Below are positions 1-32,594 of a DNA stretch of 32,594 nt, piece after piece. How positions within the stretch are numbered: the first letter of the stretch is position 1; each line of letters opens with the position of its first letter. Made by a program: the position numbers and the translations under genes. The stretch comes from a virus, in IMG/VR virus record IMGVR_UViG_3300041016_001135, positions 1 to 32,594 of that record. One strand, 5' to 3'. The notes beneath the pieces are model-generated. The model made no database searches, was not told the DNA's origin, and was given only the letters and a program-made list of their open reading frames with translations.

Positions 1-111
1 TCTACTTGGTTTGGCGTTACCGTTGAGGTAAAGAGCAACACCGGCTCGCCTGTGACCATCTATGGCATCAACATGCAAGAGGGCATCCTCAGAGCCTCCG
101 ACCTCCCGTAA
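1..111 (+). CDS. C-terminus of a phage structural (tail) protein, 5' truncated
   Basis: Frame 1 is open from the window edge to a TAA at 109-111 and encodes 36 residues rich in Thr, Val and Gly, ending in RASDLP. The beta-rich look (WFGVTVEVKSNTGSPVTIYG) suits the end of a tail or tip protein. It lies directly before the lysis cassette, where tail genes usually stop. It could be the missing end of the gene that runs off the right edge (31396 onward): the frames agree if one base, or 1+3n bases, is absent between the edges. The 36 residues are read directly; the function is inferred from position. Confidence 0.6.
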   Translation, partial: STWFGVTVEVKSNTGSPVTIYGINMQEGILRASDLP

Positions 112-126
112 CCCCCGCACGAGACC

Positions 127-555
127 ATGAGCATTCACCTTCTTGCCAGCCTTTTCTCTGAGCTCAAACACTGCACCTCGTACCCGACGCGTGACGGCAT
201 TGTGGTCAAGACGCCGGGCAACATGCACATCGAGGTGGTGACACGCCACTTTGACGAGCCTGCCGTCCTGCTTGCCCTTGAGGGCATCGTGTCGGCTCTG
301 CAGGAGCGGGTCTCGCTGTCTGGCAAGCCGCTCGTGGTAGTCGAGACACCGACCTCGTCTGGCATCACCTGGGAGTTCAAGGAGGAGCAGCCCAAGGATG
401 TCACCATCGGCAAGGTGGTCAACCTCGAGCAGCCCGGCTGGGTCAAGGCCAAGATGGCCGGCAAGCTCGAGCTCGCTGCCGACATCGTCAAGCTTGAATC
501 CGTACCAGTAGCCATCAAGGCACCAACCAAGCGTGGCCCCCGCAAGAAAGGATAG
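127..555 (+). CDS. hypothetical protein, 142 aa, between tail and lysis genes
   Basis: A soluble-looking protein with no membrane segment or signal peptide. The N-terminal half (SIHLLASLFSELKHC) looks alpha/beta, the middle has alternating Val-rich strands, and the last 15 residues are a Lys/Arg/Pro tail (APTKRGPRKKG). The start ATG has only a weak GAG upstream, but it lies 15 bases after the preceding stop and the gene ends 4 bases before the endolysin start, consistent with one late operon. A small tail-associated or virion protein is possible. I do not recognise the family. Confidence 0.75.
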   Translation: MSIHLLASLFSELKHCTSYPTRDGIVVKTPGNMHIEVVTRHFDEPAVLLALEGIVSALQERVSLSGKPLVVVETPTSSGITWEFKEEQPKDVTIGKVVNLEQPGWVKAKMAGKLELAADIVKLESVPVAIKAPTKRGPRKKG

Positions 556-559
556 GACC

Positions 560-1339
560 ATGAGCGACGCAGCAGTAGCCTACAACAGCAGCAAGAACGG
601 GGTGCTCTGGCAGGTGGCCGACTTACCCCTACCGCTGCGCACTCTCGACCCTAAGACACCCGTTTTTGCCGCTGCTGTGCGCACCCTGCAAGCCCAGCAT
701 GGCGTGCCTGCCGACGGCAAGCTCGGTCCCGGCACCCTCGCTGCTTTCAAGGCACCGCCTGCCGCACCTGCTGCACCTGCCGCACCCATCAACATCACCG
801 AGGCTGCTCTGGCTCTCATTGCCACTGCCACTGTTGAGGCCAACAAGGGCGTCCGTGAGGTTGGCAAGAACGCAGGTCCCGATGTCGAGAAGTACCTGCA
901 CTGCCTCGGGATGACCAAGGGCTCCCCTTGGTGCGCTGCCTTTGTGAGCTGGTGCGTCATGACTAGTCGTGGTCTGGCTAAGCCGCCCAAGTGGTGCAGC
1001 GGCTCGGCCGTCTCGCTCTTTCAGATGAGCCGCAACAGCAAGACCTGCGTCTATGTCGTGCCCACCGAGATGGAGTATCAGGCTAAGGTCAAGCCGGGCT
1101 ACATCTGGTCACGAGCTCAGGATGCCACGGCTGCAGCTGCAGCTCGCAAGGGCTCCTGGTGCCAAGGTCACACCGGCATCGTGGTCGCTGTCGACGCCAT
1201 CGGCTTTCATACCATCGAAGGTAACACGAACGCTGCTGGCTCACGCGAGGGCGACGGTGTCTACCGCAAGCTGCACAAGTGGTCCGACGATGCCATCATC
1301 GGCAAGACGGTCGGATGGTTCGACCCTGCAACAGTCTAG
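560..1339 (+). CDS. endolysin: peptidoglycan-binding plus CHAP amidase/endopeptidase
   Basis: Lysis enzyme that would cut peptidoglycan once the holin releases it. Residues 34-64 resemble a PG_binding_1 repeat (LQAQHGVPADGKLGPGTLAAF). An Ala/Pro linker follows at 65-77. The rest is a CHAP (NlpC/P60-like) domain with the nucleophile Cys125 in SPWCAAFVSWC, His204 in GHTGIV and the third catalytic position at Glu220/Asn222 in IEGNTN. The start at 560 is chosen over an upstream in-frame ATG at 533 because AAAGGA lies just before it and the upstream choice would overlap the preceding gene. The 259-aa length is normal for a two-domain endolysin. There is no signal peptide, so release should depend on the holin that follows. 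Confidence 0.9.
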   Translation: MSDAAVAYNSSKNGVLWQVADLPLPLRTLDPKTPVFAAAVRTLQAQHGVPADGKLGPGTLAAFKAPPAAPAAPAAPINITEAALALIATATVEANKGVREVGKNAGPDVEKYLHCLGMTKGSPWCAAFVSWCVMTSRGLAKPPKWCSGSAVSLFQMSRNSKTCVYVVPTEMEYQAKVKPGYIWSRAQDATAAAAARKGSWCQGHTGIVVAVDAIGFHTIEGNTNAAGSREGDGVYRKLHKWSDDAIIGKTVGWFDPATV

Positions 1340-1347
1340 GAGACAAC

Positions 1348-1599
1348 ATGGTGAAGTTCACAAACAGCAAGGGCAAGCTCAACTGGGGCCTTGTCATCGG
1401 TGGTCTTGCCGGAACCGTCGTTCCCGTCATCGTGACGGCAATCACAGGCGGTGCTGGTGCAGTCACCATTCCCATGTGGATTGCCCTCGCTTCTGGCATC
1501 TCGGCCCTCGCTGCCGGCAATGTCGAGCTCAAGACCCCTGTTGACCGCGCTCTCGATGTAGACGCAGCAAAGACGAGCGTTGACACTCATGGCGAGTGA
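1348..1599 (+). CDS. holin, two transmembrane segments
   Basis: An 83-aa membrane protein with two hydrophobic stretches: residues about 14-32 (LVIGGLAGTVVPVIVTAI) and about 40-57 (IPMWIALASGISALAAG). A charged N-terminus (KFTNSKGK) precedes them and a hydrophilic C-terminal tail follows. This matches a small class II-type holin that forms membrane lesions letting the endolysin reach the wall. The start at 1348 follows a good GGAG 8 bases after the endolysin stop. It is placed between the endolysin and a spanin-like gene. The holin call rests on topology and neighbours, not on a recognised family motif. Confidence 0.8.
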   Translation: MVKFTNSKGKLNWGLVIGGLAGTVVPVIVTAITGGAGAVTIPMWIALASGISALAAGNVELKTPVDRALDVDAAKTSVDTHGE

Positions 1600-1897
1600 C
1601 AGCCGAGGGCCCATCGAGACCATCGCTGCCAAGGCCGTTATCGGCCTGCCGACGATGTGGCGCGTCGTCACCGTCATTGGCTCTCTTGCCTCGACTATCA
1701 TCCTCTTGCTTGGCTCCTTTGCCTTCAACATGATGCGCGAAGAGTGGAAGGAGCTCAGGGCCGAGGTCAAAGAGATGCGGTACCGGCTCGACAAGATGCC
1801 CGACGGCCAGACCCTCAACCGACTGGCTGACGATGTCCAGGACCTTGGCAGGCGGCTCGGTCGGCTCGAGAACCAAGTCAACAGCTTGGATGAGTAG
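1589..1897 (+). CDS. Rz-like inner-membrane spanin candidate
   Basis: A 102-aa protein whose ATG lies inside the end of the holin gene (11-bp overlap), suggesting translational coupling. Residues about 27-45 form one membrane segment (VVTVIGSLASTIILLLGSF). The rest is a charged, heptad-like coiled coil (EEWKELRAEVKEMRYRLDK, then DDVQDLGRRLGRLENQVNSL). One N-terminal membrane anchor followed by a periplasmic coiled coil is the layout of i-spanins such as lambda Rz, which help disrupt the outer membrane. I did not find an Rz1-like lipoprotein embedded in it. It could instead be a second holin or antiholin. An upstream in-frame TTG at 1580 is a less likely start. Confidence 0.65.
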   Translation: MASDSRGPIETIAAKAVIGLPTMWRVVTVIGSLASTIILLLGSFAFNMMREEWKELRAEVKEMRYRLDKMPDGQTLNRLADDVQDLGRRLGRLENQVNSLDE

Positions 1898-1915
1898 CCA
1901 GCTCGTCTAGACTTA

Positions 1916-1967
1916 TGGTGTGACCGGTTATTCACGGATGCGGGTCCTAACGGGGCCGGTCACACCA
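1916..1967. terminator. inverted repeat between convergent operons, possible bidirectional terminator
   Basis: TGGTGTGACCGG (1916-1927) and CCGGTCACACCA (1956-1967) are perfect 12-base complements separated by 28 bases. They sit exactly between the stop of the rightward lysis genes (1897) and the stop of the leftward operon (1970). No clear T-run follows on either strand and the loop is long, so termination might be factor-assisted, or the element could instead be a protein-binding site. The position between convergent operons is the main support for a terminator. Confidence 0.6.
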
Positions 1968-1969
1968 CC

Positions 1970-2419
1970 CTAGTCTGCTTTCAAGTGCTGCCATGTCTGG
2001 CCGTTCGGCAGCTGCACATTCGGCCCAAACCAGTCAGCCTGGACACGCACCTCGACAAAGCCGCTCGACACCTCGAGGTCGGGCTTGTGGTCGTCGTTGT
2101 CGACGCCATGCACCATCATCTGCACACCGTCTGGAGTGCGTCTGAGCACGGCAAAGGCACAGCCGAGGGCCTGCGCTGCTACCGTACCAGCCGCCCACTC
2201 GGCAGCGTCGATGCAGAGGTCACCTGTGCCCGGGCTCATGCACTCGTAGACCTTGACCAAGATGAAGTAGTTGCGACTGGTGCCGCGCTTGGTCAGGATG
2301 AAGTCGGCAAACGGCTGCGAGGCCAGCGACCACGAGTAGCCGGTGGCTGCTGCCACCGTCCTCATCATCACCTCTCGGCGGTACTCAATCGGGTCTCGCT
2401 TGTAGGACGCGGTGCTCAT
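1970..2419 (-). CDS. hypothetical protein, 149 aa, last gene of leftward operon
   Basis: A soluble alpha/beta protein without an obvious signal or membrane segment. The N-terminus (STASYKRDPIEYRREVMMR) is helical. Residues about 38-60 (ADFILTKRGTSRNYFILVKV) form two strands, and the end is beta-rich. Its ATG overlaps the stop of the preceding gene by four bases (ATGA, 2416-2419). The strand-turn-strand with FILVKV loosely recalls a PD-(D/E)XK nuclease core, but the acidic residue expected before the lysine is missing, so I do not assign that fold. Confidence 0.75.
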   Translation of the reverse strand: MSTASYKRDPIEYRREVMMRTVAAATGYSWSLASQPFADFILTKRGTSRNYFILVKVYECMSPGTGDLCIDAAEWAAGTVAAQALGCAFAVLRRTPDGVQMMVHGVDNDDHKPDLEVSSGFVEVRVQADWFGPNVQLPNGQTWQHLKAD

Positions 2420-2697
2420 TGTCTGGCTTTCCTTTGGTGGTAGTAGGCTCTGCCTTTGATGCGCTGCTGCTCGAGGTAGGCTTCACGCAAGGCAGGGTCG
2501 GCATCACGCTCGGCCTTGCACTTGGCATTCCACCGCCGAGTGTACTCGGTGCACGCTGCCCGGCGCTTCTCGGTCTTGACCTTGGCAACCTTAGCCACCG
2601 TCTCGGCAGCCGCATCATCCTCGGCGCGCTTGGCCTCTACAACGGCTGTGATGCGGGCGATAGCATCAGCCCGCTGCTCTGGTGTCATCTGCTTCAT
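2416..2697 (-). CDS. small basic helical protein, 93 aa
   Basis: An almost entirely helical, Lys/Arg/Ala-rich protein (RITAVVEAKRAEDDAAAETV, ending GRAYYHQRKARQ). Its stop and start overlap the neighbours by four bases on both sides (ATGA at 2416-2419 and 2694-2697). The high positive charge suggests nucleic-acid contact. The basic helical style resembles the end of the upstream 333-codon region of the AT-hook gene, so the two may work together. Function unknown. Confidence 0.7.
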   Translation of the reverse strand: MKQMTPEQRADAIARITAVVEAKRAEDDAAAETVAKVAKVKTEKRRAACTEYTRRWNAKCKAERDADPALREAYLEQQRIKGRAYYHQRKARQ

Positions 2698-3950
2698 GCC
2701 TTGCCCTTATTGCGGCGGTTGCGCTTGTACTCGGCCTGCTTGGCTCGGCGGCGGTCTGCCTGCTCCTCGGGTGTGAGCTCAGCGACGGCAAGCCGCTGGG
2801 CCGTCATGGGGTTGATGGCTGCTCTGACCTGCATGGCCGTGTCGTGGTCTAGGTTGCCGCGCCTTTTCTCACGCTTGATGATGGCGGCCGAGCGGGTGTG
2901 AATGATGCGGCGCTCCATCCACTTGTAAAGGTAGTCGGCCTCCTCGTTAGACTTAGCCATGATGCTGGCCTCGATGTCTTGCCGGGCCTCTGCCTCGGCC
3001 TGCTCAGTGATGGTCCTGCCGACCTTGCGCTCGTAGATGCGCCAGGCGACTACCCGCTCGTGCAGGCACTTGGCGATGATTTCATGCAGGGGCGTTGCGT
3101 ATGCCTCGTCAATGGCCGGCACCAGCTGCACAGACGGCTCGAGGTTGAGCGGTGTCACTACCTTTGGCCGACCTCGCTTGTTGGTCACAACCTTGGGGGC
3201 AGGCTTGGCCATCACCTTGAGCACGACGGGGGCAGGGGCAGGCACCAGTGCACGCTCGGCCTCAAGGGCTGCCTTGGCTTTGGCGCGACGGGCTCGGCTC
3301 TGCTCACGCTTGCGCCGCAGGTCCTCCTCCTCACGCTGCGCTAGGGTCATGCCCCGCTTGGCTGCGATGGCTGCCTCACGCTTGGCTTTCAGACGGTCCT
3401 GCTCGGCTTGATGAGCAGCGGCCTTGGCTCTAACCCGCTTGGCCTTGGCGATGTTGCGCGCCTTGTCCTCCTCGGTGAGCTGGGGCAGCAGTTCTACCTC
3501 AACCTCACGCATGCGCCGCGCCTTGTCCTCAATCTCGGTCTTGCGCCGCTTCTCTTTGGCGCGCTCCATCACCTCACGCTCGGCCGAGCTCAGGCGCTCA
3601 TGGTTAGCCATGGCTTTCTGGTTCACCAGTGTGTCGTGCGTGCTCAGGCTGGTACGGCCCGGGTAAGAAGCGCGCTTCTGCCCTGGGTTGTCGATGCGCT
3701 CGAGCACGCTCTTGCACGACTCGAACTTCGACACGATGGGCGCTGTGCTGTGTGCCTGGCTGATGTCGAGCATCAGCTCCTTGCCCTCGAGCCTCGGCAC
3801 CGGCGTGTTGGCGTGCATGGGTGACAGCCAGTAGCCACGAGCTGCAACGAGCCGTCGCATGGCGATGGCCTCAAGCCTGTCTGGTTTGGCGATGTCGCCC
3901 TCATCATCAAGCGGGTTGCGCCGCACTTGCTTTGCGTTCATCAGTTCCAT
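2694..3950 (-). CDS. large charged coiled-coil protein with an AT-hook motif
   Basis: A 418-aa protein dominated by Lys/Arg/Glu-rich helices (for example AEREVMERAKEKRRKTEIED). In the second half it contains KRGRPK within TNKRGRPKVV, a textbook AT-hook core that binds the minor groove of AT-rich DNA. The start at 3950 lies 4 bases after the stop of the tiny upstream gene; an ATG at 3941 is an alternative. An open extension upstream to 4028 covers that tiny gene and is not used. A DNA-binding architectural or replication-associated role is plausible but inferred, and the only strongly AT-rich target seen in the window is in the control region near 13631-13672. Confidence 0.7.
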   Translation of the reverse strand: MELMNAKQVRRNPLDDEGDIAKPDRLEAIAMRRLVAARGYWLSPMHANTPVPRLEGKELMLDISQAHSTAPIVSKFESCKSVLERIDNPGQKRASYPGRTSLSTHDTLVNQKAMANHERLSSAEREVMERAKEKRRKTEIEDKARRMREVEVELLPQLTEEDKARNIAKAKRVRAKAAAHQAEQDRLKAKREAAIAAKRGMTLAQREEEDLRRKREQSRARRAKAKAALEAERALVPAPAPVVLKVMAKPAPKVVTNKRGRPKVVTPLNLEPSVQLVPAIDEAYATPLHEIIAKCLHERVVAWRIYERKVGRTITEQAEAEARQDIEASIMAKSNEEADYLYKWMERRIIHTRSAAIIKREKRRGNLDHDTAMQVRAAINPMTAQRLAVAELTPEEQADRRRAKQAEYKRNRRNKGKA

Positions 3951-3954
3951 CGGG

Positions 3955-4068
3955 TCACCATCGGTCGATTTTGTCAGCGTAAACAGAGATAAGAAGAATG
4001 ATGCCCATGACCACGATGACCGGGTCACGCATCAGGATGTCCATCACGGTTGTGTAGATGGTACTCAT
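3955..4068 (-). CDS. tiny membrane protein, 37 aa
   Basis: A reading frame below common gene-calling limits: starts MSTIYTTVMDILMRDP, then has one hydrophobic segment (VIVVMGIILLISVYA), and ends ADKIDRW. Its ATG overlaps the TGA of the upstream 50-aa gene by four bases (4065-4068), and its own TGA is followed after four bases by the next ATG. This tight fit in the overlapping operon is the main evidence that it is real. A single-pass membrane peptide; function unknown, with host membrane modification or lysis control as possibilities. Confidence 0.65.
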   Translation of the reverse strand: MSTIYTTVMDILMRDPVIVVMGIILLISVYADKIDRW

Positions 4069-4217
4069 GGCTTGTCGTCGAAGTTGCGCACCATCAGCCA
4101 GGTAACATAGGTAAAGAACAGCACCATGAACGCGAGCAGCAGCATGTCGGGCTGCACCTTGCGCTCGTCTGGCACCAGCTTCACGCCGAGGATAAGGTAA
4201 GAGTAGGCGGTGCTCAT
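4065..4217 (-). CDS. small membrane protein, 50 aa
   Basis: Starts MSTAYSYLILGVKLVPDERK and has a strong hydrophobic stretch (MLLLAFMVLFFTYVTWLMV) before a charged end (RNFDDKP). The ATG overlaps the stop of the upstream gene by four bases (ATGA, 4214-4217), and its stop overlaps the next start in the same way. Its opening MST-Y is similar to that of the 37-aa neighbour, so the pair may be relatives. A longer open frame through here starts inside the upstream gene and is not used. Function unknown. Confidence 0.7.
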   Translation of the reverse strand: MSTAYSYLILGVKLVPDERKVQPDMLLLAFMVLFFTYVTWLMVRNFDDKP

Positions 4218-4612
4218 TTGGCTTGTCTCCTTCTCAGTGTGAGGTGTTGGCGGTAGTAGGCACCGCGCTCGCTGGTTGCCTCGGTAACAGGGGCAGGCAG
4301 GCTCATCGCAGTGTTGCGGTAGGCTCGTACCACGCTGCTGATGGCCTCGGTAAAGACGGCCCCTGCCGAGACTGTGATGGGCTCGTCCATGTCGTCGTAG
4401 GTCAGGCTGGCAATGAACAGGCCACCCTCGCTCAATCGCAGGTTCATGCGCAGCATGCCGTAGGTTGAGGTCAGGCCCATGGTCCAAGGCACCGGGGTGT
4501 GAGAGCCGAGGCTGTAGACTCGCCCCTCGCTGACGGCGTGCCAGTCGCCACCAAAGTGAAGCTCGAGCAAAGCCTTGGTAGGCATCAACGGTCTGGTCCA
4601 TTCCTCGGTCAT
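4214..4612 (-). CDS. hypothetical protein, 132 aa
   Basis: A soluble alpha/beta protein with many short strands in the middle (GGLFIASLTYDDMDEPITV), then a helix (FTEAISSVVRAYRNTAMSL) and a basic tail (HLTLRRRQAK). The ATG follows the resolvase TAG by one base (TAGGATG), so it is probably translated by reinitiation. No family recognised. Confidence 0.7.
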   Translation of the reverse strand: MTEEWTRPLMPTKALLELHFGGDWHAVSEGRVYSLGSHTPVPWTMGLTSTYGMLRMNLRLSEGGLFIASLTYDDMDEPITVSAGAVFTEAISSVVRAYRNTAMSLPAPVTEATSERGAYYRQHLTLRRRQAK

Positions 4613-4613
4613 C

Positions 4614-5105
4614 CTAGCCTCCGTCTGTTGAGCCGCGTGACCACGGCCCCTTGAGTCTTGCCCACTCGGCTATCCAGATGGCGTCCACCTGGTCGAGCGT
4701 AAAGGTGCGGCCCCAGCGCGACTCGGCTGCCTGCTTGATGGCTCGCTTGTGTGATGCGTACTCTACCTTCTTGGGCAGCTTCATGTCGGCCTGCCAAGTG
4801 CCAGGCGTTACGCTCGACACGCGGGCCTTGCTTAGGATGAGGCCGGCCCATGCCTCGCCATAGACGCGGCCAAAGGTGAAGGTGCTGCTCAGGCCCTGCT
4901 TGGGCATGGCTCCAACGCGCTCGATGGTTGCTGCGTGGATGTCGTCACCCAGCTCGGCTAGGTGGTCACCGATGATGAGGGCAATGCGCCCCTCGGTGTC
5001 TGCTTGGTTGAAACGAGACACCTTGAGGATGGTGCCGTCTGCGTCCACAGAGGCAATGGCTCCGCTCTTGCCCGGGTCCACGCCGGTGTAGACGATGCGG
5101 GTCAC
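4614..5105 (-). CDS. RuvC-like Holliday junction resolvase (RNase H fold)
   Basis: Would cut branched DNA made during replication, recombination or packaging. The first strand carries GVDPGKSGAIA with Asp10. A second acidic residue, Glu62, sits in TIERVGAMPKQG, and Asp138/Asp141 in LDQVDAIWIA complete the RuvC-type metal site. The segment STFTFGRVYGE is typical of phage RuvC-like enzymes. The 163-aa length matches the family. The start is GTG, overlapping the upstream TGA by four bases (GTGA, 5102-5105). It belongs with the recombination genes (RecT, YqaJ) upstream in the same operon. Confidence 0.85.
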   Translation of the reverse strand: MTRIVYTGVDPGKSGAIASVDADGTILKVSRFNQADTEGRIALIIGDHLAELGDDIHAATIERVGAMPKQGLSSTFTFGRVYGEAWAGLILSKARVSSVTPGTWQADMKLPKKVEYASHKRAIKQAAESRWGRTFTLDQVDAIWIAEWARLKGPWSRGSTDGG

Positions 5106-5704
5106 AGCAGCTTCTCGCGCTTCATGGCTCGGTGCAACGATGCCTGCAACACAAAACAGAAGCCGTGCTCATAGTGGTAGGTTGACCAGTCCTCCTTGAG
5201 CTCGGCATCTGCCATCTCACAGCGCAGCTCACCATCGGCCGTGGGTGTAACCTCAATCGCCTCGAGGGTCAGACCGCGAGCAGCAAGCCAGCCCTTGACC
5301 AAGGTGTCAAAGCTCGGGTCATGGTGCACATGCATGCCGGGCTTGCGAAGCGGTGCCACCTGCGGCTCGATAGCCTGACGCAGTGCCTTGAGCCGGTCCT
5401 CGCGCTGCCGCTTGGCAGGGCTATCGAAGATGTGCCGAAAGCTGATGTCGGTGCTGGTGCCGTCCATGCGGTGCAGCCAGAAGCAACGGTCCTTGCCGGC
5501 CTGCTCGACCGTGAAGTGGCTGATGCCACAGCCGCGCTTCTGCTCGGCCTCTGCGTGCAGGTTGGTGGCAGCGACCAGCAGCAGGGCGTTCATGCGTTCG
5601 ATGCGCTGGCCGTTCTTGACGGTCTCACGGATGCGGTAGATGTGCTCGAGCGCAGCGGCCTTGCTGCCCCAGGCGTTGTCCAACAGTTCGTATTTAGTGC
5701 TCAC
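5102..5704 (-). CDS. DUF3223/DCL-like domain protein
   Basis: A 200-aa protein starting GTG (GTGA overlap with the upstream stop, 5701-5704). The N-terminal part, residues about 12-95, fits the DUF3223 pattern: a helix with KAAALEHIYRIRETVKNGQ, then GCGISHFTVEQAGKDRCFWL, then RMDGTSTDISF. That domain is known from plant DCL proteins and many phage or bacterial proteins, and its biochemical role is poorly defined. The C-terminal half has a His-rich segment (KPGMHVHHDPSFD) and an alpha/beta region ending in a basic helix. The domain call comes from pattern memory and needs an HMM search. Confidence 0.65.
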   Translation of the reverse strand: MSTKYELLDNAWGSKAAALEHIYRIRETVKNGQRIERMNALLLVAATNLHAEAEQKRGCGISHFTVEQAGKDRCFWLHRMDGTSTDISFRHIFDSPAKRQREDRLKALRQAIEPQVAPLRKPGMHVHHDPSFDTLVKGWLAARGLTLEAIEVTPTADGELRCEMADAELKEDWSTYHYEHGFCFVLQASLHRAMKREKLL

Positions 5705-5976
5705 AGCAGCCCCCTGCGGTTGGCCTCGGTGCGGTACATCCAGACCGAGATGGCAGCGCGCTTGAACTTCCACTCTATCGCAGCCCGGCGCTCGGCAATG
5801 TCATCCCTCACGGCCTCATTGACCAGGTGCGGGTAGGGCGCGTTGATGACAAACGAGTCACCCTCGGCCAGCGCAGCCTCCTCAAGGTGGATGCCATTGA
5901 GCATCACGATGTATCGGCCCATGTCGGCCTCGGCTGCCTTTATCTTCTCAAGGATGTTCTTGTCGTCGTCAGCCAT
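5701..5976 (-). CDS. hypothetical protein, 91 aa
   Basis: A small, mostly helical, charged protein (ADDDKNILEKIKAAEADMGR at the start). It ends MYRTEANRRGLL, very like the end of the next gene upstream (METEAKRRGLA), so the two share a C-terminal tag. The start ATG lies downstream of the 10-bp phased repeats at 5991-6040; the Shine-Dalgarno is weak (GTGAG). Function unknown. Confidence 0.7.
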   Translation of the reverse strand: MADDDKNILEKIKAAEADMGRYIVMLNGIHLEEAALAEGDSFVINAPYPHLVNEAVRDDIAERRAAIEWKFKRAAISVWMYRTEANRRGLL

Positions 5977-5990
5977 GCGGGTCTCACGGT

Positions 5991-6040
5991 TATGCGCGGG
6001 TATGCGCGGTTATGGGTAGTTATGAGCTGGTATGGTCATG
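5991..6040. repeat. five 10-bp phased direct repeats (TATG at every tenth base)
   Basis: TATG occurs at 5991, 6001, 6011, 6021 and 6031. The first two decamers differ only in their last base (TATGCGCGGG, TATGCGCGGT) and the later ones drift (TATGGGTAGT, TATGAGCTGG, TATGGTCATG). The array fills most of the only sizeable gap between small genes of the leftward operon and runs into the 3' end of the upstream gene. Ten-base spacing puts every copy on the same face of the helix, so a protein-binding or bend site is possible; replication slippage is the alternative. Confidence 0.65.
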
Positions 6041-6335
6041 CCAGACCTCGGCGCTTGGCCTCGGTTTCCATCAGAGCGCACACCTTCGACAGCTCGGTGG
6101 TCTCGGCCTCGATAGCATGCTCCTCCTCATCGAGGCCCATGATGACCAGCTCACAGAACAGCCGGCCATGCCCGGTCTCGTCGGCCTGCCACTTCTTGGC
6201 TTGGCTCCCCTCGAACTTGAGCAGAGCCATCTTGAAGCGCATGCTGCGGCGCTCGAGGTGCTGGACCATCTCTTTGTGCAGCCAGATTTGCTCGTTGAGC
6301 TCGGCTATCGTCATCTCACGGAGGGGCTTGGTCAT
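6036..6335 (-). CDS. hypothetical helical protein, 99 aa
   Basis: Helical and charged throughout: TIAELNEQIWLHKEMVQHLE, then MRFKMALLKFEGSQAKKW, and a final helix ending METEAKRRGLA. The start at 6335 is chosen because it overlaps the upstream stop by four bases (ATGA, 6332-6335); the longer open frame to 6494 is a shadow of that gene. A small coiled-coil protein, function unknown. Confidence 0.7.
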   Translation of the reverse strand: MTKPLREMTIAELNEQIWLHKEMVQHLERRSMRFKMALLKFEGSQAKKWQADETGHGRLFCELVIMGLDEEEHAIEAETTELSKVCALMETEAKRRGLA

Positions 6336-6721
6336 GGTGCTACCTCGAGCGCGGCAACAAGGGCCTCGACCTCGGTGGTCTTCCAGATGCCCAGGTTGAT
6401 GGTGTGACCTGCGCTCTTGCCCTTCTGGATGCGTGCACCACCGACAGCCCAAAAGCCACTGATGTTCACCGACACGGTAGCTTCGGGGCCCCATGCCTCA
6501 CGCACCAGAGCAAGCAAGCAGCCCATGGTGGCAGGGTCGGTGAGGTCGGGCAGAGAGCCGGGCTCGGGCTCATGCGACGACAGAAGGATGCGATAGTAGC
6601 CCGTGTCACCCTCATGGCCTGCTGGCACGGCCACCTTCATGCCCGGCATCCACCGCCACCGCTTGCAGGCCACAGCGCGCTGGCCCAACTGTTCGAGAAC
6701 TTCTAACTGTTCGGTGCTCAT
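6332..6721 (-). CDS. hypothetical protein, 129 aa
   Basis: Starts with a helix (STEQLEVLEQLGQRAVACKR), followed by MPGMKVAVP, LTDPATMGCLLALVREAWG and beta-rich segments. The LVREAWGPEATV piece is typical of small unnamed phage early proteins in my experience. The start overlaps the upstream stop by four bases (ATGA, 6718-6721). No function assigned. Confidence 0.7.
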   Translation of the reverse strand: MSTEQLEVLEQLGQRAVACKRWRWMPGMKVAVPAGHEGDTGYYRILLSSHEPEPGSLPDLTDPATMGCLLALVREAWGPEATVSVNISGFWAVGGARIQKGKSAGHTINLGIWKTTEVEALVAALEVAP

Positions 6722-7038
6722 GGCTTCACCTGCTTCTTGGGTCCACGCACGCGGCGGTACTGGTCGTAGGTCTTCTGGTTGAGCTCAACCGCTGCCATCA
6801 CCAACATCGGGCTTGGCATCGACCAACCTGCCGGTGGCTCGTGCAGCCAAGACGACTCCATGATGAGCAGGTTGCACCACCATGGATGCACCGTCTCAGT
6901 CTCGCATGCAACCTTTTGGCGCTGCAGCAACAGCTGCCGGCTAATGCCGAGCAGGTCAGACAATCTGCGCTGCGTTCCGTGCAGCTGCTCGATGCGTGCC
7001 GTCAGCACATCACGAGCGTGGGGGTAGGGCTGGCTCAA
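6718..7038 (-). CDS. HTH (Cro/YdaS-like) DNA-binding protein candidate
   Basis: A 106-aa protein whose N-terminal part has a helix-turn-helix pattern: VLTARIEQLHGTQRRLSDLL then GISRQLLLQRQK, where the second piece would be the recognition helix. A Trp-rich middle (HPWWCNLLIMESSWL) and a basic tail (RRVRGPKKQVKP) follow. The start is TTG, overlapping the RecT stop by four bases (TTGA, 7035-7038); GAGGTG inside the last RecT codons gives a good Shine-Dalgarno five bases away. It is a candidate regulator of the divergent control region, but the target is not shown by the sequence. Confidence 0.6.
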   Translation of the reverse strand: MSQPYPHARDVLTARIEQLHGTQRRLSDLLGISRQLLLQRQKVACETETVHPWWCNLLIMESSWLHEPPAGWSMPSPMLVMAAVELNQKTYDQYRRVRGPKKQVKP

Positions 7039-7880
7039 AACGGCACCTCGTCAAGGTTGAGGGGCTCGCTGGCAGCCTCGGTTGCAGACAGGTCCTCGTC
7101 CTCGACCTCCTCGGCCGTCACCTCGACTGGCGGCGGCGGGGCAGGCAGACGCGCACCACCAACCGCAGTCGGGGTCGTCACCACCTGATGAGACACCACA
7201 GGGGCCTCTACCTGGTAGCCCTCGTGCTCGGCCTCGGCCTCGAGCGCAGTCGCCATCTCACTCGAGCTGGGCAGCATCTTGGCGGCGCGCTTGAGCACCG
7301 TCTTCTTTGCCATCTCGCCCCAGTGCTTTGTCCAGGTGCTGCTGTTGCCTGAGCTCGTGCGCCGCACATGCTCGACATCGGCATGGCTCATCCAAGTGAA
7401 CAGACGCTCACCAGAGGTCAGCTTGGCGTAGCAGTAGACGCCGAGCACCTTGTCGTCGGCAGCGCGACGCAGGTTGGGCCGGTGCTCGAACTTGCTGTCC
7501 AGGTGGTAGGCAATCGAGAAGTCGTCACTCTCGTAGACGATGTTGGCCTCGATGGCGGCAATCTGACCAGACCGGCGGGCCAGCTCGATGTAGCCCTGAT
7601 AGCCAATCTGCAGCGTGCACTCGCCACCTCGAGGAATGAGGTAGAGCTTGCCACCGTCCGGCTCGAGGCCGAGCTGGGCAGACTTGAGGAGGCAGCCGAT
7701 GACCGAGGCAGGGCTGCACTGCTTGAGTGCCTGGCTGTTGTTGAAGACAGTCAGGTAGAGCCGGCGCATGCGCTCGGCGTTGAGGTGCGTCGGCAGCGCG
7801 TTGGCGACCTTGGCAAAGTTCTCGGGGTTGGCGAGCCAGCCCTCGACGGGATGTTGGTTCTTGCTAATCTGCATGCTCAT
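7035..7880 (-). CDS. recT: RecT-family single-strand annealing protein
   Basis: Anneals complementary single-stranded DNA, working with the YqaJ-type exonuclease encoded upstream in the operon. RecT hallmarks include the helix NFAKVANALPTHLNAERMRR, ALKQCSPASVIGCLLKSAQL, GLEPDGGKLYLIPRGGECTL, QIGYQGYIELARRSG and WGEMAKKTVLKRAAKMLP. The core spans about residues 10-215. After it comes a disordered Pro/Glu tail that ends LNLDEVPF, resembling the C-terminal tip of bacterial SSB. The length (281 aa) is normal. ATG at 7880 has a purine-rich GAGAG upstream; an internal ATG two codons later is an alternative. Confidence 0.92.
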   Translation of the reverse strand: MSMQISKNQHPVEGWLANPENFAKVANALPTHLNAERMRRLYLTVFNNSQALKQCSPASVIGCLLKSAQLGLEPDGGKLYLIPRGGECTLQIGYQGYIELARRSGQIAAIEANIVYESDDFSIAYHLDSKFEHRPNLRRAADDKVLGVYCYAKLTSGERLFTWMSHADVEHVRRTSSGNSSTWTKHWGEMAKKTVLKRAAKMLPSSSEMATALEAEAEHEGYQVEAPVVSHQVVTTPTAVGGARLPAPPPPVEVTAEEVEDEDLSATEAASEPLNLDEVPF

Positions 7881-7913
7881 GGGGGTCTCTCTCTTGCGGG
7901 GGTAGGGGTTGGG

Positions 7914-8462
7914 TTAGTTGGCGGCCTTGGCGGCCTTGGGCTTGCGAGGATTGGCAAACGGGCGCCGGTCCTTGTCGTATTGTTTTTGGAACTCGCGAGC
8001 CTTGGTGCGGAGGTCCTGCTCTTGAACCAACAGGTCAACGCTCTCCGCTGTCTCACGGCCCTTGCTGGCTGCAAGCACTTTGGCACGCTCCTCGGCTTTG
8101 GCGTCGGCCTGCTCGTGAAGGTCACGAAACTGTTGGCCAATCACACGAATGGGGTCAGGCAGGCGCCGCTTCTTGCGCGGGGCAGGCTCGTCCTGGACAA
8201 TCACGGGCTCGACCACAGGCATGGCCTCGTCCTCGTTGGGCACCACCGTAGGCTCGGACGCCATCACAAAGGCAGTCAGCGCAGCGCGGTCACCGGTGAG
8301 GTGCAGGATGATAGCGTGCAGCTGCCAGCTGATGGCCTCATTGCGCTTGAGCTGCGCATCGAGCTTGCGCTCGAGGTCGTCAACCTTGGCATGCAGCGTC
8401 TCCACCAGCTCCTTCACGGTCCACTCGTCTCGGCTATCGGTAATCAATCTCATCTGGCTCAT
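7914..8462 (-). CDS. hypothetical coiled-coil protein, 182 aa
   Basis: Two helical parts, about residues 10-50 (DEWTVKELVETLHAKVDDLE, RKLDAQLKRNEAISWQLHA) and about 105-165. They are separated by an acidic, Pro/Val-rich linker and the basic patch PRKKRRLPDP. The C-terminus is Lys/Ala-rich. The start at 8462 has a strong AGGAGG-type Shine-Dalgarno and follows a hairpin-bearing leader. It sits between RecT and the exonuclease, so a recombination accessory role is possible, but no family is recognised. Confidence 0.7.
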   Translation of the reverse strand: MSQMRLITDSRDEWTVKELVETLHAKVDDLERKLDAQLKRNEAISWQLHAIILHLTGDRAALTAFVMASEPTVVPNEDEAMPVVEPVIVQDEPAPRKKRRLPDPIRVIGQQFRDLHEQADAKAEERAKVLAASKGRETAESVDLLVQEQDLRTKAREFQKQYDKDRRPFANPRKPKAAKAAN

Positions 8463-8535
8463 TTCATCCTCCTCTTGAATGCCCCTAGGCGGGGCGGGTG
8501 AGGCAGCACGCCGGGGCTTGCACCCGGCAGCAGGC
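8463..8535 (-). promoter_or_regulatory. structured leader with two GC hairpins upstream of the 182-aa gene
   Basis: Read leftward, the gap holds a hairpin GCCGGG/CCCGGC (8510-8515 with 8523-8528), then GTGCTGCCT, then a hairpin GCCCC-GCCTA-GGGGC (8481-8495), then a strong Shine-Dalgarno. The same order, with the first hairpin partly the same in sequence, occurs in the next gap (8782-8854). The hairpins have no T-run, so mRNA stabilisation or processing is more likely than termination. Confidence 0.55.
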
Positions 8536-8781
8536 TTAGTCCTCGAGCTGCTTGCTGAAGGTGACCCACTTCTTGCCAAGCGGCAGGTCCCAGACAAACC
8601 CCGAGACAGGCGCGGCAGGCGCGGGCTCCTCGGCCTCAACCTTGTCCTCGAGCGCAGCCATGCAGTCACCGGCAATCTTGTACAGCCGCACCGCGTGCTG
8701 CACCGCTGTCTCGTCACGCAGAGGCAGCACTCGGCGCTGCACGGCCAACATCACAATCTCAATCTTTAGCTGGTCACTCAT
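8536..8781 (-). CDS. hypothetical protein, 81 aa
   Basis: Starts MSDQLKIEIVMLAVQRRVL, a helical region of about 50 residues, followed by a Pro/Ala hinge (AEEPAPAAPVSG) and FVWDLPLGKKWVTFSKQLED. The start at 8781 is preferred over the in-frame upstream ATG at 8811 because AGGAG lies nine bases upstream of it. It lies between the exonuclease and the 182-aa gene. Function unknown. Confidence 0.7.
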   Translation of the reverse strand: MSDQLKIEIVMLAVQRRVLPLRDETAVQHAVRLYKIAGDCMAALEDKVEAEEPAPAAPVSGFVWDLPLGKKWVTFSKQLED

Positions 8782-8854
8782 GGCTCTATCTCCTCTACTC
8801 TGGCCCGACATTGGGCCGTAGGCAGCATGGCAGGGGTTGCACCTGCCACTGGGC
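8782..8854 (-). promoter_or_regulatory. structured leader with two hairpins, duplicate of the neighbouring leader
   Basis: Leftward order: hairpin TGGCAGG/CCTGCCA (8828-8834 with 8842-8848), ATGCTGCCT, hairpin GGCCC-AATGTC-GGGCC (8802-8817), then AGAGGAG. The stretch around the first hairpin (GTGCAACCCC then TGCTGCCT) matches the corresponding part of 8463-8535 (GTGCAAGCCCC then TGCTGCCT). This suggests a duplicated regulatory cassette with hairpins kept by compensatory changes. Confidence 0.55.
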
Positions 8855-9904
8855 TTAGCCCTTGCTGCGAGGTGCGGTCACACGGCACGAGGCCGACACC
8901 TGCGTCACCTTGCGGTAGTCTGCCACCAATGCTGGGTGGTCAGTCTCGAGCTTCTTGGTGTCGAGGCTCATGCGCTCCGACGCTGCGATGAAACTGCTCT
9001 TGATGCCGTCGGCCGAGGCCAGCTTGGCACCGGCATTGTGAGCCGACAGGATGATGCGCTTGGCTGCGTCACGCTGCTCGTCGAGGGCGTCAATCTGCTT
9101 GCCCAGCGAGACATAGGCAGCAAGGGCCTCGGCAACCTCGCCCTCCACCTCAATGGGGCCCTCAGAGGCAGGACGCACCGTGCTTGCGATGGTGCGCAGC
9201 CCGTCGGCATCAGTCGGTGCCGGCAACCGGTCGGCCGAGTCGGTAACCCATGCCATGACTGTCGGGCCAACCTGGGCAATCACATCGGCTGCGGCCTCGT
9301 CTGCCTCAATCTCGATAAGGTAAAACGAGAACACCGTCCACACAGCGAGGTAACCCACTGAAAGGCCTGTGCAATAGAGCTGAGTCTGCACTTGCCACCA
9401 GTAGTTTAGTCTCAAGTCGGCTCCCGACAGGTGACCAAAGCCGTTCTCGAGCACCTCGGGCCAGTCGGTGTTGCGTGACCGGTCGAGCTTGGCCTCAATG
9501 AGGCTCACGGCATTCATCGTCTCTTGGTCGATGATGAGCGCGTCAGGTGTGGCCGACACAGCGCCGAGGGCGATAGCCGTGCCCTTGACCATCTCAGGCT
9601 GGGGCGTGCTGTAGTAGGCACCGCCAGCGAGCTGCTGCAGACGACGCCATGCCATGCGCAGCACCGTGTCCTCGGCATCTTGCCCGTCCTGCATCGCATC
9701 AGAGCTGATGACCTCGGGGTTGCCGGCAAGTGCCTGGCGCTTGTCGATGACCAGAGAGAGCAGGCCACCGTAGGGCGAGACACCCAGCGCCTTGCCCAGT
9801 TCAGACGCGCCGAGGGTGTTGGCACGCTCGATGAGCCATGCCTTGCTGCCGTGCTCGTGCACCGGAATCTGACGCACTGCGTTGGGGTAGTTGACCTTAG
9901 ACAT
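8855..9904 (-). CDS. YqaJ-like viral recombinase (lambda-exonuclease-type nuclease)
   Basis: A 5'-3' double-strand exonuclease candidate that would supply the single strands used by RecT. Motifs in order: GASELGKALGVSPYGG (about 32-47), the helix with Glu78 in GQDAEDTVLRMA, Asp121 in ATPDALI, Glu137 and Lys139 in SLIEAKLDRS, and NYWWQVQTQLYCTG with Gln171. This is the PD-(D/E)XK order of the YqaJ family. The 349-aa length fits. The start at 9904 overlaps the upstream gene by 8 bases; a longer open frame to 10087 is a shadow of that gene. The last third is helical and may serve partner contact. Confidence 0.85.
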   Translation of the reverse strand: MSKVNYPNAVRQIPVHEHGSKAWLIERANTLGASELGKALGVSPYGGLLSLVIDKRQALAGNPEVISSDAMQDGQDAEDTVLRMAWRRLQQLAGGAYYSTPQPEMVKGTAIALGAVSATPDALIIDQETMNAVSLIEAKLDRSRNTDWPEVLENGFGHLSGADLRLNYWWQVQTQLYCTGLSVGYLAVWTVFSFYLIEIEADEAAADVIAQVGPTVMAWVTDSADRLPAPTDADGLRTIASTVRPASEGPIEVEGEVAEALAAYVSLGKQIDALDEQRDAAKRIILSAHNAGAKLASADGIKSSFIAASERMSLDTKKLETDHPALVADYRKVTQVSASCRVTAPRSKG

Positions 9905-10313
9905 AGGCCACCTCGCTGCGCACATGCTGGCTGACCACATCGGCCTGCTCGCTGAGACGGTCGATGCAGAACTCGATAGCAAGGCCGAGACCGTTGAGGT
10001 CGATGGGCGACTGGTCAGAGATAGCAATCGAGGTGATGGTCGTGCGGTTGCCCTTGGACCAAGGCAGGTTGACCGTGCGGTTGGCAATCACACGCATCTC
10101 GTGCAGCTGCTCGCCGTCGGCATCCTTCCCAGTCTCGAGGAGGGCCAGCGTGAAGCTGTAGTCCACCGAGGTGTTGGTCTCGTAGTTGGTCACACGGTTG
10201 TCGACTCGGGTGTCACCGATGATGCAGGTCTTGCTCTGCTTGAAGTCGGCACCGGTGATGGTGTTGACGAGGTGGACGAAAGTCTCAGACGCGTTGTCGA
10301 TGGTAAGCCTCAT
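9897..10313 (-). CDS. hypothetical protein, 138 aa, next to the recombination genes
   Basis: A beta-rich soluble protein (VDYSFTLALLETG, MRVIANRTVNLPWSKG, TTITSIAISDQSPIDL) with a helical end (GLAIEFCIDRLSEQADVVSQ). A good AGGAG Shine-Dalgarno precedes the ATG. Position between primase-helicase and exonuclease suggests a DNA-metabolism role. A single-stranded-DNA-binding OB fold crossed my mind because no other SSB is encoded, but no OB motif is clear, so I leave it unnamed. Confidence 0.72.
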   Translation of the reverse strand: MRLTIDNASETFVHLVNTITGADFKQSKTCIIGDTRVDNRVTNYETNTSVDYSFTLALLETGKDADGEQLHEMRVIANRTVNLPWSKGNRTTITSIAISDQSPIDLNGLGLAIEFCIDRLSEQADVVSQHVRSEVAYV

Positions 10314-10462
10314 GGCTTCTCTCCTGGGTGTGCCCCTAAGCGGGGCGGGGTGACTATGTAGGGTCGGCAGTTGTCGCTGCCGGTGAGAAGAGGTCCTAAC
10401 AGGTATTCACCTGCCGTCAACTCCTTCGATGTCGATTTCTGCCCCCCGATGTCGATTTCTAC
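10314..10462 (-). promoter_or_regulatory. 149-bp leader with hairpins and 14-bp direct repeats
   Basis: Read leftward from the primase stop: two copies of AGAAATCGACATCG (plus-strand positions 10447-10460 and 10427-10440, 20-bp period), a hairpin CAGGT-GAAT-ACCTG (10400-10413), a hairpin CGGCAG/CTGCCG (10365-10382), and a hairpin GCCCC-GCTTA-GGGGC (10332-10346). An AGGAG and the ATG of the 138-aa gene follow. The last hairpin is almost the same as the one at 8481-8495. The site could be an internal promoter/operator or an RNA-processing region; I see no convincing -35/-10 pair. Confidence 0.5.
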
Positions 10463-13258
10463 TCAGAACGGAACATCACCACCAAAGATGTTCTCTGCCG
10501 CATCTTCGCTCGGCCACACATGCAACGCGTGCACCACCGTGCTCAAGTCGTACATGCGCACCTTGAAACCCGACACGCTAACCACTTTAGAAGTATTTGA
10601 CCCCTTGTCACCAACAAGCCAACCGCGTGAAGCCCATGTCGCTGCCACAGCACCCGGCTGGTACCCTGCCGAGCGCAGCATGTCGTTGGCCGTCGCCATC
10701 ACAAACTGCAGCTTGGGCCTGCCTGTCACCGCATCCACCGAGAAGGTCCCGATAGCATCTCGGCCGAGGGTCTTGGTCGCATCGCCATGGCCGTGCAGCT
10801 GCGCTGACCTAGACCAGCCCCATGAGATGAGCCGCTCCATCGCCTGCGTCGCCACATCGGCAGGACGGCCGGCACCGAGCATCGCTGCCCACCGCTCCTG
10901 GCACAGCCACGCAGCTGGCTTCATCTCAAGCCAACGCTCGGCCAGCTCGCCGGCAAGGTCAATCAGAGCGGCATAGGTTGACAGCCGAGACCCAATCGGG
11001 TGGCTCGGGCTCAGCTCCTCTACCGACAACGACCGAGCATGCACCAGCTCACGGTAACGAGCTCGCAGCTCTCGGCGCTCATCCTCTGTCAGCAGCGCCA
11101 CCTTCTCGGCAAACATCCGGCCGGCGTGCCCGTAGTGGTCTGACAGCGTGTCGAGGCTTTGGCTCTGGTACACCGTCAAGGCCCTGATGGCCTCGGGGGT
11201 AGGCTTTGCCATAGGCAACCGCCAAGGGCTGCCTTGAATGGTCAGGATTCGCGCTCTGGCACCACCTGCGTCGCCAAACGCCGAGATGCTCTGCTCACCC
11301 GTACTGATGACCAGCGACTCGTACCGAGACACAGCACGCACACCACCGTCGGCTTTGCCACGCATCTTGCCCTCGGCATTGCAGAGGTCGTACACCATCG
11401 GCTGCACCATCTCGGGCTTGCTCGCTCGCTGCGTCTCATCCAGCAGCAGCGGCAACCCTCGCTGCGCATTGGCTACTATCTCGAGCGCAAACTTGGTGGT
11501 GTCCCAGCTGCGCATCGTCTGCGGCGAGCCATACACCGACGCTGCCACCAGCAAAGCCTTGGTCTTGCCTCGGCTCGACTCGCAGGCGATGTCCAGGACA
11601 AACACCGGGGCCGACACCACCCGCATCAAAGGCGAGGCCAACGCCACTGCCACCACCGTCGCCATGTCGGGGTGCTGGTCCACGATGTCTCGCAGCACCA
11701 CCAGCTGCTTGGACGCTTCACCGCTCACAGTGAATGAGCCTACATGACGCGCCAGCTCAGGGTTGAGGTTCTCGAATGTCGGGCAACCAACACCGGCCTG
11801 CTTCTCGCCTATCAAGAAGCTCGGGGCAGTCCAGTCGGTGGCCCCATGCCAGCCCGTCACGCTTGCCACCATCTCCTGCGCCGCTCGCACCGTCCTAGCG
11901 AGGTACTGCGTCTCGGCCTTGCGCAGGTACAACACCACCTCACTGGCGCATGTCGAGTCCACTGGGAAACCACTGCTTGCCAGCGCCACGATGCCACGAG
12001 CATTCAGCAGCGTGCCTCGGTCCACGATGACCTGCTGCGGCTTATCGAACCGACCGAACTCACCTGCTCGAGGTGTGCACCACTTCACCACCATCGACCG
12101 AGTGCCATCTACCGCGTCAACACGAACACCTGCCACCCACAATGGCTGTGAGCTCACCAGCGTCGGCTCCTTCTTGCTGTCGGCAGGCAACCGTATCACC
12201 GCACCGCTCTTGGTGAACTCGTAGCCGTCCGGCACCCATGCCTCCTCACCAGGTGGCTTCTCGGTGCAGAGCTCCTCCTCGTAGTAGGGTGCCTCCTCGG
12301 GCAAAGGCACATCGTCTACCACCACTCGCTTGGCCTCAAGCTGCAGCTTCACCTCCGTCAACCCCTGCTCTTGGTGCAGGTCGTTGAAGTCCGTGCCCTT
12401 GCTGTCGAGGTCGTCAAACACAGGCCACCGCACCTCGCCCCTCACTGCCTCGGCCGCTTCACGCGCCTTGGTCAAGCCGGGGTTACCCTCCGTCATGCGG
12501 TCATCGTCAGCGCACAGGATGATTTGGCTACCTGGCATCATCCGACGAGCCATCTTGGCTACCGCCATCAGCTGCGTCGTGTCACCAGCTGCAAGCACCG
12601 TCCAACCTGTGGCCTCATAGACACTGATGCCTGTCGCCAACCCCTCGCAAATCGCAACCGTGTCGCTGCTGGCCTTGATGGCAAAGTAGGTGCCCACCCG
12701 TGTCGCGTTCTTCTGGTACCGCTTCTGCCATACGCCATCTTTGTCCTGCCAGATGCGCTGCATGTTCACCACACGCTGCTTGTCGTCTTTGAGCGGCACC
12801 ACCAGCGTGCCTCCGTTGCGGTACAGTCCAGGCACCGACCCGACACCCTTGTGCTCGAGGTAGCCAAACGCCACCTGCACCGGCTTTGCCTTGGCTATCT
12901 CGGCCGTCACCTCGTTGATGGCAGCCTCGGCCTTGTCCACCTTCACCTTGGCAGCCTCGGCTATCTTCTTCTTCATCGCTGCCGTTGCCTCCTCGATGCT
13001 TACCTCGGGACGCTTGTTTGCCGAGCTCGACCACTTCACATCCGGCTGACCAGCTGCAAGGTCGTTGAACACACCCACCACAACACCACTCTGGCCGGGG
13101 CCGTCGTTGAGGTGGACCACATACCAGCCGTTCTTCTTGTCGGGCTTCGACACGGTCGGCACGCGGTGGTGCTCGCCATTGGCTATCACACCGTCGGGGA
13201 ATAGGAGACCGCGCTCGGCCTCTGCGGCTTGAGCAAACAAACTCAATACATCTTGCAT
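10463..13258 (-). CDS. primase-helicase: Toprim plus DUF927-type ATPase
   Basis: Replication protein of 931 aa. The N-terminus (FAQAAEAERGLLFPDGVI, GWYVVHLNDGPG) fits the front part of phage Toprim proteins. A Lys/Ala helix follows at about 88-125. The Toprim core is about 198-255, with Glu205 in AICEGLATG and Asp251-253 in LCADDD. The C-terminal half is a DUF927-like helicase with Walker A SSRGKT at 561-566 and Walker B LPLLLDE ending at Asp607-Glu608. The protein ends GGDVPF, like an SSB C-terminal tip. The ATG at 13258 with GAGG upstream is preferred over a GTG at 13387, whose extra 43 residues do not look like the family. No DNA polymerase is encoded, so the host enzyme is probably used. 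Confidence 0.88.
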   Translation of the reverse strand: MQDVLSLFAQAAEAERGLLFPDGVIANGEHHRVPTVSKPDKKNGWYVVHLNDGPGQSGVVVGVFNDLAAGQPDVKWSSSANKRPEVSIEEATAAMKKKIAEAAKVKVDKAEAAINEVTAEIAKAKPVQVAFGYLEHKGVGSVPGLYRNGGTLVVPLKDDKQRVVNMQRIWQDKDGVWQKRYQKNATRVGTYFAIKASSDTVAICEGLATGISVYEATGWTVLAAGDTTQLMAVAKMARRMMPGSQIILCADDDRMTEGNPGLTKAREAAEAVRGEVRWPVFDDLDSKGTDFNDLHQEQGLTEVKLQLEAKRVVVDDVPLPEEAPYYEEELCTEKPPGEEAWVPDGYEFTKSGAVIRLPADSKKEPTLVSSQPLWVAGVRVDAVDGTRSMVVKWCTPRAGEFGRFDKPQQVIVDRGTLLNARGIVALASSGFPVDSTCASEVVLYLRKAETQYLARTVRAAQEMVASVTGWHGATDWTAPSFLIGEKQAGVGCPTFENLNPELARHVGSFTVSGEASKQLVVLRDIVDQHPDMATVVAVALASPLMRVVSAPVFVLDIACESSRGKTKALLVAASVYGSPQTMRSWDTTKFALEIVANAQRGLPLLLDETQRASKPEMVQPMVYDLCNAEGKMRGKADGGVRAVSRYESLVISTGEQSISAFGDAGGARARILTIQGSPWRLPMAKPTPEAIRALTVYQSQSLDTLSDHYGHAGRMFAEKVALLTEDERRELRARYRELVHARSLSVEELSPSHPIGSRLSTYAALIDLAGELAERWLEMKPAAWLCQERWAAMLGAGRPADVATQAMERLISWGWSRSAQLHGHGDATKTLGRDAIGTFSVDAVTGRPKLQFVMATANDMLRSAGYQPGAVAATWASRGWLVGDKGSNTSKVVSVSGFKVRMYDLSTVVHALHVWPSEDAAENIFGGDVPF

Positions 13259-13290
13259 GATACCTCGTGGGGGCTTGCAAAAACTAGGCA

Positions 13291-13431
13291 CCTCGGGTAT
13301 ACCGAGGCCCATCAGGTTGATGAGCCGTTGTCGCGGCTCGCTGACCCTTATGCCGCTCTGACTACCTCCTGTCAAGAGCAGCTGCACGAGGTCCTCTCAT
13401 TGCTGTCGTGGCATCAAGTGAGAGGGCCTCG
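13291..13431 (-). promoter_or_regulatory. structured 5' leader of the primase-helicase operon
   Basis: Leftward order: a 13-bp stem with one G-T pair (13419-13431 with 13387-13399, 19-base loop), a 6-bp stem GAGCCG/CGGCTC (13322-13327 with 13334-13339), and a 6-bp stem CCTCGG/CCGAGG (13291-13296 with 13302-13307, 5-base loop). The last one lies 32 bases before the primase ATG. Attenuation, mRNA protection or a small RNA are possible; no leftward T-run is visible. Confidence 0.5.
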
Positions 13432-13581
13432 ATGTCTTTTGGGTTGGAGTGCTGGTGACGCTCACGGTGCATCGGCCTCGGTCCTTCGCGCGCGCGAGAA
13501 AGTCAGCTTTGGCGACTTTTGCCGGGCCTCTGCCGAGCCTTGCCAAGGAGCCCCAACGAGGTTTCAACGACTTAGCCGCCG

Positions 13582-13870
13582 AGCGGTAACATAGCATGTT
13601 ACTCTGATGTTACCGCTGATGTTACCGCTTATGTCTCTGTTTTGTTTATAGATAGTAGTTAGTTTTTGATACGGTAACATGAGTAACATCCAAAACAAGC
13701 ACCTATACGCGCGCGCGCGGGCACGCGCACCCGCTCAAGGAGGTCCCTCTCGATTTACACATGGTATGTCGAAAAATCGTGTTACTATGTTACCGCTCCG
13801 ATTTCGCTAGGTAGTTCAAGGGGTTGCGGCGGTTTTGCGGTAACAACCTCGATGTTACCATGTTACCGCT
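13582..13870. repeat. iteron-like cluster, 11 copies around GTTAC/GTAAC (putative origin/operator)
   Basis: Consensus ATGTTACCGCT. Copies: AGCGGTAACAT 13582-13592; ATGTTAC 13596-13602 (with the first, a 7-bp inverted repeat with a 3-base spacer); GATGTTACCGCT 13606-13617 and again 13618-13629 as an exact 12-bp tandem; GGTAACAT 13673-13680; GTAACATC 13683-13690; GTGTTAC 13779-13785; ATGTTACCGCT 13787-13797; GCGGTAACA 13837-13845; GATGTTACC 13851-13859; ATGTTACCGCT 13860-13870. An AT-rich block lies between the groups. Both orientations and mixed spacing fit binding by a dimeric initiator or repressor. Confidence 0.75.
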
Positions 13871-13887
13871 GGCCCTTCAGGTGCCAC

Positions 13888-13916
13888 TTGACCTGCCAAG
13901 CCACCGGTGCCACAAT
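13888..13916 (+). promoter_or_regulatory. sigma-70-type promoter for the late operon (TTGACC-17-CACAAT)
   Basis: The -35 TTGACC (13888-13893) matches TTGACA at five of six positions, the spacer is exactly 17 bases, and the -10 CACAAT (13911-13916) matches TATAAT at four of six. The predicted start of transcription, about 6-8 bases after the -10, falls on or next to the terS ATG at 13924, so the mRNA would be leaderless or nearly so. The last GTTAC repeat ends 17 bases before the -35, placing the promoter under likely control of whatever binds the repeats. Confidence 0.6.
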
Positions 13917-13923
13917 CGGCTCT

Positions 13924-14337
13924 ATGGCACTGAGCAACGAACAGCGGGCCGAGGTCCTGCGGCAGGCATGGGAGCTGCGGCTGGGTGGGTGGTCTCACAA
14001 TGACATCGCCCGCAAGCTTGGCATCAGCCGGCAGCTGGTGACCGAGGTGCTCACGCAGCACCGCAAGGAGCTCGAGGAGTATGTCCTGGCTAATGCCACC
14101 GAGGAGCGGAAAGAGGCAGCTGCTCGGCTTGACCACCTGTTGCAGTCGGTGTGGACGCAGGCCAAGGAGGGCGACCTCAAGGCAGTGAGCACGGTGCTGT
14201 CCATCGAGGAGCGTCGGGCCAAGCTCAACGGTCTCGACGCTGTGACCAAGTCGGCTCTCGACCTGACCAGCGGTGGCGAGCCTATCAAGTTCACGGTCAC
14301 GATACCGCGTGTCATGCGTGTCGATGAGGGTGAGTAG
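13924..14337 (+). CDS. terS: terminase small subunit
   Basis: Recognises phage DNA and recruits the large subunit for packaging. The 137-aa protein has an N-terminal helix-turn-helix (SNEQRAEVLRQAWELRLGG, then NDIARKLGISRQLVTEVL), a coiled middle (ERKEAAARLDHLLQSVW) and LSIEERRAKLNGLDAVTK, typical of small terminase-like proteins encoded directly before terL. The start at 13924 removes 24 leading residues encoded in the repeat/promoter region; no Shine-Dalgarno precedes it, in line with a leaderless transcript. Its stop overlaps the terL start by one base. Confidence 0.82.
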   Translation: MALSNEQRAEVLRQAWELRLGGWSHNDIARKLGISRQLVTEVLTQHRKELEEYVLANATEERKEAAARLDHLLQSVWTQAKEGDLKAVSTVLSIEERRAKLNGLDAVTKSALDLTSGGEPIKFTVTIPRVMRVDEGE

Positions 14338-15599
14338 TGGCTAACGCCGAGGTCATCCTACCTGCCCTGTATGCGAAGCAATGGGATGCCATCAACGACC
14401 CGAGCCGCATCGTCTGCATCGAGAGCACGACCAAGAGCGGCAAGACCACCTCGGCCATCGTCTGGCAAATCAAGCAGCTGCTCGAGGGGCCATGCGACGC
14501 CGAGCACTGGTGGGTTGCGCCGGTGTACGAGCAGAGCATGATGGCCTACCGCGTCGCATGGTCCTTGCTGCGTGGCAAGCCGGGGTTTCGGCAGGCGCTG
14601 GCCGACAAGGCAATCATTGCACCAGGTGACCGCCGGTGGAGCTTCCGGTCTGCCGACAAGCCCGACAACCTCTATGGCTCTGCAGTGACCAGCGCCGTCC
14701 TGGACGAGGCCTCACGCATGAAGGATGACGCGGTGGACGCTGTGTACAGCACCACCACCAAGACACGGGGCAAGCTGCGGCTGTGTGGCAATGTGCGAGG
14801 CCGAGCCAACCGTCACTACCAGTGGTCTCGCAAGGGTGAGTCGGGCGAGCCGGGCTTTGCCTACCACCGCCTGACGGCCGACGACGCGATTGCCGGCGGG
14901 CTGTTCTCGGAGTCCGACCTCGAGATGGCACGACGCTCGCTGCCGGCGGCTGTGTTTCGAGAGCTGTACTACTGCGAGCCTGCCGACGACGGTGGCAATC
15001 CTTTTGGCATCGACTCAGTACGGGCCTGCGCTGAGCTCAACAACGGCTTGCCGACGGGCAACCCAGTGCGGGTGTGGGGTTTAGACATAGCCCGCAAGCG
15101 CGACTACGCGGTGCTGATGGGGCTCGACAGTAACCGCCATGTGTCAGTGATGCACCGGTGGCACGGCCTGAGCTACTCCTCGCTGGTGGCCGAGGTGACG
15201 CGCATCGTTGGTGCCGGCAGCAAGTCGTGCCTGTTCTACGATGCGACGGGCGTTGGTGACGCGGTTGGCGAGCAGCTGGTGTCGTCCAGGCTGTGGTGCG
15301 AAGCGTTCATCTTCAGTTCTGCTAGCAAGCAAGGATTGATGGAGGGGCTTGCACTGGCTCTGCAACAAGGTAGAACGAGCGTGCTCGACGGCCCGCACCG
15401 CGCTGAGCTCGAAGCGTTCGAGTATGATGTAAAGCAGGGCCGAGTAGTGTATGGCGCGCCGAGCGGTGTGCACGACGACACGGTGTGTGCTCACGCTTTG
15501 GCGTGGTACGGTGCCGAGCGTATGGGAATAACAGCGCAAACACGGCGTGCCTACATGGGCAGCGCGGTGGCAACCACGAACAGAGGCACGACATGGTAA
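14337..15599 (+). CDS. terL: terminase large subunit (packaging ATPase/nuclease)
   Basis: Motor and nuclease for DNA packaging at the portal. The N-terminal ATPase has Walker A STTKSGKT (residues 30-37) and Walker B SAVLDEAS (Asp123-Glu124). The C-terminal RNase H-like nuclease has Asp250 in GLDIARKRDYAV, Asp302 in FYDATGVGDAV and Asp380/381 in GVHDDTVCAHAL. The 420 aa is at the short end for the family but has all core motifs. The start is GTG, sharing one base with the terS stop. The end overlaps the portal start by 7 bases. Confidence 0.93.
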   Translation: MANAEVILPALYAKQWDAINDPSRIVCIESTTKSGKTTSAIVWQIKQLLEGPCDAEHWWVAPVYEQSMMAYRVAWSLLRGKPGFRQALADKAIIAPGDRRWSFRSADKPDNLYGSAVTSAVLDEASRMKDDAVDAVYSTTTKTRGKLRLCGNVRGRANRHYQWSRKGESGEPGFAYHRLTADDAIAGGLFSESDLEMARRSLPAAVFRELYYCEPADDGGNPFGIDSVRACAELNNGLPTGNPVRVWGLDIARKRDYAVLMGLDSNRHVSVMHRWHGLSYSSLVAEVTRIVGAGSKSCLFYDATGVGDAVGEQLVSSRLWCEAFIFSSASKQGLMEGLALALQQGRTSVLDGPHRAELEAFEYDVKQGRVVYGAPSGVHDDTVCAHALAWYGAERMGITAQTRRAYMGSAVATTNRGTTW

Positions 15600-18500
15600 A
15601 GCCGGTACTGGCTAACGGTGTGATTCCGATGACGGCAGCGCAGGCAAGCGCGCGCGTCAACATGTCTGGCGCTCGTAACGCTCGAGCTGGTCTGCCTGAT
15701 GCCGACCCGAATCTGACATTCCTGCCTACCGACCGCCGAGGAGTAGGCGGCCTGCCGGGCAAGTATGCCGAGATGATGCAGACGCATGTGGGCATTGCAT
15801 CGGCCGTGTACTGGGCAATCAACGAGGGCTCGGCTCTGCCCAAGGAGGTGGTGTGGACGCACCATCGAGACCCGGGCACCGAGGAGCTGGCGTTCATGGA
15901 CCTGTGCCGGGCTGCGACCATCGAGGACGCGGTCGTGTACGAGGGGATGATTGAGGGCGGCTCTGCGCTGTGGTCATACCCTTTGCTCGACACTTTCATG
16001 GGGTTTGGCCTCATGTTTCCTCGTCGGCTCAACGACACGCAGATTGAGTGGTACCCAGTCGCGCACAATGCGGTGATGCTGTGGCGTCCTGACGGTCACC
16101 TTTTTGGCGGCGCTCGGTTCTCGACGCCCAACGGCTATGACGACCTCGATGCGAGCCAGCTGGTGCACACGGTCTACGGCACTGCCGGCGCTATGGAGTT
16201 CGAGGGCCGCTCGATGCTGCGTGACTGCCTGCAGCCGTTCGAGCTATGGAAGCAGATTGCCATCAACGCAGGCATCTACAACCAGCTGAGCTGGGGCTTC
16301 TTGGACATCGCCTACGAGCCAAGCGTCACCGAGGATGACATCGACGCGTTCAACACCTTTGGCCAGCAGTTCTCTGACGGCCAGCGCAAGTACCTGCTGC
16401 GACCCAAGCAGGTCGATGTCGAGATGCGCTACCCGAGCGGCACTCCCCCTGCCATCATCGAGCAGCTCGAGTATTGGGACCGGCAGATTGAGAAGAAGCT
16501 CAACGCTCCTCTGGCTGGCATTGCTCAGTTCGGCTCTCGTGCGATGGCCGAGACCTTGGACGGTGCAGCAGGTCGCAAGGCCAAGGCATGGCTCAACAAT
16601 GTTTTTGACCGTGCGAGCCGGGGCATGTTTCAGTGGCTTGCCAACGATGTGGGCTACACGGGCAAGCTGCCTCGGGTGCAGGTGCAGTCGGCCGAGCTGA
16701 CGACGGGCATGGACGGTTGGGCAGCCTATGTGCAAGGTGTCCAGGCGGGTCTGCTGACTCGTGCAGCTGGTGACGAGGCATGGGCACGCAAGGTGATTGG
16801 CGCTCCTGACCTGCCGCCGCAAGAGACGGTTGAGGTGACGGCCGAGACACCGGCCCCGCTTCTGGTCGGCTCGTTGCAGATTGCGCAGCAGGTGCTTGGC
16901 ATGCTGGTGGCTACCCCTGCTAACCCGGCACCGTTGGCCCCCGAGGCAGCGGCGCTTCTGCTTGTGTCGGCAGGCATGAGCCGCACGACGGCCGATGCGA
17001 TGATTGCAGCCCAGCTGGCTATGCCAACGCCTATGGCTGTCGCTGGCGCGGCACCGGTAGCAGGCGAGGCCCCTGCGTCACCTGAGACGGCAGCAGCGGT
17101 TGTGCCTCAGGTGCAGGTGAGCAAGAACATCGAGGTACCTGCCACGATTGGCGACAGCGCGGCGTTTGCGCCTGTGCCGACGGCTGGTGCAGAGACGGCG
17201 ATGGCCGAGTCGGATGTGGACCTGCAGCCGACTGACGAGATGAGCGAGATTGCCGCTCGTGCTTTAGAGTGGCGTGCCGAGTACGGCCGAGGTGGCACCG
17301 AGGTTGGTGTGGCTCGCGCTCGTGACATCAGCGGCGGCCGCAACCTGTCACCTGATACGGTGCGCCGGATGGCCAACTACTTCAGCCGTCATGGCAGCGA
17401 CAAGGATGCATCTGGCTTCAATGACGGTGGCGAGGGCTTCCCCTCGGCAGGTCGCATTGCATGGGACTTGTGGGGCGGCGATGCTGGTGCGGCATGGGCC
17501 GAGCGCAAGGTTGCCGAGCTCGAGCGTCAAGCCGACGCTGGCGACAAGGCTGTGATACTGTCAGCGTCACTGGCCGAGCGGCCCGATGTGGTGGTGCCTG
17601 ACTCGGTGCGAGCTGCAGCTGCAGCGGCGCTTGAGGCCCACCGTTCTGTGAGCAAGGGCAAGACCTCGGACACCGAGGCTCTGCTGATTGCGCGTGACCT
17701 TGCAGCCGGCAAGCGGTTGGCATGGTCCCGGGTGATGCGCCTGGCAGAGTGGTTTAGTGCTACGCTGCCGAGGGTAGCCAGCACGAAGTCGTTTACTGAT
17801 AAGGGCGCTAGCTATCACTCGTACCAGCTGCGAGGCGGCAACGAGGCCAAGCAGTGGGTGCGCGGCCTGATGATGGCCTATGCCTCGGCAGCTCACCATC
17901 GAGCGGCCCGGCTCAACGACGGAGGCGGCTGCGGCTGCTCCGCGTGCAGTGGCGACCTTGGCGACAAGGAGGGAGAAGGGGTCCTCAGCGACAAAGAGGG
18001 AGGAGGGGTCCTCGTAGTCGGAGGCGACGGCAAGGAGTTTCTGGCACCCCGTGAGCTGCGGCCCGAGGAGCTAGTGGTCGGCTGGGTGACGATGGCCGAG
18101 TCACGCTACGACCTGGACATGCTGCTGACGATTGTGCTCGAGGCGATAGCGGCGCGTCATCGCAACGATGTGAGAGACGCACTCAAGAACGGCTGGCAGG
18201 CAGGCGAGCGAGACCGCATCTACAAGCAGTACCTGCAAGAGTACGAGGTTGCCCTAGCTAACAGCGCGACTAAGCTGCGCCAATCGGTGTTTGACGATGT
18301 GATTGACGAGGCGACCAAGTCGCTGCCTGATGCGCCTGCGTCAACGATGTCACCTGCGGAAGTGGTTGAAGCGAATGATGCTCTTGCCGGTGCAGCCAAT
18401 GCTCAGTCGGCTCGAGCTGCGGCGCTGACTCAGACGGCTGCCGAGACCATCACCAACCGGGTGCAGACCGAGATTGAGAATGCGCTGCTTGCTGGTGCTG

Positions 18501-18832
18501 ACCCTGCGTCATGGGTGAGCCGCATCACTCCCCTCGGCTTGCTGAGCTCAGCGACTGAAAGCCGCAACATGGTAGAGGCAGCGTCACGCATAGGCGCGTA
18601 TGCACAGGCCCCGACGGCCGTTGGCGCGGTGCCTACCTTCGTGGTTCGCTCGAGCATTCCCGACGGCAACCGCTGCAGCGTCTGTGCAGCTGCAGACACA
18701 GGCGAGCGTGTGAAGGTAGCCGACTTTGTGACGCCGGGTGTCGGCCTTGAGCTGCCACCGTTGCCTGACCCAAACTGCCTCGGCGGTGCTGGTCGGTGTC
18801 GGTGCGGCTGGTTCGCCATCTACAGCCGCTAG
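15593..18832 (+). CDS. portal fused to a duplicated domain and a MuF-like minor head domain
   Basis: A 1079-aa protein. Residues about 50-410 look like a Mu gp29/DUF935-type portal (KYAEMMQTHVGIASAVYWAI, EFEGRSMLRDCLQPFELWK, YWDRQIEKKLNAPLAGIAQF), the ring through which DNA enters. An Ala/Pro linker runs 411-545. Two related segments follow (about 550-645 and 668-770), the first with VGVARARDISGGRNLSPDTV and GRIAWDLWGGDAG. Residues 775-815 form a Gly/Cys patch with a 9-residue tandem repeat. Residues about 830-1079 resemble a MuF/SPP1 gp7-type head morphogenesis domain ending in a Cys motif (Cys1028, 1031, 1062, 1069, 1071). The ATG at 15593 has GAGG upstream. Portal and MuF are usually separate genes, so this is a fusion. 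Confidence 0.82.
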   Translation: MVKPVLANGVIPMTAAQASARVNMSGARNARAGLPDADPNLTFLPTDRRGVGGLPGKYAEMMQTHVGIASAVYWAINEGSALPKEVVWTHHRDPGTEELAFMDLCRAATIEDAVVYEGMIEGGSALWSYPLLDTFMGFGLMFPRRLNDTQIEWYPVAHNAVMLWRPDGHLFGGARFSTPNGYDDLDASQLVHTVYGTAGAMEFEGRSMLRDCLQPFELWKQIAINAGIYNQLSWGFLDIAYEPSVTEDDIDAFNTFGQQFSDGQRKYLLRPKQVDVEMRYPSGTPPAIIEQLEYWDRQIEKKLNAPLAGIAQFGSRAMAETLDGAAGRKAKAWLNNVFDRASRGMFQWLANDVGYTGKLPRVQVQSAELTTGMDGWAAYVQGVQAGLLTRAAGDEAWARKVIGAPDLPPQETVEVTAETPAPLLVGSLQIAQQVLGMLVATPANPAPLAPEAAALLLVSAGMSRTTADAMIAAQLAMPTPMAVAGAAPVAGEAPASPETAAAVVPQVQVSKNIEVPATIGDSAAFAPVPTAGAETAMAESDVDLQPTDEMSEIAARALEWRAEYGRGGTEVGVARARDISGGRNLSPDTVRRMANYFSRHGSDKDASGFNDGGEGFPSAGRIAWDLWGGDAGAAWAERKVAELERQADAGDKAVILSASLAERPDVVVPDSVRAAAAAALEAHRSVSKGKTSDTEALLIARDLAAGKRLAWSRVMRLAEWFSATLPRVASTKSFTDKGASYHSYQLRGGNEAKQWVRGLMMAYASAAHHRAARLNDGGGCGCSACSGDLGDKEGEGVLSDKEGGGVLVVGGDGKEFLAPRELRPEELVVGWVTMAESRYDLDMLLTIVLEAIAARHRNDVRDALKNGWQAGERDRIYKQYLQEYEVALANSATKLRQSVFDDVIDEATKSLPDAPASTMSPAEVVEANDALAGAANAQSARAAALTQTAAETITNRVQTEIENALLAGADPASWVSRITPLGLLSSATESRNMVEAASRIGAYAQAPTAVGAVPTFVVRSSIPDGNRCSVCAAADTGERVKVADFVTPGVGLELPPLPDPNCLGGAGRCRCGWFAIYSR
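17961..18014 (+). repeat. 27-bp tandem duplication inside the portal fusion gene
   Basis: Two 27-base units, 17961-17987 and 17988-18014, differ at three positions. They encode GDKEGEGVL and SDKEGGGVL, in the Gly/Cys-rich linker just before the MuF-like part. The length is a multiple of three, so the frame is kept; recent slippage in a flexible linker is the simple explanation. Confidence 0.8.
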
Positions 18833-19047
18833 TCTGGCGCGGGCTCATCGGTGATGTGGACCTCGTAGCCTCGGTTGATGAGCTGGATGACCTTGTACCG
18901 CTCCTTGTCGTCTCGGCCCATCTTGGCAAAGGCGACAGGGCCAACAGCCAGGAGGGTGGCGTGCCTCTGGTTGATGCGGCTGATTGCCTCGGCCTTGGCC
19001 TCTGGCGAAAGGGGGATGCCCCATGGCTTTGCAGGTGTGTCACTCAT
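18829..19047 (-). CDS. small hypothetical protein, 72 aa, antisense insert in late operon
   Basis: Starts MSDTPAKPWGIPLSPEAKAE, then a helix (AISRINQRHATLLAVGPVAF) and a short strand region (YKVIQLINRGYEVHITDE). Its stop overlaps the portal stop by three bases in converging orientation, and its ATG overlaps the stop of the upstream winged-helix gene by four bases (ATGA, 19044-19047). It is one of only two leftward genes in the late half, forming a compact moron-like unit. Function unknown. Confidence 0.72.
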   Translation of the reverse strand: MSDTPAKPWGIPLSPEAKAEAISRINQRHATLLAVGPVAFAKMGRDDKERYKVIQLINRGYEVHITDEPAPD

Positions 19048-19301
19048 GATGGCCTCGAGGTGCAGTAGGTGCAGGTGCAGTCACGGAGCTTGTACTTGGA
19101 TGCGGCCGAGCCGGTGCCGACCTCGACATCTAGGATTAGTCCAAGAGCGATAAGGTTGGCGATGTCGGCCCTGACGGCTTTTTCGCCCCAGTGCTCGATG
19201 TGGTTGGCAAGCCACCGAGGGGACGGGTGCATGAGGGGCTTCTGGTGGCAGATGAGCAAGGCGTCGAGGACCATGCGTTGTCGTCTGGTGAGAGTAACCA
19301 A
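19044..19301 (-). CDS. winged-helix DNA-binding protein, 85 aa
   Basis: Residues 4-68 fit a winged helix of the LexA/MarR kind: LTRRQRMVLDALLICHQKP, SPRWLANHIEHWGEKAVRAD as turn and recognition helix, IANLIALGLILDVEV, then wing GTGSAASKYKL. It ends in a Cys cluster (CTCTYC). The start is TTG at 19301; the next ATG, nine codons in, would cut the first helix. It reads away from the protease/scaffold gene across a gap with two 18-bp repeats, a likely operator. It may be an auto-repressor or Aca-like regulator controlling the two-gene unit. Confidence 0.68.
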   Translation of the reverse strand: MVTLTRRQRMVLDALLICHQKPLMHPSPRWLANHIEHWGEKAVRADIANLIALGLILDVEVGTGSAASKYKLRDCTCTYCTSRPS

Positions 19302-19324
19302 AAGAATACCGCCCGTGTCGATGG

Positions 19325-19362
19325 TGCCGCACTAGCGCAGCGGTTGCCGCACTAGCACAGCG
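19325..19362. repeat. two 18-bp direct repeats (20-bp period) between divergent genes
   Basis: TGCCGCACTAGCGCAGCG (19325-19342) and TGCCGCACTAGCACAGCG (19345-19362) differ at one base and start 20 bases apart, about two helical turns. They lie in the 116-bp gap between the winged-helix gene (leftward) and the protease/scaffold gene (rightward), where an autoregulatory operator would be expected. No clear -35/-10 pair was found in either direction. Confidence 0.7.
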
Positions 19363-19417
19363 CGAACGCACTGCAAGGGGCTAGAAGTGGCTTGAGATAC
19401 GGTGCAAAGAGAGGGGC

Positions 19418-20668
19418 ATGCGTGCATCCCGTCTCAAGCTCAAGACTCAGCAGGTGAACCTCGGTGACGACACCGGGCTTCGCTGGGTGTCACTGTTGCC
19501 CGAGGGCAGCATCAATGCGCATGGCACCACCTGGCGCTTTGACGCAGCCGAGACAGATGCCGACAAGCTGCAGTTCCGGTTCGATGACGCGGTTGAGTCT
19601 CTCGAGCGTTGGCTGTCCGACTATGCTCCTGCGATTGCGGTAGAGCACAACAAGGACGGCACAGCGGCTGGCTACCTGCGTCGCATTGTGGTGCTGACCA
19701 AGGCCGAGGCTGCAACGCATGGCATCAAGCAGCCCAGCACGCGCATGATTTATGGCGGCCTCGACATCACGAGCCCCAAGTGGGCTGCGAAGTTCGATGC
19801 TGGTGAGGTGCCCTATGTGTCACCCAACATCAGGGCATGGGCAGGCACTGAGCTGGATGACAGCCCGAGCTACCCCTTTGCTATCGGTGAGGTCTCTTTC
19901 GTGACCATACCGCAAATCAAGTCACAACAGGTGCCCGTTGCAGACATGCGCGGCGTATCACTTTCAGAGGGTGCTAACATGGCGATGACCAAAGAAGATT
20001 GCGCTGCCTACTGTGCTGAGCTCGGCCTTGACGAGGCGGCGGCTACGGCTCTGATTGCCAAGCTGTTCCCCGAGCTGCACACCGAGGCGCACGCTGCCAA
20101 CCCGGACCTCAACGAGGAGGCCGAGGCCATCGAGGCTGCGGCTGTTGCCGAGCTCGAAAAGGCCAAGGGCATTGAGGAGGCCGTTGAGGAGGTCGAGGCC
20201 GAGGAGTGCAAGGACGATGAGGCCCTGCTCTCCGAGGTCATCAAGCTCAAGCGTGAGCTGGCCGTTGCCAAGCGCACTGTTGCTCTGGCTTCCGTCCGCT
20301 CGGCGCTCGGCAACCGCAAGGTGAGCCCGGCCACCGAGTCGATGCTTGCTGACGCGTTTGTTGCCGGCAAGGGCAAGTTTGAGGCGCTCCTCGCTGACAT
20401 CGCTCCTGGCACCTCGGTCAAGCCGTCGGTTGCTACGGCTCGCACGATTGCGCCGGTTGGTGTTGGCTCTCGTGAGGCCAACCTCGGTGAGGCTCTCAAG
20501 CCTGGCAGCAAGCACTTCGCCAACCTGTCTGACGACGACCAGTGGGCGCTCATCACGCAGCTTGCGACCAAGGAAAGCATCTCGGTCGGCCTCGCTGCCT
20601 CGTGGCTCTCGATGGGCCGCACGCCTGACTCGGTCCTCGAGATGAAATCGACTCGCGGTAGCAACTAA
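19418..20668 (+). CDS. Mu I-like prohead protease with C-terminal scaffold
   Basis: Would cleave scaffold and other head proteins during prohead maturation. The N-terminal part, about residues 1-175, resembles phage Mu I-type proteases (LRWVSLLPEGSINAHGTTW, IAVEHNKDGTAAGYLRRI, YVSPNIRAWAG, EVSFVTIP). The C-terminal 229 residues are an acidic/charged coiled coil (VAELEKAKGIEEAVEEVEAE) typical of scaffold. GAGAGGGG precedes the ATG at a good distance. An internal start at 19979 likely makes scaffold alone. It lies before decoration and capsid genes, as in Mu-like heads. Confidence 0.8.
   Translation: MRASRLKLKTQQVNLGDDTGLRWVSLLPEGSINAHGTTWRFDAAETDADKLQFRFDDAVESLERWLSDYAPAIAVEHNKDGTAAGYLRRIVVLTKAEAATHGIKQPSTRMIYGGLDITSPKWAAKFDAGEVPYVSPNIRAWAGTELDDSPSYPFAIGEVSFVTIPQIKSQQVPVADMRGVSLSEGANMAMTKEDCAAYCAELGLDEAAATALIAKLFPELHTEAHAANPDLNEEAEAIEAAAVAELEKAKGIEEAVEEVEAEECKDDEALLSEVIKLKRELAVAKRTVALASVRSALGNRKVSPATESMLADAFVAGKGKFEALLADIAPGTSVKPSVATARTIAPVGVGSREANLGEALKPGSKHFANLSDDDQWALITQLATKESISVGLAASWLSMGRTPDSVLEMKSTRGSN
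19979..20668 (+). CDS. scaffold protein from an internal start within the protease gene
   Basis: In frame with the protease gene (codon 188). AGAGGG lies seven bases before ATG, a better Shine-Dalgarno than most in the window. The 229-aa product (MAMTKEDCAAYCAELGLDEA onward) would be the helical scaffold without the protease, matching the nested protease/scaffold arrangements known in lambda (C/Nu3) and Mu (I/Z). Both the site and the domain break are visible; expression is inferred. Confidence 0.65.
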   Translation: MAMTKEDCAAYCAELGLDEAAATALIAKLFPELHTEAHAANPDLNEEAEAIEAAAVAELEKAKGIEEAVEEVEAEECKDDEALLSEVIKLKRELAVAKRTVALASVRSALGNRKVSPATESMLADAFVAGKGKFEALLADIAPGTSVKPSVATARTIAPVGVGSREANLGEALKPGSKHFANLSDDDQWALITQLATKESISVGLAASWLSMGRTPDSVLEMKSTRGSN

Positions 20669-20704
20669 CCAACCAACTGCCCATGACGGGCAAGGAGACT
20701 GACC
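20669..20704 (+). promoter_or_regulatory. hairpin and Shine-Dalgarno before the first decoration gene
   Basis: TGCCC-ATGAC-GGGCA (20678-20692) forms a 5-bp stem directly joined to AAGGAG, eight bases before the ATG. It resembles the hairpin-then-Shine-Dalgarno arrangement of several leftward genes. Likely stabilises the mRNA or limits read-through structure for a highly expressed head gene. Confidence 0.5.
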
Positions 20705-21139
20705 ATGGCTCTCGGACCCCTTACTTACAAGACCCCCGCACAGATTACCTCGATTGCTGCCGACCTGACGGGCAGCGAGGGCTGTGGCCTCACGCTCACC
20801 ACCGCAACGCAGGGTCGCGTTGAGATTGCCAACGCTGCTACCGACCTGCCCTACGGCATCGTCGTTGTCGGTGCCGACTCGGTTGCCGGCGGTGCTGGCC
20901 CGATTGCTGCTGGCGCGCTCGAGATTGTCGACGCCACTGGTTGCGTCGTGCAGGTTCTTGCTGGCGCTGGCGCCATCACTGTCGGCCTCCCGCTCACGGT
21001 CAACGGCTCGGGAGAGTTTGTCACGGCGGCGTCGGCTGCAGCTGGAGACTGGGTCTGGGGCTATGCTCTGACGGCCGCTCCCGCTGGTGGACAGTTCCTC
21101 ATGCGCTTCCAGCCGTACAAGGTTTACTCGCTTACATAA
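20705..21139 (+). CDS. head decoration-type protein, copy 1
   Basis: A 144-aa beta-rich protein low in charge, with many Ala/Gly/Val strands (GRVEIANAATDLPYGIVVVG, GCVVQVLAGAGAITVGLPL). It ends DWVWGYALTAAPAGGQFLMR then FQPYKVYSLT. Its position between scaffold and major capsid, and the small beta-rich form, fit the capsid-stabilising decoration proteins of the DUF2190 kind. It is clearly related to the next gene: both open MALG-TYKTP and end in FLMRFQPY or CLMRFQPY. Confidence 0.75.
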   Translation: MALGPLTYKTPAQITSIAADLTGSEGCGLTLTTATQGRVEIANAATDLPYGIVVVGADSVAGGAGPIAAGALEIVDATGCVVQVLAGAGAITVGLPLTVNGSGEFVTAASAAAGDWVWGYALTAAPAGGQFLMRFQPYKVYSLT

Positions 21140-21155
21140 GCGATAAGGTTACCCA

Positions 21156-21602
21156 ATGGCTCTCGGCGCAACGACATACAAGACCCCAAACATCATCAAC
21201 CTGATTGGCGAGGACATGACTGCTAAGGAGGGTTGCGGTGTGTACCTTCCTAGTGCCAACGGTGTTGAGCTTGCCATCTTGGCTAGCCATTTTCCCTACG
21301 GCATCATCGTGACGGGCACCGACAGCCTGACGCCGGGCACCTACCCGTCGGCCATTGGTGACGCATCGCTCGAACTCGTGGACCAGCTGGGCTGCACCGT
21401 GCAGGTGCTCATCAGCTCCAACGGTGGCGTTTATGCAGGCGAACTTTTGCTCATAGACACAGCCGACGCTGACGGCACTTTTGTATCCGATTCCAATCAA
21501 TCACCTAACGTTGGCGATTGGGTATGGGGCCTTGCCCTGACGGATGCCGCCGCAAGCGAGCAGTGCCTCATGCGCTTTCAACCGTACTTGGTCCAGGCCT
21601 AA
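21156..21602 (+). CDS. head decoration-type protein, copy 2 (paralogue)
   Basis: A 148-aa protein sharing with copy 1 the start MALGATTYKTP, the middle EGCGVYLPSANGVELAI, HFPYGIIVTGTDSL, LVDQLGCTVQVLI and the end GDWVWGLALTDAAASEQCL then MRFQPY. A tandem gene duplication is the simplest origin. The sequences have diverged enough that the two may occupy different capsid sites or bind each other. Shine-Dalgarno is AAGG, eight to twelve bases upstream. Confidence 0.75.
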   Translation: MALGATTYKTPNIINLIGEDMTAKEGCGVYLPSANGVELAILASHFPYGIIVTGTDSLTPGTYPSAIGDASLELVDQLGCTVQVLISSNGGVYAGELLLIDTADADGTFVSDSNQSPNVGDWVWGLALTDAAASEQCLMRFQPYLVQA

Positions 21603-21647
21603 CCAAACAACTCTGCACCTTAGGGTGCGCAACCTCGAGGTCTCGTC
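21603..21647 (+). promoter_or_regulatory. hairpin leader of the major capsid gene
   Basis: GCACC-TTAG-GGTGC (21615-21628) is a 5-bp stem with a four-base loop. It is followed by a short palindrome (ACCTCGAGGT) whose GAGGT also serves as the Shine-Dalgarno for the ATG at 21648. The arrangement mirrors that before the first decoration gene. Confidence 0.5.
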
Positions 21648-22673
21648 ATGGCTTATGCTTTCCCGTCAGTTGGCGTCAACACCGGTGGATTGCGTCCTGG
21701 TATTCTCCAGCGCATCAGCCTCTTCCGCACCGGCTCGTCCTCCAAGGTCGCAGCCGAGCTCTCTCCCGTCGTCAAGGTCGAGACGCGGCAGGGCTACTAC
21801 CACTACTTCGCTGAGAATGATGCGCTGCTTCAGGCCGGTGGTGGTCAGGTCAGCAACCAGGTGCCGCAGCCGGTGAACTACGACACCCCGGCTATGCCCG
21901 GCGGTCTTCGTGTGACCTCGGCCGCGTACAACAGCTCGCTGTACCGCTGGGGCCACCAGATTCTGACGCTCAAGCAGATTGAGGAGTTCGCCCGTCGTGG
22001 CGAGGACATCCAGGCACGCTATGCTGAGAAGCTCGCGGTGCAGGGTGCCCAGCTTCACGCTGCGGTTGTCGGTGCTGCGCTCAACGACACGGCCAACTTC
22101 GCGTCCAACGGTGCCATCACCGGCGGCAGCACGGCTGCTGCGACGCTGCAGAAGGACTTCAACGACTTTCTCCTGGCGTCGGCTGCTGACGGCTGCGACA
22201 TCGAGAGCGGCAAGTGGGTTGCGGCCTGCAATCTCGCGACTGCCAACATCCTCATGCAGAAGAATGAAGTCTTCCAGATGGGCTACGGCATCGCGTCCAA
22301 GTCGGACGGCACTGCACAGTACCGCGCTGGCGCTTCCGACATGAGCCAGCTCAACGCGTTCTTCGCGACCAAGCTCATCGTGCCGCTTGAGCTCAAGATT
22401 ATGCCGCAGTACCTGCCGACCATCGCCACTCAGACTGGCTCGGTTGTCATGACCACGGGCAATGTCGCGCTCTTCAAGGTTGCCGAGGCCTATGGCGACT
22501 CGGGCTTCCTTCAGACGATGACCCCCGAGCCCAACGCTGCGCTCGGCCAGCTGTTCAGCTACTCGGCGTTCAACCCGGCTGGCGTCGGCATGTATGTCGA
22601 GTCTGACTTCGGCGTGACCGTCCTCGGCGGCACGGCCAACAAGTGGGCCCGTCTGGCCACCGGTCTCTCGTAG
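21648..22673 (+). CDS. major capsid protein
   Basis: A 341-aa protein placed after protease/scaffold and decoration genes, where the capsid subunit is expected. It lacks a signal or membrane segment. It has an N-terminal arm (AYAFPSVGVNTGGLRPGILQ), a long helix with charged residues (LTLKQIEEFARRGEDIQARY), a middle helical domain and a beta-rich end (GVGMYVESDFGVTVLGGTAN). Length and order are those of HK97-fold capsid proteins of Mu-like heads. The name rests on position and general form rather than on a specific motif. Strong hairpins flank it on both sides, fitting very high expression. Confidence 0.82.
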   Translation: MAYAFPSVGVNTGGLRPGILQRISLFRTGSSSKVAAELSPVVKVETRQGYYHYFAENDALLQAGGGQVSNQVPQPVNYDTPAMPGGLRVTSAAYNSSLYRWGHQILTLKQIEEFARRGEDIQARYAEKLAVQGAQLHAAVVGAALNDTANFASNGAITGGSTAAATLQKDFNDFLLASAADGCDIESGKWVAACNLATANILMQKNEVFQMGYGIASKSDGTAQYRAGASDMSQLNAFFATKLIVPLELKIMPQYLPTIATQTGSVVMTTGNVALFKVAEAYGDSGFLQTMTPEPNAALGQLFSYSAFNPAGVGMYVESDFGVTVLGGTANKWARLATGLS

Positions 22674-22765
22674 GCCACTGAGTTGGGGCGGGCTTCGGCT
22701 CGCCCTCCTCGAGTAGGGCTGGGTGCCCATCCCCCCGCCCAGTTCTACTCAAGGAGGAGTGCACC
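22674..22765 (+). terminator. tandem strong hairpins after the capsid gene, merging into a strong Shine-Dalgarno
   Basis: First hairpin: GGGCGGGC-TTCG-GCTCGCCC (22686-22705), an 8-bp stem with a very stable C(TTCG)G loop. Second: a 13-bp stem with two G-T pairs (22711-22723 with 22738-22750) and a 14-base loop. AAGGAGGAG follows at once, seven bases before the next ATG. There is no T-run, so partial (attenuating) termination or 3'-end protection of capsid mRNA is more likely than full stop. Confidence 0.65.
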
Positions 22766-23245
22766 ATGGCTATCTACACTTTCGGCATTGTGCGCGCTGA
22801 CCTCGGCAGGCTTCTGCCCAAGATTGCGTTTGCCAACGACAGCACGCCAACCTCGGCACAGGCTGACAGCATCATCGAGGACCACGCAGCCGACATCAAC
22901 GGCTTCTTGGTGGGCATGGGTGTGTCTCCCCAGGGGCTCGATGCACAGCCGACGGTGCCGATGTATCGGATGGCCGGCCGCTACATCCTGCTGAAGTTCG
23001 CTGCTGATGTGGTGCGCATGCGTAACCAGAACAGCAACACGGCAGCCGATGAATGGGACAAGCAGGCATACGAACTGATGGAGCGGTTGCGCAAGCTGCC
23101 GGGCGACATGGGCCCGACACGGCCGACGGGCACGACCTCGCCCAACATCCTGCACAGCAACGCTGACTACACGGCCGAGATTACGGCTAAGGTGCTCAAC
23201 AGTGGTTCTCGTCTTGCAGTGAATGCCAACACCGATAAGATGTAG
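22766..23245 (+). CDS. head-tail connector/adaptor protein candidate
   Basis: A 159-aa helical protein right after the capsid gene, the usual site of the adaptor that sits below the portal. Helices: RADLGRLLPKIAFAND, AQADSIIEDHAADINGFLVG, MAGRYILLKFAADVVRMR and DEWDKQAYELMERLRKL, a layout like DUF1320/gp6-type connectors. The C-terminal 45 residues look flexible. It has the strongest Shine-Dalgarno seen (AAGGAGGAG). Assignment by position and helical form. Confidence 0.68.
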   Translation: MAIYTFGIVRADLGRLLPKIAFANDSTPTSAQADSIIEDHAADINGFLVGMGVSPQGLDAQPTVPMYRMAGRYILLKFAADVVRMRNQNSNTAADEWDKQAYELMERLRKLPGDMGPTRPTGTTSPNILHSNADYTAEITAKVLNSGSRLAVNANTDKM

Positions 23246-23247
23246 GC

Positions 23248-23901
23248 ATGGCGACCTTCAAGATAACCATGAAAGACAACAGCCACGAGGGCATCTACCA
23301 GCTCGAGGCGGCCATTCGCAATGTGGGCGAGTGGAAGGACTTCTGGGGCAAGCCCGACGGCGAGATGAGCAAGGCATGGGCCGAGTCTCGGCGCGTCATG
23401 TTTGCGACGCAGGGCAGCAGCACGGGTCCCAAGTGGCCGGGCTACACTCGGCAGGAGCAGCGTTACTGGCTCCCCATCAAGCGGTGGTCTCTCGGTGTGA
23501 AGCGCATCGACCCGGGTGGCATCCTGCGTTGGAATGCCAAGCCACAGAGCACGACCAAGGGCACGCATGAGGTGCTGTGGCCGTCGATGTGTGTGCCCAA
23601 CGCTACGGGCTATGTGTGGTCTGTGCAGGGCAACCATGTAGAGTGCGGCACCTCCATCCCGTATGCTCAGAACCACGACAAGGGCAATGGCTCGTACACG
23701 CGCAAGACCTCACGCAAGAAGAGTGGCGTGGTCACGGTGCCTACACCTAAGCGGCCTCTGGTTCGGTTTGGCGACACCTTCATAGACGCGGTGCGAGACC
23801 ACATGAAGCGTCTGCCGATGAACATGGCAGGGGCCAAGGTAGGCATCACCGGCGCTGAGCTGTCGGCTCGGTTTCTGATGAGCGTCGGAGGCCGGCCATG
23901 A
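23248..23901 (+). CDS. virion morphogenesis / tail completion protein (Mu gpG-like)
   Basis: A 217-aa protein with hallmarks of the phage virion morphogenesis family: an N-terminal helix (YQLEAAIRNVGEWKDFWG), MSKAWAESRRVMFATQGSS, then PYAQNHDKGNG, followed by PTPKRPLVRFGDTFIDAVRD, the typical arginine-proline step before the last helix. Such proteins act in head-tail joining or tail completion. It lies 2 bases after the connector and overlaps the next start by four bases (ATGA, 23898-23901). Confidence 0.75.
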   Translation: MATFKITMKDNSHEGIYQLEAAIRNVGEWKDFWGKPDGEMSKAWAESRRVMFATQGSSTGPKWPGYTRQEQRYWLPIKRWSLGVKRIDPGGILRWNAKPQSTTKGTHEVLWPSMCVPNATGYVWSVQGNHVECGTSIPYAQNHDKGNGSYTRKTSRKKSGVVTVPTPKRPLVRFGDTFIDAVRDHMKRLPMNMAGAKVGITGAELSARFLMSVGGRP

Positions 23902-24512
23902 GTGCTGAGCTCTACTGGGGTCCACAGGTAGTAAGCGACACAGCGCGCTCTCTGGTGGTGGCCAACTGGCCGACGGTATGTGACGGCACCTTTCTGACTG
24001 GCATGGGCGTGCCGGGGATGCCATCGCCTGCTACGGCCAACATCTACACGAGCCGTCGTGCTCAATGGACGGCCGAGCAGCAGCCTGCCTTTGGCTTGAC
24101 GGTGACTCGAACCACGAGCGAGATAATCGACGCTCTTGGCGCGATGGACCAGCTGCACGAGCTCGAGGTGTCGGTGAATGCCGACTGGGGCTACTACGAT
24201 GGCAACGGTGATGCGCAGCCTCTGACGAGCACAGCACCGTTTACCGAGGAGGTCTACGAGACCTGCCTGCGCACCTACATCGAGGGCATCCTCATCATCT
24301 TGACCTCGCCTGTGTATGGGCTAGTCAACTACGATGCTCGCAACCTGAGCACACCTAACTTTGTGCAAACGGGCATCTTCAACTGCTTGCCTGGCTCAGG
24401 CGTGACACCGACCGATTTTGCCATCGGCCTCGATGACACTGGGCAGACAGTGATACAGCAAACCGTTCGAGCAACAATACTCGTCCACCAGCGACGGGGC
24501 ATAGCGAGGTAG
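23898..24512 (+). CDS. putative tail terminator / minor tail protein
   Basis: A 204-aa protein between the morphogenesis protein and the tail tube, where the tail terminator is normally encoded. Features: VVANWPTVCDGTFLTGMGVP, YTSRRAQWTAEQQPAFGLTV, EVYETCLRTYIEGILIILTS and a C-terminal strand (QTVRATILVHQRRGIAR). The alpha/beta form agrees with terminators but no specific motif confirms it. Confidence 0.62.
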   Translation: MSAELYWGPQVVSDTARSLVVANWPTVCDGTFLTGMGVPGMPSPATANIYTSRRAQWTAEQQPAFGLTVTRTTSEIIDALGAMDQLHELEVSVNADWGYYDGNGDAQPLTSTAPFTEEVYETCLRTYIEGILIILTSPVYGLVNYDARNLSTPNFVQTGIFNCLPGSGVTPTDFAIGLDDTGQTVIQQTVRATILVHQRRGIAR

Positions 24513-24515
24513 ACC

Positions 24516-25574
24516 ATGGCTCAAGTACTGAATGCGAGTAACACAAGCGGCGTATACATCAAGCTGGAGTCCACGCCTGGCACCCTTGTTGCGCCTGCCG
24601 GCTCTGACTTCGTGCCGACCGTTGGCACGCCTAAGTTTACTCCTCGTGGTGCAGGTATCATCCGTCGCGCCGACACGATGACGCCCTACGGTGGTGAGCT
24701 GGCAGCCAAGACGGGTGGTATCGGCTGGGACATCAGCTTTACGACCGAGCTGCTGTGGAACTTTAACACGGCCGAGGCCTTCACTGTCGACCCTACGACC
24801 TTGACCACTCCGTTGTATGCGCTGTTCCGGTCATGCCCGTTCAAGATTACGGGCAGTGGCGACGACTACAAGTTCATCAGCCAGGCTATCTACGACATCG
24901 CTGCTAGCCGCTCGCCCAACGCCTACTCGACCTCGACCTTCACCATCGTGTACGAGGAGACCCCGTCGGGCAAGAAGTACTCGGCAAGCGGCTGCGTGTG
25001 CATTCCCAAGTTCTCGTTTGAGGCTGGTGGCAAGCTGATGGTTGAGTGGTCCATCAAGGGCCAGTGGCAGCCTGTCGGCTCGGTGACCTCGCCAGGGCTG
25101 GTTCCGACCTATGTCTACACTCCACCTCTGGTCGGCACGGCCTGCACGCTGTCTGCTGCTGGTTCTATCACTGCCAACACCTGCGCTCTTGCCAAGGTTG
25201 CCTACGACCCGGGCTTTGCGCTGTCGGATGTGCTGGATGCCACTCAGACCTATGGCATGGGTATCGCCATGATTACCCTCACGAGCTCGCCGTCGATTGA
25301 TGTTGAGGTTGCAGACTTGTCTGAGACATTGCAGCCAGACTGGACCGAGGCACAGGACAACAGTGTCGACACCAGTGGCTTGCTGGTGACTGTAGTGATT
25401 GCCGGTAATACCTCGGTGGTGTTCACTCTCGACCGGCCGCAGCTCATCCAGTGGCCGACACCGGGTGAGAGCAACGGGTACCGCAACATCGGGCTCAAGT
25501 TTGCTGGCATTGTCAACACGGGCTCGATTGCAAGCTCGAACGGCATTGGCAACATTGCTTTCAACTCGCCGTAA
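24516..25574 (+). CDS. major tail (tube) protein
   Basis: A 352-aa beta-rich protein just upstream of the frameshifted chaperone and tape measure, the expected place of the tube subunit. It starts AQVLNASNTSGVYIKLESTP GTL, typical of tail tube proteins (a short N-terminal part then GVYIKLESTPGT), and continues with alternating strands rich in Thr/Ser/Val. It is longer than many tube proteins, so a C-terminal Ig-like or surface domain (about residues 230-350) is possible. ATG follows the previous stop by three bases. Confidence 0.75.
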   Translation: MAQVLNASNTSGVYIKLESTPGTLVAPAGSDFVPTVGTPKFTPRGAGIIRRADTMTPYGGELAAKTGGIGWDISFTTELLWNFNTAEAFTVDPTTLTTPLYALFRSCPFKITGSGDDYKFISQAIYDIAASRSPNAYSTSTFTIVYEETPSGKKYSASGCVCIPKFSFEAGGKLMVEWSIKGQWQPVGSVTSPGLVPTYVYTPPLVGTACTLSAAGSITANTCALAKVAYDPGFALSDVLDATQTYGMGIAMITLTSSPSIDVEVADLSETLQPDWTEAQDNSVDTSGLLVTVVIAGNTSVVFTLDRPQLIQWPTPGESNGYRNIGLKFAGIVNTGSIASSNGIGNIAFNSP

Positions 25575-25593
25575 GGCACTCAAGGGGGATGGG

Positions 25594-25944
25594 ATGATTG
25601 AGTTCAACGAGAATCTGTGGATTGAGGTAGAGGTCAAGGGCCAGAAGGGTCGGCTCTTGGTGCGTGAGCCAAACTCGCTCGAGGGTGCCCGGTACTACGG
25701 TGCTCTCGACAAGGTGCGGGGCCGGCTGCGTGCCGAGGATGAGGACGGCTCTGCGCTCGAGGCTCTGGTGCAGCTGCACATCACGCTGTTGACGGCCTGT
25801 GTGTCTGCCTCCGAGGGGTTTGCCCAGGAGCTCGACAAGGAGGCCACGCCGGCAGCACGGTCGGCATGGCTGGTCAAGATACCTTGGACCGACCTCGGCA
25901 ACATCGCATCGGCGGTGGCGACGGCCGGCTACCCAAAAACCTAA
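25594..25944 (+). CDS. tail assembly chaperone, short form (lambda G-like)
   Basis: Chaperone that binds the tape measure and helps tube polymerisation. The 116-aa product is helical and acidic (YYGALDKVRGRLRAEDEDG, LEALVQLHITLLTACVSASE) and ends GYPKT. GGGGG precedes the ATG. The 3' end carries the slippery heptamer CCCAAAA in the right phase; a -1 slip joins it to the next frame. Its place directly before the tape measure and the frameshift signal, more than sequence similarity, identify it. Confidence 0.8.
   Translation: MIEFNENLWIEVEVKGQKGRLLVREPNSLEGARYYGALDKVRGRLRAEDEDGSALEALVQLHITLLTACVSASEGFAQELDKEATPAARSAWLVKIPWTDLGNIASAVATAGYPKT
25932..25938 (+). other. programmed -1 ribosomal frameshift site (CCCAAAA)
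   Basis: Read as C-CCA-AAA in the upstream frame, followed by ACC and TAA. A -1 slip gives CCC-AAA then AAC-CTA-AGC, entering the frame that stays open to 26312. Six bases downstream, AGCCG (25944-25948) can pair with CGGCT (25971-25975), with GGC/GCC inside, a possible stimulatory hairpin with a bulge. XXXYYYZ heptamers at this place are well established for tail chaperones. Confidence 0.85.
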
Positions 25945-26312
25945 GCCGTGTAGCGTGGCGAGACTTTGCCCGGCTGTCGCATGGCTTTCGATGCTGGGAG
26001 TGTCCAGACGCAACACGGCACGAGAGAGGCTGCACGATGGGATACAGGCAGGGTCTAGGTCACGAGGAGATGGAGGCCAAGCCGACCACCTGCCTCGTGC
26101 TCACGACCGAGCCTAGCGGCTTCTGGGAGGCCAACCGCATCGGCAAGTGGCTCGAGCGTGGTACACCTGCCGTCACGGCCCGAGACCTGACTCATTCGCA
26201 ACTTGAGCTGGCTACCTTTGTGCAGTACGAACTGCAGGAGGGTGGTCGTCGGTACGAGGAGCGCAAGCGCAAGTCGGCCGAGCGTATAGCACAACTATTC
26301 GGCAAGGGCTGA
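25938..26312 (+). CDS. tail assembly chaperone, frameshift extension (lambda T-like part of GT)
   Basis: Read only after the -1 slip: 124 codons beginning NLSRVAWRDFARLSHGFRC. The fused product would be 239 aa. It contains a CWEC pair and a charged C-terminal helix (YELQEGGRRYEERKRKSAER). It stops 4 bases before the tape measure ATG. An ATG at 26037 could allow separate translation, but no Shine-Dalgarno of note precedes it, and the region between the first stop and that ATG also looks coding. Confidence 0.82.
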   Translation, partial: NLSRVAWRDFARLSHGFRCWECPDATRHERGCTMGYRQGLGHEEMEAKPTTCLVLTTEPSGFWEANRIGKWLERGTPAVTARDLTHSQLELATFVQYELQEGGRRYEERKRKSAERIAQLFGKG

Positions 26313-26316
26313 CCTC

Positions 26317-28083
26317 ATGGCTAAGACGGTTGCAGAGATTGATGGCGACAGCAGTGGCCTAGTCAGCGAGCTTGGCAAGGCCAAGACAGCGATGGGTGGC
26401 GTGGAGGCTTCCGGCAAGAAGCTATCCGACCAGCTGCGTGATGTAGCCGACCAAGCTGATGTGGCGGCCGGCGCTCTCGTCAACAAGATTGGTGGCCCTG
26501 GTGCTATCAAGGCCATGGCAGGTGTGGGTGCAGCGTTCGTTGCAGCGGAAACCGCGCTGGGAGCTTTCACTAGTTCAATGAACGCGTTTGCATCGACGCA
26601 AGGTGCAGCTGGGCAGCAAGCAATGGCTGACCTTGACGCTGCGGTGAACGACCTACAAGGTCAGTTGTTCACGGCCGTCATGGGCACTGACGACATGGCC
26701 GAGGCAATGGACACGGTGGTCACCGTCGTCAAAGCAGCCACTCTTGTGGTTGAGGCATTGCTTTCGCCACTCAAGAGTTTTGTTGAACTTATACGGACAC
26801 TTGCTGACAACAGTAGCGATGCAGAAATCTATCAGAAAAAGTTGGCTGTTGCAGAGCGTGATGGTGCCAAGGCTACTGATACAGCGTCCACAGCGTTAGT
26901 GACCTTGAATCAGAAGTATAAGGATGTTCAAGCAACGCTCATCAAGCTGCTCGGCACAAAAAAAGAGTCTGCACTCTTCGACTTGGACAACACAACCGCC
27001 GAGCTGATGAGCGTGCTGAGGACGGCAGAGGCTGCTGAGTTCAAAATGTTGAAAGCCAAGGGCGACCTTGCAGCTGACAGAGCGGAAATCGAAGCACGAG
27101 AAAATGCCGCTGACAGTGGTGAGGGCGGTGGAGCTGAGATGCTCGATGTCAACATTGACGCAGTGCGAGACGAGGCCAGACAAAAAGCCGTAGCACGGGC
27201 GGCGGCAGAAATGAAAGGCGACGATGAGCGCAAGAACCGGCTCATTGAAGGGCTGAAAGAAGTTGAAAGACAGCGCCAAGACATCATCTCTGGTCGGGTA
27301 AAAATTCCAGAAGATGATACAGTCACCACGACTGGCGGCGGTGGACCTGGGAAGCCAGAGAAGACGGCTGCCGAGATAGAGGCCGAGGAGCTCAAGGCCA
27401 TCAACGACCTGCGGCTAGCCAACACCGAGGGCGAGAAACAGCACGCGATGGACCGGCTCAAGTGGGATGCCGAGCAGCGCGACATCGAGTTTGAGAAGAA
27501 GAAGGAGGCCCTCCAGAGGGTCACTGACTTTGCCAAGCAGATGGAGGATGAGGCAGCGGCCGAGCGCAAGGCAAAGGGCATCCTGACCGCCGAGGAGGAG
27601 GACACGCTGTACCAGGAGCGCAAGGCCAAGGCTTTGGCCTATGTGCAGGACCTCGCCGGGCAGGAGATTGGCATCTACATGCAGAACGCCGGCAAGCAGC
27701 TGGCTATCGGCAAGCTGTCGGCCAAGGCAGCGGCAGACATGGCACGCTCGCAGCTCGGCAATGTCATCATCGGTCAAGGTGACGAGGCTATGGCCAAGGC
27801 AGGCATCATGGCGGCCGCGCTCAATCCGATGGCTATCCCGATGGCGGCAGCCGGCCTTGCAGCCTATGCCATCGGTAACGCGATGATGCCGACGGTCAAG
27901 CCGACTGCAAGCTCGACACCTGCCACTGAGAAGCCAGCCGACGGTGGACAGGCAGCCAACAACAACTACTCTTTCAACATGCGCGTTGACTCGGTGTTTG
28001 CCGACGGCGAAAGCGTGGCCCGCCAGTTCGCCATGATGCAAGAGAGTGCCCGTGCACGCGGCCTGCTCATGCAAGGAGCCTGA
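26317..28083 (+). CDS. tape measure protein
   Basis: Sets tail length and passes out with the DNA. At 588 aa it predicts a tail of roughly 88 nm at 0.15 nm per residue, short for a siphovirus. It has long charged helices (ERKAKGILTAEEEDTLYQER and others) and hydrophobic segments at about 65-90 (IKAMAGVGAAFVAAETALGA) and about 500-528 (AGIMAAALNPMAIPMAAAGL). A Gly-rich break (TTTGGGGPGKPEK) divides it. The DNA from about 26761 to 27000 is much less GC-rich (112 of 240 bases) than its surroundings, suggesting exchange of a middle segment. Confidence 0.88.
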   Translation: MAKTVAEIDGDSSGLVSELGKAKTAMGGVEASGKKLSDQLRDVADQADVAAGALVNKIGGPGAIKAMAGVGAAFVAAETALGAFTSSMNAFASTQGAAGQQAMADLDAAVNDLQGQLFTAVMGTDDMAEAMDTVVTVVKAATLVVEALLSPLKSFVELIRTLADNSSDAEIYQKKLAVAERDGAKATDTASTALVTLNQKYKDVQATLIKLLGTKKESALFDLDNTTAELMSVLRTAEAAEFKMLKAKGDLAADRAEIEARENAADSGEGGGAEMLDVNIDAVRDEARQKAVARAAAEMKGDDERKNRLIEGLKEVERQRQDIISGRVKIPEDDTVTTTGGGGPGKPEKTAAEIEAEELKAINDLRLANTEGEKQHAMDRLKWDAEQRDIEFEKKKEALQRVTDFAKQMEDEAAAERKAKGILTAEEEDTLYQERKAKALAYVQDLAGQEIGIYMQNAGKQLAIGKLSAKAAADMARSQLGNVIIGQGDEAMAKAGIMAAALNPMAIPMAAAGLAAYAIGNAMMPTVKPTASSTPATEKPADGGQAANNNYSFNMRVDSVFADGESVARQFAMMQESARARGLLMQGA

Positions 28084-28085
28084 CA

Positions 28086-28916
28086 ATGAACTTTCCTCTC
28101 ATCACCTGGGCCGACACGGTTGGGCCTATCACGGTCAACAGCACAACCTTCAATGCACAAACGCGGTACGGCTTTGGCATCGTCAGCACCGCGCTCAAGA
28201 CGGCAGCAGCCGACAGCATTGCAGACTACCTGCGCGACGCCATCAACACGGTGATAGGCGGTACCACGGTCACAACCACCACCTATGACTACACCGACGG
28301 TCCTGGCCCTGCCAACAGCCCACTCGGCATCACATGGGCATACACCACTGGCACGAACTTCACGGTTGACTTTGGCTCTGTAGCCATGGCCAACAAGTTT
28401 GGTTTTGATACTCAGACGGTGGTTTGGACTGCCGTAGCTACAAGCAAGACGACGACCATCAACCCGGGCATGTTCTGGGGCCCTGCTGGGTTGGCAGGTG
28501 ATGTGCGGCGCATGATTAGCCAGCGAGCTGCATCGAGCTCAAGCGACATGAGCGGCCTGTCGACGGATGTGGTCAACTGGGGCGCGGTTGCCGACCTCGA
28601 GATGATGAGCACCATCTTCTGCGCAGCGAACTACACGCGGTGGTTTGCGGCCATCCAGATTTATGCCAACGCAGCCAACCGCCAAGTAACCGACCCCAAC
28701 AACACGCTTGAGGGTCTCATCGAGGCAGCGGCCACAGGGGTGACCTTCCGGCTTTACCGTGAGGCAGCAACGGCTGCTGGCACGGTGCCGGGCACCTATC
28801 AGCGGTGCCGCATGCCAGGCGTCAGCAACAAGGGCTCTGCTGAGGAGTTTGTGGCGGCGGCCGACGAGCCGAGGCTGTGGTCCACGGCCGGCCTCGTCTT
28901 CCGGGGTGAGACCTAA
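28086..28916 (+). CDS. tail tip protein after the tape measure (distal-tail-like position)
   Basis: A 276-aa protein with Thr-rich N-terminal strands (TWADTVGPITVNSTTFNAQT) and a middle that reads as WAYTTGTNFTVDFGSVAM. It ends in GVSNKGSAEEFVAAADEPRL and GLVFRGET. Genes at this place often encode the distal tail protein that caps the tube. No decisive motif was recognised, so the name is positional. Its stop and the next ATG overlap by one base (TAATG). Confidence 0.65.
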   Translation: MNFPLITWADTVGPITVNSTTFNAQTRYGFGIVSTALKTAAADSIADYLRDAINTVIGGTTVTTTTYDYTDGPGPANSPLGITWAYTTGTNFTVDFGSVAMANKFGFDTQTVVWTAVATSKTTTINPGMFWGPAGLAGDVRRMISQRAASSSSDMSGLSTDVVNWGAVADLEMMSTIFCAANYTRWFAAIQIYANAANRQVTDPNNTLEGLIEAAATGVTFRLYREAATAAGTVPGTYQRCRMPGVSNKGSAEEFVAAADEPRLWSTAGLVFRGET

Positions 28917-31396
28917 TGAGCAACCGTGTTGTAGTAGTCCGAATACTCGGTCTCAATCTTGCTGGCGAGCAGAGTGCGGCTGTGCTCACGACTCGTTTTC
29001 ACCCAGACTACGATGACATCTTCAAGGGCACGGTGGTGTCTCTGTCTGACCAGCTCAGCAGCGAGATACAGGTGTTCGGCTCGATGGGCTCGGACAGCAC
29101 TACAAGCTTCACGGTGCTGTCGACGGAGAACACCAAGAAGTTGTTGTTGAGCCGAGGCAAGCGGCCGGTCTTGGACCCTTCCAACCGCAACCAGCCAGTG
29201 CGGCTGACTGACTACATACCGCCTGACCCGGGCTCGGTGACCATACCTGTCGCTGACCCTAGCCTGTTCACGGTGGACAACCAGTACCGAGTGCAGAACA
29301 CGGTTTTCAGAATCACGAGCAACAGCCCTACGCTGATTGGCTACCGCGTGCAGGGTTGCGCGCCTGTGCCCATTCCGATGTCGTTAGAGTCATCGCTTAC
29401 GCTCATTGGCTCAATCATCTACGACCTCAACGATGACAGCCCGCTCGGTGGTTGCGAGCAGCTGCCGGTAGAGATTGAGACGATAGACCTCGACAGCAGC
29501 GTGCCCGAAATCATCTTTCGCGGCTACATCAACAAGGTGAGCAACGACACCTCGGCAGGGCAGCAGAACCTCATCAAGGTCGATTGCTCGAGCCTCATGG
29601 CCTACATCAAGTCGGCACCGTTTGTGCCGGCATGGGGCAATGTCTCGGTGCAGCTTCTCGCTGGCATGGGCACTGTTATTGACCATGAGGGTGCAGAGAC
29701 CCTTTCAAGGGCTTATGTGCAGACCAGCTGGTCAAACGGGCTCTACGGCCCTCTGTACGACCCTGGTGCGCCTGTCACAGGGTCAACAGTGTCGACGCTC
29801 TGGCAGGTGAGGAAAGAGGGCTTTGGCGGCATCGGTCTGGCCGACATCATAAGCCAGCCAGGCTATGTGGTAATCTCGAGCGAGTATGGCATCGCCTACT
29901 CTGGCACAGCGACAGTCAGAGACAATGGCTACCGCATGGTGTTCAGCGACGGCTACTATGCCGATGGCAACCTTGGGCCAACGCTCAACTTTGGCGTCGA
30001 CATTCAAGCGATACCGCAAGACGAGCGAGACACTGGTCAAGGTAGCGCCTATTATCGCAATCGAGTGCAAAACGAACAGCCTGGCATTCGTGGCGAGAAC
30101 TGCATTGAGGCGCTCAACCTTGCCAATCTCATCACCGACTTGTTGCTGGGCACCTACAACCAAGACACCACCTATGCCACCGGCGCTAGGTCGGCAAGCG
30201 AGGCGGCATGGCTACCGTTTCCGGTGGCAAGCTGGACTGACCTCATTGACGCATCAAGCCTCAATGCGGTGGCCATCGGCCTGCAAAGTCCTGATGTGCC
30301 AATCATCAACGCCTATGGCAGCATTTCGCTGAGTGATGACTACTCGACGGTGCTGCCCTACCAGCACACCTCGGTCAAGACGGTCGGTGAGGTGCTTGAC
30401 CAGATACTCAAGCGTCTCGGCGCTTACATGGTCTACGACAAAGGCAAGTTCTATTTTGGCTCATGGGCCGGCGCTCGGCAGACGCCCATCTTTGTCAACG
30501 ACTCGACCTTATCAGACCCAAGCATCAAGCTGACATTTGACCGAAACTTGAGCATCATGCGGGTCAATGCCAAGTATTGCGTCGACATGAGCGACAAAGC
30601 CACGGTCGTGGAAGTGCCTTTCCAGAACACCGACCTAGCCAACTCTGGCTTGGGCAAGACTACCACAGTCGGCCATTGGCAAACCCTGTTTAGACCTCCA
30701 AACGCGCCCGACTGGGGCCGTAGCAAGATGATGGCCAACGCCTTTGGTCTGGTCATGCGGTACAGCCAGAGCGCAGCCCGGGTGGACCTGTCGCTGCGTG
30801 ACTCTGAGGCCGACCTAAGCATCGGGCAGGAGGTGGCGCTCTCAAGCGACTTCTTGGTCAACAGTGACGGCGAGATGGGTATCTCGCTGCTGACGGGCTA
30901 TGTGCTGAAAGCAGCGCGCTCGTGGCAGACACCGACGACGGCCTACACCCTCATCTTGCCCGGCTATGTGTCACCGACGGCGAATGTCTCGGTTTGGTCC
31001 TGCTCTGGCCTCGTGACCGATGTGCCAGGTGGAGACCTTATCGAGATTGACGCTAACTTCTTTACGGCACCACCTATCAGCGCATCACCTGGTGCGCCTG
31101 CTACCGACGCTGCTGCGTTCACCCGCACACATGACATCATTGGCTCTTGGTACGATGTGCAGCTGCTCGACCAGTACGGCACGCTCAAGTATCAAGGTGC
31201 GCTGACGAATGTGATTGGCAACGACCTCGAACTGCCGGGCTTCGATACCTATGCTGTTGCGGGCGACATCATCGTGCTGGCACCTGCCACTACTTTTAGT
31301 GCTGGAGACCTTGCTGCTATCTGGGATGTGTTCCAAGCCGATGGCGCAGGGCAGGTGTCTGGCTCAACTGACTATGCTCGACAGTGGGTGCGCTAA
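28916..31396 (+). CDS. tail hub/baseplate-type protein, 826 aa
   Basis: A large beta-rich protein without signal or membrane segment. The first 70 residues look like a strand-rich cap (RVVVVRILGLNLAGEQSAAV). The rest alternates strands and loops, with YRVQGCAPVPIPMSLESSLT, GDLIEIDANFFTAP and a C-terminal region (DVQLLDQYGTLKYQGALTNV) resembling the domains that surround tail hubs. Its size and place after tape measure and distal protein fit the central tip or tail-associated protein. No peptidase motif was seen. It ends TAATG, overlapping the next start by one base. Confidence 0.7.
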   Translation: MSNRVVVVRILGLNLAGEQSAAVLTTRFHPDYDDIFKGTVVSLSDQLSSEIQVFGSMGSDSTTSFTVLSTENTKKLLLSRGKRPVLDPSNRNQPVRLTDYIPPDPGSVTIPVADPSLFTVDNQYRVQNTVFRITSNSPTLIGYRVQGCAPVPIPMSLESSLTLIGSIIYDLNDDSPLGGCEQLPVEIETIDLDSSVPEIIFRGYINKVSNDTSAGQQNLIKVDCSSLMAYIKSAPFVPAWGNVSVQLLAGMGTVIDHEGAETLSRAYVQTSWSNGLYGPLYDPGAPVTGSTVSTLWQVRKEGFGGIGLADIISQPGYVVISSEYGIAYSGTATVRDNGYRMVFSDGYYADGNLGPTLNFGVDIQAIPQDERDTGQGSAYYRNRVQNEQPGIRGENCIEALNLANLITDLLLGTYNQDTTYATGARSASEAAWLPFPVASWTDLIDASSLNAVAIGLQSPDVPIINAYGSISLSDDYSTVLPYQHTSVKTVGEVLDQILKRLGAYMVYDKGKFYFGSWAGARQTPIFVNDSTLSDPSIKLTFDRNLSIMRVNAKYCVDMSDKATVVEVPFQNTDLANSGLGKTTTVGHWQTLFRPPNAPDWGRSKMMANAFGLVMRYSQSAARVDLSLRDSEADLSIGQEVALSSDFLVNSDGEMGISLLTGYVLKAARSWQTPTTAYTLILPGYVSPTANVSVWSCSGLVTDVPGGDLIEIDANFFTAPPISASPGAPATDAAAFTRTHDIIGSWYDVQLLDQYGTLKYQGALTNVIGNDLELPGFDTYAVAGDIIVLAPATTFSAGDLAAIWDVFQADGAGQVSGSTDYARQWVR

Positions 31397-32594
31397 TGGG
31401 ATGGTTCAAGCTCGATGACGACCTTACGCAGCAAGACGAGCCCTTGTCGGCTTTCCTCGGCTACGGCCTCACTCGCAATGTGAATGCATACCCGTCGGAG
31501 TTGCGCCGGCTTGGCACCTTTGCCTACCCGACTACCTCGGCGGGTGCTGCCAAGGTCAAGTGGGCCTCGTATTCGGAGCCGAGAGGCACCGTGCTCACCG
31601 TCGATGTGGGCATCAACGCAACCGACTTTGTGTTCAAGGTGTTCTACAAGACCACCAACGCAGCCCTCGGCGGCAAGCTCTATGTGCGGCACCTCGACAG
31701 CGGTGCTCAGGTGCAGGTTGCAGTGGCTGGCAGTGCCTCGCCAACCACGGTAGAGGTGCCTTTCACCACAACCCAGCCGCTATCTGGCTTGCAGGGCTTC
31801 ATGGTTGGCTGGCAGAGCGATGTCAGCGAATCAACAGTAGGCGATGTCGAGCTCGCTGGTGCCGTCGGTAATCAGGTGTTCTGTGAGCCAGCAGCTGGGG
31901 CATACCCGTTCACGCTGACGACTGGCTACTATGAGATGTACCACCTGCTCAAGTTGGACACGGTCAACCTTCGGCCAGCACCAGCGGCTGGTGCGTTGCG
32001 CAACTACCAGGTGTGCGCCTTTCGACATAACATCAGCAGTCAGCGGCCCCCCCATGGCGTGCTGCTCATCTGGCCTGAGATAGAGATACAGCCAGCCGTC
32101 CTGCCGACTGAAAGCACCGGTGGTGGTGGAACCAAGCCGACAGCCGGCATCTACGAGCTCGGCCGCATTGAGCTGTTCTCCATCACGGTAGAGGTGGCGC
32201 GGGCCTTGGACCAAGGGTTGCAAAAGCCTTTGGTCTATCAGCAGACGACCATCATCAACGAGCTCAACAACCAAATCAACGCGTCGATGATGGAGCTGCA
32301 GCCTGATGCCGGCAGTCTGCTCACCAGCGGCGGCTACCTCGGCTGCGTGCTTCCGGCTGGCGAGGAGGCCACCTTTGCCTTCTTTGTCCAAACTCTCGAC
32401 TCGGTGCAGCAGCTGCTCGTCAGTTTTCAATGCGTGACATACAACGGCGAGCAAACAAGTTTCCCTGACATCAACTTTGGCGTGCGGGACTACCAGGGCA
32501 ACACGGTCGGCCTCGACATTACCTATACTGAGGTCTCTGTGCCTCGGTTTGGGGCGCAACGAACACGAGGCCGAGAACCTTCCAACACGGTCTA
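31396..32594 (+). CDS. tail protein, 3' truncated by the window edge
   Basis: 399 complete codons are open to the right edge, with two leftover bases. The start GWFKLDDDLTQQDEPLSAFL and the following ELRRLGTFAYPTTSA are mixed alpha/beta; the body is beta-rich (TVDVGINATDFVFKVFYKTT, GLQGFMVGWQSDVSES), with a helical stretch at about 270-300 (LVYQQTTIINELNNQINASM). A receptor-binding or tip-associated role is possible. Joined to the fragment at 1-111 with one missing base it would make a 436-aa protein. Confidence 0.75.
   Translation, partial: MGWFKLDDDLTQQDEPLSAFLGYGLTRNVNAYPSELRRLGTFAYPTTSAGAAKVKWASYSEPRGTVLTVDVGINATDFVFKVFYKTTNAALGGKLYVRHLDSGAQVQVAVAGSASPTTVEVPFTTTQPLSGLQGFMVGWQSDVSESTVGDVELAGAVGNQVFCEPAAGAYPFTLTTGYYEMYHLLKLDTVNLRPAPAAGALRNYQVCAFRHNISSQRPPHGVLLIWPEIEIQPAVLPTESTGGGGTKPTAGIYELGRIELFSITVEVARALDQGLQKPLVYQQTTIINELNNQINASMMELQPDAGSLLTSGGYLGCVLPAGEEATFAFFVQTLDSVQQLLVSFQCVTYNGEQTSFPDINFGVRDYQGNTVGLDITYTEVSVPRFGAQRTRGREPSNTV

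Follow-up and report, generated by a model that had tools for sequence, protein, structure and literature searches.

Our analysis indicates that the cluster of eleven short repeats at positions 13582-13870 of the window (the whole 32,594-bp stretch of viral DNA analysed here) is very probably a replication origin, the iterons of which would be bound by the phage's own Rep protein. What we see is most likely a design known from bacterial pathogenicity islands, here at work in ordinary phages, each lineage of which has its own docking sequence.

The repeat array and its surroundings

The core TGTTAC/GTAACA occurs 15 times in the 32,594 bp, and 11 of these copies lie within 13582-13870, which bears out the dense 11-copy cluster described in the first-pass annotation of this DNA. 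The same interval holds nine of the ten copies of ATGTTAC in the record and every copy of GTTACCGC (6/6) and of GTTACCGCT (5/5); the bare pentamer GTTAC is less specific, with 11 of its 31 copies in the array. As a hexamer cluster the array ranks first in the whole record (p 1e-13, against 9e-5 for the best cluster elsewhere), and when a 13-kb stretch was shuffled 12 times with its dinucleotides kept, no hexamer cluster had more than six copies, against the eleven here. The motif is, then, not equally frequent elsewhere.

The iterons are laid out as six plus five, in two sets ~98 bp apart. The array is on the 5′ side of rep, at a distance of 333-608 nt from the start of that gene, and lies, as had been proposed, between the leftward replication operon and the rightward TerS and TerL genes. 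The features are listed here in order of position (the clades are given in the next section).

10463-13258, minus strand: Rep, with a Toprim primase, a DUF927 AAA+ (MCM-like) helicase and a C-terminal winged helix; proposed iteron-binding initiator
10520-10750, minus strand: C-terminal winged-helix domain of Rep (residues ~837-913); proposed iteron reader
13290-13308, minus strand: hairpin resembling a terminator, with its T run, within the leader of rep; conserved in clade A
13347-13375, minus strand: TTGACA-17-CATAAG, a promoter-like site of the rep operon; conserved in clade A
13582-13592, minus strand: iteron 1, ATGTTACCGCT on the minus strand
13596-13606, plus strand: iteron 2, ATGTTACTCTG
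13607-13617, plus strand: iteron 3, ATGTTACCGCT
13619-13629, plus strand: iteron 4, ATGTTACCGCT
13631-13670, no strand: AT-rich block (75% A+T) between the first cluster and the first pair, inside the first set
13670-13680, minus strand: iteron 5, ATGTTACCGTA
13679-13689, minus strand: iteron 6, ATGTTACTCAT
13702-13719, plus strand: CCTATACGCGCGCGCGCG element in the ~98-bp central spacer
13779-13789, plus strand: iteron 7, GTGTTACTATG
13787-13797, plus strand: iteron 8, ATGTTACCGCT
13836-13846, minus strand: iteron 9, TTGTTACCGCA
13852-13862, plus strand: iteron 10, ATGTTACCATG
13860-13870, plus strand: iteron 11, ATGTTACCGCT
13888-13916, plus strand: promoter-like site TTGACC-17-CACAAT, ending 7 nt ahead of the TerS ATG; clade A only
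13924-14337, plus strand: TerS (small terminase-like, with an HTH); disfavoured as reader on testing
14337-15599, plus strand: TerL; query for finding relatives

Three smaller elements of the first description were also found as described: the AT-rich block at 13631-13670, the 7-bp inverted pair GTAACAT-AGC-ATGTTAC at 13586-13602, and the exact 12-bp tandem at 13606-13629, the true extent of which is 13604-13629. The central spacer between the two iteron sets, at 44% A+T, is not AT-rich. It contains a CTATAC-CGCG-like sequence (CTATACGCGCGCG-like, 13702-13719) which is also present in clades B and E and in locus L081, and its alternating CG is unusual.

In the leftward operon Rep is followed by RecE-like and RecT genes. 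TTGAC boxes resembling the rep promoter-like site occur at the same place in clades C and D, and the hairpin at 13290-13308, standing between the leftward promoter-like site and rep, could serve in attenuation of rep expression. On the rightward side the TerS promoter-like site (13888-13924) is so near the ATG that its transcript would be nearly leaderless. Following TerL is a 1115-residue protein (15485-18832) with homologues in 11/11 genomes, the sole PHROG match of which is phrog_2859, a function-unknown family.

Recurrence of the array among phages

A search with TerL gave 34 loci in viral contigs, and a search with Rep gave four loci of the same group. In 11/11 near-complete genomes the array is at the same place and is always the top short-word cluster of the genome. 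Nearly all fully covered loci carry it in the same intergenic region, with a word that differs by clade (in brief TGTTACC, CTTCCCA, TGTTCCCA or GCCCCA); a motif search in related phages, suggested in the first-pass annotation, thus finds the array recurring in place with clade-specific words. Such an array is missing beside TerS in locus L030, and that of L027 lies further upstream.

Clade A (window, L011-L016): [AC]TGTTACCG
Clade B (L021, L022, L024, L028, L029; a variant in L025/L026): CCTGTTACC
Clade C (L017, L018, L020, L043): CTTCCCA
Clade D (L031, L032, L034, L036, L040): TGTTCCCAC
Clade E and L042: GCCCCA

Spacing is largely kept within the group: 3-5 sites ~10 bp apart, then ~53 bp, a pair, ~100 bp, a second pair, ~50 bp and more sites. 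Gap-shuffles that matched the spacing of the window as well as the real array numbered 4 of 300 for clade B, 15 for C, 22 for D and 9 for E; in the same test of 300 shuffles the spacing of L042 gave no match to the window. The first gap holds an AT-rich block in clades A and E and in L042 (68-75%), is at ~60% in clade C, and is without a strongly AT-rich block in clades B and D, for which reasons we reject this block as a universal part of the array.

Cumulative GC skew, put forward earlier as a check on the origin, is not diagnostic: the minimum falls near the array in 7/10 relatives, whereas clade D and L042 have theirs at about -12 to -13 kb, and divergent transcription alone could explain a minimum near the array. 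A DNA-level search of GenBank phages found no relatives, and two scans of bacterial genomes found no prophage or host.

Further loci came from a Rep-profile search of other phages and of GenBank phages. This gave 17 Rep loci, which do not represent 17 independent events because there are relatives among them, such as L085 and L086. At 14/17 of them (L081, L084, L085, L086, AC844P1, THSA-485A, phiRg507T2_3, FP_Epona, phiAH14b, MT835606, Jekyll, P12620-1, MT835739 and MT837305) the top-ranking hexamer cluster within the 6-13 kb analysed opens between 3 and ~190 bp beyond the rep stop, the clusters of Jekyll and MT837305 (L096 and L100) being close to shuffle level. Among the loci checked, a related TerL is present in L081 alone, at a distance of 4.4 kb, which makes this locus a member of the same wider phage group; without L081, about 13/16 loci have an array directly after rep. 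The array of vB_Pae_U10 (L093) is weak and distant from rep, and the hexamer-cluster test found no adjacent array in RHph_TM3_14A and MT835519 (L095 and L099). In L081 (2-1879, 1885-2138, 6492 onward) rep points towards the array, not away from it, and the array still touches rep.

The iteron words of these loci (GGTAACA, GGTTACA, GGTGACA, GGTGAAAC and GGGAACA) have in common with the GGTAACA of the window a GGNNAC-like core (GGNNA[CA]). The array is 3′ of rep in the unrelated phages and 5′ in the group of the window, and most of these loci have, as described for PICIs, an AT-rich spacer of ~60-120 bp separating the iteron sets, which the window's group does not. The spacing of FP_Epona matches that of the window (0/300 gap-shuffles as good) and that of THSA-485A does so weakly (24/300). 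As a universal rule over the Rep loci spacing was rejected, 8/10 loci outside the close group being not clearly better than gap-shuffled; some site positions of L081 in this test were read by eye, and its result is not relied on.

The recurrence of the array in relatives, and beside the related Rep of unrelated phages, favours one half of the earlier reading of the region as both origin and genetic switch, namely the origin. The switch half finds nothing in its favour beyond the proximity of iterons and TerS promoter-like site, which is seen in clade A only. There the -35 of that site starts 17 bp beyond the end of iteron 11, and the promoter-like site of rep is ~205 bp to the left of the array, an arrangement that would suit an extended origin reading in which iteron-bound Rep also represses or activates the flanking promoters, tying late expression to replication. 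However, clades differ widely in how far the array lies from the TerS start, and the promoter box of TerS is not conserved; we consider this extension unlikely.

Candidate readers of the array

Rep is a protein of 931 residues with a Toprim domain at residues 201-299; fold comparison of its predicted model (mean pLDDT 72) places a DnaG/T7 primase fold at residues 107-315. A Rep profile built from 12 group members matches SaPIbov1 Rep (PDB 8tch; E 1.7e-58, residues 343-910) and SCCmec Cch (PDB 5dgk; E 2.9e-26), and these matches reach into or through the C-terminal domain of Rep. The same two proteins are the best fold matches of the model, Cch with Z 28.1 (331-908) and SaPIbov1 Rep with Z 26.8 (342-916), far above the matches that follow. 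A winged-helix domain closes every full-length Rep of the group. In the model for the window it has the order strand-helix-helix-wing, and the C-terminal end gives a weak match, below the cut-off, to the 'Cch helix turn helix domain' (HTH_56). SaPI Rep recognises its iteron origin through the C-terminal domain, and the isolated C-terminal domain of Cch2 binds its repeat (both PMC7581432). On this homology, the C-terminal domain of Rep is the likely binder of the iterons. In L015 (3300017747_004125) rep is read as two separate open frames, probably because of an assembly frameshift.

The Rep domain was not named in the first-pass annotation, which had proposed as binders an HTH protein (6718-7038), an AT-hook protein (2694-3950) and TerS; our results disfavour all three, and make the C-terminal domain of Rep the likelier reader. 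The clade E genomes G014 and G015 have the array, yet gave no homologue of the AT-hook protein.

TerS would be the reader if the array were a packaging (pac) site like that of SPP1, whose TerS binds repeats adjoining the terS gene. The array does adjoin terS, and the maps of the relatives are compatible with headful packaging: exact end overlaps of 121-141 bp are present in 8/10 relatives' contigs and TerL is at differing contig positions, which together indicate a circular map, and such a map fits headful packaging. However, the motif does not follow the TerS recognition helix. The recognition helices of the window, L012 and L016 differ, yet their word is constant; the HTH region of L025 is that of L028/L029, yet its version of the word differs. 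In clades C and D, moreover, the N-terminal region of TerS shows no recognisable likeness, yet the array stays, and similar arrays occur with no TerS homologue found nearby. A pac site is, to our mind, very improbable indeed.

Phages whose TerL proteins are nearly identical have TerS proteins that differ in and around the recognition helix; in clades C and D a similar C-terminal end is joined to what appears to be a different HTH at the N-terminus. This variation (L011-L043) suggests a fast-changing or swapped packaging-site specificity. As to the genome ends, overlaps of ~120-190 bp were seen in contigs G001, G003, G008, G010, G011, G014, G015, G016 and G019, the maps of which are circular; the window itself is open, but placed on the maps of clade A relatives its two ends are no more than ~1 kb apart.

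We also weighed an operator array of a transcription regulator, in which the HTH protein (6718-7038) would read the repeats and control divergent early and late promoters. Every one of the 11 genomes encodes this protein, clade A members resemble each other in its putative recognition helix, and the last iterons adjoin the TerS promoter-like site in that clade. Against this, that promoter is not kept in other clades, and the iterons are asymmetric sites 8-12 bp apart, unlike the usual dimer operators. We found no relative of the HTH protein in the phage collection, where arrays beside rep exist, and no homologue of it or of TerS in the Rep-sharing loci checked. Its tree does not recover A+B and puts B nearer to E/L042 than to A (with weak support), though B shares the motif of A. 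The words fall into the three groups A+B, C+D and E+L042, and the Rep tree recovers these same groups with support of 0.99-1.0. Taken with these points, an operator for the HTH protein appears improbable.

Mantel correlations with motif distance (r) were 0.65 for TerL, 0.59 for the Rep AAA+ core, 0.36 for the Rep winged helix, 0.28 for the HTH protein and 0.21 for TerS, values that are confounded by phylogeny. They do not single out the Rep winged helix, because relatedness explains motif distance at least as well; the case for Rep is instead one of homology and of the recurrence of arrays beside rep, not of covariation statistics.

For an origin bound by Rep we infer a course of initiation that would run from iteron binding through hexamer assembly to DNA melting. 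Each ~11-bp iteron (core GGTAACA) would dock one Rep C-terminal winged helix, and several Rep subunits would bind across both iteron sets (6 + 5) and assemble as hexameric helicases. The DNA might melt at or beside the array, for which the AT-rich block is the obvious candidate in clade A. The Rep helicases would then load themselves onto the opened DNA, and the fused primase could lay the first primers.

We also raise, tentatively, the possibility of a family-wide code. The DUF927 Reps of phages and islands would read variants of GGNNAC; the scaffold of the group would be largely fixed (cluster, ~5 turns, pair, ~10, pair, ~5, cluster), with the iteron word drifting while the geometry is kept; and the origin of this group would also be a divergent control region, at which Rep may couple replication and late transcription.

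Comparison with known replication systems

Homologous Rep proteins with an adjacent iteron array are found in tailed phages, among them Thermoanaerobacterium phage THSA-485A, Faecalibacterium phage FP_Epona, Ruminococcus phage phiRg507T2_3 and an uncultured group. No description of such origins in phages was found in titles and abstracts, and later papers may have some. The natural series of rep-iteron pairs offers material for studying how a winged helix chooses its word, and origins could become predictable in phage genomes from the rep gene alone.

In phage P4 a single protein, alpha, has primase, helicase and origin-binding parts and acts on short asymmetric iterons at ori and at the distant crr. 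A similar working, on the same fused plan, is what we propose for Rep; unlike in P4, with its second distant site, no second array was found in the 11 near-complete genomes, each of which has one array.

SCCmec Cch (PDB 5dgk) is a homologue of the helicase part of Rep in both fold and sequence, and the C-terminal domain of Cch2 binds short direct repeats next to its gene, as proposed here for Rep. Cch2, however, has three short repeats and a separate A-family primase (PMC7581432), whereas the phage has 11 iterons and a fused Toprim primase.

The closest likeness, judged from PDB matches and papers, is to the rep-ori region of SaPI/PICI elements, which has two iteron sets beside rep, an AT-rich spacer and an origin 3′ of rep (PMC6092414). 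Shared features are a homologous DUF927 helicase with a C-terminal winged helix (SaPIbov1 Rep, PDB 8tch), a primase that is beside or fused to Rep (fused here), and two sets of short, lineage-specific iterons adjoining rep. In contrast, a PICI is a satellite that needs a helper phage for capsid and packaging, while the carrier here is a tailed phage with its own TerL and a TerS-like gene, the relatives of which have circular maps of ~31-34 kb. The origin proposed here also lies on the 5′ side of rep, between divergent operons, where PICIs have theirs on the 3′ side, and its AT-rich block is inside the first iteron set, not in the spacer between the sets. With a carrier phage that has its own terminase, the 5′ location and this placement of the AT-rich block, we therefore regard the array as a variant of the island design and not as a PICI origin.
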